Source: Mesodorylaimus sp. YZB2_4 (Eukaryota; Nematoda; Enoplea; Dorylaimida; Dorylaimidae). From it: 64,000 nucleotides of DNA. The number at the start of each line of letters is the position of its first letter. Within the stretch, counting starts at the first letter, position 1. The stretch lies in contig JASANH010000339.1 in the NCBI GenBank assembly GCA_030248295.1, forward strand, positions 186,001-250,000. The letters are read 5' to 3'. Of this stretch, positions 1 through 64,000 are shown piece after piece. The translations under genes were made by a program, and so were the position numbers. The notes below the pieces were generated by a model that was not told the DNA's origin, did no database searches, and was given only the letters and a program-made list of their open reading frames with translations.

Positions 1-26
1 TTTGTAGACTGGAAATTGGTTTTTAG

Positions 27-210
27 GAAATTGGAACGCGACGTAGTGGAGGGCAAAGTTCGAGTGACAGTGGACGTTTATGGGAAAGGTCGTTTCGTTG
101 GCATGGGTCGTAATTATCGTATCGCCAAGTGCACTGCTGCCAAACGCGCTTTGAAATATTTGAAAATCATGAAAGCGAGGGAAGCTATGGAAGGTGGTGG
201 AAAGCGGTAA
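27..210 (+). CDS. DICER1: Dicer, C-terminal exon (partial)
   Basis: This is the last exon of Dicer, the RNase III that cuts double-stranded RNA into small RNAs. The visible part is the C-terminal double-stranded-RNA-binding domain: [15 protein letters not shown] followed by [18 protein letters not shown] matches the end of animal Dicers closely, including the Lys-rich helix that contacts RNA. An acceptor (TTTTTAG) ends at base 26, so the coding part seen starts at 27 in the middle of a codon. The stop is TAA at 208-210. The rest of the gene lies upstream of the window. The gene converges on TRMT61A, whose stop is 137 bp away. Identification rests on one domain, but the similarity is to Dicer rather than to generic dsRBD proteins. 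Confidence 0.85.
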
Positions 211-347
211 GGGGGTCGTTTGTGTGAATTACTGAAACCGATTGTGCTATTACTCCGTTATCAATTGCCACATTTTTTGTGATTCCGTTCTTTGACATAT
301 TAAATGTGAAATTTTGGGATAAAGTTTTCTCAACAGCAACAAACCGA

Positions 348-1301
348 TTACTCGATTCGAGGGGGCAACGTCGCGAATGTCAAGTAGCCAGTGTGCGTGG
401 GTTGTTCGAACGGGAATGGGGCGTGGATCAACATTTCGTCGTCTGGATCGTCCTTGTCGACTTCTGGATCCAATTTGGGCGCTTTCGGACCACGTCGTTT
501 AGACTCGGCTTCGATAGCGATCTTAGATTTGACCGAGGGTTTGACGGCTCCGGTGATTCGATCCACAGTCAGAACCTTGTATGTTCGAGGAACGCATTCG
601 ACCGTGTCCAATTCGACAAATCCTTCTTTTCGTAATTCGTCGCACATTTTCTGCACTTGTTCAATACACGGAGAAAATGAACAGAAGCGAGTGATTCGAT
701 CCGTTCGCAATGCCTTTTTGGCAGCCTTCAGTGCTTCCCACGGTTGAGGTAGGTCCAGGAAAACGGCGTCCAATTTCGAAATCGTGTCTTCGGTGAATCC
801 ATTTTTGCACACATCTCTCAACGTGATGGTTACCAAGGATGAGAGACCGTGTCGGGCAAATTCCATTTTGGCCGCCTCGTATCGTTCTTGATTGACCTCG
901 TAAGTGAATAAGTGGCCGGTCGGGGCGATTGTGCGAATCAGTGCGTGCGACAGGGAGCCACTTCCAGTGCCCGCTTCTCCGACCAGACTGCCCGGTTTCA
1001 GGTCCAGATTCAGTGTCACCAAGGCCACGTCGGACGTGTAAAGGATCTGAGTTCGATGTTCCAAATTTTGACTCCATAATTCCGGGCATGGGCACAAGAC
1101 GTAGACGTACCCTTTGGTGCAGTTAATGCGGCTGCCGTATTTCTTGCCGATGACGAAATCGTGGCGCAAAGCACCGTACTTGGTTTGCAGCACTTTGCCA
1201 CGCTCGACGACCAGAACTGTGGTTTGATTGAAATTGATATAGATTATGACCGTATCGCCTTCCTCGACCACGTTCTTCGGGTTGATGATATTCGTGCTCA
1301 T
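348..1301 (-). CDS. TRMT61A: tRNA (adenine-58-N1) methyltransferase catalytic subunit
   Basis: This is a single open frame of 317 residues. The product is the catalytic subunit of the TRMT6/TRMT61A complex, which puts the m1A58 mark in the T-loop of tRNAs using S-adenosylmethionine. The SAM-binding loop reads GEAGTGSGSLSHAL near residue 110, the DLPQPWEAL active-site motif follows near residue 183, and the family's C-terminal HTGYLTFAT is present. Human TRMT61A is 289 residues; the extra length here is an acidic, Lys-rich linker before the C-terminus. The start ATG lies only 27 bp after the VPS25 stop on the same strand, and that spacer has no AG that could serve as a splice acceptor. The two genes may share one transcript. 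The obligate partner TRMT6 is not in the window. Confidence 0.95.
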   Translation of the reverse strand: MSTNIINPKNVVEEGDTVIIYINFNQTTVLVVERGKVLQTKYGALRHDFVIGKKYGSRINCTKGYVYVLCPCPELWSQNLEHRTQILYTSDVALVTLNLDLKPGSLVGEAGTGSGSLSHALIRTIAPTGHLFTYEVNQERYEAAKMEFARHGLSSLVTITLRDVCKNGFTEDTISKLDAVFLDLPQPWEALKAAKKALRTDRITRFCSFSPCIEQVQKMCDELRKEGFVELDTVECVPRTYKVLTVDRITGAVKPSVKSKIAIEAESKRRGPKAPKLDPEVDKDDPDDEMLIHAPFPFEQPTHTGYLTFATLPPRIE

Positions 1302-1328
1302 ATTTGATTTGAATTTTTGATAAAATGA

Positions 1329-2658
1329 TTAAAAAAATTTGACACCTTCGTCCGAGCCGACACTGAGCAGTTGAGCTCTGCCTTCGGTTTCCAGATGACG
1401 GAGGGCTTTTCGAAGAACGTCTTGATCCAAGCCGTGAAAAGCTGAAAAATTGAAGGAATAAGGTGGCGATATGAGCAAAGACTAGAAAGGCTTACCTTCG
1501 TCAGCCGAGTCCTCACCCGACGTCAACTCGTATAAGGTGCACACCGAACTGAGCAATCCGTTGGCCTGTGCCTGTTACAGAAAAGTGGCGTTTGACTGTC
1601 CAAAACCTCCTCTAAGCTACAGGCGGGATTTGAAAAACTTTTCCCAAACTTTGGGGTTGGACGAGAAAGTTAGGAATAAGGCCCAGTTAGCTCGTTGGAA
1701 GGGAGCTCTGTGCCTAAAATTAGCAGCTCTCAGGGGTCTTGGAAGGAACCAAGCCTGGCAGGCGTTGGAGTGAATGTGGCCGACCCGAGTCCGACTGGAG
1801 CAAGGCAAATCTTGCGGCTGACGTTTCCCAGCTTCCACGCGCACGGCCTACCAGGCACGAGGGTTACAACGCCCCACCCCAAAGACTTTGCTCGGCAGAT
1901 CACGCTCTCGAAGACAGTGGTACCTACTGTAGACTAGGTACCACTGTCTTAAGGTAACCTAGTACGGGGCAGGGTGAGCAGGAGAGCCTATACTAACCCA
2001 CTATTAGCACTGATGCAATTACCCAATCGTAGATCAATTTGGCCCACTGTTCGGTGGTTCTCCAAACAATTCGACAACGTCGTTTCTGTTTCTCGAGCCA
2101 CTCGATATGCCCTGGAAAAAATACAGTAGTTGTTTGCACTTTGCCCAGGAAAAGACTTCTCACCGTGTCGGTCCAGATGTTCTAGAACAGCGCTGATTGC
2201 TTCGTTCGATAATTTGCCTGAAAGCGAAAAGAGCAAAGAAAACGAATCTCAAAAATGGTCTAGAGAAAATATTTGATGCTAAGGTATTTCTATAAGCATT
2301 CTTAGTTAGGACTGAAATCCGCACGTGTTTGGCATGAAGTAGGATAAAACGCTGTTGTGACAGATAAAAACTTCAAAAATTGGAGGAGTACATGAGCAAA
2401 ATTGAACTTACGATTAATCTTCGAATTATAAAATAAAGGCGTTTGTTGAGCTTCAACTAAATCTAACGTGAAAATTTTATTGTGTTGACAATAAGCTAAG
2501 ATAAGAGAAGCCCACGTTTCGATTTGTTTTTGACGAGTTATCAAATTTGGTTGCAATCTGCAAAAAACCAAAAAATAACAGTGCTTCCAAATTTTCGAGT
2601 TCACTCACGTGAAAAATGGAGGGAATTCGTACAAAGGAGGCCAAGAGAAATCGGACAT
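1329..2658 (-). CDS. VPS25: ESCRT-II subunit VPS25
   Basis: VPS25 is the winged-helix ESCRT-II subunit that recruits the ESCRT-III protein VPS20/CHMP6 during endosomal sorting. Six exons can be read: 2609-2658, 2412-2557, 2164-2217, 2023-2111, 1496-1571 and 1329-1441. The protein begins MSDFSWPPLYEFPPFFT, matching the PPxY-type start of the family. It continues through TRQKQIETWASLIL, EAQQTPLFYN, EWLEKQKRR and TLYELTSGEDS, and ends HGLDQDVLRKALRHLE then VGSDEGVKFF, as in the human protein. Every phase joins cleanly and the protein is full length (about 175 residues). The intron between exons 3 and 4 contains a hairpin. It is divergent from RPS6 (418 bp between start codons) and immediately upstream of TRMT61A. 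Confidence 0.95.
1911..1950. repeat. perfect 15-bp inverted repeat (hairpin)
   Basis: The arms AAGACAGTGGTACCT (1911-1925) and AGGTACCACTGTCTT (1936-1950) are exact reverse complements around a 10-base loop. It lies inside a VPS25 intron. It could be the end of a small foldback element or an RNA hairpin in the pre-mRNA. Confidence 0.8.
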
Positions 2659-3076
2659 TACGATTTGTATTCGTTCAAAACAGTTCTGCCCAGGATTACT
2701 CCTTGAGCTAACAGACAGAACTTCTGACCAAATTTGGCGAATGCTAATCGATGATGATTTTCTAGAGTAAAATTCAGGTTCGGCTAAACAAAAAATTAAG
2801 AATCTTAAACAATCTGCACTGCTTAAGATTTTTAACAGATTAGCTTATTGGTTTTAAACGTCGAAATAAAATCTTATGGCTAGATAATTGATTCTGCAGT
2901 AGATTATTTAAGTCTCGATCTGAAACAACAGCCTTATTGCTATAAGAAGTCCAAATTGGAGAAAAGGTGTGCGCAAAAAAGAATTTATCGTGTTCAGTCG
3001 TTTCTTCGATTTTGTCGACCGTAATCGGTGTTTAGTTTAAAAAATTTGCACGTATTCTGTTATTTAAAAGTAGAAA
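2659..3076. promoter_or_regulatory. shared divergent promoter region, VPS25 / RPS6
   Basis: These 418 bp separate the start codons of two divergently transcribed housekeeping genes, so both 5' UTRs and both core promoters must lie here unless there are distant untranslated exons. I see no clear TATA box and no coding sequence. The assignment comes from position alone. Confidence 0.55.
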
Positions 3077-4450
3077 ATGAAGGTAAGGAAAGTTCAGATT
3101 TTTGGATTTAAAGAGATTGTTGTGCCACTGGGTGAAATTTAATTTTTAAACTTGCAAATTCACTGAAACTAGCTTTTACGCCTTCTTGTCAAGAAGAGAC
3201 AAGATTTCTGTGTCCATAGGTCCCTGTGAAATTGAGTTTGATTATTTTGGTAGGGGCCATGATGGATTATCTTTTTAGCTCAATATCGCGTATCCGGCTA
3301 CTGGTTGCCAGAAAGTGTTCGATTTCGAAGACGAAAAGAAAGTTCGTATCTTCTATGATAAGCGTGTGTCGCAAGAAGTCGATGGCAGTTCTCTCGGGGA
3401 TGAATGGAAGGTAAGAGCGTATAAAATGTGGGTCTGGAGGGAAATGGTGGGAGCCATAAAAGCTGGAAACCCCGCAAAGTAATTTATTGAGCGCATGGGC
3501 GTTTCAGGGCTACGTGTTCCGTATTGGTGGCGGGAATGACAAGCAAGGATTTCCGATGAAGCAAGGTGTTCTCACCAATCAGCGTGTCCGATTGCTTTTG
3601 GGCAAGGGGCATTCCTGCTATCGTCCGCGTCGTACGGGTGAACGCAAACGCAAATCCGTTCGCGGTTGCATAGTCGACGCCAACTTGTCAGTTCTCAGTT
3701 TGGTTATCGTTAAAAAAGGTAAGAAATTTTCACCTTTTTATTTAGCTTCAAGTACAGTAGTCTTTTTATTTTAGGCGAGCAAGATATCCCTGGCCTGACG
3801 GACACGACCGTTCCCCGTCGTTTGGGACCGAAGCGCGCTTCTAAGATCAGGAAGTTATTCAATTTGTCCAAGGAAGACGATGTTCGTCAATACGTTTTGC
3901 GACGACCGGTTACCGCCAAGGAGGGTGAGAGACTTTTCTAAATCTCGTGGAAAAAATCTTACTTTGCTATTTACAGGCAAGAAGTCGCGCACGAAGGCTC
4001 CAAAGATTCAACGCCTTGTGACGCCTTTGGTTTTGCAACGTAAGCGCCATCGCCTGGCTTTGAAACGTCGGCGTGCTGTTAAGCGCCGCGAAGACGCCGC
4101 AGAATACGCTAAGTTGCTGGCCCAGAGGGCTAAGGTACGTGCAAAAATGACAAGTTTTCCCTGGTGTTGTACTCAAATTATTTTAGGAGAAACAGCAAGA
4201 AAAGATCGCTCGTCGCCGTTCATCCGCTAGCCGATCATCGCAGTCGGAAGATAAGAAATCGTTGTCCAAGGCTTCTCCCGCTCCACCTGCGCCAGCCACT
4301 AAAGCGAAACCGAAGGCGGCCGCAGCACCAGCTGAAAAGGCCCCGGCAAAGAGTGCTGCCGCCAAGGCTCCACCAGCCACCAAGGCGAAACCAGCCTCCA
4401 CGAAAGCTCCCGCTAAGCAACCAGCCAAGAAAGAAGGCGGCAAAAAGTGA
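3077..4450 (+). CDS. RPS6: 40S ribosomal protein S6 with Ala/Pro/Lys-rich tail
   Basis: RPS6 is a 40S ribosomal subunit protein and a target of S6 kinase. Six exons: 3077-3082 (only Met-Lys), 3279-3410, 3508-3718, 3775-3924, 3977-4134 and 4187-4450. The core is highly conserved: [53 protein letters not shown] and [14 protein letters not shown]. The basic phosphorylation cluster [17 protein letters not shown] is present where the human protein ends. Beyond it lies an additional tail of about 60 residues of Ala, Pro, Lys, Ser and Thr, resembling a histone H1 tail. The total is 306 residues against 249 in human. The tail is encoded in frame in the last exon and ends at a normal TGA. The gene converges on UTP4 with 113 bp between stop codons. 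Confidence 0.96.
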
Positions 4451-4563
4451 TGATGCGACTTGTTGAAATGGAGATATGATTTTGTTGAATTGGAAAGTGT
4501 TGAAATACAGTTGAGGCTTTTTGACTCCACAAACTTCAATTTATTAAGCAACCTCAACAGCGA

Positions 4564-7500
4564 TCAGCCTGTGCCATATTTCTTGACCTTGAGCGCGGGT
4601 GGCAAATCAGCCAGATATCGATCATCATCAACTTGCACTAGGACTACCGAATTGTCCTCCAGCATTTCCACTTTGCACACATGGCCGAATCGATGGCAAA
4701 CATTCGCCGATGAGTTCTTTTGCTTATCCTAAAACAGAATGAGCTACTATAGCGAAGCAGGGGCCATCAATCGAGTCATCTTACCCCTTTGGCAATGAAG
4801 ACCAGTTTGTCATCGCCGAATACGATGGGGCGACTGGCGGGGTCAGTGGGCGATATGGTGAACCCCAGCGGACCCCCGTCGTTCTTGCCGCATCGAAAAC
4901 CGTCCAAATTACGTTTACTCCAAGAATTGGTTTTGGTGTCGAATTCAAGCAATCGTCCGTCCGAGTAGAGAACCATCAAGGCACCCAATGCAGTGAATTT
5001 GAGGTCGATAGGTAGGCAGTCTACGTGAGGTACGGCTGCCACCTGAAAACACAGTCGAGAAGACACGCACGGCGAGGAGACAGGCCAGCACGCACCTTCG
5101 TGTCCACCAGATCGATGACAGATATCCTATTGTCCGTTGTGATGGCCGCGATCTGGGCCGAATTCCGAGACGAAACCAGTTTCCTGACCAACGTGTCGGC
5201 TAAAAACGGCGAACCATTGATCTACATGTTAAACTGAGTATTTTCGATCCCCGCCCCCCCCACCTCAGGTCCAGCAGGAAGAAAGAAAAGGGAGGAAGCA
5301 AAAGCGATCAAATTGTATTTGGGCAGGACCAAGACCTGACCTAACTGATCAAGCCCTGGCCAATTGCCCAGCACTGTATGTAAACAGTCATACAACTCAC
5401 TCACCTCGACTCGACTCGACCCAAACCTGACCTGTCTCACACGCAATCAGATCAGGCTTGGGCGATCTGATCTGATCTCTACCGCCTCCCTCCTTCCGTC
5501 TTCACCCCCTCTAACCCAGCCGACCGCCCATACTTGGCCTCGATCCGGATCCGATCCAGCTGATCCGCTTCAAAAAATAAATGCTTGGTGGGGATGACTC
5601 ATTTGGTCCCGAGTCCTATAAGCCTACTCTGTATCCTCGCTTTCAGTCAGTCCACCCCGAAGGGCACAGGAAAGCTAACCAGCGCCTACAGCGAGATTTG
5701 AGAGGAAAAACGGGATTCTCTCATTACAATATGCCACACTTGATCAGTTTCCAGCAGGTAAAGAGCGAAAAATTTAGTTGCCGATGCAGCAGTCGAACGG
5801 ATCCACTTCTCGGATCGGCGGACCAGTCGCCAGTAGGGAAGGGAGTGTCCTGGCATGTACGCAGAGCAGTATGTGGTCGCCTTCATTGGCAGCTCGATAC
5901 GAGTATTGACATGCAAGTGGTGAGGCCAGCATGGACTGACCCGTGCTGAGACCACTGAGCAGAGCTGACCCAACGTTGTATTGCGCCTGCCCGTTTGTTT
6001 GCTTGGACAGATGTACTTTCTTTCGTTGATAAAGGACACCCGCAGTCAGGAGGGGACGGGTTCGAACATGTTTCAGCCCATCGAGAAAGATATTTTGGCG
6101 GGAATTCCAAATTCCGATTTCGCTGACCCTCAGCTTGGCTCAGTCGACGCTGGCGTCAGGCACAGACCAGCCTAGTCGATGACTCTGGTTCCTGGGGCCT
6201 GAGGAAAAGTCGCCCCCCACAACTCGCCCCCCATGCAATTCGTTCTGGCCACATCTCGCCCCTGAGCCAAATCATTTTGGACCAACAGATGACCTGAGGT
6301 CAGCATTTGTGTCGAGTATCAAAGAGGCTATGGGAGATTTTGGCAACTGCCAATTTTTGGTTTCGAATCAGTAGGCTGTTTCTCTAAAAACTTTTGTAGA
6401 AAAGAGGTGATCAAACAGAATTGCTACACTGTCATTAATGAAAAGTGTAACAGGGCGTCCCCTACCTCAGCCACTTTATTCAAGCAATGGGCCGCTGGTC
6501 GTTAGTTCTATTGCGAGAGGTTGTACGCCTAAAGCTATTAGCATGCTGGCTCCACAGAAGCTAAACTTCCTGTCATAGTATCACTGGGTAGGTGCTACAC
6601 ATTCAGTACTCATGCTGTCACGACATGCAACCTACTGCACAAGTCCTGTTTCCCCAGTGAGTTCAAGGTAACAGAAGGCACTCGTGTTCCAAAACTACAA
6701 AAACTACTAGCCCTCGGTTGGGTCTCTCAGTAACCCACTCTTTAATTGTTTCATGACAACATAAATGTAATATTGAATGAGTCAGGGGCGAGCTGTAAAG
6801 GGGGCGAATTGCATGCGGGCGAGTTGTGAGGGGGCGACTTTTCCGCAAATCGGTTCCTGCGACTAGGAAGCCTGGCCATGGCCATTCTTGAAAAGGGTCG
6901 ATTTACAGCCCCTTTTCCCGTGGGTCATTTGACCATGTCTTTCCATCAACGGGGGTCAATCTGGGATGCATGCCGGGCTACATCACCAGTTCAGCGATTA
7001 CCCTGTGGCCTGAACATACCCCTGTGAGGGGACAAGGGGCCTGCCCCCGTACGGCCTCTCCTGGAGGGGTGAAGCGTGAGTCACCCACCGTCACGCAGAC
7101 GGCCAGAGTTGAACCCAGGGCCGACCAGTTTCCAGCTGTGCCAAGCAAACTGTGGCACACCCTTTGACCGCTAGACCGCCCAGGCGGCTCTTCTCATCCA
7201 CCTCTGACCTGGCTTGTGAGTTCACTGGCCCTGTCGCGAACAGTGCTCATTGCCCCTTAGCTTATGACTTTGCTGAACTCTAACCCCTTCTGTGCCTAAT
7301 ATAATCACTGTCCTGCATCGACCACTCCAACTTCCTCCTACAGCTTGGCCCGGGATAGGTGGGGACACCATTCGTCATCTGCCAACTGGACTTCCTCTTC
7401 GCCATACCTCGCGGTTGCAGAACGGACTCCAAGCGGCAAATGACGTCATCGATTTGAACCCGCTGCACCAGTCCGGTCTCGTCGGCCAAGAATAATGTCG

Positions 7501-10500
7501 ATGCGGCGAACGAGAGGGCCGTGCTTGGGGGCAAAGCGCCATTCAGGCATTTGATCGGTTGGATGACGACCGAACACCCGTCCCCATTCTCCTGCAAATA
7601 AATAAGGCGAGCCATCAGTCCTCCAGAAACATATTCAGTGACTGGATTCCCAGGACTGGAAAGGCGATTATTAGTAGCTCTGTTTATTTCTATTTTCTTA
7701 GTCGTGACTTTCTTGCTTACAAATTACCAAGCCACGCTACAACTGCCCCACAGTAGCTACAGCCCTCAAAAAATGGTCAAGGGGACTGTACATTGTCATG
7801 GGTCAATTGGACTCTGCATCGGACTGCACTCATAGACTTCTCAGCGCAGTGAGAGGAACTATGTATCCTCAATCAAATTTCCACACCCGCTATTACTTCA
7901 GTGAGAAAAAAGAAGGGTTCAGTTTTGCCAATCACATGACCAGTCTGCGCGCATGCATTCCCCTGCTCGGTGGCAGATTCAGCTGCTCACATTGCGCAGC
8001 CAGGTAACCAGTCAAGATGGAACACTTGCAAAGAATTACTATTTGTGGAACTCATAACTGACACCTAGATCGACAGGGCACCGAATGTCCTGTTTACCCC
8101 CCCCCCCCCAACGCGCAGCACAGTTTCTACTCCCTGCACCCCTCTAATCATTCTCGACTTGCTACCCTCCACCCCCCGCTCCAGGGGTAAGGAGAGCAGT
8201 AGGTGTAGGAATCGAATATAAACTCGTCTTGATCATTCGATGCCCTGAAAACAAGATCTAACAAATGGTACTGGGCTAAACCAGTGGTGCCAAAAACTCC
8301 AACACACATAAACTAGGCGCCATACACGTGTAGCCAGCGCCCCTAGCGGTTGGGAGTAATCGATACGCTCCCCTGGCTTCGGTTGATGTTTCTAGGGCAG
8401 GTATAGTCGCGAGACTTGCCTACCTCCAGTCGGAGTTTTTTGCTTAGAGACTTCGGTCTCGACTATCTCCCGCCGCCTGCGTGCGCTGGTTACACACGCT
8501 GCAGAAAATCCAAAAGATAGGTGGTCATCGAGCCAAAACAACGACACAGGCTGACGACGAGACAATGCGAACTTGAACATTCTCATCAGTTCTCTCGCGA
8601 TCTCTCAGTCTGTCAGTTGCTGCGTTGTTTTTGATGTTTTTGATTGATTTTGAGGATTCGCATCGAATACCAGCACGAGATATTGCAAAGCAAGGAAGAG
8701 GGATGGTCACAACTTGGCTGTAAAATTCGTGTCAGCAATGGCCAATCAGATGATGTCACGCTGAGGGAATCGACCAATCACAGCTCGCCACGCCCACATC
8801 GCGTGCTGTAAAGTGCGAGAGCGAGGAGGATTCCTTGTTGCGAGTGTGCAGTCGTCATTCTCTCGCGAATTCTCATCCAGAGCGGTTGTGCGATTCTCAA
8901 AGCGAAATCAGCGGTTTTTGCATCGAAGTGTTGTGGCGGTCAACGAGCGAGTCGAGGATGGCGAAGAGCAGTCGCTCGCTGAGGAAGGTCATCCGCAAGA
9001 AGCAGCGAAGGTCCCAATCAACGCGCAAGTCGAAGCGCAAGTCTGAGTCGGGAAAATCGAAGCGATCGCGCCGGTCGACGCGCAAACACAAGCCGAGGCG
9101 ACAACGGGACGAGCCATCGCTGATCTGCCGAGCCGTACTGAATCTGTTCTCCATCGCCGTCTTCCTGCTCACTGTCAACATGTGCACTGGTAAGCGTGGT
9201 CCCGTTGCTCTCATGGGGGCATGGCTGGGAGGAGGGGTCAGACTGATCGGGAGAACAGGAACATAAATCTTGGGAATACATATATTGCGCTCACAAAGTA
9301 TATTTTCGAAAATATATTTCTTGAAGGAAATAAATTCCGCTCGCATTTTGAGCAAAATATTTTTGTGCGAAATATATTCTCAAGCAAAATATATATTCGA
9401 GCAAAATATTTCCGTGCGGAATATATTTTCGTGCGATATTTTCGTGCGGAATATATTTTCGTGCGGAATATATTTTCGTGCGGAATATATTTTCGTGCGG
9501 AATATATTTTCGTGCGATATTTTCGTGCGGAATATATTTTCGTGCGGAATATATTTTCGTGCGGAATATATTTTCGTGCGATATTTTCGTGCGAAATATA
9601 TTTTCGTGCGATATTCTTATATCCACCAGCAGTTCCCGCACCCATGTACAATACACACGCCAAAGATATATGCTCTCGAGGAAATCTGTGCGTGCATTTT
9701 CACCGAAGATGCCGCATTCTTAGTGCAGATTCTTCTACGCAACTTTGATCCGTTTCTTAGCGTCCGTGCGATAACTGGATCAATTCGGCGACGAGGACAC
9801 GCTGGCGTACGAAGGCGGCCAGGTGGTCTACAAGGTCAGCGGAAATGCTGGCGAGACTGCTGTCCTCCTGGACTCGACCGGCGAAGAAGTGGCCAAAACC
9901 ACGTTGGACAAAGACGGCAAGGGCGAACTGGTCTTGGACCTGCACGCCGATACCGTACTGGGCCTGTACAAATACAAGGTCGGCGACGGCGAGGCGCAGA
10001 ATGCCTTCAGTCTCTACCACATGATGTGTAAGTGAGCCACTTTTTGTTCCTTGCTTTTCGACTCACATTTGATTTTCAGGCGCCCCCAATCGCCAAGGGT
10101 GCGGAAACAGGACGTACTGCGTCGTCTCGGACGATGGATTAAAGTCAGCCAAATGGACAAAACGTGGTGCTCTCAACACCCGAATCCCCTGGGCTGGAAG
10201 AAGGTGATCTGCAACGGCTCCGATCCCACGCTCTGCGAGTTGATGGCTAGTGGCAACTACGAAAAGGCGAAGGCTGAACAAACTGGCGACTGCGATGGTA
10301 AGTTTTACACTGGATTGGTTTTCTGCTGGTTCCAGTGCTCCTTTTACAGGCTCCACTCCGTACATGCACTACAACGGGACCGAAGGCCTGTACAGCTCCG
10401 CGTTCCGTGTCATCCGGAACATACCATTCTACGTCAGGTGTCCCCCTGGTTCGAGAGTGTGGCAAGGCAATGTCAACTGCTGGCTGATCAACTCGAGTGG

Positions 10501-13500
10501 AACCAAAACGGACACCTTTTAACATCGAGACTGCACCAAAAAAGATTTCAAATTCAACGAAACCATTCTCTCGAAAAGTGACGCCTTCAAGCATCTGAAA
10601 TCTCCAGCAAAGGACAACCTCGGCGGCTGTCCAAAAATCTTCTCTCTCATAATTTCCATACCCTCTAATCACGTTCCTTTTCAAGCGGAACCCTCGAGTT
10701 CAAGGTCGAGCAGTTGGGAAACGGCAAGGCCAGGGTCAAATGCTCGCTGAATCCGAGCCCCGGCAAGTACTTCTACGTCAATGGCTTCGTCATGTCGCCT
10801 AGTGGAAAGCATATGGGCAAGAGTAAGAGCCAGATCCTTCGACTTTTGTTGATCTCTTGCTGAGAAAGCTTTTTTCTTCAGGCGACCCCGCTGGTAAGCG
10901 AAAATTCCTAATGCCTTTTTTTAAGGACTACATTTTCTCGCAATTCAGGGAGCCAAAAAACTGAAGAGGGCGCGCGCACTGAAACTGGGACTGGAACGAA
11001 AAAACCAACTCGCGAGCTCAGTAAGTCAAGCTATCAGGGTCTTCAAGGTCAGATCCATAGTGAAATTGTTTCTCTCTCAGCCATCGGGGAAATCGTCGGA
11101 ATCGCCGTCGTTGGTGTTGTCGTGATCATCTGCATCTTCTTGATGGTCTGGTGCAACTGCAAAGGCCGAAAGAACACCAACAGCGTGAAGCCAGTCGAAA
11201 CCAGCGCCGCGAAGTCAGTCAAGGCGGATGCCGCGAAGGCGAGCGGAGAGAAGGCCCCCAAGGGCGACCGAGAAATGATCGCCATCACCAAAGGCAAGGA
11301 CAGCAAGACGCGGGCCGGACTGAGCAAAGAACTGGCGGAGATCCTGAAGGTCGTGCAATCGAAGAAACCGGAGGTCGCCGAGAACTACCTCAAGAGCAAG
11401 TTCAAGAACATTCAAGACGAGGAGGAGAAGCAGATCAACAACGGCGACGCAGTCAAGATGACAGGCGTGCGCTACACGGCTGGAGGCGCCGAGTACGTCT
11501 ACAAAAAGACCCAACATCTTCTCAAGAATGTGGCCGACGCTCTGAAGCGCGCCCTGCACATGACCGCCCTGAAGGACTTCTTCGGCAACCTCGTCCTGCT
11601 CAGCCAAGCCCCGGTGCCCGGCCAGTTCTTCCTGCAATGGATGGCCTACTTCGAGGCGATGGTCAGGTCTGAGCCCCGCATCTCGGACTCCTCAGCCTGC
11701 ATCCTTGGTTCGCTTTCAGATCGGCAACATCGTCGCCGTGGGCATGTTCAAGGAAGGGGAAAAGGTCAAGATCGACCCGTACTGGTCGACGGCGAAGAAC
11801 ACCGCCACCAAGATCGACGAGCCGAACGGAAAGCGCCACTTCGAGGTGACGACCATGTCCGTGTTGCCTGACCAGAAGGGCTGTGACACGTACCTGCTGA
11901 GCGTGAAACTGTTCGGAGCTGACGGCCAGCAGATCGGAGAAGACTACGAGGTACGTAAGGAGCCTTTTCGTGTCTTTGTCTCCCCTATACACGCATTTTG
12001 TTTTAGCCGAATGCGGTGCACCTGAAGAACTGGCCCGACCACAGTGTCCCGGACAACCCGATCGATGTCTTCAAGGGCATCATGCATCTCCTCGATCTGC
12101 AGAAGAAACAACTGGAACGCGCCATGGGCGGAATGGCCTTCCACTGCTCGGCTGGTCTGCAGCGCTCGGTGTCGGCCCTGACCACATTCATCAGCGTCCA
12201 GGCCTACCTGGAAACGGGAAGGACCAGCCCGATCGGCTTCTTGAAGTACGTGATGAGCAACCGCTGCGGAGCCATGTCGACGCGCGTGCTGAAGAGCGCC
12301 ATGCTGATCGTCAGGCAGATCCACACGATGGCGACCCTGATCAAGGCTCTGATCGACTGGATCAAGGAATCGGGTGGTAAGTCACAGGCAACAGTTCGAG
12401 GTAGGCTCAGTTGACTAACTGTGTTGCAGCCGGAGCTGAGAAGCACGACGAAGCCGCCGCCAAGAAGCTGTTCGATCCAAAGATCGCCGGAGGCTTGCTG
12501 GCCGTCCACGAGATCAAGGGCAACGCCCAACAGTCCTTCATGGAACCCGGAGCGACTCTGCCCAGCCCGGTGCATCCGACTGGAACTAAAAAGCTGAAGG
12601 TGCCGCTGAAGGTGGTGACCAAGGACGAGACGGTGCGTCGCGCCGAATCGTCGAAGAAGTGATCCGTGGGAGTGGACGGTGACAAGCTCGTGATCTAGTG
12701 AACTCTCATCCGATGCAAATATCGCTCGCTCGTTTTCTGTACTAGTCTGAAACCCCCGTCAATGAATGCGACAAAACGCGTCTTGATTCACATCTGGACA
12801 AGCACATTGGTGTGGCAGAAGTCGTGCTGGCCGGTTGAGGCCTGAAGTACAATGTACATATACGGCAGGTCAATATGTACTTCATATGCGCATGCTGCTA
12901 AAGGCTTGTTGCTCGCAGTCTTCCAAGATAGTTTAGCGCGAGCACTTCGTGCCGCATCCTTCGACTACCTTGCGTCAGAGTCCATAAATGGCTCGAGCTA
13001 GCTCAAAAAATTCTTGAATCGTTTTGACGAAAGCATATATCAAAAAAGATTTTTTACACGTTATAAAGAGAGCTAAAGAGTTGCAATGAGGTTAGTGAAA
13101 CAATTTGTTATGCTTTACGGGCTAACAAATCTCAAACCCTCTGACAAATAATTTAGGCACCCTAACTTTTGAACCCGGAAAAATGGAAATGTGAAATTTA
13201 AATTCGCGCCAAACGGCTTCTCCACCCTCAGGTCGTGTTGAAATGAAAATAAGTGCGCGTAAATCCACTCGGTTGCCCAGAAAAGAAAAGAAACTAATCA
13301 CTAAGACTGAAAGGTCAAACCAAATATTAGACGCCGCCATTGATCGAGAGAAGGGGTGACTCCAAAACTCAAGAATCTACGTAGATTGCAAGAAATTTTA
13401 ATTTGGTGGCCGCTCTTTTACCACATCACATCGTCAAAAGCAGGGGAACTCGAGGGTGGGGACACATCACACTGAATGATTTACCAGGTGGCGAGTCGAA

Positions 13501-16500
13501 CACTCATTTGTAAGTGCGCACTTGGCAAGAAAGGCAGACGCCCAACTGTAACCGGCATGTCTTGACGAGGGTTCCTTCCCTGTCCGGTTCAGGCTGCCCG
13601 GCACGTGCGTCTTGTCTAGCGCACGCTGCATACAGTACTTCCTGCTCAGGCCTCTGAGCGGAGCGAGCCTGGATCTAATCCTGACTGGTTCTACCAGGTC
13701 GCCCGTACCGCCTCTTGGCTGGTCCCTCTGGACTGCCCGTCAGTTGCAATCTACTTCGTCGACCGTGCGGTTGGATCTCACCCCCAGCTGCCCTTCCTAT
13801 CTCTTGGGCAAAGGCGTGCACCTAATAAAGGTCTAGCATTATTAGCGTCAGTTTGGGTAGGGCGCAGGGCTGATTCGAAGCTAGCACGCGTGTAGGCCGG
13901 TAGACGGGGAGGGTATCACATAACCCTACGACTGGTCAATGGACAATATGTAGACTCGACAAATGACCTACCACTTTCACATAATAAATGTACGTTTTCC
14001 TGCCGTCCGAATACGCAATCAATTGGCCATCAACATCGACAGCGCTGCAGAGAATTCTCGAATCGCTCTTGCATTTTACTTGAGCCAGTTTCTCGGGCTC
14101 GCTGGAAACTGGAAGAAATTTACCATCTTCGTCTGAAACAAAAAAAGATGCAATTAGCAATTCAAGCAAGCACCTTGCTCTGTGACCGGCTTGCACTCGC
14201 ATTTGCCCCTCTCGAAGTATAGGTCATTTCGCACTGCCCAAGCCCCAATCGGGACACCCTAACGAGGTCGAGGCACGAGGCTGTCCAAGCTCCCCACTGA
14301 AGAGGTCCTTTTTTATCTACTTGATTTCCAAGGTTGACAGTGACAACTACTGTGCATGACTCGCATACAAGGAAGAAGTCAGGTGCCCTCAGGGTTCGAA
14401 CTCGGAACCTCCAATGGGCACACTGCGCCACTCGCCGCATATATGGGTCGACCATAAAGGGGCCCGGGCTTTAAGGGCCACGGTCCCCTGCATAGGCCTT
14501 ACTTCGTACCCCCCAACGAGACTCCCTTTCCCCGAAAGCCCCTCAGCGTTCGTGTGATCGTGCAAGTGCGAGCAGTCTATTCATACTTCTGGTCTGGTGG
14601 GCTTCTAGGAGAGATGTGGTTGCGGAACATAAGTCACGTGATTATTGCTCTCGTGGCACCTAGCTTTTCATGTTCCACAAAAAAACCCTAGTTCCTTAAA
14701 TACAGCAGCAACTGGTAGCTTTGCACAAAATTTTAATTTGCCACAAAACATTGGCACATTGACAGTAGAATAATTCTATTTGTTGTCCACGCTGTCTCCA
14801 ATGTGTCATCTAATTAATCAGTTTAGAAATTTAGGGCAGTCATGGGACGCATTTGCGCATTGGACGACGGTCATCAGTGGTTCAAAACTACGCAGAAAAA
14901 CTTTTCAAAAACTATAGAAACTTTGTTCCAGCTGTATCTGGCTAGAGGTTAGAGCGTCTGACTTTCCAAGCGAACGGCTGGATGTTCGATGCTACTCTGT
15001 TTCGTCATTGCCTTCGGCTAGAAATCATTCATCTCTCATCCTTATGCAATCAATTAACGGTCAGGTGAAAGCAATTTACCACATCTCGAGGCCGCGGTGG
15101 TGCAGCGGTTCGGCATTCGTCTCTCCGTATTGCTTGGGAGCGAGTGACAGGGCTCATCCCGAGTTCGATCCCCGGTGATGGAGGTCGGTTTCCGAACCAT
15201 AAACCCTTGCTGATCTTGCACGCCTGGCAGTGAGTGACTCACCCGGTACCCTAGAGGTGTTCGAAGTGGAGAGACGGAAGCCAAACGAGGAGACAATCTC
15301 GACTGTCGAATAGAGTTGCAGCCCGCCCGCCATTGTCCAAGGAAGTCGGTGTGCAGTCCAGGATGCCATCGAGTGGAGGTGCTCCTGTGGAGACACGCAG
15401 AAGGACGCTGGTGTGTGCCAGTCCCCGCACAGCCCTGCTTATATGAGGTTTGACTGCTGACCGGCTATAGGCAAAACGTGATGGAAGTACCGTGGGGAGC
15501 TGGGGCGGCGCGGGACCCACACCACAAAAATTGAAAAAAATTTACCATATCTCTGCAGATAAGAGCTCTCTCCACGGGTTAAACCTGCCTAAACGAGCAA
15601 GTTATCGTTGGCAGATTCTGTTCTGGCAGATTCTGGTAAAAAAACAGCTAGAAATAGTCTCGTCCTTAAAACGAGCCAAATTCAAAAAAGACGAAAAAAT
15701 TTGCTTAAATTACCTACCAAACTTTCTATAACTTGGAATTTCAAAAAATTCTGTGGGTTGGGCCCTGCACCGGCTAAAGTCCCAGTGGGACTTCCAACCC
15801 GTTTTGCCCATAGCTGGCCAGCTCTCACGGGACCTTTCCTCTGCGCGTCTTCATCAGGAGCATCTGCACACGAGGACATCCTGTGGCAGCATCAGCGTCT
15901 CAGGATGATACTGGACGGAAAGAGAATCTCCTCGCTGGACGCCGAGTATCATCCTGAGGTATCCCGCTGAGCGTCAGGAAACCTTCCCAACTGGTGTTCG
16001 GGAAACAGTTTCCTGATTCTCTACTCGTTTGGCGTCCGCCCCTTGACGGTACAGGGTGAGTCACCCAGAGCCAAGTGTGCAAGACCAGCGATGGACTTAC
16101 TTAACTGCCACCCTCAGCCAAAACAGAACTGCGGCCTCCCGGTCAGGGTTGATGGCCCAAGCAATGATGCAGGACCAACGCCTTAACCAACTGAGCCACC
16201 ACGGAATGTGTAAACTTTATGCTTTGTCGCATCATCTGAGTTACCGCGCTGCAACTCACTGGACCCCAAAACCAATGTCAGACATTCCTTACCCACAACT
16301 TGCGCAGTCGTCGAGCCCAGCCGCCATAACTCCAAGTATTCGGGATATTGAAACAACACAAGCCGCCCTTTCGTCGAAACAGAAATGTGGTCCTGAAAAA
16401 TTGAAATCAGTTGACAAGTCCTTTTTTTATTTCAGAAAACATAACACTCACCGAATTGAATGGATAAAATTTCAAGACGGTGTTTGGTGGATATTTGCTA

Positions 16501-18172
16501 AAAGTGAGTACGCCATCAACGCCACCCGAAACCAACCATTTTTCGGCGGCGAGCAAACATCGAACATCGTGCGTATGAAAATTAAGACGAATATTCTCCA
16601 CGTATTGAACTCGCATATCGGCCGACGTGACCCAGCTGCTGCTCGATGATGTATCCCCAAGAATTTGCCTCTTGTTACTAATTTGCTCTTCCACGGCATT
16701 GTACTGAACTATCGATGGGTCGATGCCAGTCGAGAAGACACGATTTCGTTCCTAAACCACGACCATGTCGGGATTGTGTGAATAACAGTCAATCAATCAG
16801 CTTACCTCGTTCCAGCAAACCGAAAGCACATCCGCCGTGTGACTTTTGTAAGACTGCAAGAAAAAGTGGGAAAACAGTCCATCCCATCCATATTTTTACT
16901 TACATTTATCAAAGTCGATGTTTGATGATCCCAAAAACTGGTGACACCACGGCTATCGCCTGTTACGATGATTGGATCTCTAAAATGAGATATTAGTGTG
17001 TCATACAGTAGGCAGACTACAGGCTTACTTTGTGATAGCGATGGACCAAACCAGAGTTTTCATGTCAGCTTGGCTTTGCGAGACGGTCATACGCGACACG
17101 CATCGTCCAGATAGTACGTCCCAAACTCGGATGACACCGACCGATCCAGTGGCGATGGTTCGACCATCCTGACTCCACGCCACGCTGATTATGCGATCTG
17201 AAAAAGGAGCAATACAGCCTGATATTTCAAGTCGACTTCAAGCGAAATTGACGCCTTCAAGTCGCGTTCAAGTCGAATTGACGCACAGCGCACAGCTGAT
17301 ACTGAACGTTGACGAGGACATACCTCCGCTTCGTGTCAAGCATTTTTCCATGTGGACACTTTCTGGTGTGACCGAAATCAAAAGCAACGCTCCTTCTTCT
17401 GTTCCTATCTGAAAATAAAGTGGGACTAACAAAATTAGCACCCGAAGATGAGCTGACAGCACTTACCGCCAAATGGGTCTCTGTTCGATTACTGGCCATG
17501 CACCAGGCGGCGCTGGGTGTCACCTTGAGTAGATTCTGCAAAAGGGTTCCTCACGCTCGAGCGGAAAAAAACTTTTCTCAAGCTAACAAATTCTAGCTTA
17601 CAACTGGCCACAACGCATTCACGGACCATTCGCGTAAGAAGCCATCCAAACCAGTGGCGAATAATCGACCACGACACCACGCTAAGGCCTCGACCGATGC
17701 ATTGTCAATGTATGGTAGTGTCTGAAATGGAAGGATGTGTAAGGACTTGCTTCGCGTGCTAAACTGATGGAAAAGATGGGAGGAAGCTACAAAAACGATA
17801 TTCAGATATTCAAAAATCTGAATATCGTTTTTGTAGCATAATTTAATTATCAAACGCCCGTTTCGCAAAGGGGACCAATGATTAGCAATTTCAAAAAATT
17901 GACGGGCCTACAGTTTAGTCCATCAGCATAAATCACAGCTTCGCTTACCCGTTCTCGACATGGAGGCGTTGGTTCTAACGCCCATATTTCGATGCAACTA
18001 TCGGCCCTAAATTTCAAGGATATCGATACTCATGTTCGTACTTTCAAAAAAATGAGAGAACTTACCGAGACAAAGCGATTTTTCTCGTAGTTTTATCGAA
18101 AGCCAAACAATTAATAGCACTGATTGGTGGACGAAAAAACTGACAACAATGAACAACAAATGCAGAAGACAT
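4564..18172 (-). CDS. UTP4: U3 snoRNP component UTP4 / cirhin, 15 exons
   Basis: UTP4 is a WD40 protein of the t-UTP/UTP-A subcomplex of the small-subunit processome, acting in the nucleolus on pre-18S rRNA. Exons from the start: 18066-18172, 17949-18006, 17602-17721, 17467-17535, 17324-17408, 17029-17197, 16904-16979, 16806-16853, 16452-16751, 16293-16392, 13972-14132, about 7340-7591, 5096-5221, 4785-5042 and 4564-4728. The protein begins MSSAFVVHCCQFFRPP. It carries WD-type strands (DSCIEIWALE, GRLFATGLDGFLREWSV, GVIRVWDVLSG, RGVTSFWDHQ, EYLELWRLGST) and ends LADLPPALKVKKYGTG, close to the cirhin C-terminus. The length is about 675 residues; human is 686. The donor of exon 12 could not be fixed. 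The 6.4-kb intron after exon 11 contains a whole gene on the other strand; other introns hold SINEs and hairpins. Confidence 0.93.
5922..6157. mobile_element. short non-autonomous element with terminal inverted repeats, copy 1
   Basis: A block of about 236 bp begins GAGGCCAGCATGGACTGACC and ends with an imperfect inverted version (TCAGTCGACGCTGGCGTC). It shares several stretches with the larger element at 28.6-29.8 kb: CCCAACGTTGTATTGCGCC, ACACCCGCAGTCAGGA and TTTTGGCGGGAATTC occur in the same order. It has no coding capacity. It sits in a UTP4 intron. Read as a MITE-like family; the exact ends are uncertain by a few bases. Confidence 0.65.
7060..7195 (-). mobile_element. tRNA-derived SINE head
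   Basis: On the minus strand the segment reads GGGCGGTCTAGCGGTCAAAG followed about 50 bases later by CTGGGTTCAACTCTGGCC. These have the spacing and sequence of RNA polymerase III A and B boxes in a tRNA-like unit. The cloverleaf is imperfect, so this is taken as a SINE head and not a working tRNA gene. It lies in a UTP4 intron. Confidence 0.5.
8320..8460 (-). mobile_element. SINE body fragment (same family as 52.84-53.18 kb)
   Basis: AGTAATCGATACGCTCCCCT, TTGATGTTTCTAGGGCAGGT, AGTCGCGAGACTTGCC and CCAGTCGGAGTT occur in the same order and spacing in the element at 52.84-53.18 kb. No tRNA-like head is left. A run of 14 C (about 8097-8110) lies just upstream. It sits in the large UTP4 intron, before the nested gene. 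Confidence 0.55.
8958..12662 (+). CDS. receptor-type protein tyrosine phosphatase-like protein, nested in UTP4
   Basis: Exon 1 (8958-9189) encodes about 50 very basic residues and a hydrophobic segment AVLNLFSIAVFLLTV. The ectodomain exons are cysteine-containing: one ending at 10027, 10080-10297, one from 10350 and one from about 10690 to 10822. A 12-base exon (10882-10893) and 10949-11020 follow. Exon 11081-11661 begins with a transmembrane helix (VGIAVVGVVVIICIFLMVW) and a Lys/Ala-rich linker and then enters the phosphatase domain, which continues through 11720-11950, 12007-12376 and 12430-12662. The domain has the WPD loop (LKNWPDHSVPDNP) and the signature HCSAGLQRSVS: catalytic Cys and Arg are kept, but the usual Gly before Arg is Gln. 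Two defects in the ectodomain, an apparent frame change near 10.14 kb and a TAA at 10520-10522, leave its coding status open. Which ligand or substrate it uses cannot be told. Confidence 0.7.
9290..9615. repeat. AT-rich minisatellite, unit TTTTCGTGCGGAATATA (17 bp)
   Basis: About a dozen copies of a 17-bp unit, interleaved with a shorter 13-bp variant (CGTGCGATATTTT), lie in the first intron of the nested PTP-like gene. Less regular copies come first (9290-9410), followed by near-identical ones. Open frames run through it on both strands only because the unit lacks stops; they are not genes. Confidence 0.85.
12663..13430. other. no gene seen (UTP4 intron after nested gene)
   Basis: This is the 3' flank of the nested gene, still inside the UTP4 intron. 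No open frame with recognisable similarity and no clear repeat were found. Confidence 0.5.
13430..13840 (-). mobile_element. tRNA-Ser/Leu-headed SINE, diverged copy
   Basis: TTTTACCACATCA (13429 on), GCGAGTCGAACACTCA and GTAAGTGCGC match the element at 53.04-53.18 kb in order. On the minus strand GAGTGTTCGACTCGC is a B box. The A-box region is worn. The sequence from 13.58 to 13.84 kb is G/C-rich, has no coding similarity and may be a separate insertion. Confidence 0.5.
14160..14465 (-). mobile_element. tRNA-headed SINE in UTP4 intron
   Basis: Read on the minus strand, GCGAGTGGCGCAGTGTGCCC is followed by GAGGTTCCGAGTTCGAACCC. These correspond to A-box and B-box regions of a tRNA about 45 bases apart. 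The non-tRNA body continues to about 14160, adjoining UTP4 exon 11. No open frame. Confidence 0.55.
15088..15535 (+). mobile_element. tRNA-headed SINE, shared-body family
   Basis: The head begins GCCGCGGTGGTGCAGCGGTT (A box) with CCGAGTTCGATCCCCGG (B box) about 60 bases later. The body contains AGGATGCCATCGAGTGGAGG and TGCTCCTGTGG and ends GCGCGGGACCCACACCACAA. Equivalent body and tail blocks occur at 63.7-63.9 kb behind a different tRNA-like head. It lies in the 2.2-kb UTP4 intron between exons 10 and 11. Confidence 0.7.
15755..16210 (-). mobile_element. tRNA-headed SINE, shared-body family, opposite orientation
   Basis: On the minus strand the head reads GGTGGCTCAGTTGGTTAAGG, CGTTGGTCC, then AACCCTGACCGGGAGGCCGC, and the element ends GGCCCAACCCACAG near 15755. 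The copy at 63.46-63.90 kb has the same head and tail. It lies 220 bp from an element in the other orientation, so a transcript of this intron could form an imperfect long hairpin. Confidence 0.7.
17786..17837. repeat. perfect 22-bp inverted repeat (hairpin)
   Basis: The arms 17786-17807 (starting GCTACAAAAACGATATTC) and 17816-17837 are exact reverse complements around an 8-base loop. It lies in the UTP4 intron between exons 2 and 3. The arms are AT-rich, have no coding role, and would form a very stable stem in either transcript. Confidence 0.85.
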
Positions 18173-18574
18173 AACTGATTCTTTAAATTTATCTTTTGTG
18201 AGATATTGCTATTCATTTGATTCAGAAAACTAAAAAATCCCCATTTTTCGCGTTCTAGCATACGAATCTTTGGTGTGCCATAAGAAACTATTTTTGGCGG
18301 TAAATTTAAACTTTGAATGAATAGTCAAAAAGATGTGACAAAACGGACAAAAAGAAGGAAGAATCATGTGAATCAGTCGCAGACGCAGTCTCTTGCAAGA
18401 ATGCAATGCTCAGAACAGGTCTTATGGAATATTACCTGTGAGATCAGAGCAGTGTAAAGTTGGCATGGCATGCCCATCCAAAGATCACAGCCAGTCTGTT
18501 TTGGTGAGCGCTTGCGGGCCGGCAGGCGGGTGTTGCGAGTGCGCTTGAAATCGGATCGGAATAGTGCAGCAGTC
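18173..18574. promoter_or_regulatory. shared divergent promoter region, UTP4 / PTP-like gene 2
   Basis: These 402 bp separate the UTP4 start (18172, minus) from the start of the second PTP-like gene (18575, plus). No coding signal is seen inside. The role as a two-way promoter is inferred from position. Confidence 0.5.
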
Positions 18575-20925
18575 ATGGACGGCGGGACGGTACAAAAAGG
18601 TGCCACGGACGCGGCTGATGTATTTCGGCATATACTGAGTGAGTAGCTGTGGTACCCTCGCATATGCGCACCCTATCCCATGTTTTCAGGCACTTATATG
18701 CACTATATCATCGTTGGTGCTATCGGCGTAGTGCTTATGCTGGTCATTGGACTCATCGTCTTGCTGTACGCCATTGGCTGGCTTAAAAGTAAGTGAGTTG
18801 GTGGACCCGACTTTGCCCTCGACAGAACGCCTTTCAGGCCCTGGCCAACGAATTGGATGGGAAGAAACTACGAAGCTGATCAAAGAAAACGAAAATATGT
18901 CGGCGAGACCGAGAGCTTCGGCTGCGATCGTGTACGCTTCGATGGCGTCGAATCATCCCGACAAAGTTGATGTGAAAGATTTCAAGAAGGAAGTACGACA
19001 ATTGAACAGGCTGAACAAAACTGGGGCTGCCCAATATCTCACTTCGATTCGGTACAAGCAACCCAAAGCACCGCCGGATGATCAGGATTTAGGCCGGTCG
19101 TACGGAATGGAATTCGTGTTCAGCAGTCGAGCCCGCTTTCCCGAGTATGAAATCACTGAGTCCAGCCAAGTGCCCATCGTCGGTCAGCACGTCAAAGTCC
19201 AAGATCACAGATGCCTGCATGCCAACATTCTTCGCGATGTAATCGGCGATGAGTTCATCATATCGCAATCGCCATCCAAAGAACTGCTCGAGTTTCATTG
19301 GGAAATGATCTGGCAGCAGCACGTAAGCCGTTCGGTCCAACATTTCGCACACTGGCAACGTGTAGGTTTAGGTGGGCGTAATCGTGTGGCTGGATCAAAT
19401 AGGAGACGGTCCGGACGCAATCGTTCCCTACGTAGGTCTAAGCACAGGGGCCCAGGTCGAGCAAGGTCGATTTCACGTGACCACAAACGAGATGGTCAGC
19501 TACCATCGTATGCACGCCTTGTACAAGATCACGGTGCGAAACAAAAATATCTTCACCACTATCGATTTGCAAGGAGAGGAGAAACGGGATGTAAGCCCCA
19601 ATGGTACTCTCTAAAACTCGCTATCACTGGCATTTGGTGTTTGCGCAGCTGATACTCGTGCACATCAGGAACTGGCCCAAGTCGCGATGGCAGGTGAAAC
19701 GGGACACGATCACTTTGGCCGTTGAACTGGTCCGCACATATAAGAATCGCCAAACCGCCAAGGCCAAACTGCCCGGTGTTTTGACTCATTGTAGCAAGGG
19801 CACCGAGTACTCGGCCACTTTCTTCGCCATCTACGTGAATCGTCAAATGCAGCTAAGGTTCGGCGTCTTCAACGTCAAAGCAGTCTTAAGGTTCATCGAA
19901 CGCGCTCGCTTCAAATCGTTCGCGTCAGAAAAAGCTTTCAAGCAAATTCAAGTTCTGCACGCCGTCCTGCAGGAATTCGCAAACAGGTTTCCTGCTCTGC
20001 GTAAGTATAGCATCAAGTTATTCTTAGATTCATGTCTTGGTAGCGCGTCACCAAACTCGGTCGGGTGCTGTCTCGAGTGCGCATAGCAGAGGATCTGGAT
20101 TAGAAGCAGATCTTGAACAACTCAAAATTTGAATTTCCCGCTGCGGGACGCTTATGTCAGTTTTACATGGATGAAAAGTTCCCCACTTCTAAGCTTGTGT
20201 GCAGTGCGTCCAGCTCTCGAAAGCTAGAATAGCAACAACTTCTGGCCACTTTTCACAAAGAAAACCAATTTAAGCCATAAATTGGGAAAACTGTCGACAG
20301 AAATTCCTGTCAATACGACTAGCGCAAGGCTTAAAAGTAGGACTTTTCATCTATGTAAACTGTCATAAGCAGCTTTGCAGCGGGAAATTCAAATCATGCG
20401 TCATACTTTGCCTGCGAATTGTCTATAATGTAATTTGTTTCAGAGACTGGCCTGTTCCCTCCCGGGTCGGGTCTATTCGAGTTCGAGCGATACCTGACGA
20501 CCTTCGTGCCCACTGTGATCGGTGGTTCTATTCAGAAGGGGGTCATGCCCAAGGTCAAAGTCACCCCGATGATGGCTGGACTCAAGGCGGGTGCCAAATC
20601 TATATCGGGAACCAAATCGATGGCCTCTCCGTCTCTGCTCAAATCGACCATGCAAACAAGCAAGTCGATGATGGGGCAGAGTAAATTCGGCATGGACTTG
20701 ACCAAAACGGGTAGTGGCTCGCCCAAGTTGGGCAGTGGTACTGGCACGGCTAGGTCGAGCATGGGAACAAACAAGTCGTCGGACACGGCCAAACACAGAA
20801 TCGTAACCACCTCGATGTACAGGGAAGGCACACCCTCGTCCAAACTCGCCTCAGGAAAAACTAGCATGATTACTGCAAAGTCCCCTTCCAAGGCTACTCA
20901 GCGAATGACCACTTCAATTGTGTGA
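18575..20925 (+). CDS. membrane-anchored tyrosine phosphatase-like protein, catalytically dead
   Basis: Exons: 18575-18638, 18690-18788, 18838-19322, 19372-19590, 19649-20000 and 20444-20925. The protein starts MDGGTVQKGATDAADVF. One transmembrane helix follows (YIIVGAIGVVLMLVIGLIVL), and then a PTP-fold domain. Where active enzymes have WPD this one has HIRNWPKSRW, and the signature Cys-x5-Arg reads THCSKGTEYSAT: Cys is kept, Arg is Tyr, and the general-acid Asp is Lys. It therefore should not hydrolyse phosphate and is read as a pseudophosphatase, perhaps a phosphotyrosine binder or scaffold. The last exon adds about 140 residues rich in Ser, Thr, Lys and Met, with repeated KSM/KTS patterns and no known domain. 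The short N-terminus means it has almost no ectodomain. The last intron carries an inverted-repeat element. Confidence 0.8.
20127..20394. mobile_element. MITE with long terminal inverted repeats
   Basis: The element begins ATTTGAATTTCCCGCTGC and ends GCAGCGGGAAATTCAAAT, exact reverse complements. Imperfect pairing continues inward for about 50 more bases (ACGCTTATGTCAGTTTTACA against TGTAAACTGTCATAAGC). Total 268 bp, no coding capacity. It fills most of the last intron of the pseudophosphatase gene. I see no obvious target-site duplication. Confidence 0.85.
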
Positions 20926-21438
20926 TAGCGATATTGTTTCTACATTATCTCTATCTTTCGCTGTATTTGTTTTGCGAATGAATAAACAAGTTCTCGGTTC
21001 ATTTACGATTGGAGTACTCCTTCTCTCTTTTTGAATTCGCGCTAAAATGTAGTAGACAGCTTGATGTGTAGGTAGCTTTTCAACCAGTGTGCGCGGTACC
21101 ATTAAAGGCTGCGTTGCTGCGTCTGGCTGGATGCAATGCACTCGAATCGTCGGATCGAGTTTCCCGTCTGCGTCTGTTTTTCGATGGTGTATTGCACGTA
21201 GACTGGGAAGTGCTGTGCGTTCTCGCAGCGTCTTTACTCATTTGACCCGTACTTACCTTTAGTCGACCCAGGATGCGGTTAACGCGATTTTTAAGGCATA
21301 GTTTATTCACGAAAACGATTAGTGGGAAATTGGATTTTTATTGCCAGTTTCGACCGTCGCCTTTATCGATTCACCAATTTGTAGAATTCGGTAAGGACGC
21401 CCCTTTTTTTCGTAGGCCTTCTCAGCAGTCATAGTAAA

Positions 21439-24277
21439 ATGAGTACGTATGTACGATTTTTAGGGCGGGATGGCGATCAGAAATCTTCCTACATGTTTCT
21501 ACGCAAAGAACTACTGGTGCGATTGGCGGGAATCATGAAAGAGATTAGTTTGTTGCCGCAAGAATTACTGCATATGCCATCGGTTCGTTTAGTTCGAGAA
21601 TGGTATCAACAAAGTTTCACGGAACTTTTGCACTACGAGGATTTAGCACCTGACATGAACAGCTTGCATACGTAAGTCGTTTTTGCATGCGTCCGTGATC
21701 AATGATGACACCTGATGTAATACAAGTTTTTAGGTTCACTGAAAATTTAAAGAATATTTTATCCAGACACGCGCATGTGGTCGAAACCATGGCCGAGGTA
21801 AACATTTTTATCCTTTGTTTTCCCCCATAATTCTTTTTGGATTTTCAGGGCTTGATGGAACTCAAATTTTCGCACGGTGTGGATGTAACGGCGGAAAAAA
21901 ATTTGCAGTACTTTTTGGATCGGTTTTACATCAATCGTATTAGCATTCGTATGCTGATTAACCAGCACAGTATGTCCTCTCTGTCATTCCCTTGCGGCCA
22001 ACGTGAGCCAGAGATAAGAGGCCCCGATTATCACGCTGTGTCTTAACAGCATCAGTGTGAGCAAAATCCAATTTATCACTTGTTTATTCAAGAGCTTAGG
22101 CGTTTCGAAAGATTGTTTCGGCGGGGCCTCGAAGAATCGCTCTTTCTCACAAGTAGACCTGGAAAAGGGCTGGATTTTTTTGTTTCATTTCCTGGATGGG
22201 TGAGGATTGCTGGCGGGTGCATTCCGTGTATATTTTTTGCTTTTTAGCACTTCTATTCGGAAACGTACTGCCTGAAAGCCCTAGACACATCGGCTGTATC
22301 GATCCGGCGATGGACGTCGTGGCGGTTGTACAAGGTCAGTAGTGTCTTTGAGCCAGCTTTTCACGGACTGCTGCCTCTGGGAATCTCCTTCTTTGTTCAT
22401 ATCCATGACAGGAAATGCCTGAGAATTGGGTTGGAAAATAGGCCAGCTGCATAATTGAACAGCAACGATCGTATGACGGGGAAAAATATCGTCTTTGTAA
22501 GACCTATTCTTATAAATGCGATTGGAAACGTTCTTAGCTTTCCTAAAAGAGTCCTGCTGTTGAAAAAATTGTGACGCTTAAAAAACTAGGTCGTACTTAG
22601 TGTAAAACGTCGTCTCTTTCGCGTAGCACTTTACAAGGCGTGTAGATTTTATCCTTCATGTTCGTCCGTGCTATTTTCGATCGACCACATGGAACGTCGG
22701 TGCTAGTCGCTCATTGTGTTTACGCTCTCCTCGACTCCTCCCCCCTCCCCCCCCCCTGGGTTGGTGTAGCAGATGCTGAATGCGAGCAGCGGAGTTCAAA
22801 GTCCACTGCCATAATACACATCTCTGGGTTCTATACCGGCGGATGCTGAACGCAGAGACGTCTCGACGGCCTGGAAGGTTCACAAGTGACGCTTTTCCTC
22901 GTGCGAGAAAGATGGCGATTAAAGATGAACGGGGGGACTAAGGAAACAAAATATGAACTGATCGTGAGAGACGCGTGTTCTTAGGACGTGTCGCCTGACA
23001 GGATGGAATGACCTTTTTTTGGCAGACAAAATGGCACGCGTTTTTGTAAGAAACAGAAAGTGGGGAATATCAGATGCGCCCGCGGCGGGGGTTGTTTATG
23101 CGTGCTTGCAGTAGTCAGAGATGGGATGGGATATGATTTTGGAGGTATGATCTTGCAAGAGGTGGCATTTGCGAGCAGAGCGGACGCCGGAGTTGCCTAT
23201 TCTAGTTTGTAAAAGAGTCAATGTACGAATACGATGTTTGATTAGGTTCGTAAGAGAAGCCTTGGGGATCCAGCCAACATGTGCCAACCCCTTTTGATAA
23301 ACTACAAAGCCTAATGGTGTCTCCAATTATTTACGGGCCTACTTTTTTCCAGACGCTTACGAGAATGCGAAATTCTTGTGCGATCGTTATTACATGGTAT
23401 CACCAAAGTTGAAAATTGAACAGAAAAATGGTAAGGGTTTATTTGAATAGTTTATAAGAAAAATCGATAAAAGTTCTAAATAGCGGTGGATGAGAATAGC
23501 CCAATTTCGATCGCTTATGTCCCTTCGCATTTGTATCATATTATGTTCGAATTACTCAAGGTACTGGGCTGAGCTGTGGGCGCGATGCGTGGCCTTAGCT
23601 TTGTGCCATTTAAGAATGCGATGCGTGCTGTGGTCGAGTATGTCGGGCCTGAAGCGGAGGCACCAGAGTTGAAAGTATTCGTGGTTAAAGGCAAGGAAGA
23701 TTTGTCGATAAAGGTATGCGAAATGGGTTGGTCCATGTTGGGGTGTGATGGGGTCCATTTTCAGATATGTGATCGAGGTGGTGGTGTAAGTCGGAGTGTG
23801 GTTGACCAGTTGTTCAATTATATGTACACGTCTGCACCCCCGCCGCCGAAAGGTGGAGATCAGGCGCCGCTGGTAAGTAGTCAGTTTTGAGTTTATGGCA
23901 GATGGCAGATTTCTGGTTTTTAGGCCGGCTATGGTTACGGCTTACCGCTATCTCGTCTTTACGCTCGCTATTTCCAAGGCGATATCTTTTTGGTGTCGAT
24001 GGAAGGATACGGCACTGATGCGTGCGTGTATTTGAGGGTAAGAAATACTTAATCTCGCTCTGGGCTAGGTTGAGAAATTTGCGTTTTTCAGGCTTTACCC
24101 GTCGACGCCAGCGAGCTATTGCCGATTTACAGCGCCGCGTCGAGACGGGTGTACACGATGGGTCCTCAAGCCGCGGACTGGTCGCAATCAACGGGCGCCT
24201 ATAGTCAACAACCACGCAGAGCATTGTCAACGTTGATCGGTGTGCCCTATTACGTGCCAGCAAAACGCCCGCAGTGA
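21439..24277 (+). CDS. PDK: pyruvate dehydrogenase kinase
   Basis: This kinase phosphorylates and shuts off the pyruvate dehydrogenase E1 subunit in the mitochondrial matrix. Ten exons: 21439-21671, 21734-21797, 21849-21969, 22248-22334, 23353-23430, 23484-23560, 23615-23713, 23765-23872, 23924-24037 and 24092-24277. All diagnostic segments are present: [41 protein letters not shown], the GHKL N-box ([13 protein letters not shown]), G1 box (DRGGGV), [10 protein letters not shown], and the G2 region [19 protein letters not shown], plus the C-terminal ADW of the DW motif. The modelled protein starts [12 protein letters not shown], with no obvious mitochondrial targeting peptide; an upstream exon may be missing from my model. 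The 1-kb intron 4 holds a C-rich run but no gene. It converges with TMEM17. Confidence 0.95.
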
Positions 24278-24503
24278 TACGTAGATGGCGGCAGTGCTAG
24301 GGATTGATGTAGTTGCTGTGCATAGATTGGACATACTCCACTCTCTGCCGTTCGTCTTGCATGCATGAAATGCAATACGTTTGTTCGGGCTGCCACTTTC
24401 ATTTTATGGCTAATTGTAAAAAGGATGTACGAACTGACAATGAGATCAGCAAGCGTGCACCAGGTATAGGTGAACAGATGACACAGTGGTCGTGGATCAC
24501 CCA

Positions 24504-25391
24504 TTATCGAATTTTGGCATCTTCCTGCAGTCCTGCTGGTCTGCTATGCGCTTTCGTATCTGTGCCTTTACTGAGCACTAATTGCTGGAATTTTGTTACT
24601 TGTTGCCTAGCAACTGCCCGCACGGCCACAAATCCTGCGATTATCTAAAAATTGAAAAAATTAGGAATAAAATGATTGAAAAGTATGAATTACCTCGAAC
24701 GTGAGAAATGCCAACTGCACAATATCGACTGCTCGTTCCAGGGGCAATGTCACAATGCCTTGGTGAAGCAGGAGGAAGGCAGTCAGGGGGAATTGAAGGA
24801 TCAAGGTCGTAATCCAGAAACCAGACAGTTGCGGGATCTGAAATGAGTATGGGTTGAAGAATTATTAGGAATGAGAAATAATCGGACATTTACTTGCTCC
24901 ATAAGATTTCCAACAAATCCTAAATAGAGACGAACAATTTCCACGGCAACCAACACGATGTGTATTGTGACCAGAATGACTTGGTACGTGATCTCCAGCG
25001 ATTTGTACTGAAAAAAAACATAAGTTGAGTGGGATCTGAAAATGATCATCGCTGTTTGAACAGGTGGATGTACAGGAGACAGAAGGGCATTTGTCTACTT
25101 GGCAATGTTCAAAGTCCGATAGGTGCGACAGAGAGAAAAATGCGTCAAAATCTACCGCAGTTACTCAGTTTACGAGGAAAATGAGCTGATTACCTTCAAG
25201 GCCAAAGTGCAAATATGGGTCACTAACCACCAAGGCGAAAAATACGCGTTGAAATAAAGCGCCATTTGCAAAGGGAGGCTGGAGGCAATTTCTGAAAAGG
25301 CCAAAAAAACATGGAAATGGACAGAATTTGGAGGAAAAAACGACATACCAGCTTTTTTTAAAAGATGTTGCTGCTGCTGCATTGTTATCAT
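24504..25391 (-). CDS. TMEM17: transition-zone protein TMEM17
   Basis: TMEM17 is a four-pass membrane protein of the MKS module at the ciliary transition zone, which gates protein entry into cilia. Exons: 25349-25391, 25194-25291, 24894-25007, 24694-24837 and 24504-24644, all joining in phase. Family landmarks: SSLPLQMALYFNAYFSPWW, EIVRLYLGFVGNLMEQ, PQLSGFWITTLILQFPL and TLPLERAVDIVQLAFL, followed by a short basic tail ending at TAA (24504-24506). The N-terminus is a poly-Gln stretch (MITMQQQQHLLKKA), shorter than in vertebrates; Met at 25382 is an alternative start. Its stop lies 227 bp from that of PDK, which runs toward it. The gene implies that this animal builds at least sensory or other cilia. 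Confidence 0.93.
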
Positions 25392-25724
25392 AGTCCTTCA
25401 GTTGGTATGTAATAACAGAAATGGGAAAACCCGGACAAACAGATCGACTAAAAAAATCAGATTTAGCGTAATTGAAAATCGATTTGCTTGTTAGTGGCGC
25501 GCATTTGCAGACAACATGCAAAATGCGCGGGAATTCCAAAAAGAGGAACAAGTATGATATCGAAAAGCAAAGTGCTGAAGAGGACAGTCGAGTATGAGTT
25601 GACCCCACCCCCTCCCACGGGCTACTTTTTCACGGATGGTTGTTTCCGTGAGAGAGAACAAGCTTATGCGATGGGCAGTGCGCGGTTCACGAGAATAGAC
25701 ACATTTACAAAAGGATTTACCAGG

Positions 25725-25806
25725 CTGGGAGTCGAACGCTCGCAAGAGAGTGCGCACCAGCATGAAGGCTAACAAGGGCCTAGCCACCTGGGCCGCGAGC
25801 CAGATA
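25725..25806 (-). mobile_element. tRNA-derived SINE head
   Basis: The minus strand reads CGGCCCAGGTGGCTAGGCCC and then CGAGCGTTCGACTCCCAGCC, an A-box/B-box pair with tRNA-like spacing. The last six bases of the B-box block and the adjoining TGGTAAATC resemble the element at 13.4 kb. The acceptor stem does not pair well, so it is not called as a tRNA gene. Confidence 0.5.
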
Positions 25807-26044
25807 CCAATTGTATCTCAGGTGCCACGAGAAAGAGATTAACTTTGCTTCGATCAATGTCTATGCTGGTGAAGACCTGCAGTGCTGAAAAGTTAGTGTG
25901 AAAACTGATCGCCGCTGACCTCGGACTGCATATTCTGCACGCAAACATTCTGCAAGTACCCTATCAAGTGGGACTAATAAATGGTCGGTCCCCGTCGTAC
26001 GACAGGTGGATGCGCAAAATTCGCGAAATCGCTGGTTTTCAGCG

Positions 26045-26335
26045 TTTTTTCTCAAAATTCTCAGCGATAACGTGAGTTGATGTCAGCGACAATTCTGCAG
26101 AGAAAAATGTGTTCTATCAGGCCTGTATAATTTCAAGGCTCGATTTTGCGTTTTCAGTTTTACTCAATGTTGTTTTGTTGGCACTTTTCTGATGCAAAAT
26201 GGGAAAAACAAGTTTTAAAACTCTTGAAAAAGCAGTTAAAGCAAAAGAAAGACATTCATTCGGTAGAGCACATTTTTCTGCACAAGAGTCCCACTGACAC
26301 AAACCTACGTTATCGCTGAAAATTTCAAGAATAAT
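26045..26335. mobile_element. possible MITE with 13-bp perfect inverted repeats
   Basis: TCAGCGATAACGT (26061-26073) and ACGTTATCGCTGA (26307-26319) are exact reverse complements. Weaker complementarity extends to about 30 bp on the outer side (CTCAAAATTC against AATTTCAAG). No open frame inside. The boundaries are uncertain. Confidence 0.5.
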
Positions 26336-26910
26336 TGCCCGAAAGTGGCGAGGGCGCAAAAAACGCACTTCGACAGGCGTTCGTATGAATAGGCCTGAAA
26401 AACTCGCGCGCGGCAGTCAAATTCAGGAAGCCACCGAGCAAAAAATTGAGAGTCTATTTCAGATAAAAATGCATCAATTAGTTCAGCAAACCTTCTTAGG
26501 GCGTTTATTGTTAGATGAGATACAATACAATTGTCACATTTATAAAACACCTATGCTGATCTTCAGGTAATGACAGCTTATCGCACAAGTGCAGATGCTT
26601 CAAAATGCTGCTGCTGCTGGTTTGAAGTCGGACGTTTGGTGGAACTGGGTGCCCCAAAATGTTCCCTCAAAACACGATTTTTCGGAGTCAAATGATCTGG
26701 GCTCCCTCTGAGACCACTCATTGCATTTTCTGTCAAAGTGGTCAAGAAATGGTTGCAAAACTAAAAAGTTTTCTCAGCATGCAAAAAGTTCTTCTTGCTG
26801 TGCGCGCTCGCTGACGACCTGACGTGCACTTTACACAGCCCACCCACGCTCAACCTGACCGACCGCGTGGCATTGTCTTATCGGTTTTCCAAGTGTGTGG
26901 TCGCGTGGTC

Positions 26911-27417
26911 ATGGTTTGGTCTGTTTTTTGCGAGGGCGATGCGGAGACGAAGATCGGCGTGCTGTTGGGCGTGACGGCAGCGTCGGTGCTGAGCGTGGTG
27001 ATCGTCAGCAGCTACGCCCTGTGCTTTATTCATCGAGGACGTGTCATGTGCAGACAACGACTGGACGCTGCCAGCGAACGAGAAATGCTCGCTTTCCAAG
27101 ACGTGCATGCCCTGCTCACCTACATGGCCTACCTGCAGTGTCGAGGGGTCAGCCTGGATTTGCCCCCTTTGCCGCCTGGGTCGTCCTCTGCCAAAAATGA
27201 CACGGGCGCAGATCGTCGACAAATGCTCAAGAATCCTAAATTAGACGACTCGCGGTGGCAAGTATTGAAACGGGTCATTCTCTTCTTCGGGCTCGAGACC
27301 GATTTGGAAAAGCACGGGTTCGATCGATCAACCAAGTCCTCGTCGAAAAAAGGAGCCCCTAAGTCGAAGGGTAAGAAGACGACGATCGTGGCTAAGGTGC
27401 CTGCGCAGACTGTGTGA
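26911..27417 (+). CDS. small single-pass membrane protein, unknown
   Basis: I do not recognise this gene. From Met at 26911 the frame gives 168 residues: a short acidic N-terminus (FCEGDAETK), one hydrophobic helix (IGVLLGVTAASVLSVVIVSS), a juxtamembrane basic patch, a helical region (SEREMLAFQDVHALLTYMAY), a Pro-rich bend (LDLPPLPPGSSS) and a Lys/Ser-rich tail (KSSSKKGAPKSKGKKTT). The frame is open for 87 bases upstream of this Met to an acceptor-like TTTACACAG near 26838, so 5' exons may exist. The G/C-rich codon use is like that of the nearby genes and unlike the surrounding repeats. The topology resembles the PTP-like proteins (one helix, charged Lys-rich tail), but no phosphatase fold is visible. 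Confidence 0.5.
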   Translation: MVWSVFCEGDAETKIGVLLGVTAASVLSVVIVSSYALCFIHRGRVMCRQRLDAASEREMLAFQDVHALLTYMAYLQCRGVSLDLPPLPPGSSSAKNDTGADRRQMLKNPKLDDSRWQVLKRVILFFGLETDLEKHGFDRSTKSSSKKGAPKSKGKKTTIVAKVPAQTV

Positions 27418-28635
27418 TACGATGCTATTCTCGCGCCATCGATGTTTAGCTGCTTGTGCTTTTACTGCTTGTAAAGTGTGCTCTGAAGTGATGATGTGCT
27501 CTGCAAGAGGGGTTAGACCTTAGATGCAAACTCATCAAGGCCACAGTGCTGGGTGAGGGAAAGTGTCACCCATGGAAGTAAAATAATGCCTCAGTTTGAT
27601 CCATCAGGCTAGAGTATTTTGCGGACTTTCTTTTGTCGCTGCCTTCATGCAAAAGAATGTCGGAGGCGGCAATGGGCAAAGGCTACTCAAACAGCGCGCA
27701 ATTTTTGTTATAAGCAGTCGATACTCAGGTTCATGTTTCTGAAAGCTGGCGGGAGACACGTGCGCTTTTCGATTCGTCGGATTTTGCATGCTCCTCTCGA
27801 AAGCAGCAGCGACAGATCTTATCTCGGTGACGCGCTCTCACTCTTTTTTGGCGTCCCGACGCGCGACAGCTTTTAGCCGGCAGTAGCAGACAAAGATTTC
27901 ATCTTGGTGTAAGCGGTCCAGTGTGCGGCGCACTAATGCACGTGAAACTTAGGGAGGAAATGAGTTTCGGCTTTCGAGGGACCGGGCATACGATATACGG
28001 GGCATCCGCCAAAAAGAAAAAAATCAGCTGAAACTAGATTTTACGCCGCAAATGCTGATTTTTAGCTTTTTACGATCGGTAGAGAAATGCTCTTGCCCGG
28101 TCTTGTCGAATATTTATTGCCCGCTCTTCGATTTTTGGAGATGGTTGAAAAGTTTGCAAAAGTAAGAATTAACTGTTGGCAGGATTGACAAAGAAAATAG
28201 GATTGAAACGCAGGTTTATTTAGTGATTTTGAGGAAGAATAGTGTTGACGGCCGCTGACTAGGACTTCAAAAAATTATAAGAGTCTGAATTTTCGGTTAC
28301 AGGTCATGTGAAAGGAACTTGGACTTTGTAACGTTAGGTTTGTGGTGGACAAGAACAAAACAACACGACGGTGGTCTACATACGGAACCGGAAAGCAGTG
28401 CATTAAAATAAAACTGGTCGACTAAAAACCTGCTATGAATCAGGTAAGCTAATTATCGTTAGCGCTTTTAATTAACTGGCTGAGTGACGCACCGTTTGCA
28501 GAGTATATGCGTTAAGTAGGGGGGAGGTGTCAAAGTCAGTGCATAAAATTTCATATTCCGAGACAATGTTGACGCTCATTTTTGCATAAAGTTTATGCTA
28601 AGCGAACATACTCACTTTATGCGTGAATGCTCATA
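27418..28635. other. no gene seen
   Basis: No exon with similarity or clean splice sites was found. A small inverted repeat (AAAATCAGC near 28023 with GCTGATTTTT near 28054) is the only structure noted. Confidence 0.5.
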
Positions 28636-29772
28636 AAGGAGCCCAGCATCGACCGACCCGGGTGTGAGGTCACCAAACCGACCCGACCCGACCCAGGGTC
28701 TGGATCGGCCCGACCCGATCCAGAACCGACCCGATCCGACTGACCCGACCCAAACCGACCCGATCCACCCGACCCAACGTTGTATTGCGCCCACTCATTT
28801 GTTTTCTGGCATGATGCATTGTTTCTTCAATCGATAACCATCGATAACAGACACCCGCAGTCAGGAAGAAGTGGCTGACGGATTTCGAACAAAAACGGAG
28901 AGGGGGAGGAGGAGGAGAACTTTATGAATAAGTTAACGTGCCCGTGCCTTGCCCCATGCTGTCTGAGGCGACAGCGTAGAATTTCACAAATTTTTACTGT
29001 CCAACTGCACCTGCAATATCCCGTTTCGCTTATAGACTTGACTTCTTAGAGTGGAAGGTGGCCGGTATGATGACAGCTTTTTAAATGTTTTTGGGCTGGG
29101 CCCCCCACCTACCCCAATTTCCTATGGGTTTTGCCAGTTGCCAGCCAGCAGTCATAATGACAGGTGCGGCAGTGTGTGAGGCGATCAACTCTCATGACAG
29201 GCTCCCTCTGACGGCCTCACTTAAAGCTGCTCCGCTGGAGCATCACCGCCGAGGGCATCCTGCGCCAGAATCGGCGTTTCTGAATGATAGAGGGCAAGAA
29301 CGGAGGGCCCCGACTGGCAATTAGGACCAGATTTCTCAATCGAGGGCACCACTTCCACCCTCCAATCGAATTCCTGGTGAATCGCCCACAGCCAGTTCTT
29401 TGAGAACGGGTTTCCTAAACTGACGTCTTCAGCCAGAATAGAACTGATGTGTTTCAGTCAGGGTTGCCCCCATCAACCTCTCACAAGCCAAATGAGCCGC
29501 GCTCCTATGTGGACAGAAGGTGGGCGGGGTCGAAACTTGCAAAAAAAACGTCGATTTCATGCATGGGCGGCCAGTTCAGTGGGTTGAAGTGTCGATCCTA
29601 GCTGCCTGCATAAAGACATGACTGGACGCCAGAGAAAAAATTTTGGCGGGAATTCAAAATTCCGATCCGGCCGACCCACAGCTTGGGTCGGTTCCCCCAA
29701 ACCGATCCGGCCCGGATCGGCGGGTCGGTTCGGCCGGGTCGCTGGGTCGGTCGATGCTGGAAAGGAGCCCTA
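28636..29772. mobile_element. non-autonomous element with inverted ends, copy 2, carrying an inserted SINE
   Basis: The left end GGAGCCCAGCATCGACCGAC is matched in reverse at the right end by GGTCGGTCGATGCTGG, then AAAGGAGCCC. Just inside both ends are arrays of GACCCGACC-like repeats. The core shares CCCAACGTTGTATTGCGCC, ACACCCGCAGTCAGGA and TTTTGGCGGGAATTC with copy 1 at 5.9-6.2 kb. About 700 extra bases, including a SINE, interrupt this copy relative to copy 1. No transposase frame is seen. Confidence 0.7.
29090..29515 (-). mobile_element. tRNA-headed SINE, shared-body family, worn copy inside the larger element
   Basis: GGGCTGGGCCCCCCACC at the left corresponds to the tail, and GAACTGATGTG, CAGTCAGGGTTG and ATGAGCCGC at the right correspond to the head of the copy at 15.76-16.21 kb, in the same order. 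Substitutions are numerous, so it is older than the copies at 15 kb. It interrupts the inverted-repeat element, which must be older still. Confidence 0.55.
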
Positions 29773-29993
29773 GCTACATTCATTTGACGTGTGTTTCTTA
29801 ATGGTGGGCGCTTTGCCAGCAGGGCACATCCAATTAATGCAAGGTCAACGAGAGGTCTGCACAGACACGAACATATACTGTATGTCCATATGACATTCAT
29901 TTTGTCATTATGAGGTTTGTTTTATGCATGAAATATCATGCAGTAATTAATGCGTCGCATTAATTAAATGCTGTTTTATGCATACAGTCATGA

Positions 29994-30035
29994 ATGTATA
30001 GTTATGCATATGTGTATAAATGCATAACTATACAT
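29994..30035. repeat. perfect 16-bp inverted repeat in AT-rich DNA
   Basis: ATGTATAGTTATGCAT (29994-30009) and ATGCATAACTATACAT (30020-30035) are exact reverse complements with a 10-base loop. The surrounding 100 bp contain further short palindromes built on TTTATGCAT and TTAATGCG. Confidence 0.8.
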
Positions 30036-30779
30036 CGATTTTATGTCCCCCTTACATAAAATTTGAAGCACTTACTTCGACGGCCTCCCTCTTTCCCTCT
30101 GTCCCCTTTAGCAAGTCCTTATCCCAAGGAATACGTTGGTGTCATAGAAGATATTCATTACTGTGAGCAGCCTCCCGCCGTAATTCTTAAACACTCGCAG
30201 CTAACAGAGCTTTTTGCTTTTTGCAGGCAGAAGTTTGAAAGTACTCCATTCATGGTCAACTGGAACGGTCATTATTTTGTGATTGACTCTGTCGTTTCCT
30301 GTTAATTTTATGCTTCCAAGTGATCCGACGCAGGGATATCGGCTTTAACAGACCCTGCAATTCGTTGTCACTGCTATTCGTGATTTTATCGATCGGGTCA
30401 GAACCTAATTTTCAAACCATGGTTTATTTCATTGAAAACTAATACATTCATTTCATTGAGATCATATTTTCTTTATTGACTTGTAATTATCCGAGTTCGC
30501 CCAAATACCTGTCCGTTTTCTCAGAAGCATTTCTCGAAAGCGAAGTGCGAGCAAGCGTCTTGAACAGCATTGCATCGAACAAGCTCGTCGTTATTCACCG
30601 CCATCATCGGTTGGTAAAGATGACTAAGCGCCATCAACCAATTGCGAGCTTCGAAGGCGCTTGCGACTGGCTCGTCCAAGTCCGACAGCTGCGTTAAAGT
30701 AGCCTCGTAATACTCGCTTTGCATCGTCGCATCAGGCGGTGGATAATATTCGATCACCTCTCGAATGAAGTGAGGGACT
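30036..30779. other. no gene identified
   Basis: Short open frames occur on both strands, including one at 30063-30305 (plus) and one at 30521-30757 (minus). None shows a known domain or joins to a neighbour by clear splice sites. It may be debris of the same mobile element as the fragment downstream. Confidence 0.4.
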
Positions 30780-31010
30780 TTGGGGCACGTCCCACAATTC
30801 GTCGATCGCTACAAGACGGTAGGCCTTATTTCGGAACATGGCCTTAAGAGTCTTCACGCAATTTTGAATAACGTTGCCCGTCGGTATGCGTGCCTACGAA
30901 GCATAAATCGCGTAATGCGATACATGGTTAAAGAGCACCAGTTGGCAAGCGGCCGGATGCGTAAAAAAGTAATAGAAGAATCAAAATCAATTAACGACGC
31001 CTAACTTCAC
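30780..31010 (+). pseudogene. fragment resembling a transposon-encoded protein
   Basis: The frame contains RYKTVGLISEHGLKSLHAIL followed by ARRYACLRSINRVMRYMVKE. The motif Ser-Glu-x-Gly/Ala-x-Glu/Lys-Ser-x-His followed by a basic helix recalls the C-terminal part of proteins from DNA transposons common in invertebrate genomes. There is no start context, and the frame ends in a stop after 74 residues with no continuation. Identification is by pattern recall only. Confidence 0.3.
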
Positions 31011-31472
31011 CGTATAACAACATTTTAATGAGTTTCTTACTTATTTAAGGTCAGTCGATCCATGATTTTATCGTGCCCGTGCATGAATTCCATTTGTTGC
31101 GTTTTCCATGAAATTGAGAGCCACAATTTGAATTTTTATGCAAAATATAAAATGTTTCAGCTATTCTTTCCATCGCCTGAAATTATTCAAATTAGTAAAA
31201 AGCTAAGCACAATTGAATAATAAAAAAACGCCGCTCACTTCGAATTAACAAACAGTTCAGTAATCTCAGAGTCCCAAGGTTGGCTTTTTTCCATTATCAC
31301 GGCACGTATTAACTGCTCCCTTTTGAATCTCCCGCCTACAGTACGCGCTTGACCCGCAGGCGTCAAGTACCTGCGAATCTTACAGTAGCCGACGAAAGAT
31401 GCTTATCGATCGCTCTAACAATAAATGTGTTTGTAAAATTCATTGTCATTTCAGTCATTTGATACAATTGCG
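31011..31472. promoter_or_regulatory. upstream region of TOPBP1
   Basis: AT-rich sequence with no coding signal lies directly before the TOPBP1 start codon. It probably holds the promoter and 5' UTR; no specific element was recognised. Confidence 0.35.
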
Positions 31473-34400
31473 ATGGCTACTAATTGCGAAACATCGATGG
31501 AAAGTACTACTCGAAGTATACGCATCCACTGCGTTTGTCGAGGGGATTCAACGCCTCAAGACGATTCCAATGCATTACTAGCCAAAGCATTCCAGGTATT
31601 TACCTACAGTATGCAAATGTAGCTAATTTAATGTTGGCCATTTTGTTAAAATTTTTTTAATTTGTTTATGTGCACTGTCCGCTTTGCTGCATACGTCCTG
31701 TAGAGGGAAAACTTCAGTTCTGTTTGTATGCGTTCACTTGCAAACTGTTTGCAAGTTTGTTTAAGTCCGAAAAAAATGTTTGAAACATTTTTGTGGTATT
31801 TTTTGTCAGGAACACCGTCTGATTTTAGGCCTTAACCGATGCTGGCATAACGCCAACGTGGACAAAAGAAAATTTTTGCGCCTCGCTGAGTAAACGCCCA
31901 CGAAATGAATTGTTCGTTTTATCCGAATTCGATGGTGCTGCATTCGAGAAATTGCGTTCGCTGCAATGCTCGTAAGTTATCCTTAGTTTGCACATATTTG
32001 TGCACGTTAAGGTGCTGTTCGCTTCCAGGATAATCGGCCCCGCGCTCGTTCTCAGCTGCCTAAAAGAAGAGCGGGTATGAAACGTTTTGTTATCGGTGTG
32101 AATCATGTAAAGAATCACTACTTTTAGCCCATGCCTCGAACTCATCGACCTATGCTGAGCGATTGCATGCGTGGTGTAGTTGCTTGCTGTACGAACCTTG
32201 CAAAGCCGGAACGGGTAAGCGATAGTCGCTGTTTTGTTCAACTCCGTCTTCATGTGTTGCATATGCAGGAGAAACTACGAGATATGATCTTATCCATGAA
32301 TGGCCAATGGGAACTGAGCCTTTCGAGCGATTGCAATGTTTTGATAACTCGAGAAGTTGGATCAGACAAATATAAAGTAAGTTTGCTTTCGGTTTAGCAG
32401 TGTATGCGGTTTTTTAATCGTTAGTTTCAGGCTGTTGCAAAACAACAAAAAAACACGCCAATCGTCACTCCTGATTGGGTGCAAAGCGCTTGGCAACGAA
32501 GCCGTTTCGAAATCTTCAAGGCGCTCGATGAACCCGAGATGTTCGCAAAGTTCAAGTGTCCAATTTTTTCGGGCTTTGTTATAACCGTTTCAAATTTACG
32601 AAATGATCAAAGAAAACTGGCTATGCGACTGATTGCGGAAAATGGTAAGTGGACGGAGCTGTTTCTAGTATTATGTTTCTGTATGGACATATGTGAATTT
32701 CAGGCGGGACTTATACGGGCGAGATGAAACAAGGTGAAGTTACTCATTTAGTCACGGACTCTGCAGACAGTAAGTCCTGTGGTTTTATGATTTTTGTGAT
32801 ATTTTTGTCTCTTTTTAATCCAATTGCAGGTGAAAAGTACAAGGTTGCCAAGAAGTGGACAACTTGGTCGGTCCATATAGTCTCAAAGTCCTGGTTGTTC
32901 GATAGCGTAAGCCGAGGTTATTGCCTGGACGAAAATGACTATTTGACGGATAATAAGGACTGCGGCGAAGAGAGCCCGAAGCGCGACGCAAAAACCGCCA
33001 CCCGACGCAAACAAAAGTGCTCAACACCGGCTGCTAACAGCAGCGCTTCGTCGAGTACAGTCAGTAAGTCACTGGTTTTCTATCAGCTTTAGAGAAACTG
33101 AAAAACTAATCAGCAATTGGTTCATTCTAGCGGCTCCTCGGTTTTCTTACGCCGATCCGAACAGTACTGCCATGACTGCCATCATTCCCGATGTACCAAA
33201 TGCAACTGTTGCGTCCAATGTGACCCTGGGTGTCACTACGTCTTGTGTGAACAATACTGATTTGTCCGATGTTCCAGCTCCCAGTAATTTTGCTCAAAGT
33301 CACGTCAATCCCGAATTCTCGAAAAGTTGTGAAACGACCATTAGCGCCCCAGTTGATGATGACGCCGCTGGTGTCGCTGCTAGTACTGCGGCTAACGCGG
33401 ACAGGGATTTTGATCCGTCCGCTCCCATGAAGCGGTATGTTTGGTCGATCTAGGCTTCCGCTTTATGGAAGAAAAAAATTTTTTGTTTAGACTACGATCC
33501 GATAACGAGTCCGTGCAGTCGCCCGCAAACGCAACTAGTGAAGGAGCTTGCGCATCTAAGACTTCAGAGCAGTGAGTACATAAGCAAACTTGAATATGGC
33601 AGATTACTGATCACTAGCTTGTTGTTTTAGGCATCGTCCATCTACGGCTATGAAAACTATAGCGACGGCAGCCCCGTCACCAGCCGCGTCGGACGTCATG
33701 AGTCAATATATGGGTGATGAACATGCAGGTAGGAGAAGTGTTTTATGATCTTTGCGTGCTCGATTTGGAGTCTGTGCAGGCCACTGATACACAAAGTCTA
33801 ATTTCTTTCTAGACGCTAATCGGTCGTTTTGTCCCAAGTTCAGTATTTCCGAAGCACTGGATTATGTTGGGCCAGCAAAGCCGCCAGAGGAGGTGAGGTA
33901 GTGCAGTCGGGTACCTTTTTATATGCCTTACATGCCAGCTCTATTTTAGTCGCCCACTGTCGTCGTTGAACGGGGATTGAATGCTGCAGTGGAGAGCACA
34001 GCGGCTGGCGCCAGTTTCTACAAAAGTCCCATCACTAAGGACGAAATTCGTGAAAGCGTGACAAATTACATGAGACAAATCACTGGAGGCAGGACTTCGT
34101 TCAAGAGGCGCATCAGCAACGTGTTCGCCACTACTGTTCCTGCAGTTGCTGTATCGCCTGTAACACCCGCGGCAGAGGAGAAGGATTCGTTCTTGAAGTA
34201 CCCATTGTTTATGAGCCAAGATACTCAGGAAGAGAATATAGTAATTGGCTGGGATGATCCAAATCAAAGGTAAGCATGGGATTTTGTCCTGTGTAGTCTT
34301 GCTTTTTGGCAGCGAAGGATAGTTGAGACTGATTCTAGAACCAGGGAATATCCCCTCCTTGCAGTAGGGCTGTTCAGGCTACTCCAAATCTTATTTTTGA

Positions 34401-35618
34401 TGGTTTTTTGTTGACCATCATTCGTGAGTAATCGGGTTGAAATTCTGTTTTAGGCAGGAGAGAGAAAAAATGATGGGGTTGTTTGGCACTCGCAACGAAC
34501 CAAATGTGTCGATTATGAAGGACTTTGGTCAACCGGTTGTTAATATTGTCACGCCCGAGGTAAAATAAGTTTTTGTTCTTTTGAATGCAAGTCATGGTTT
34601 TTGCTTAGAGACCTCCCGAGCCGCCATCAAAGACTTACGTGTTTTTGTTGACTTCGGTGAGCAAGGTGAGTGTTACACAGGCAGGCTTTATCGAAGACTT
34701 GATTAGTCTTTTGTTTTAATTTAGAATGAACGTGAACGGTTTGCGGAAATCGTCGAAAAGTGCGGAGGCACAGTCATTGATACGCCAAATTTCGATCCGA
34801 GCTGCACTCACTTGGTGACAGGTATGGTCTTGATTTGTGTGGACGCTGGTCAGCTCTAGTGTTGCATTTTTTCCAGGTGTCCCAACTCGAAATGAGAAGC
34901 TGCTTTCTGCAATCGCCAGTGGAATTTGGGTTTTGTACACGTCATATTTGGAAGCTTGCGACGAAGCTGGGGAATTTGTTGATGTAACCGGACAACATTT
35001 TTTGTTGCGTTACCGGAATGTGGTGCATCTGTTTTAGGAAACTGATCACGAATTCGGCTCTCCGGGAGTATCTCGTATGGTGGCGGGCTTGCGTGATGAA
35101 GTAGCCAAGCTGATGAGCGTGTGTCCACGTTGGCGTCAGAAGGTTCAAACAGCTGTATGTCGAGGTTTTCTTATTCTTGGAGCATGTCGATATGCTTTGC
35201 CGTGTTTTAGCGCGGTGCCAAAGCGTATAGCGGTTGGAACGTGTTCCTCGTGGTCGATAAAAGCAAAGAGGAAGGGTGTATGCGCATTCTGAGATTCGGT
35301 GGTGCCATTGTGACCAAAAAGTATGGCGAAGTCTTATGATTTGATGGGTGAGGTGCGTCGAATTTTTGTTGTAGTGTTAAAGAAGCGAAGGAGGGCGAAG
35401 TTACGCATATTATCTTGGACCCAACCAAGAAGCCGCTTCCAATCGTGGCAGTAAGATTGGTCCTTATTGCATACAGTACATACGCGGGAATAGTTTGCTT
35501 GCAGGCTGCCATCAATCGTTTCGAGACTGCAGGAGCCAAATGTTACAAGGCTGATGTTATTTTCGCGTTCTTGGCTGGAGAATCTCTGAACAATCATTTA
35601 TGTAAGCTGCCTTTTTAG
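31473..35618 (+). CDS. TOPBP1: TopBP1-like BRCT scaffold with ATR-activation motif, reduced form
   Basis: TopBP1 is a nuclear BRCT scaffold needed to start replication and to activate the ATR checkpoint kinase. About 21 short exons give roughly 900 residues; human has 1,522. The N-terminal triple BRCT is present: [24 protein letters not shown], then [42 protein letters not shown] and [18 protein letters not shown] Ser/Thr/Ala-rich linker follows (33.1-34.2 kb) and then IGWDDPNQR, matching the conserved Trp motif of the ATR-activation domain. The C-terminal BRCT7/8 pair is also present ([69 protein letters not shown]). I find no counterpart of BRCT3-6. Met at 31473 fits the human start region, and TAG ends the frame at 35618. 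Confidence 0.9.
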
Positions 35619-36585
35619 TTCTGTTTCATGATCTTTTAACTGACAGTGAAAATTCGGGTCGACTGTATCATTCTTGCGTGTACTGTATAAAGTCGGCGAT
35701 TGGCGGTTGTAGTATTGGAGTATGACTCGTTAGGTCTGTCTTTACTGGAACAATAACTAAAATGTTGATAGACGCTCCGGCAAGTGCGACCAGGTCATGT
35801 CGTAGATGGTGAAATTCTTTGGTTACAGATGGACGATAAGAGTTATGAGTTGAGAAAACAGCAAACTACGTCTTAGTTCTGCGTCAGGGCACAGTTTTTA
35901 TAACTTGGGTTTGCCTTGATTGGTTGTCAAATATGTGTTGCTTAGCCCTCGAGTGCGCCTTATGGTGCTTGGCTATGGATTAAGTATGACATGAAAACTT
36001 ACGGTTAGTGGTAATGTACAATAGAGGCTCGACTGGCAATCAATACTCTACACGGAGCCGGCAGCTGGGAGCGTCACCCGTCAGGGTGACGTTCCAGCTA
36101 TGTAGGTCGAAGACTTGGTAGGCTGCCCTGGGTTTTCGGCGTGGTGCAAAAGCTCCACCGGTCACTCCCTCAAGTAATACGGGCCCAGTCGTATTATAGT
36201 AATAAATGGGGGGAAAAGGCGTGAGTCATGAAATGTATCAAATGGGCCTGAGCCTTGAACCAAATATGAAGAATGTGTACCATCCCCAAGTGGCCTCCAG
36301 GTTTGATCCACTCGACATAGATGCACATTTACCAGCGTGTATTTCATTGCTGGACATATCATTTGTGCGTCCCTTACCCTGCCCCCAAATCCCAAGTCAG
36401 TATTTGGTGATATAGCGTGAACAGCTATGAGGAGTGTGTGTGATCTCAGAGGTCACAAAGGCCATAACCCCTGAAAATGGTCATCTCGTATTCCCAAGGC
36501 TCATATCAGGACCTAAATCTTCCTCGAACTCTGTCTCAGCTCAGTCACCTAATCTGGTGAGACTTGGCATTTGGTTCTTCATTTA
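35619..36585. other. no gene seen
   Basis: Intergenic, with short open frames lacking similarity. A short perfect palindrome (GTCACCCGTCAGGGTGAC, near 36070-36090) is present. The region may contain the TOPBP1 3' UTR. Confidence 0.45.
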
Positions 36586-36870
36586 TGTCCAGTGCAGTTT
36601 GGTCAAGTCTAACAGTTGCAGTGATGGACGGCCTTTGGCGCCTCTCTCGGCAAGTTTGCAGTTACGGGGCGAGTGTTCGACTCGCGGCTGACCTCATTCC
36701 TTGTGTAATGGCCTCCGTCGCCCTCACCGGCCTGTTAAGCCTTGTGATGTGGTAAAACAGGAACAGAGTCTGCGTCAGATAAAGCCCGTGAGAGGAGTCT
36801 AGAACAACAAAAATTTGAGCCTGAATGGGAGTTGAACCAAGCCTCCAGCTCACTGTGTTGTGCTTATCAA
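36585..36870. mobile_element. two tRNA-like remnants in opposite orientation
   Basis: GCGAGTGTTCGACTCGCGGC (36669-36688, plus strand) is a B-box block shared with the element at 53.1 kb. About 150 bases later GGGAGTTGAACCAAGCC (minus-strand B box) resembles a second head. Neither has a complete cloverleaf. Confidence 0.4.
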
Positions 36871-37655
36871 AATAGAAAGAGTCTGCAGAAATGACACTCT
36901 TGTTCCTGCAGCTGTCGCAGCAAAACTCGTCTGACAGTGCCTGTCGGGACGAATACGCCAGGTAATTTTAAGATTTGACTATTTTTCTGATGGCTTATCG
37001 ACCATCAAGGTTTTTAGGCATGTAAGAATACCTTATCTGGTTGGTAATGACCGGGTCGTAGATTGCCCCTCCCACCGCCCTTCGTCGACATACGGAACTC
37101 TAACTCTGATCGTGAGCATTTCGTCCTAGGTGTGTTCAGAGGCCACTACTGGTGTCAGCATTGTTTGACTGAACGTCGTTTCAAGGGTGAAATGGAAGAA
37201 AAGCTAAGCCAGGAACTATCGAAAGAACAATTACAATGATCCGAATTTGAATTGTGTGACGAGTTAGAACTGACTGCTGATTGGACTATCTTCTGAAACT
37301 CCTGCTAGCCCCCAGATATCGCGTCACGGCTCGAAGAACCTGACACTACCCACGCGGCGAAATTATAATGGCTCACGTGGCCAGCAATCGAATCGCCACC
37401 GACTCCTGGCCAAGTTTTGTATTCCCAATGGTAGCCGATGATCAACATCAAATATGAAGCGAAGAGGTGTCGTAGCAAGCTCTCAGGAGGGTTTGTGAAC
37501 ATGTAATCAAAGTGAAGTGGGGGAGATCATTATTATTATCTACACATATCATCAAAGTGATCCAGGAAACAGATTAGAGTTTTGCCTGGCGTGTGGACGC
37601 GGCTCCGTTTTGAGCTTTCTGGATATCGCCGTTACGAGGATCAACTACTGAAGAG
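36871..37655. other. no gene seen; upstream of first DEG/ENaC gene
   Basis: No exon with similarity. The last few hundred bases should contain the promoter of the gene at 37656, but no element stands out. Confidence 0.4.
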
Positions 37656-39281
37656 ATGCAAGGGGAACTGAAAAACTCGATGGAAACTGCTCGCGACGAC
37701 TTTGTGGAGAAGATAAGTGTGGCTGGTTGGAAAGAAGCATTTGGTGAACGCGTCACATGGATCGCTCATGTGTTCAAGGTGGTGCTGGCCTTTTTGTCCG
37801 TCGCTTGCGTGTATTATCTGTACAAAGGAATGCTCGAATGGGTCCACAGTGGATACACAGACGAGATATCCGACGTGGCCGTCGTACAGTCCCAGCCCAT
37901 GTCCAATGTCAGTGTGTGCGCCCAAGTCTACTTTAATCAAACATTCGTCAAGCAAGCGGTTACAGTACCCCCGGCAGTCATTGATGAGCTCAAGAAGCAA
38001 GGAGGCGAATCTGCCTTGGAAGATTTCTACCGCCAACTGGCCCTATACTTAAGCGCAATAACTCGCACTCGCAGTTTCGATAAAAAAACGATGGTTTATT
38101 TTCGCAAAATAATTCAAACCAACCCCCAGCTTCAAGATTATTCCGCTTTTTCAGCAGGAGCCGTAGCAACTTGCCGACGCATGTTTAAGCGGTGTTGGTT
38201 TGATGGGGACGAGTTCGACTGCTGCGCACGAGCAGTACACTCGCTGGACGACGACGGTGTCTGTTATGTGATTACAGTAAGTCAATACCAGGACTGGTCT
38301 CCCTCGGCAATAGCTAAGCTCCTTTCAGCTCAACATGGACAGCGACAACGCCCAGCCATCACCGCTCACTTATCACCAAACCAGACCAGGTCCGATGGGA
38401 GGCTTGAGCATAGAGGCATCGCTGGAGCTGAAGGACTTTCCGTGGTTGGAGGACGATGCCCAGAATGGGTTCAGGGTGATCGTGGGCCCCACTCCGATCA
38501 GTGCTTTGGTGTCGCCCGTCACCGCACCAGACAGAGCCGAGACATTTGTCAGAGTCGTTCCGTCTAAGCAGCAGCTGGCAACTGATTGCTCCCCGCCTGG
38601 CCATCTGTCCATGAGGGGGGGTGATTTCATGTACTACGACCCCGAGGGCTTCAGCTGCATTGTTCGAGAATTCGTGCGTGTGGCCAGGCAATATGTGTCG
38701 TGCGACTTTGCTCCGTATTTGAACCGACCCAACAGCACAGTCGGGTGTGGCCCGAAAGTCAATTACTTCCTCTCATCAATGTTCGCCGCCACAGACTTTG
38801 ATGGCGCAATCGGGGTGGTTGGCCAAGAAGTTGAAGCACTCGGGATGTCCAGCCAGGAGGTACGTTTTAAGAGAATGTTTTCACAGGTTCATAATCTCAT
38901 CAATTTTTTCAGACCAAAAGGGTAGCCAAAGAGTGTGAAGAAGCTTTGAAGGCGGCACTGTCAGAGAAATCCCGTTGTCCGAGCCACTGCACCCACTGGA
39001 CCTACAGTAGCACAGTCAGTTTTGTCGACTTGGACAACGAGGAAGCCAAGCACGAACGCATGTACAGTAGGATACACGTCTATTACTCGGAACTGTCCTA
39101 TCGTCAACACACGCAGGTCAAGGAGAAGACCATCTACCTGGCCTTTTGTGAGATGGGCAACGTTGTGGGCTTGTACTGGGGAATGTCCATCGTCAGCTTC
39201 GTCCATGTTTTTTATTATGTTCCCATATATGTCTACGCTTTGAGGAGAAGCCGCCAGACAGCAGTGCAGCCTCAAAATTAG
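37656..39281 (+). CDS. DEG/ENaC (amiloride-sensitive) cation channel subunit
   Basis: Degenerin/ENaC subunits form trimeric sodium channels gated by force, acid or peptides. Three exons (37656-38276, 38329-38859, 38913-39281) give 506 residues. TM1 is at about residues 37-60 (VTWIAHVFKVVLAFLSVACV). The loop has the family landmark GVCYVITLNM, cysteines spread over the thumb (CSPPGH, CIVREFVRV, YVSCDF, GCGPKV, KECEEAL, CPSHCTHW), and a pre-TM2 segment YLAFCEMGNV. TM2 follows (GLYWGMSIVSFVHVFYY), holding the selectivity motif Gly-x-Ser as GMS. The tail is short (ALRRSRQTAVQPQN). The His-Gly gating motif normally found before TM1 is not visible. It is in tandem with the mucin-type channel gene 2 kb downstream. 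Confidence 0.88.
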
Positions 39282-41253
39282 CTGCTATATTGTATATATA
39301 CATGCATGCTGTGAAATGAAGATTGCATTGTTGTTTTTGAATCAATAAAATTTTTGCTGCTGTGTCTTGAGATCCTTTTATCATCACGGTATCAACTCAA
39401 GAATTTACTATGAAGGTCTCTTTCCTGCAGCTGTTTGCTACGTAATATTCGGAACAACCCAATAATGGAGAAGACACCGCGAAGTGCGGATGGCCTACAG
39501 AATTTTCCAGGCAGGCCTCCTAGTTAGTCGTAGGGGACATCAACCCGCCAGGTTTCTGCCTCCTCACCTGGAGATTGTATCGAACGGCCAACGGAGGCAA
39601 CTGTGTAGGGCGGCCAGATAAGGCCACCGGATACACTGCCTACCCCGCAAGCTTCACTTCTCCACTTCTACTTCAGATATAGCCGCTGCTTCGAGCAAAC
39701 TTCAAGTTTGGCAGCAGGAAACTTTGGGCCTTTGGGGCTTATTTATACAGATTTAGAAAATCACACTTTCAAACAGTGATTTCGTGATTTTCTACCATTT
39801 ATTTTGCGGCGAGGTGAATTGCTCATCAACTTCGCCAGGTTTGTCGAGAAGTCGACTGTAAGCAACCAATTGTGGCCAAAATACGCCAATTTGCGACTCA
39901 AGAGCGACTCGGCATGAAATTTTTTCGATCACTTATGCAGAATCAGCTTCAGGAATGTAAATCTGAGATTAGAAAAAGGCTCAGGGTCAGTCGAAGGTCA
40001 CGTGCCATGGATCGGACTAAGGCTTCTACGCGGCACTGAATGGCCGTAGCATGAATCACTCGCCTGCGTAAAATCATCAGCAACATATTGTCATAATATA
40101 GGTCATACTTGGGGCCTCTTCCTAGAAGTGCTGAGATTTACTGTACCCTGCCAAAACCCACGAAATGATGCCGGAGACTGCTTTATCATCTTTGTACATC
40201 TTTGTTATCATCTAGAACCCAAGGAGGATAAAACCTGGTCAAAGGTTCTCCTGCGAAACACTGTTGCTCCTTAGCCTGTCTTTGCAAGCAGAAAAACCTT
40301 GTTAGCCGCTGTGCAAGGTCAGCTCGCACAATCTCGTGTCTGTGTGCGTCTTCACGGAGCGTTAACATTAGGCCAGCTTTTTTAGGACTTCATAACATTT
40401 TTGTGGCTTCGTCGTTTAATAGCGCACGGACTCTAAACCCTGTCTATCTTCGTTAGGAAATTTTAATTTTACTCAGCCTCTGGCTCCCTGATTGAAGCGC
40501 CCTGACAATATTAAGTGAGTCACTTTCGGCCTGGAGTGTAAGGTCAGTAGCTTACAGATAAAGTTAAAAACCTGGGATGAGCTCAGACACTCTCTGTCAA
40601 GCAAAGATTTTTAATTCCTGAACACCGAACATGATCACTTGCTGCTGCCATTCGTCGAGCCTGGTGACTGTTTATTGCGCACAGCATGTTTGCGATTTCT
40701 TTCAATGAGCCACTTTTTCTGAAGCACTCTGTCTCTTTACGTAACTCAACGGTAATACTGTATGTCTGCTCCTCGAAACTCAAAGAATAAATTACCTACT
40801 GCAGTTGTTCAGTCGCCTCATCTTTGCAACCTAGTGGTCGTCATAGAAGTCGAACGTGGATGCTTATTCCGAACATTGACCAGCTGCTGCTGTTTGAGCC
40901 CGACAGGAAGAATGTAAGGACACGGCTCGTTGGTTTTTCTGGTCCTCTTCGCGGAGATGTTGTTGGCCCTATTGAGCTTGATCTCGAAAGAATAGGTGCA
41001 GCCGCGGGAATTTTAGAATAGCTAGGTACACATCGGAGTTTCCCCAGCGACTTGGACGATATTATTTATGAGGTGACAGACATTGTTATAGCTCACGAAA
41101 TAAGGTCTGATTGGCCTCCTTCGCAGTTTCCCTGGGTTAACTTGCTTTGGAGAACAATGGTCGACGTCTGTTAAAAGAAAAGAGAAAGGAACTCATCAAA
41201 GAAACTCTGCTGAATTTTCTAGGCAGACTGTTAAGCCCTATTATTCTAAACAT
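39282..41253. other. no gene seen between the two DEG/ENaC genes
   Basis: About 2 kb with no recognisable domain. Open frames at 40583-40783 (minus) and 40824-41021 (plus) have no similarity I can name. It could contain the promoter and 5' exons of the downstream channel gene, whose N-terminus is uncertain. Confidence 0.45.
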
Positions 41254-44200
41254 ATGGAAAGATTTGAAATTTGGATATTGGCGATACTATACGTCCTGTC
41301 GAAGACTCATTCACTGCTATCCCCATCTTTGTTCACCTCCCGCTCTGCAACAGCAATATTACCTGCTGCACATGCCGCTTTGTGGACAAATGAGCCTTTG
41401 TCAACCAAACCCGTTTCTGTACAAATTGCCACGCCACTTCTGAATCCCTGCCCCTCTGATCCACCTGTCCTAGGAGCAAACCTGCCTTTGATTAAAGCAT
41501 ATTGTTGGGCCACATTCCTAGCCTTACCTGCTATTCACACAGCCGTGCTAACCTTTTCCATTAGTCTCGCTGCCATCTTGACAATGATCACCCTTCATTT
41601 ATTCCTGACCAAGGCTATTTTTATCGGGAGAAGAGAAGCGGAACAGTCCATTTCAACATTTCGCTTGATCAGTCTTTTGATCATCATCGGAAGTCAAAGT
41701 GGCAAAGGTGTCCTAGGTGTCTCAACATCTACGAGTATGCCACCCGGCACTATCCCTCCATCAGTGCGTGTTGCTTGTGAGATAACAACCACAACGAGAT
41801 CTACTTCATCTAGCTCCTCAACCACATCTACCAGCATTCCAATAGCCATTATTCCTTCGTCAGTGCGAGTTGCTTGTGAGATAACAACCACAACGAGATC
41901 TACTTCATCTAGCTCCACAACCACATCTACTACAACTCCTAAACCAACTTCATCCACCTCCACAACCACATCCACGAGTACTCTCAAACCAACTTCATCC
42001 ACCTCCACAACCACATCCACGAGTACTCTCAAACCAACTTCATCCACCTCCACAACCACATCCACCAGTACTCTCAAACCAACTTCATCCACCTCCACAA
42101 CCACATCCACCAGTACTCTCAAACCAACTTCATCCACCTCCACAACCACATCCACCAGTACTCTCAAACCAACTTCATCCACCTCCACAACCACATCCAC
42201 CAGTACTCTCAAACCAACTTCATCCACCTCCACAACCACATCCACCAGTACTCTCAAACCAACTTCATCCACCTCCACAACCACATCCACCAGTACTCTC
42301 AAACCAACTTCATCCACCTCCACAACCACATCCACCAGTACTCTCAAACCAACTTCATCCACCTCCACAACCACATCCACCAGTACTCTCAAACCAACTT
42401 CATCCACCTCCACAACCACATCCACCAGTACTCTCAAACCAACTTCATCCACCTCCACAACCACATCCACGAGTACTCTCAAACCAACTTCATCCACCTC
42501 CACAACCACATCCACCAGTACTCTCAAACCAACTTCATCCACCTCCACAACCACATCCACCAGTACTCTCAAACCAACTTCATCCACCTCCACAACCACA
42601 TCCACCAGTACTCTCAAACCAACTTCATCCACCTCCACAACCACATCCACCAGTACTCTCAAACCAACTTCATCCACCTCCACAACCACATCCACCAGTA
42701 CTCTCAAACCAACTTCATCCACCTCCAAAGTTTCAACATCTGCTGGCAGTTTAATAGGAATGATGGCGAGTGTTCCGCCAACAGTAACTGTAGCATGTGA
42801 GAGCACTACAACGACTGAGGCTACTTTGGTCAGCTTCTGGTCATCAATATCCACTAGCTCTCTGGAGACAGCTCCACTCTTTTCAACGGTATCAGCATCC
42901 ACAAGCAGTCCAGAGCGAGCCTCGTCTAGTTCTACAGCGTCAACCTCTACCAGGACTCCAATGGCTACTTCGCTCGGTTCGACAGTATCAACATCCACCA
43001 CCAGTCCAAAGTCAACCTCTACCAGGACTCCAATGGCTACTTCGCTCGGTTCGACAGTATCAACATCCACCACCAGTCCAAAGTCAACCTCTACCAGGAC
43101 TCCAATGGCTACTTCGCTCGGTTCGACAGTATCAACATCCACCACCAGTCCAAAGTCAACCTCTACCAGGACTCCAATGGCTACTTCGCTCGGTTCGACA
43201 GCATCAACATCCCCCACCAGTCCAATGGCTACTTTGCTCATCAGTTCGGTAGCATCAACACTCACTAGCAGTCCAGAAGCCTTGTCTACTTCAACAGCGT
43301 CAACCTCTACCAGCGCTCCAATATCAACTTCGCCAGCATCAACGATTTTTTACACTACATCTCAAACTACTCCAATCAACTCAATTGCGTTAACGTCAGT
43401 AAAAACTTCAAGCTTGTCTATCGCCCCAAGCCCAAGCACGAGCCCTACTACTCCATCGATGCAATCTTCAGCGTTTATCGCCACTACCCTGGTCAATGCA
43501 CCTGTCGTCGCTACATCGAGTACCTCTTTTTCAACAAGTCCTATTGCCCAAATCACTGTGATTCCTGCATTGCCTGAAACATCTGACAGCATTTTGTTAA
43601 GCAACCCCAGTGCATCTACTGCGACAAGTGCTGGCATAGACGCAAGCGTCTTTTCATCTTTGGCCAGACCAATCACTACTCAGATAACAAACGCTGAAAC
43701 AAGCACAGAACGCTCATTGATAGCAAACGTCACTGCACTGATGTCAACTTCATCCAGTTCTGCAGCTCCCAGCATGGTATCTTTGACCACCCCTACCAAC
43801 ACTATGCCAGTGATATCTGCTGGAAGTATCCCCCTGACTACAACGTATGCTTCGGTAATTTCAAGTACTATCGAGAACATTGCCCTGTTCAGTTCCACAA
43901 CTGAGAATGTCTTCATGAAGCAGAGCACTAGCGCCATCTCAGAACAAACAGCGCAAATGATAAAATCTACCAACAGTCCAAGGCCCACAGCCTCGTCCAC
44001 TACTGTTGAGGGCGTCACCACTTCCTCTGACTTCGAAATTCAAGCAGAAATAGCCACAAATCCATCGAGTCCGTCATTATTTCTGTCAGACTCGTCAGCT
44101 GCAGCAGTGTCCATATCTGCCCCTCCGATCGTGAGCTCAACTGACTCCATGCAATTTTCAAAGGTGATAACCCAAAGTTCAGCTGATGCGGGTTCAAGTC

Positions 44201-47200
44201 AAGACATCAGTCCCACCACAACTGGCTCGATGACCAGTCCAATGTCTATATCAGACACTGATGCAAGCACACCTATTATAACGGGCAGCACAAGCTTTCC
44301 GCAATATTCACCAAGTCCTCCAACAGTATTTATTCAATCTTTGTCATACATCACTAGCACACTAGGCACAGCCCCTGAAACGATTCCTGAGAGTAACATC
44401 GCAACTTGGATCCCTTCTTCAACTCCAGTGCCAACAACCCACGTCGAGTCGTCACAGTTCGAGTCAACGGGTGCACCAACTCCAACTAGTGAATATTTAA
44501 AATCGTCAATAATTACCACCCCGCCTGCACCGGACACTCTTTCAGCCATCAGCCTTTCATCGAAGCTGCCCACGAGTCACTTAACAAATTTCTCTGCCAT
44601 GGTAGCCGAGGCGTCTATTGGGTCAAGCATTGAAATTACTACGTTTGAGACCGAGTCAACCGCTGCAAGCGCTGTAGAAGATGAACAGTCATTCTCCACA
44701 GATGAAACAGCATCAATATCCAGTAGAGGCAGCAGCAATCTAATAAGCGCAGAAACTTCCGAATTTACTGCTCTAAGCACATGGTCTGCTTCAACAACCC
44801 ATGCGAACGAGACCATCATGATTCACAGCAGTTCAGAGACAGATTACATCAGCGAGACAACACTCATCGCTACTACAGCAAATGCACCTGCGCCTTTGCT
44901 CACATCAGAAACTACAGTCAGTGAAACAGCTGGAGTGGTCTTAATGGTGACCACGCCCTCCGCCACAGCCACGAGCACACATGAGTCCTCACCAGCACTG
45001 GCCTTAGCAGGATCTGACACTCTAGACTCAACTACAACCTCCTTTTATCCTTCTGTGTTTCCTCGATCCACAACTGACGCACTGCCCACTTTGGGGAGCT
45101 CTGGATTTGAGGAAAACTCGGCAATGCAGTCATTTGCATTCATCAGCCCTTCTAATCACAGGTCGACATCAGATTTTACGACTGTCATCACACCAATTGA
45201 GTCAGCCTCCTCTGCTATTCCCTTTGATCCAGAAGTCGCCATGACTTATTTACCTGCGCAGAGTACAGAAGTGGAGGTGCAAGCCAACATCTCGCTCGTG
45301 ATGTCAGACGGGCCAAACGTATTCACCATGTCGAAGACAAACTCCCTCGCTAAGACTATGTTTGAAACCACCACTGCTGCCACCTCCATCTCATCTGCGC
45401 CTATCGTTCCATCCTTTGTTTCAACAGAGCTGCAAAACACGAGTGGTCCCTTCATGACTAATAGCCAAGCCACGCCAGCTACCATGACGCAGGCGGTAGC
45501 TGCTTACAGCGATGTTACAGCGATGTCAAATAGCGCCAGTGTCCAAGCGAGCTCCTCAAACACAACTTCTTACCCAGACAGGCCAACTTCAGCTGCTTCT
45601 ATGACTTATATCCCAACTCAGCAGGCTAGTCCTGTTTCCTTTGGTGTAAGCACTCCGGCACAAGCCTCCGAAAATATTTACATAGAAGGCATCAGTAATG
45701 GCACAGATACTTCTGCCTTAGGCCCAACCTCCGATTCAGTGTTGGTAGCAGACCCTGAAGCTACTTCGTCTTTCGCTGATGCTGCTTTTGCAAAGCGTAA
45801 CTTCGGAACGGTCTCCCAACTTCCCAGCATAACTTCTGTCCATGAACTCCCACTCACCGCTTTCACTTTATCCACAGGGCATACAGTGCCTTTAGCAGAC
45901 CCAACAGCTGCTCTTCTCGCTGAAGCGCCAAACACATCGATTACTGAGCCTATCGACCCGTTGCACGTATTTCCATTCCAGCCTGATTCCGCTTTGTCCC
46001 TAATGATCAGTGATACGCCGACAGCATTCGAAGCCGATATGGGTGGTAGGACATTCCGATATGCAGGTTCACCTGGCACGTCTGCATCCATTTTGACTGA
46101 CAATGCCGGTGTCCTGACAGCCACTCTTGCAGCAAGCAACCAGACATCAAATTATGGAGAGGCTGACCCGAGTCTAGAGGCCAGCGCTATGCCACAAGCT
46201 GCATCCGACTTGCAAGGAGGAGAAAGAACGATATCACTTACCCCTGATCTCTCACAGCGTGAACCCCAAGACGCTCCATCTGACTTGGTGAAAGGTGAGA
46301 GCGAGAATCTGATCTCGCCCACCCCTGATCTCTCCCAATCTGGAGGCCTTGGCGCTACCTATCAGGGAGGAGACAGAACGATTGCACCTTCCCCTGATCT
46401 CCCAAAGCCAGAACGCCAAGACGCTCCATCTGTCTTGCAGGGCGGTGGGAATCCAATATCGCCTACCCCTGATCTCTCGCAGTCTCAGCGCCAAGACGCT
46501 GCATCTGACTCGCAGGGAGGAGAAAGACTGTCCTCGCCCACCCCTGATCTCTCCCAATCTGGACGCCAAGACGCTGCGCCTGACTCGCAGGGAGGAGAAC
46601 GACTGTCCTCGCCCACCCCTGATCTCTCCCAATCTGGACGCCAAGGCGCTGCATCTGACTCGCAGGGAGGAGAACGGCTGTCCTCGCCCACCCCTGATCT
46701 CTCCCAATCTGGACGCCAAGACGCTGCATCTGACTCGCAGGGAGGAGAACGACTGTCCTCGCCCACCCCTGATCTCTCCCAATCTCAACGCCAAGACGCT
46801 GCGCCTGACTTAAAGAAAGGCGAGGAACCGATCTCACTCGCCCCTAGCCTCTCACAGTCTGAACGCGAGGACGCTCAAAATCGAAATGTTTCCAAATCGT
46901 CGGTGGAAAAACCCTTATCGAAGCCATTAACAACATCCGAAGTGCGGACATTACTTTCTTCTGCTGGCATTGAGCCCGTACGTGTTCATCGTCCCTTCCA
47001 TCAGTTTTTCCAACACGATTCATTTTAGGAAACGTTGAAAGATACGGCAACGGTGGCCACAGCTCTCAGTGACTCATTACCCTTCGTGTTGGAAGAGTTG
47101 ACAGAAAAAGAAAAGTCGATCCTGTACTTCGATTTGGACTCCGTTGTAAAGTTTTGCATGTATGACGGGCGTATGTGTGATATGGAAAAGTAAGCTGATC

Positions 47201-50200
47201 AGAGATGGCGTGCGCAGGATCGTCAATGGCTTCTTTTAGCGAGTGGAAAACCGAAGTCAGCCCTATATATGGCAATTGCTTTACATTCAATCCGCACAAC
47301 CCGCCGTTGGAAGCTGCTAGTTATGGTAGCCAGCGAGGTAAGCGCTTCATCCTCGGGTCAGACCTCAGACTGGGTCCTGTCCGTGGCTGAGCGCACTACA
47401 GTAGACTTTACCCCAGTGCGCAGTTACAGGTAGGTACCTAAAAGTCGTTTCTTGTGCGCAGTTCACCCTCACTAGATTGCGCACTGCCTTCAGTGATGAG
47501 GTGAAACGGAGGCCTGAACAGCTACAGAGCGCAAGCGTCGCTGCGTGACAGAATTTTTAATTCTTGGGTTTCGGCGTGCTAGCAGTTTGGATAGACTTTC
47601 GACTTTCGATTGGGCTTTGTTCGAATACAATAGGGCATAGCCGAGCAAAGCCGACATTAGAAACATGCCGGACTGATGTATTGATTTGGTCATGCAGCAG
47701 TGTCTGTTCAGTCCAAGTTCAGTCCAAGAGATGCGACCAAGTTCATGCTCGTTATAGGTCTGTGGGTACTCCTCGAAAACAACGAGAACGAGCACACTTG
47801 CAACGCGTTGTCGAGTGGCTTCGTCGTTCAGCTACATGAACAAAACGAGCCCATTTTACCCGAAATATCTGGTCAATATGTGGCACCAACATTCGCATCT
47901 AATTTTGCATTCGAAAAAGTAAAAAGGGCACTTTTATGATCTTTTGAAATTCTTTGATGCTGTAGCAGCAAAAATGTTTTAGAATACGATCTCGAAGCTG
48001 AAATATCCGTACGGCTCGTGCACAAGCAACAACGACCTTCTCGAGCATTACTATTACTCAAATGGAAGCTATTCGGAAGAGGTGCCTAAATTTGACACAT
48101 CACATCTAGTTTCGGACCAATCTCATACTGGCACGAAGAAAACTGCTGTTCAGAGTCCAATTGCTCATAGTTATTCTTCCAACTAGAAGCTCTCTCAGAA
48201 GTGATTCTCCGAGCCTTTTTCTTTTAGCTGTGCATACGCAGCTGTTTTCAAAATTATGTTATTCGTTCGTGCGGCTGTGCTGATCCCAAGTATGGGAAGC
48301 CGGACAATGCAAAGTTCTGCACTTTAGAAAATGGAGGAAGTAAGGATCAGGTGCATTCTTTGCGCATGACCCCAAAATACACTTTATTTTAGAGCAATGT
48401 GTGGATAACTTAGCAAAATGCGAAACAGATCTGATGTCGAAAATAAACTGCACTTGTCACCCCGCCTGCGAGTAAGCTGTCGACTTGGGACTAGCGCGAG
48501 GATGGATTCTGAAGCTTGTTTTTCTAGGAGCAGTCAGTTTAAGTCTGATATCACCCAATCTGTTCTCCAGACATCGACACCCTTTGTAAGTCTGTGAACA
48601 AGATTAGTTGAGCTAAACATTTTGATCGAACCCAGCTTATTTTTAGAAACCTGCGGGCAATTTCAACATGACCAGATTCAAAAATCTGCGAAGGTGTGTT
48701 TACTCGACTTCTGTTTGACGCGGTCGCATACAGTAGCATCCACTCGTGGGTCTGCAACCACAAAACAGCAAATATACTGCATTACAGTGCGTTGCCAGGT
48801 CCGACATTGGGTCCCAAAACCCAACCCATTTTTTTGGGTTTTCGGGTTGGGTTGGGTCGGGTTTTCAGACAGGGCGGTTTTGGGTTGTGAAGGTTGACCT
48901 TTTTCCCAACCCAACCCAAAAAAAACTTTTCCACTTGCTGTGCCTTATTCGTCAGCATGAGTATATGTGGTTGATCGGCACAGCGTTTTTAAAAGCCACT
49001 GCAACATGATGTCCGCTTTTTTGAGTCGACAGATCCTGGTGTTTAAAAAAACGTACCCAGTGCCCCCAGCTAGTCTAATTCAACATGTCACAGACCGTGA
49101 CGGAACTGAGAAACCGTCTGTTAGCAGATGATATCGAGCTGATCTGATCTCTTGTCGACTTGCAGAGATCAGGTCAGTCAAGTCCAAATTTCGAAAATTT
49201 GAAAGTTTGGTCGGTGAGAATTCATGAAGAAGCCTTTTGCTTTTTGGCAGGGGATGGGCTTGAGTTTTTGGCTGGGTTTAGAGAGTGATTTCTTGCCTTG
49301 AAACAGGTATTTCCTGCAAATTTATTCATAGACTATTCAGAAATTATGTCTGCTAGAGGCCAATTTTGCAGAAATTTTGCCTCCGGCCCCTGCGCCCCAC
49401 CCCTACTCGGCCGGTTAAGATTATCCTCGAGCACTAAATTAAAGCATATTTATGCAATCTTTTTTGTTGGCCCCTGAAGACCCCGAAATCTTGCGTAGCC
49501 GCCTGACCTGACGTGAGCCACTGCCGCTCTATCGGAGGGAGACCAGCATCTCCTTGTTTGACGAACAGGGGTTGTAAGATTAACTAAAAGTGCCCTGGTG
49601 CAAATGGTCCCTCAGAGGGGTCATGTTATTAACTTGCAGCTCGAAAAGGGAATGGTCGTTGAGATATTAGCAGGATACTTCTCAGGTCTTTGGTTATTTT
49701 TTAGGAGTCCAAATACCGACTTTGGAGGTGCAGTCAGATTAGCTCGCGCCAGTTTATCACCTGCTAGATAAGTTGCTTCTGGTATCCCTGCAGATCTTTT
49801 TGAAGTTAGATGAAGATGCGAGCGGGCACGACACACTGAACTGCTCAAAAATGTATTCATCGTAAGGTCACCTTTCAGAGTTGTGTGCAGCGTCAAAATG
49901 TGCCATACTGGAGCCCCGGGGACCCAGGGTAGACTCTTCCACTAACCTCACAACTTCTCTCTCAGGGGACGCTTTCGAGTAAAGCCACCATGCCCAGATT
50001 GCTTTCCGTCAGGTCGCTTAGTGAAGAATGATAGCATTTTCACAAAAATGTGGTCATGCTGATAATATAACTTCACTGAACAAAAGTGTTTTTTTTGGGT
50101 TTTAGTCAATTTTTTCAAAAAATATGGTTTTTTCATGGGTTGGATGAGGGTTCACTTGCGAATGGGTTGGGTTTGAGTTTTTAAAAATGGGTTTGGGTGG

Positions 50201-51350
50201 AGCTGTGAACCCATTGTCGGACCTGGGGTCAAGTCCAACCCTCTTCACGGAATAGCGGGAGGCACACTCAATCGACTGACCAGGCTAGGACAAGGCATGT
50301 TCAGACAGGAGTTATACAGTGGCTGTAGGCTGTTTTCTTTGAGAATATACCCGCACTTCGCGTGCCTCGTGTACATTCCCATAGAAAACAGATACGGGGG
50401 GGAGTTCAATTCAATTTCTCTTGTAAAATTGTCTCGACGCTACCCACTGAAATGCCCGTTTCCTCCGCTATCTAGACAACGTCTGTTCGAAGGTCTCCTT
50501 TCCCAATCTTTGCCACAACATCGCATTTGTTGGCCAGTGTCGCCTCAGTTGGTCGTCCAGATCTTGGATCATCTTCAATCGATTCTCCCCCCAACTTTGA
50601 GCAATTCTCCCCCCACTTTTTCACTGACGGCAATATAGGTGCCTCATTGCCATACACTAAGACCATCCGATCGCTAATTTCTGTGGGCTTCAAGCCTTCT
50701 TGTGTTTAAAACTTGATGGCAGACTGATGCGCAAAATTTATCAAATTTGTAATTTCTCTGAGCCACTTCCAAATAAATGACCATATCTCAAGAACGCATG
50801 AATGGATCAGCGCGATTTATTGCAGGGATTCTAATGGGATGTGTGGCAGTGTAAAGTACATATCTCACTGCTGCAGCTCATGAGGAAGCTACTCAGGCTA
50901 CGAATTTTTTGAACTCTCTCCGTAGTAGCTCTGGCAGCAATCATGTGCATTCTTTAAAGCATTTTCGAACAATCAGTAGATTCAAATCAGCATTGGTCGT
51001 ACGGAACCTGTTTTTTGCAGGCGCGACAAGGCAGCTTTGCACGTTTATTACTCGCAACCGTATGTGATTCACTACAGGGAACGGCCAGCCCTCAGCGTAA
51101 GGCCTATCTGCTACTCTAAGTCCCTTATGTCATGTTGCAAGCATGTTATCCATTTCAGATCATCAATCTGCTCTACAGCATTAGCAACTTCCCGCAGATG
51201 TTTGCCGGAGCATGCATGATTTCATTATTTGAATTTGCATGGCTAGCTTGGCTCATGTTCACCAAAAAAGACCCTCCTAAATTTTATCATTCTCCCAACG
51301 CTTTCGACAACGGGTGTCTCCCGAGCCAAATCGTGAGAAAATTGCGATAG
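41254..51350 (+). CDS. giant mucin-type DEG/ENaC channel subunit
   Basis: Eleven exons: 41254-46977, 47029-47189, 47240-47337, about 47712-47918, 47983-48081, 48228-48339, 48393-48471, 48528-48585, 48647-48693, 51021-51096 and 51159-51350, together about 2,280 residues. The first exon holds a DEG/ENaC-like TM1 (YCWATFLALPAIHTAVLTFS, then SLAAILTMITLHLFL) and a post-TM1 PPSVRVACE motif. A Ser/Thr-rich tract of about 1,700 residues with three tandem repeat arrays follows. Later exons encode the channel ectodomain: SPIYGNCFTFNP, LHEQNEPILPE, KYPYGSCTSN, LCIRSCFQNYVIRSCGC and INCTCHPACE. TM2 is SNFPQMFAGACMISLFEFAW. The selectivity position reads GAC where the family has GxS. The phase into exon 4 does not close with my boundaries, and the N-terminal start is uncertain. 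Intron 9 (2.3 kb) contains a mobile element and a mariner relic. Confidence 0.85.
41953..42717. repeat. 17 tandem copies of a 45-bp coding repeat
   Basis: Seventeen head-to-tail 45-bp units encode STSTTTSTSTLKPTS, or close to it, within the mucin-type channel. The copies are almost identical in DNA sequence; the main difference is CCACGAGT instead of CCACCAGT in a few. Such uniformity points to recent expansion or gene conversion. Every second residue or so is a possible O-glycosylation site. Confidence 0.95.
42947..43232. repeat. 4 tandem copies of a 72-bp coding repeat
   Basis: Four units of 24 codons, with AGGACTCCAATGGCTACTTC recurring every 72 bp from 42952, encode RTPMATSLGSTVSTSTTSPK and four further residues. 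They lie inside the mucin-like region of the channel gene. The last copy has begun to diverge (VSTSTTS becomes ASTSPTS). Confidence 0.9.
46195..46865. repeat. about 9 copies of a 75-bp coding repeat, charged/Pro-rich
   Basis: Units of 25 codons built on SPTPDLSQSGRQDA and SDSQGGERL lie at the C-terminal end of the mucin-like region, just before the channel domain resumes. The four units from about 46.48 to 46.80 kb are nearly identical; earlier units are degenerate. Unlike the Thr-rich arrays this repeat is rich in Asp, Gln, Gly, Glu and Arg, so it is probably a non-glycosylated flexible linker. Confidence 0.9.
48795..50226. mobile_element. 1.4-kb element with 18-bp terminal inverted repeats and G/T-rich subterminal arrays
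   Basis: The left end CCAGGTCCGACATTGGGT and the right end ACCCATTGTCGGACCTGG are inverted with one mismatch. Next to each end are arrays of TTGGGT/AACCCA units. No transposase frame is present inside. It lies in intron 9 of the mucin-type channel gene. The right end is followed by GGGTCAAGTCC. I could not identify a target duplication with confidence. Confidence 0.75.
50405..50695 (-). pseudogene. mariner-type transposase fragment
   Basis: The minus strand encodes KKWGENCSKLGGESIEDDPR, SGRPTEAT and then, after an in-frame stop, IAEETGISVGSVETILQEKL. The ESIEDDPRSGRP block and the helix-turn-helix after it are the N-terminal DNA-binding region of mariner/Tc1-type transposases. The catalytic DD(D/E) part is missing and the frame is broken by at least one stop, so it is dead. 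It lies in the same channel-gene intron as the 1.4-kb element, outside its ends. Confidence 0.75.
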
Positions 51351-52552
51351 CTGGCTCATAGGTTAGGCTTTACTCCAATTTATTGCACTCCATATTTTAC
51401 TGGGCACGTGTAGACAATTTCTAGAGTGACTTTGTCACGTAAATTGTGGCTGCTTTTTCAACAAAGACCTCCTAGAACAGAGGATTGTGTCCCGATTCAG
51501 CGAGTGTCTCGTATCCGCGGGTGTAAAGTGCCACGGCTAACCAAAATATTATGACCCCGCCCAAGGCCGCCCAGAGGAAGCCTGAGCCTAAGCGTAAGCC
51601 CGCCCAAACACATGTAATCCTATTTACGCGCACAGCTGTGATCTCGCACATAACGTTATTTCTTTGGCCGTGTGTAAAACAGCACTCGCTGAATCGGGAC
51701 ACTCGCGGAAATGGGAATCTACGGAACAATGCAGTCACGCTCTTTCTCGGTGTGCGTAAAATCTAGTTTCAGGTAAAGATCTTTGCTGTAAGTCATGGAT
51801 ATGCAGCTCTAGTGATCGACTGTGTGGCTTGTATTTGATGTTGCTTCAGCACAACACTTCTCTATCGTGTTATGATCACTGTTTCAACTGTTCATGAGCA
51901 CATATGCCCAAATAAATCGATACTTGTGTGGAATAGCTCTCATAAAATTCTGACCCGACCCGCCTGTCTGTGACAGCTTGCATCCTCGCTCACGCCACCT
52001 AGCTGGTCCAGGGAGGGGGCAGCCATCAAGAATGTAGGCGGGCTGGGACGAAGTATGTATTAAACGTGAATATTGCCAAAAGGCGAGAAGTGAGTTCCCA
52101 GTCAACTTTGGAACTTCAGGGCACCTGACGTGAAGCTGTGTCTGTTTAGCCCGTTCAAAATCGTGGGTAGTGAGTGCTGCGTGGAAAGTGAGAAGTGTGC
52201 GTTTGTTCAAGTTTCCCCTCATTTATCACATCATGTTTTTGGGGAACATTGTCCAGCGTGAATAACGTTGACTTTTTCCTTCACTTATATCGCCCAAATA
52301 CTGAACGAAAAATGGCGGCGTTGAAGACGCGGCTGTTTTCCAAAACTGCTTTCTTCTTTTGAAAGGGAAGTTTAAGTGTTAAAAAGATTTTGCTCCGTTT
52401 TCGCTTCGTCCTCTATTTCGCCCTTGACGCGCGGCCAATTTGCAGCTTGAAAATTTTTCAAAAGCGAAGACTGCAAGCACTGAATTGAGCCTTGCAAGAC
52501 CCAATCACCTTGCCTTATTGCACTTGAATAAGTGTGCCACAATAATTTCAAA
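51351..52552. other. intergenic; one unproven membrane-type open frame
   Basis: The minus-strand frame at 51472-51738 ends with a hydrophobic stretch (GLRLGSGFLWAALGGVIIFW, LAVALY) and a polar tail (TRGYETLAESGHNPLF). It could be the last exon of a small membrane protein. I found no upstream exon with matching phase, so it is not called as a gene. The rest shows nothing recognisable. Confidence 0.35.
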
Positions 52553-54177
52553 ATGTTATTGGCTCAGCAGCAGCAGCAACGTCGGAATCAACAAAGGACT
52601 GCGACCACTACGACGACCACCACCAGCAGGACAGTGCCGGATCGTGGAGCTAATATATGGTGGTGCTGTACCGTCTTGGCCGCCCTGAAGTGGCTGGAAG
52701 TGGTGAGAGGTGGTTTGGGTAGGGCTTGATACACTGGCCTCTGTCAGAGAAATATCATGCCCTCTAGCACAGTGCACGATCTAATTACTGCTGGGCAGGC
52801 ACACAGGGTGGGCTGTGCCCGCTCCTGTTGTAACCCTCGTGCCTGGTGGGCCATGGCGAGTGGGAGAGAGTAATCGATACTCTCCCCTGGCTGGGAGACG
52901 TCAACCACTCGGGGTGATGTTTCAGCCGCAGGTGCAGTCGCAAGACTTGCCTTCTCTAGTCGGAGTTAAACATCGACCTGAGAGATTGACTCTCCCCTCT
53001 CGCCATGGCACACCACGCAAATGGGGCTACACTGTTGCTGTTTTACCACATCATCAAACGCTAAGAAGAGCATTGGATGATAAAGATGCTTACTAAAGAA
53101 GATAAACCCAGCCGCGAGTCGAACACTCACCCGTAAGTACGCTCTGAGCGTGGAAGGCACGCGCCTGACCCACTCGGCCACATGCCCTGCTCCCATCCTG
53201 AAAGGCACCAACTGAACACCCTTGTCTTGACCCCACCTATCGATCGTGTGGGCCTGCAACTCAAGCTGAAATCGCACGTTTGCACTTCACACGATCCCAG
53301 CAGTCGGTCTAAATGGCCCCTCAATCCCTCGATGCCTACCTGCACACATCTTGCTTTCAGCTCTTTGCCGTCATAATTGTGGCAGTACTGGCACCAGTCC
53401 TGTGCATTTCACCTGGCCAATATGACTTTGTCATGTTTGCTGCGGCTTTCGTTTTGTGCGTGACAGCGTTGACCATGGTCATTTACTTCCTTCGATTGCA
53501 CAAAGGGGCATTAGTCGCTTTGCCATGGCGCGCGGTGGTAAGTGCTCTTTTGATGTAGTTGTTCTTAGAAAGACTTGCCTCTGCACAGGAAACCGCCTTC
53601 AATGTCTTGGCTGTTCTCTTGTACCTGGCGGCCGCTGGAATCGCCATTTATCATTGTGTCAAGTTGTTTCAAGAAGAGTATAAGGAGATGGCCTCGAATC
53701 AAGGTTGCTCCTATCAGTTCATAGGGGACAGGCAGTACTACGAAGAGTGGCGTGGACGGATTGCTGCTGTTGCAGTAAGTGAACAGACTGTCACTGGTCC
53801 AGAGGGCACTGCTACCTGGTCAGTGCCTGTGACAGTTGGATGTATGCATGGTCGAACACAGTGTATCATGGAGAATGCAACCCCTGTTATCTGCTACTCC
53901 CACTTGCACCACAAGCCACCTGCTAGAAGCATGCCCGTCACACGCACATTGGCAGTAGCATTGAGTAGTGAGTTATGGCTGTACTGTGGGCATCTGAAGG
54001 GGGTCCTGGCCCGGCAGGCACACCAAAGACCCCGCCGTCACTGAGGCCACCACTTGCCTGCGATCATCCTCTTGTCGTCATAGCACGATGCTTCCACAAT
54101 TTCAGGCCTTCTGCGTCCTCAATGCCATCCTGCACGTTCTGTCGGTCATCTATGCCCGCGATGTTCATCACATCTGA
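52553..54177 (+). CDS. MARVEL-type four-pass membrane protein
   Basis: Exons: 52553-52702, 53361-53537, 53589-53774 and 54106-54177, all joining in phase, about 194 residues. The N-terminus is Gln/Arg/Thr-rich (QQQQQRRNQQRTATTTTTTT). TM1 is split by the first intron (WWCCTVLAALKWLEV then LFAVIIVAVLAPV). TM2 is FVMFAAAFVLCVTALTMVIY, TM3 is AFNVLAVLLYLAAAGIAIYH and TM4 is AFCVLNAILHVLSVIYARD. Four helices with short loops and a TM1 beginning after a Lys-Trp-Leu-Glu motif fit the MARVEL fold of CKLF-like/physin-type proteins, which act in membrane apposition and vesicle traffic. The extracellular loop between TM3 and TM4 contains one Cys. The first intron is filled by a SINE. Confidence 0.7.
52840..53182 (-). 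mobile_element. tRNA-Ser/Leu-headed SINE
   Basis: On the minus strand the head reads GGCATGTGGCCGAGTGGGTC then GAGTGTTCGACTCGCGGC, an A and B box of type-II tRNA (Ser/Leu) form. The body runs down to about 52840 and includes the AGTAATCGATACTCTCCCCT block also found at 8.35 kb. It is the best preserved member of this family in the window and lies in intron 1 of the MARVEL-type gene. Confidence 0.65.
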
Positions 54178-55361
54178 TCGTGGCCGATGATCTTCGACTT
54201 CATCTGACCGATCTGGGTATTAATTAGGACTAGCCACTGTTGCGCACGGATCAAATACGTGCCCTATATTAAGGTTAGAATTGTGCTGTGGAATACGTGT
54301 ATCTATTATTCTGCAAACATTATTGTATTTGTCTTAGGGGTCATGGTAAGCTGTGATTTTGTCTTGGTCCTCATAGGGACGTTACTGTGTAATCTCAGGC
54401 ATGGTAAATTAAAACAATAAACCGCGTTGTGTACAGTGAAATACTTGCTCGTTACCACCGGACAGCACTAGTGTGCTAATCAAATTTCCCGCAAAGTAAT
54501 ATAAGCAGCAGTGTACCTGCACATCACATGATTTTCGCCTTAGGCTGAGAGTACGGTAAGCACGTGAATAATTTTAGGCATTTTACTATTTAGGCGTGTA
54601 AAAACACGGCCGATTAAAAAGTTGTTTCGCAAATAACTTTTATTTCCGGTACAGCGTGTACGAAAGTAAATATTTGGATTCGGCTTATCCGGCGCGATTC
54701 AATTCATCGGCGTGTGGGTTTTTAGAGTCGAGCTAGCGCTTATGTGACAAGTTGCCAACGACCAATCGCCTCCAATCGGGTGGAACGTAGGCCTTTATTG
54801 GCCTTATCTAATTTCGATTTATTAGCGCGTAACAAGTCACTTTGATTTTGGATTACAGTTGGTCTTTACCAAGTTGTTTTCTTCGGCGGGACGGAATATT
54901 TGCTACAGTATTCCCCACCCACGCGCTGCAGTGCAGTCTTCCTTCCTGGGCGGCGTCGATTGGTAGCTATATTCTCGTCTTTGCTTGTTTCAGGTGAGCG
55001 GGAAAGTTATGTACTTAAATTGTGCTTTAATCAGGAATTAATTCTAGGCATTTTAATGAATTTGTAGGCCTATAAAAAATTTGATCTCTGTGTTAAGTTT
55101 TCTTACCTGCAGCAGCATTAGACTAGATAAAAAGCGAAATCGAACAAATTGACCGAGTGCTCCATGTAGATTAGTCTGTTCCTGATGAGTCTGATGGCAA
55201 AAGGAAACGTCCCCAGAATAAATACAATTTTGGCGCTTTGATCGACTTTTTCACGGAGTAGCTCAAAATATCCATAGGTTACGATATAGTTTTTATGACA
55301 AAACTTCACGGAATTCTCCGTTACTCCGTACTGTCTTCAAGGAATCGTTTTCAGATTTTGA
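54178..55361. other. no gene seen; upstream region of TFCP2
   Basis: No exon with similarity was found in about 1.2 kb. A polyadenylation-like AATAAA (near 54415) may serve the MARVEL-type gene. The last few hundred bases probably contain the TFCP2 promoter. Confidence 0.4.
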
Positions 55362-58300
55362 ATGGCCTCTCGAAGCAATGCCGACAGCGCGCCTGAACGA
55401 AAACGCGTGCGCGTTGCCGATTCCAATGTTCATTTGATCTCTGTACCGAATTCAGTAGCAAGCAAGTGGGATTGGGCCGCATCGGCTACGAGTGCCAATT
55501 CGAGTCGTATACGACTTGCAGCGAGTCCGTCGGGCGCTAGCGATTCGGTTAGTTTGAGTGGAAGCGATACGTGCGGCAGTCAGAAAACGAGTCCGTCATC
55601 GACCCCTGTCATCGTTCCCTCGCTACGCGTCACATTGCCCAAGATCATTTCCGGAGCATTGATTGGCCATGACACGGATTTGCCTCTCGCCGGAGGCAAC
55701 AGCGCCTTGAATACCCCTCCCGTGATCGGTGATCTTCGTCCTTTCCTAATCCGGCCATCTCCGTTGGCTGTCGATGATCAAAACGCTGCTGATGGCAGTG
55801 GCGTGAATTCGGCAGCTGGACCATCCTCGTCCGCTTCGACCATTGGCGTGGTTGCACCTTGGCAGTTACAAGATTTTGGTGACGGCTTAGCGTTCGATGC
55901 CAGCCTGAGTGGCCTGTCAGATCTCGCGGCTCCGGGATGCGTGAAGTAAGTTCTGCGTTTTCCATGATTATCTGATATTTATGATTGCCTTGGTTCAGTG
56001 ACGTCATGGAATTCGTAAAACGTCAAAGCAGTCATCCGGGCAATTCGACCAATGACAGTTAGTAAGTGATTTGTGGATTTTTGTGGAACATAAATTACTC
56101 GATTCATCTTTTAGCACCTTTCAATACATACTCATGGCTCCAACGTCGGCGGCTGTCAAATTACATGAAGAGCCGTTGACTTATTTGAATCAAGGGCAAT
56201 CGTACGAAATCAAATGCAAGAAGCTCGGGACGGAAGGAATGACTCCTGGTAGATTGTTTCGGGTAAGATTGTTCATGTTTATATTTTCCCACATCGATTG
56301 TTCCGTACTGGCGAATCGAACAATCGCCGTTAAGACACGCCGAACTCGCAAGGCCACGGGCTGGAGCCAGTTCTCCTGAAGACATAAGCTGGAGCTAATG
56401 CCATCTGGAATTTCAGGGAATCATCCGTGTGACCTTCCACGATCGACGGCAAAAATTTCAAGAAAAAGAATTATTGCATCAATGGAAACAAATGCATTTG
56501 GGTGACAAGATTATCGATGCAGGTCAGTGTTGGGTTTGTAATGGAGGAGCTCTAAAGTCCAGCATTTGCTGAGTGCCGACTCGTCGGGTGCGCTGTCTAT
56601 GAATCATGTCCTTTTTTCACTAATCTTGTGTCGTAACTGGCTGGAATCGATGTTTTTCCTAGTAGATGTCCCGATGTCGTACAACGTTTTTAATGTCAAG
56701 ACTGATCCGATGGGGAACAATGTGGACTTTTTGTGGGATCCAACAAAGAATACAAGCATATTTATTAAAGTAAGCATTGAAATAAAAAGATTGGGTTGTG
56801 TAATAAATTTGCTGCCCATTTTAGGTAAACTGCATAAGTACAGAATTCACGCTTCGAAAACACGGCGGAGAAAAAGGAGTGCCTTTTCGTCTACAAATCG
56901 ATACCTATTTGTATGGCGACGATGTCGAGCCAAGGCAATTGCATTCTTCTTATGCCCAAGTCAAAGTTTTCAAGGTAAGGAGGTGCGAATAGAATTTAGG
57001 ATGCTTATTTGACGGCGGATGGTTTTAGACGAAAGGTGCTGATCGAAAAAATAAGACGGATCGAGAAAAAGCGGAGAAGCACGCGGACAAGGTAAGGACT
57101 GAGGTGGGGTTGGTACCAAGATGGTGTGGGGGTATGGGGTTGTGCTGGTCGCCTTCTTGCTCGCAGGTCCTGATAACCGACAAACTCCGAGGATAGTTGG
57201 TATTAGGGCAGCTGGTCAGTTTGCCTGCCTGATTTCGGGTGGGTGTGGTTAACGAGCTGATCTGGTTACAAATCCAGGTCCTGAACCCGCCGGGTATGGG
57301 GTGGAGACTGACTAGTGGGTATGATTCCTATACTTTTAGGACCCAGACACAAATTATTTTGTTTCAGGAAAAATATCAGCCGGCGTACGACTACACTATT
57401 TTGACGGAAGTGAGTTCTTTTTCTGATGACCGCCGTAGTTATGTATTATCGTGAGCGCTTTTAAGACTTTCCCTGTGGACACGTACGACGAGTACGATCG
57501 CCAACAGACATCACAGCCGAATGCGGACGACGTGGTTTTGGCGGAACAATCCATGATTACACCAAAAGCCCTCGTGGCTCCGATGAACAGTGCTGGTCTG
57601 GCCAATAGCAAATGTGCTGGCACGAGCAGTGCGTATAGTTTGAGCGAATCGAATCCTGGGTAAGTGAGTGTGCGAGAGTAGAATACTATAATTTGTTGAC
57701 TGTGACTGAGGTTTTTTTGCGTTTTGCCCTATCTTTGTTTTCGTGCTCTCTGAGATTCAGCTACTAAGTATGCCGTGATTCGTTCTCTGATTCGTTCTGT
57801 TTGCGTTTCAGCAGCGCTGTTCAAGTCAAGGAAGAGTACGTGGCTCTCTTTTGGCCTACACTTTTGATCCTTTTTTGCTGGCATGATAGGCTAGTCATTT
57901 TTAGGAGAAGTAGCACTTTATTTTGGATCGTGTTTGTAGATTGTGCTCGGTTTTTCTGTTGCACTAGTCGTGTTCAGCAGACAATGTTCTGAAGGTACCT
58001 GTTTCAGGGTGATCAACCACGTGGTCGCTCGAAGCCCGTCACCTTCCAGCGAAGAAAGGCAGAGGTGTCTTTTTGATGTAAGTGCTTCTTTTGTGGTCAC
58101 CAACTGGGGGTAACTGGTTTTATTTGAAGGATTTGTCAGTGGATGCCACCCCGAACGAAACTGCAGACTGGCTTAGACGCCAGCGATTCAGTAATTATTC
58201 GAAAACGTTCAATAGTTTTTCTGGTAAGCGATTTTAATTTGGCGCCTGGTTGGGAGTGTGGTGAAAATGAATTTTTTCAGGTTCGGATCTTCTTCGATTA

Positions 58301-59225
58301 AGTCGCGATGATCTTATACAAATTTGTGGAAGTACGGCTGACGGAATCCGTCTATTTAATGCGTTACAGCATAAGTAGGTGTTGGCTTTGGGGGGGGGGC
58401 ACTTTCGCACTGGCCCTGGAGTCGTAGAGCTATAAGAGAAAGGGCATCGATGGATCGCTGGGTCAGGAGAGATTGTTGCTGATCAGCCCATGGTCCCATG
58501 GAGAGGCACTTTCGCACTGACCTGTAGTATGTATCTTAAGGCGCATCTATAGTCGACAAAATTTCTACTCCTACCCGGAGGGTAGGTGTAATGGCCGTAT
58601 ACTTGAGCGTTTGCTATTACTCCTACCCTAGGGGTAGGTGTAGAAATTTTGTCGACTAAACGCGCCTTGATGGAGACGGTCGTAGAGCTGTAAGGTAGGG
58701 TGGCGCAAGGTTCAGGGTGCCGTAGCTGATAGTGAAAGGGGGGCCTGAAAGATCACTGGATGGCTGGGTCAGGATAGGCTAATTCTGACTGACCCAGGGT
58801 TTTTTCTTTTTAGGAAAGTTCAACCGAAGTTGACGCTGTATATGTGCGTTCCTGGAGCCCCGGGTAAGGCAAGCTAGTTTTGGTATTTGGTGCTGGAATG
58901 CAACTTTTTGTTTTAGCATATCACGCTGTGTTCCTGGTGGCTTTGACACTCAACGAGCTCGTGAGGAAAGTGTGCGAGCTGATTCAAGTGCAAGCGTCTC
59001 AGGTCTTCGATGTGTACTGCCAAGGGCCGGATGGGATCAATGTGCATATGAACGACGATGTGGTGCACAATTTACCCGATCGCAGTCGTTACGTGATCGA
59101 CGCCATGAAGTGTGGTGAGTAGGTTGGCGGGGAGAGATCGAGGCTTCTTGATAATGAAGTTGGTTGTAGGAGACGAACAGGCGGAACGATACAGAATTCT
59201 CCTCAAGGCCGCCACCGAGTCCTGA
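55362..59225 (+). CDS. TFCP2: LSF/CP2-type transcription factor
   Basis: Exon 1 (55362-55945) codes for a Ser/Ala-rich N-terminus. The CP2 DNA-binding domain follows over short exons: [96 protein letters not shown] and [14 protein letters not shown]. After a Ser/Thr linker comes a SAM-like domain ([36 protein letters not shown]). A C-terminal oligomerisation domain comes last ([39 protein letters not shown]), ending at TGA 59223-59225. The SAM-like domain and this C-terminal part mark the LSF/CP2 branch, not Grainyhead. Exons between 57.8 and 58.1 kb are short and their limits are not certain. Confidence 0.92.
58538..58668. mobile_element. 131-bp MITE in TFCP2 intron
   Basis: The left end AAGGCGCATCTATAGTCGAC is mirrored at the right by GTCGACTAAACGCGCCTT. 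The pairing continues inward over AAAATTTCTAC and CCTACCC blocks, so arms of about 40 bp enclose roughly 50 bp. No coding capacity. Confidence 0.8.
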
Positions 59226-60030
59226 GACCGATCTGTGTCATGGCTGGGCGTGGAAGTATTCGCGTGATGGTTTGCCTTTTATAAGCATTTTCAAACTTAT
59301 GAACAAATGCGTGGCTACTTATTTAGCTGTGCGATATTAGTGGAATTGTTCTGAGAATAGGAGTGATAAGTGCACTATGGTAATCAAGCCGTGGTTTTTA
59401 GCATGTTTTTACCATTGAATACTTTATTTTGTATTTATCTCTAGTTTAGGGATTAGAAGGCTGACATTTTATTGTGTAATGAGATTTCCAGTGACAAGTT
59501 GGCAGGAGAACGGATGGTGTGCAGGTGGAGTAGTCTTGCAAAGAGGCCATATGGGCAAGATCTGCAGTCGGAGCGGTTAATTTGCGTATGTGCTAATTTA
59601 TACCAGTTTCCCGCCATTTTTAATTCAAAGTTTTAAAGGACACTGTTCTTTTGGCGCATTCAAAAAACAGATTTATGATACTTGCTGTGACCTCACTGCA
59701 ACCAAAAAAATGAACAGGGCGGCTCTTTTTTTACAACTAACCAAGAAAGAATGGGCGCAAACGAACATTTTGTATCCGGCCATTACATAAAAGAATATTC
59801 CGGAAATCCTAACTATGCATGCGCAGAAATATAATAAAAGTAAGACTAAGACAAACTCTGGATTTAAAAGTTGTGTGCGAAAGGTATTTGCTACTGGTTT
59901 CTTGATCCAAACGCAGGCCCTGTTTTGGACTGTGATAGACATTTTAAATTTAAATTTCGCGCGCTTTGTTATAAGCGCGCATCCTCGTTTTCCCACGAAC
60001 GCAAAAATTTAAAATTTGCGACAGCATTTT
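59226..60030. other. no gene seen between TFCP2 and the LRR gene
   Basis: AT-rich convergent intergenic DNA holding the two 3' UTRs. A hairpin GCGCGC, TTTGTTATAA, GCGCGC occurs near 59960. Open frames here have no similarity. Confidence 0.45.
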
Positions 60031-62199
60031 TTACAGCATGATGGGGCTGGACATTTCGCTGCTGCCACTGGCGGATATGATGACTCGCAGTGGCTTGTAC
60101 ATGCGCTGTCTGATATTGAAACCGTATTTGATAGCACTGCCCAAACAAGCCCGACAAAATACGGCCATGAGGACAAGGGCAACCAGGCCGAAGAAGGTTG
60201 CGAGGATGGCTCGCAGTCCGCCAGCTGAGGCCGTAGATTGAGTTGATTCGTAGAAACTGCACGGCTGCAAATTTGAAGCAAATTCGTACATTGGATAACG
60301 ATAATAATTTGAGGGCGAGAAACAATAATAAACTAATTCGTTGTACAATTCGCGCTCTGAATCGGGCATGGATTTTAAAATAGAATAAATCGATTCCAAT
60401 TGACAATCGCAATCGAATGGGTTTTCTTTCAAATCGAGTTTTTCTAAGCAAGAATTTTTAAAAATTGTCAAATTTTTGATAATATTTAATCGATTTCGTC
60501 TCAATTTAAGTGATTTGAGACATAATTTGGTAGAAAGGGAAGAGGATATTGGTTCCCACTGATCGCTGGTGATGCCATTTTCACTCAGGTCAACGAATTC
60601 TAATCGTGAGAGGAGTCTGGAAAACGGGCTCGGCATCGTACTCAGACCAACTGCACGTGCAGAAAAATATTTTAATTTGGACAAAGATGATAATTCCTCG
60701 ATCCAAATCGAGGAAAGGGGACAAATTTTGTTTGGGAAGATTCGATATTGAAAAGTAGTTTCTTCGATTTGATTATAATCACAATTGAAAAGATATTTTT
60801 CGGACATGAGTTGCGCATTGTGACTAATATCCAATTTTTCCAAATTTGTACTCCATAAAAATGTTCCATTTCCAATTTCAACTAATCGATTCCATTCCAA
60901 ATTTAAATTTCGTAGATTCCATAAAATAAAATTTGGTAATTTCTCGATGGAATTATGAGACAAGTCTAAAATATGCAAAGTACGTAAGCAACATTTTGAA
61001 AAAGCTAATTCATGAATAGTAACAATTCGATTATGAGCTAAGAAAAGTTGACGTAAATTAGGATAAATATTTAACGAATTAGGTTCGATTTTTGTGATTA
61101 AATTATCGGATAAATCTAAATATTCTAAGGATTCAAATTTCGCGCCAATTTCGAATTCAGGGAATGCAAGCAAGCGATTTGAATTTAATCGAAGTGTTCG
61201 TAATTTTGATAAAGTTCGGGATAAAATTATATTTTGAATTTGATTATTTGAAGCGTAAAAAGTCTGCAATTGATTGTTCGAATTCAAATTACTGAACGAA
61301 ATTTGTTTTATATTTAAATATGACAAATCGAGGGACCGTATCATAAGCGGAAAAATATCCCACGTATCCAAACTCGAGCCTATGTTTAACCGACTCATAT
61401 TCAAATTTTGAATACGCGGGAATGACTTTAATTTAGGAATGATCACCATCGATTCATTGATTTTATTCCCTCCGATATTTAAATCGATAATATTGTGAAC
61501 TAAATCGAAAAATGTCGTGTCCAAAAGTGCATCGCATTCGTACAAGTCGAGTTCATCGGCTTGAGCCAATGCATCGACTCGAATGCTCTCATTGTGAATC
61601 AAAGTAAGAAATCGTCCGGTAATTGCTGAAAATCGAGACCCAGCCAAATCTAATCTTTTCGTTGGCGGCAGTCGAACAAAATCTGCACTTTTGCGAACAA
61701 ACTGATTTTGACCAAGAACTAATTCGAGCAGCGGATTGACCTCGAATGGTAAAATTTTAGTGAAAATAGTCATGTCATCAAATGCATTGGATGAGAGATT
61801 TAAAATTTTGAGTGATTTTAAATTTTGAAACGTTTCCGAGGGCCAATAATAAAGGCGATTATGGGATAAATCGAGAAGGGTCAGTTGGCTGAGACCTTTG
61901 AAAGCACCCGATTCGATGTACTCTAATCCACTGGCCGACATATAAAATCGTTTTAAATTGATTAAACCATCGAATGAATTGTCTTTTAGCAAAGCTAGAT
62001 GATTTCCATTCAGAATCAATGTTTCAGTCCAGTCGGGGAATGCTGGCATGAACTCGAAGACCAGGCCGCGGCAGATGACCGTCCTGGTCGAGTGAGTGCA
62101 TGCGCATTTCATGCTGCTGCAGATGGCAATCAGGTCATCGTCGTCGGCAGTGGTGGAAAAGGGGGAGAGGAGGAGAGTGAGCACGATGACTTGCAACAT
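60031..62199 (-). CDS. leucine-rich-repeat single-pass membrane protein
   Basis: One uninterrupted frame of 722 residues, unusual among the intron-rich genes here. It has a signal peptide (MLQVIVLTLLLSPFSTTA), an N-terminal cysteine cap (CSSMKCACTHSTRTVICRG), and about 18-20 leucine-rich repeats of the LxxLxLxxNxI type (for example LEYLDLSDNLITKIEPNSL and LRTLHILDLSHNSIEKL). A C-terminal cap follows (NPFDCDCQLESI then CFSPSNYYRYPM and LQPC), then one membrane helix (AILATFFGLVALVLMAVFC) and a cytoplasmic tail of about 40 residues with no TIR or kinase domain. The plan is that of chaoptin/connectin-type adhesion or receptor proteins. Codons are strongly AT-rich compared with neighbours. Which LRR subfamily it belongs to cannot be decided by eye. 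Confidence 0.85.
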   Translation of the reverse strand: MLQVIVLTLLLSPFSTTADDDDLIAICSSMKCACTHSTRTVICRGLVFEFMPAFPDWTETLILNGNHLALLKDNSFDGLINLKRFYMSASGLEYIESGAFKGLSQLTLLDLSHNRLYYWPSETFQNLKSLKILNLSSNAFDDMTIFTKILPFEVNPLLELVLGQNQFVRKSADFVRLPPTKRLDLAGSRFSAITGRFLTLIHNESIRVDALAQADELDLYECDALLDTTFFDLVHNIIDLNIGGNKINESMVIIPKLKSFPRIQNLNMSRLNIGSSLDTWDIFPLMIRSLDLSYLNIKQISFSNLNSNNQLQTFYASNNQIQNIILSRTLSKLRTLRLNSNRLLAFPEFEIGAKFESLEYLDLSDNLITKIEPNSLNIYPNLRQLFLAHNRIVTIHELAFSKCCLRTLHILDLSHNSIEKLPNFILWNLRNLNLEWNRLVEIGNGTFLWSTNLEKLDISHNAQLMSEKYLFNCDYNQIEETTFQYRIFPNKICPLSSIWIEELSSLSKLKYFSARAVGLSTMPSPFSRLLSRLEFVDLSENGITSDQWEPISSSLSTKLCLKSLKLRRNRLNIIKNLTIFKNSCLEKLDLKENPFDCDCQLESIYSILKSMPDSERELYNELVYYCFSPSNYYRYPMYEFASNLQPCSFYESTQSTASAGGLRAILATFFGLVALVLMAVFCRACLGSAIKYGFNIRQRMYKPLRVIISASGSSEMSSPIML

Positions 62200-63460
62200 G
62201 GTTGGATCAAGTCGAAGTGGTGGTCAGAAAAAGATCAAAACTGGTTCTAGTCGGAGAATGAATAAGCTTTTTGTGCGTGAATGTAATGTGACGCGTGCAC
62301 TAATGGCCTCGAGTCGTGTTCGGACGGGAAATGAGAGAAAGCCAGGGTTCATTTTTCACTCGTACTATTGATCAAGAATTGGTGAAGCAAGAAACCAAGT
62401 TTAGGGGAAGGAAAGGCGTGTTCGGACACAAAGTAATTTAGTCAGTTTATGCACGGACGTCTTCTCCAATTACGTTGTGTTGGAAAGAGGGGGGAAATTG
62501 TTGAGTTGTTATGATGGCCGGAGGACAAGCCGATAAGTTTCCTGCTGGCACAAACGAGCTAATGAACGGAAATGGAGGCCAGGACGGGCAGCGATGGTCA
62601 GAACCGCCTTTCATGTATCGACTGACCCTTTCGATGAAGCCAGGAGTGTTTTTTATGGTGGATCCGTGCTAGTCACCGAGTCGATGCCATTGAGCGAGTG
62701 GGGTGGAGGCAAGGGGAAATTGGAAAACCCCTCGACTCATCACTGCTCCAACGCCTATTCGCCCGAACTTGGCTAACTGGCATTATGACGGATGACCCGG
62801 GGGAGACGTTCATGAAAATTACTCTGCACATTACGGTTTCTTTCCCTCGAGTCCGAGGCCATTATCGCGTCGACCTCGAATATGGAAGGCGGTCAACACG
62901 GTTGTCATGGAGTCGTCGTCGAAGCAGAGAAACCATTTCTTGTGCCCGCGGGCAGGATATGCAAGGAAGATGAGGGTCAGTTCGTGCACACCATCCGCAC
63001 GCTCGGTCAGGCGCGAGGGCATAGTGTGGGCGTGCACAGATTCCGGCTCCATCGAAATGACATTCCGATGACGAATAGGTTCAATCAATCAGTCTGGCAT
63101 CGAGGCAGGGCACTGCAGGAGGCTGCCTACAGATCGTCAGATCAAACAAGTCCTATGTACTTTCTAACAGAACCACAGTACTCACCTAAGTAAAGAACAG
63201 TACTATTTTGCGTACCTGATTGTGAGTCTTACAGTTATTTGAATGCGAAAAGTGAGGATTCGAGAATAAATTTGAAAAAATTTGCGTAAGGTTGAGCAAG
63301 GACGCAACTGATAAGGGGATGTTCTGAAGTCGCGTGCTCGACGGCAGGCATAATCTGAACTGGAGGACGGTTGTAGGGGACTGAAAGATGCTATGGGCAG
63401 CAGAAAATTTGAATTGTCCCGGGGTCTCAGGTTATCACGTACACAAGAATTTGATGAAAG
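62200..63460. other. upstream of LRR gene; possible 5' exon of an unidentified gene
   Basis: A plus-strand frame from 62511 reads MMAGGQADKFPAGTNELMNG and continues to a stop at 62656, ending in FMYRLTLSMKPGVFFMVDPC. Overlapping frames from 62.8 to 63.2 kb are open on both strands. On the minus strand one contains GVHELTLIFLAYPARGHKKW, then FLCFDDD. I cannot link these into a gene or name a family, so no CDS is called. Confidence 0.3.
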
Positions 63461-63905
63461 GAGCTGCGGTGGCTCAAAATCAGTTGTAGGCGTTGGTCCC
63501 ACATTGCTCGGGCCAGCAACCCTGACTGGGAGGCCGCAGTTCTGTTTCAGCCGAGGACGGCAGTTTAGCAAGTCCGTGGCTGGCCTTGCACACTTGGCTC
63601 TGGGCGATTCACCGCGTACGGTCAAGTGCGGGACGCCGAACGAGTGGAGAATCAGGACACACCAGTCGGGAAGGTCCCTCCTTTCTCGCCCAGTATGATC
63701 CCGGGAGGCTGGTGCTGGCACAGGATGCCCTCGTGGGGAGGTGCTCCTAACGGAGAGAGAGAGGGGAGCTGCCATGAGAGCTGGTCATATCACGGCCACC
63801 CTCATCATATCAAGATGCTGGCCGCTATTGACAAAACGGGTTGGAAGTCCTGTGGGGGAAGTGCAGAGGCGCGGGGCCCAAACCCACAAAAGCTTTTTTA
63901 AAAAA
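63460..63905 (+). mobile_element. tRNA-headed SINE, shared-body family
   Basis: The head reads GCGGTGGCTCAAAATCAGTT then GTAGGCGTTGGTCCCAC, and continues AACCCTGACTGGGAGGCCGC, the same as the minus-strand head at 16.2 kb. The body contains GAGGTGCTCCTAACGG, and the 3' end GGGGCCCAAACCCACAAAAG runs into poly-T/A. It is nearly full length, about 440 bp. Confidence 0.7.
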
Positions 63906-64000
63906 AGAGTTTGATGAAATACTTATACAGGCATGACTCGAATATCACGTATTGAATGGCTCGGCTCGTACTGGCCGGGCTCGTGGCCTGGTGAGTTTAG

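Follow-up and report, generated by a model that had tools for sequence, protein, structure and literature searches.

In this study, we analysed a window of 64,000 nucleotides from the genome of the nematode Mesodorylaimus sp. YZB2_4 (contig JASANH010000339.1, positions 186,001 to 250,000). One locus in this window carries a long mucin-like exon followed by exons of a DEG/ENaC channel, and comparison with paralogues indicates that the two parts very probably belong to one gene, with the following features:

41254..46977, forward strand: exon 1, N-terminus and mucin-like tract, 1,908 aa, start uncertain
41506..41628, forward strand: hydrophobic stretch of 41 residues, candidate TM1 (19-residue mean up to 2.03)
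41902..42727, forward strand: repeat array 1, 45 nt x 18.4, in frame, unit TSSTSTTTSTSTLKP
42939..43225, forward strand: repeat array 2, 72 nt x 4.0, in frame
46459..46810, forward strand: repeat array 3, 75 nt x 4.7, in frame
46924..46977, forward strand: end of exon 1, PLTTSEVRTLLSSAGIEP; the counterpart in paralogue C147, LSERAALYAAFLELGIDP, stands before the same intron
46978..47028, forward strand: intron 1, 51 nt, phase 0, joining mucin to channel (GT 46978-46979, AG 47027-47028)
47029..47189, forward strand: exon 2, finger, VVKFCMYDGRMCDM
47240..47337, forward strand: exon 3, PIYGNCFTFN motif
47758..47918, forward strand: exon 4, GLWVLLENN...FAFEK
47983..48081, forward strand: exon 5
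48228..48339, forward strand: exon 6, thumb cysteines, CIRSCFQNYVIRSCGCADP
48393..48471, forward strand: exon 7, CVDNLAKCETDL...CTCHPAC
50889..50921, forward strand: exon 8, tentative: acceptor weak, phase kept
51021..51096, forward strand: exon 9, AALHVYYSQ
51159..51350, forward strand: exon 10, TM2 (selectivity position GAC) and stop codon

The initial annotation had described a continuous exon of about 5.7 kb, and the open reading frames of the window bear this out: the frame from 41104 to 47028 is uninterrupted over 1,974 codons, and its first in-frame ATG (41254) gives an exon of 5,724 nt up to the donor. The start of exon 1 is uncertain, as the frame is already open from 41104 and an acceptor-like site lies at 41222. 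The Ser/Thr-rich tract with three repeat arrays was likewise found as described. Ser and Thr account for 43.4% and Pro for 8.3% of the final 1,750 residues of the frame, N-sequons are few (10 in these 1,750 residues), and all three arrays keep the frame. Relative to their consensus, array 1 (18 units) and array 3 (4 units) each contain 6 synonymous and 3 non-synonymous codons, and array 2 (3 units) shows no codon differences. A long Ser/Thr/Pro-rich tract with tandem repeats is what characterises the PTS domains of mucins, and no binding module was recognised in the target, which carries mucin only. Transmembrane mucins, too, have a membrane anchor and a long ectodomain of Ser/Thr/Pro tandem repeats; we know of none with a channel domain.

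Splicing in phase at intron 1, as originally proposed, is supported by the GT and AG at its borders. The nine channel exons (exons 2-10) were chosen by hand to keep phase, so their phase agreement is not independent evidence; eight of the nine acceptors appeared good by eye, that of exon 8 being weak. Intron 7 is 2.4 kb long and repeat-rich. The hand-spliced channel half matched Pfam ASC (PF00858) at 130.5 bits (E 1.2e-37, profile positions 139-453), far above the curated cut-off of 23.6 bits, and its top matches in the PDB were ENaC alpha and gamma at E values near 1e-21 (1.2e-21 for the alpha chain of 6bqn). Alignment to these two chains revealed the Cys-rich finger and thumb and the GNCFTFN-type motif. 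The finger, thumb and TM2 that had been called normal are thus all encoded, but TM2 departs from the norm in reading GAC where GxS is usual; GxS is the customary selectivity tract of DEG/ENaC channels, typical rather than defining. In summary of these comparisons, the target resembles ENaC alpha/gamma, ASIC1 and FaNaC (ASC) in finger, thumb cysteines, GNCFTFN and TM2, and differs from known DEG/ENaC proteins in the tract of about 1,750 residues before the finger cysteines, in the unrecognised TM1 and first palm strand, and in the GAC.

A search of a sequence database with the channel part returned no homologue at E 1e-5, and words from residues 1900-2190 of the full-length build gave no match at E 0.01. 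A control search with an ordinary channel of the same genome found just four matches, one of them from a rotifer; metazoan relatives are therefore few in this database, and the absence of the same build from it says little.

Two paralogues in the same genome carry the case for a single gene. C147, the closest paralogue, which pairs with the target in the tree (0.936), repeats the junction: a Thr-rich mucin exon (552-codon frame, Ser+Thr 0.68), whose GI(D/E)P corresponds to that of the target, is followed by a 51-nt phase-0 intron. It also encodes two TSP1 domains (Pfam TSP_1, E 5.5e-11 and 1.4e-10), and its TM-like N-terminus (L039, around 7028), which has an HG-like motif, had no Pfam match. 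In C233, spliced by hand, TM1, the first palm strand (FPAVSVCN, of the FPxVxxCN type) and an IgGFc-binding domain share one frame, and this upstream chain matched ASC 7-119 (6.8e-14) and IgGFc_binding (1.9e-17). A furin-like ERKRR stands directly before the insert. Further downstream, a mucin exon that may encode as many as 1,695 residues is in phase with the finger across a 55-nt phase-0 intron, and the downstream piece matched ASC 145-261 (5.8e-17). The evidence from C233 thus consists of two halves, the IgGFc half and the mucin-finger half, each read separately. Because C147 has the same junction, and because C233 joins TM1 to IgGFc in one half and the mucin in phase to the finger in the other, the mucin and channel parts of the target are best taken as one gene.

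The DEG/ENaC-like TM1 claimed for exon 1 was not confirmed: a hydrophobic stretch exists, but no profile recognises it. Pfam gave no match to it or to the N-terminus at E 1, a profile built from 16 TM1 sequences of this genome gave none at E 20, and a search of the target's upstream DNA for the FPxVxxC and HG motifs found no TM1/strand. The stretch was also not among the genome matches of the C233 TM1/strand exons, and no relative of the target N-terminus was detected anywhere in the genome. A neighbouring channel upstream ends at 39281, and between this point and 47029 neither the in-genome profile nor the motif search recognised a TM1. Short undetected first exons of the target are possible, with the acceptor-like site at 41222. 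An apparently coding-like codon score of the N-terminal region was discarded, as it had counted stops and the signal was gone once they were excluded: 46% of non-coding windows then scored at least as high as the 155-codon N-terminus, and 45% at least as high as the hydrophobic stretch, which is neutral. Chance openness of the frame is unlikely, since the 205 codons open upstream of the mucin were equalled in the same frame by none of 2,000 resampled sequences and in any of three frames by one of 2,000.

Long frames before the finger were common among relatives, being present in 16 of the 17 genes whose upstream DNA was read, the target among them; 10 of these 16 were mucin-like. The sample was not random: six genes were chosen for Ser/Thr-rich frames already seen at fetched loci and five more because their TM1/strand exons lay at a distance from the finger. 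A mucin is not a general feature of the inserts, because five of the 16 have a Ser+Thr fraction of just 0.18-0.24. One pre-finger frame extends over 4,076 codons with metal-binding-type repeats, and Pfam identified MopE-like repeats in C11. Lectin_C was detected in C1 (2e-10) and C17 (1.1e-6), in each case across two exons joined by hand, and a lectin-like piece of C215 had no Pfam match. In C387 the insert frame is open into the finger segment, probably with a 57-nt in-frame intron between. Thirteen TM1/strand-finger pairs, matched by hand, have their parts on one strand and 3.9 to 14.9 kb apart; two more C233 places and a weak C34 place were left unpaired. Eight further relatives were inspected within a 1.5-kb flank, which is too short to decide; seven showed no Ser/Thr-rich frame, and the eighth (C7:824k) had one of 107 codons. 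An 809-residue frame at C1, considered as a channel N-terminus, proved to be a separate sphingomyelin phosphodiesterase gene.

Thirteen TM2 stretches were kept from a pattern search, nine other matches being dropped by eye as non-TM2. Their selectivity tracts read GxC in six (target, C147, C305, C76 and two C215 genes), GxS in five, GAG in one and GFD in one. C305 showed no long Ser/Thr-rich frame in the roughly 4.2 kb upstream of its exon 4. The C233 TM1/strand exons had no match at C62, C147, C215, C441 or C76, nor near the C17 genes read; the TM1 profile and motif searches of relatives covered the upstream DNA obtained by then. In the tree (92 columns, 19 rows), insert bearers did not fall into one clade. 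Its rows represent 19 of 25 sequences with a match (L034, L042, L043, L044, L052 and L055 were dropped), and a chance exon-6 match of L022 was left out.

The mucin-like tract is most naturally read as an extracellular, glycosylated arm, and we lean towards the view that the locus encodes one DEG/ENaC-superfamily protein of about 2,240 residues whose mucin-like finger arm of about 1,750 residues may gate by force or ligand. The arm would end at about ASC position 139, where the family appears to accept long inserts repeatedly. Its Ser/Thr tract is presumably O-glycosylated and could extend hundreds of nanometres outside the cell, so that three arms per trimer would form a brush fixed on the finger-thumb lever; a pull on the brush, its compression or binding to it might then change gating. 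In the touch channel MEC-4/MEC-10 of C. elegans, also a nematode DEG/ENaC, the extracellular partners MEC-1, MEC-5 and MEC-9 are proposed as the tether (PMC9108448). Those matrix proteins are products of separate genes, whereas in the target family the subunit would contain matrix-like domains of its own, and the arm could stand in for the separate proteins. A role of the target's arm as a tether is plausible by analogy with ENaC, whose N-glycans act as shear-force tethers on the ectodomain and couple matrix to gating (PMC7958617). Single N-glycan sites serve there, in contrast to the predicted O-glycan brush of the target with its few N-sequons. The same paper calls knowledge of the tethers scarce. 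Among the open-licence papers listed by literature searches, titles and abstract openings disclosed no DEG/ENaC protein joined to a mucin, thrombospondin, lectin or IgGFc-binding part.

Could the mucin be a secreted or membrane protein ending at 47028, next to a separate channel gene? If intron 1 were retained, the mucin frame would have its own stop at 47026-47028. The identical junction in C147, the C387 insert frame that continues into the finger segment, probably across its in-frame intron, and the lack of a recognised TM1 between 39281 and 47029 make this very improbable. Decay of the target copy, the build being real in relatives, is nearly as hard to credit: its weak exon 8, unrecognised TM1 and repeat-rich intron 7 would fit a non-functional gene, but 1,974 stop-free codons and repeat arrays kept in frame would not.

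More weight attaches to two other readings, both of which we consider doubtful. Chemistry rather than force may be what the arms serve, the mucin shielding a protease-sensitive finger and the lectin, IgGFc-binding and TSP1 modules making ligand- or microbe-sensing channels. The ENaC finger undergoes proteolysis, and the ERKRR of C233 as well as the modules of C1, C17, C233, C147 and C11 agree with such a role; the target, having mucin only, and the C215 piece without a Pfam match do not. The modules of some relatives would suit ligand binding no less than a tether. Somewhat less likely is a half-channel: TM1 and the first palm strand would have been lost in the target and its closest relatives, leaving adhesion proteins of mucin or lectin-mucin type in which finger, thumb and TM2 serve as an anchor or make up a silent regulatory subunit. 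The missing TM1/strand matches at the loci named above, the GxC tract and MERFEIWILAILYVLSKTHS, signal-peptide-like by eye, point in this direction. The hydrophobic stretch of the target nevertheless stands in the right order, first exons may be short and unseen, and signal-peptide starts for C17 and C215 were set aside as unsafe because introns are possible there.

Returning to the channel with a built-in arm, we judge it an even question whether the DEG/ENaC finger is a domain-shuffling site in this lineage, giving channels with built-in matrix or ligand arms (mucin; in some lectin, TSP1 or IgGFc-binding), the target's branch having turned to GxC and perhaps shed the usual TM1. The 133 cuticle-collagen domain matches in the source genome agree with its being a nematode's. 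At stake is the route by which force acts on DEG/ENaC channels, and the nature of their extracellular tether. If a subunit had its own glycan arm, the tether could be deleted or exchanged within a single protein, and a gene family bearing different arms at the same site would offer natural variants for comparing force with ligand gating.

The target gene very probably joins a very long mucin-like exon to a DEG/ENaC channel part. The frame at window 41104-47028 was open over 1,974 codons, with the first ATG at 41254, and about 158 residues preceded a Ser/Thr-rich tract of 1,750 residues (Ser+Thr 43.4%, Pro 8.3%) that included 10 N-glycosylation sequons and 3 Cys. Ser+Thr peaked at 76-79% around the first of three tandem arrays (periods 45, 72 and 75 nt, each a multiple of three) and dropped to 21-26% across the last 400 residues. 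Ten exons, chosen by hand to keep phase, gave a model of 2,244 residues; eight of its nine acceptors looked good (tttag, ttatag, tttcag and gcag types), that of exon 8 being weak, and the donor at 46978 and acceptor ending at 47028 proposed in the initial annotation were correct. One intron of the model was also noted:

Window 48480-50880 (+): intron 7 of the target, long, with stretches rich in GGGTTGGG.

A mariner-like fragment, called by eye and without a Pfam match, was also seen in this intron (50472-50702, minus strand).

The full model scored 130.5 bits against ASC, the Pfam DEG/ENaC profile PF00858, over profile positions 139-453 (first hand-spliced draft, 118.4 bits), and 26 PDB sequences matched the channel half at E 0.01, with ENaC alpha and gamma best (1.2e-21 and 1.6e-21), followed by beta and delta, ASIC and FMRFamide-gated channels. 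These results confirmed the downstream exons as a DEG/ENaC channel part and place the end of the mucin just before the first cysteine pair of the finger.

The closest relative, on contig C147 of the same genome, shared 49% identity over exon 4, with exons in matching order; upstream of its channel exons TSP1 occurs twice (E 5.5e-11 and 1.4e-10), and a frame of 552 codons there reaches Ser+Thr 0.68. In both genes GI(D/E)P ends the last pre-finger segment and is followed by a 51-nt phase-0 intron. At a further relative, C387, the insert frame is open through into the finger segment, probably with a 57-nt in-frame intron between. Judged from these sequences, the shared junction and the open frame make it unlikely that mucin and channel are two separate genes, and the single gene originally proposed is well supported.

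Most of the module order is given by C233, in two separately spliced parts. One translated frame comprises TM1, a phase-0 intron, ILINNNPLEFPAVSVCNLNPY, an exon ending ERKRRAATLG and an IgGFc-binding domain (ASC 7-119 at 6.8e-14; IgGFc_binding 1.9e-17). Further on is a mucin exon with Ser+Thr 0.354, at most 1,695 residues long if its whole open frame is counted; a 55-nt phase-0 intron separates it from the finger (ASC 145-261, 5.8e-17). The two ASC pieces therefore place the insertion between about 119 and 145, and the 139 of the target falls inside. The ERKRR, directly before the IgGFc insert (locus L062, reverse strand 3642-3792), is polybasic and furin-like by eye; it is reminiscent of the cleavage sites in the ENaC finger. 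When the TM1/strand exons of C233 served as query, similar places turned up elsewhere in the genome, and in 13 pairs matched by hand TM1/strand and finger lay 3.9 to 14.9 kb apart, with a median of 9.1 kb. By comparison, nearly the whole ASC profile fits within about 1.3-1.4 kb in the ordinary channels at the first three places matched in this genome.

The same search listed no TM1/strand exons at C147, C215, C441, C76 or near the C17 genes. The DEG/ENaC-like TM1 previously assigned to the target was not supported: a hydrophobic stretch is rightly placed, but it is unlike any TM1 of this genome. Codon usage in this stretch was neutral, and an exon upstream of the present start is possible. With its TM1 unrecognised, the target could cross the membrane twice, as a subunit whose TM1 has diverged, or only once.

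Inserts before the finger were compared by reading the upstream DNA of 17 genes, the target included, a sample partly chosen for these features and thus giving no frequency estimate; many insert frames ran to the end of the DNA read, so that their lengths are partial. Mucin-like frames (Ser+Thr 0.35 or more) were present in 10 of the 17 (target, C147, C1:2274k, C233:28k, two each on C17 and C215, C441 and C76), and long frames with lower Ser/Thr (0.18-0.24) in five (C387, C114, C79, C90 and C1:1961k). For the C11 gene the search reported a frame of 4,076 codons, which would fall between its strand and finger exons (about 1109761-1121988); 2,496 of the codons were read and 800 tested, the latter with MopE-like metal-binding motifs (4.5e-9). 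Only C305 lacked a long frame, in about 4.2 kb upstream of exon 4. Outside the 17, eight further relatives were read with 1.5 kb of flank each: seven showed no Ser/Thr-rich frame there, and C7:824k had one of 107 codons. In three more distant channels (C14, C30 and C7:261k; loci L042-L044) inserts near the site were short or absent. Lectin_C was matched in C1 (2e-10) and C17 (1.1e-6), each from two exons joined by hand; a joined C215 piece, lectin-like in appearance, had no Pfam match. At L071 and L072 (loci on C17 and C215) a domain with no Pfam match over the cut-off separates the lectin-like exons from the mucin; by eye it is alike in both.

PMC9108448 describes extracellular partners working with DEG/ENaC channels in touch neurons, and according to PMC7958617 the response of ENaC to shear increases with added N-glycans, an effect that depends on the matrix. 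Whereas the glycans in that account of ENaC are N-linked, those predicted on the mucin arm of the target are O-linked; borne on the finger, they could play the same role. In the target, where no recognised binding module was found, the arm would most likely act as a mechanical brush or tether; the relatives with lectin or IgGFc-binding modules would probably sense ligands or surfaces.

The third position of the GxS tract in TM2 bears on cation selection. A pattern search left 13 stretches accepted as TM2, of which six had GxC (target, C147, C305, C76 and two on C215; loci L018, L024, L028, L031 and L040 plus the window TM2), five GxS (loci L003, L004, L006, L023 and L034), and the remaining two GAG (L008) and GFD (L036). 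Because of that position's role, members with GxC or another variant may not be ordinary sodium channels. As C305 has GxC and no insert was found there, the switch to GxC may be independent of the mucin.

The window spans C62:186001-250000 of the genome (145 Mb, 1,067 contigs). That genome is a nematode's: it contains 133 domain-search matches to the cuticle-collagen N-terminal domain PF01484, presumably nematode-specific, and a cytochrome oxidase I copy translates well, by eye, under the invertebrate mitochondrial code. No match to the arthropod-type cuticle domain was obtained, but the controls of that search were equally silent. Directly upstream of the target, at window 37614-39281 (+), is a second DEG/ENaC gene with a recognisable TM1 of its own and GMS in TM2, and no mucin exon was seen in it. 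Two other features of the window were recorded:

Window 32425-33089 (+): BRCT-domain exons (BRCT 8.2e-05; PTCB-BRCT 3e-06).
Window 9357-9610: tandem array with the 17-nt unit ATATTTTCGTGCGGAAT.
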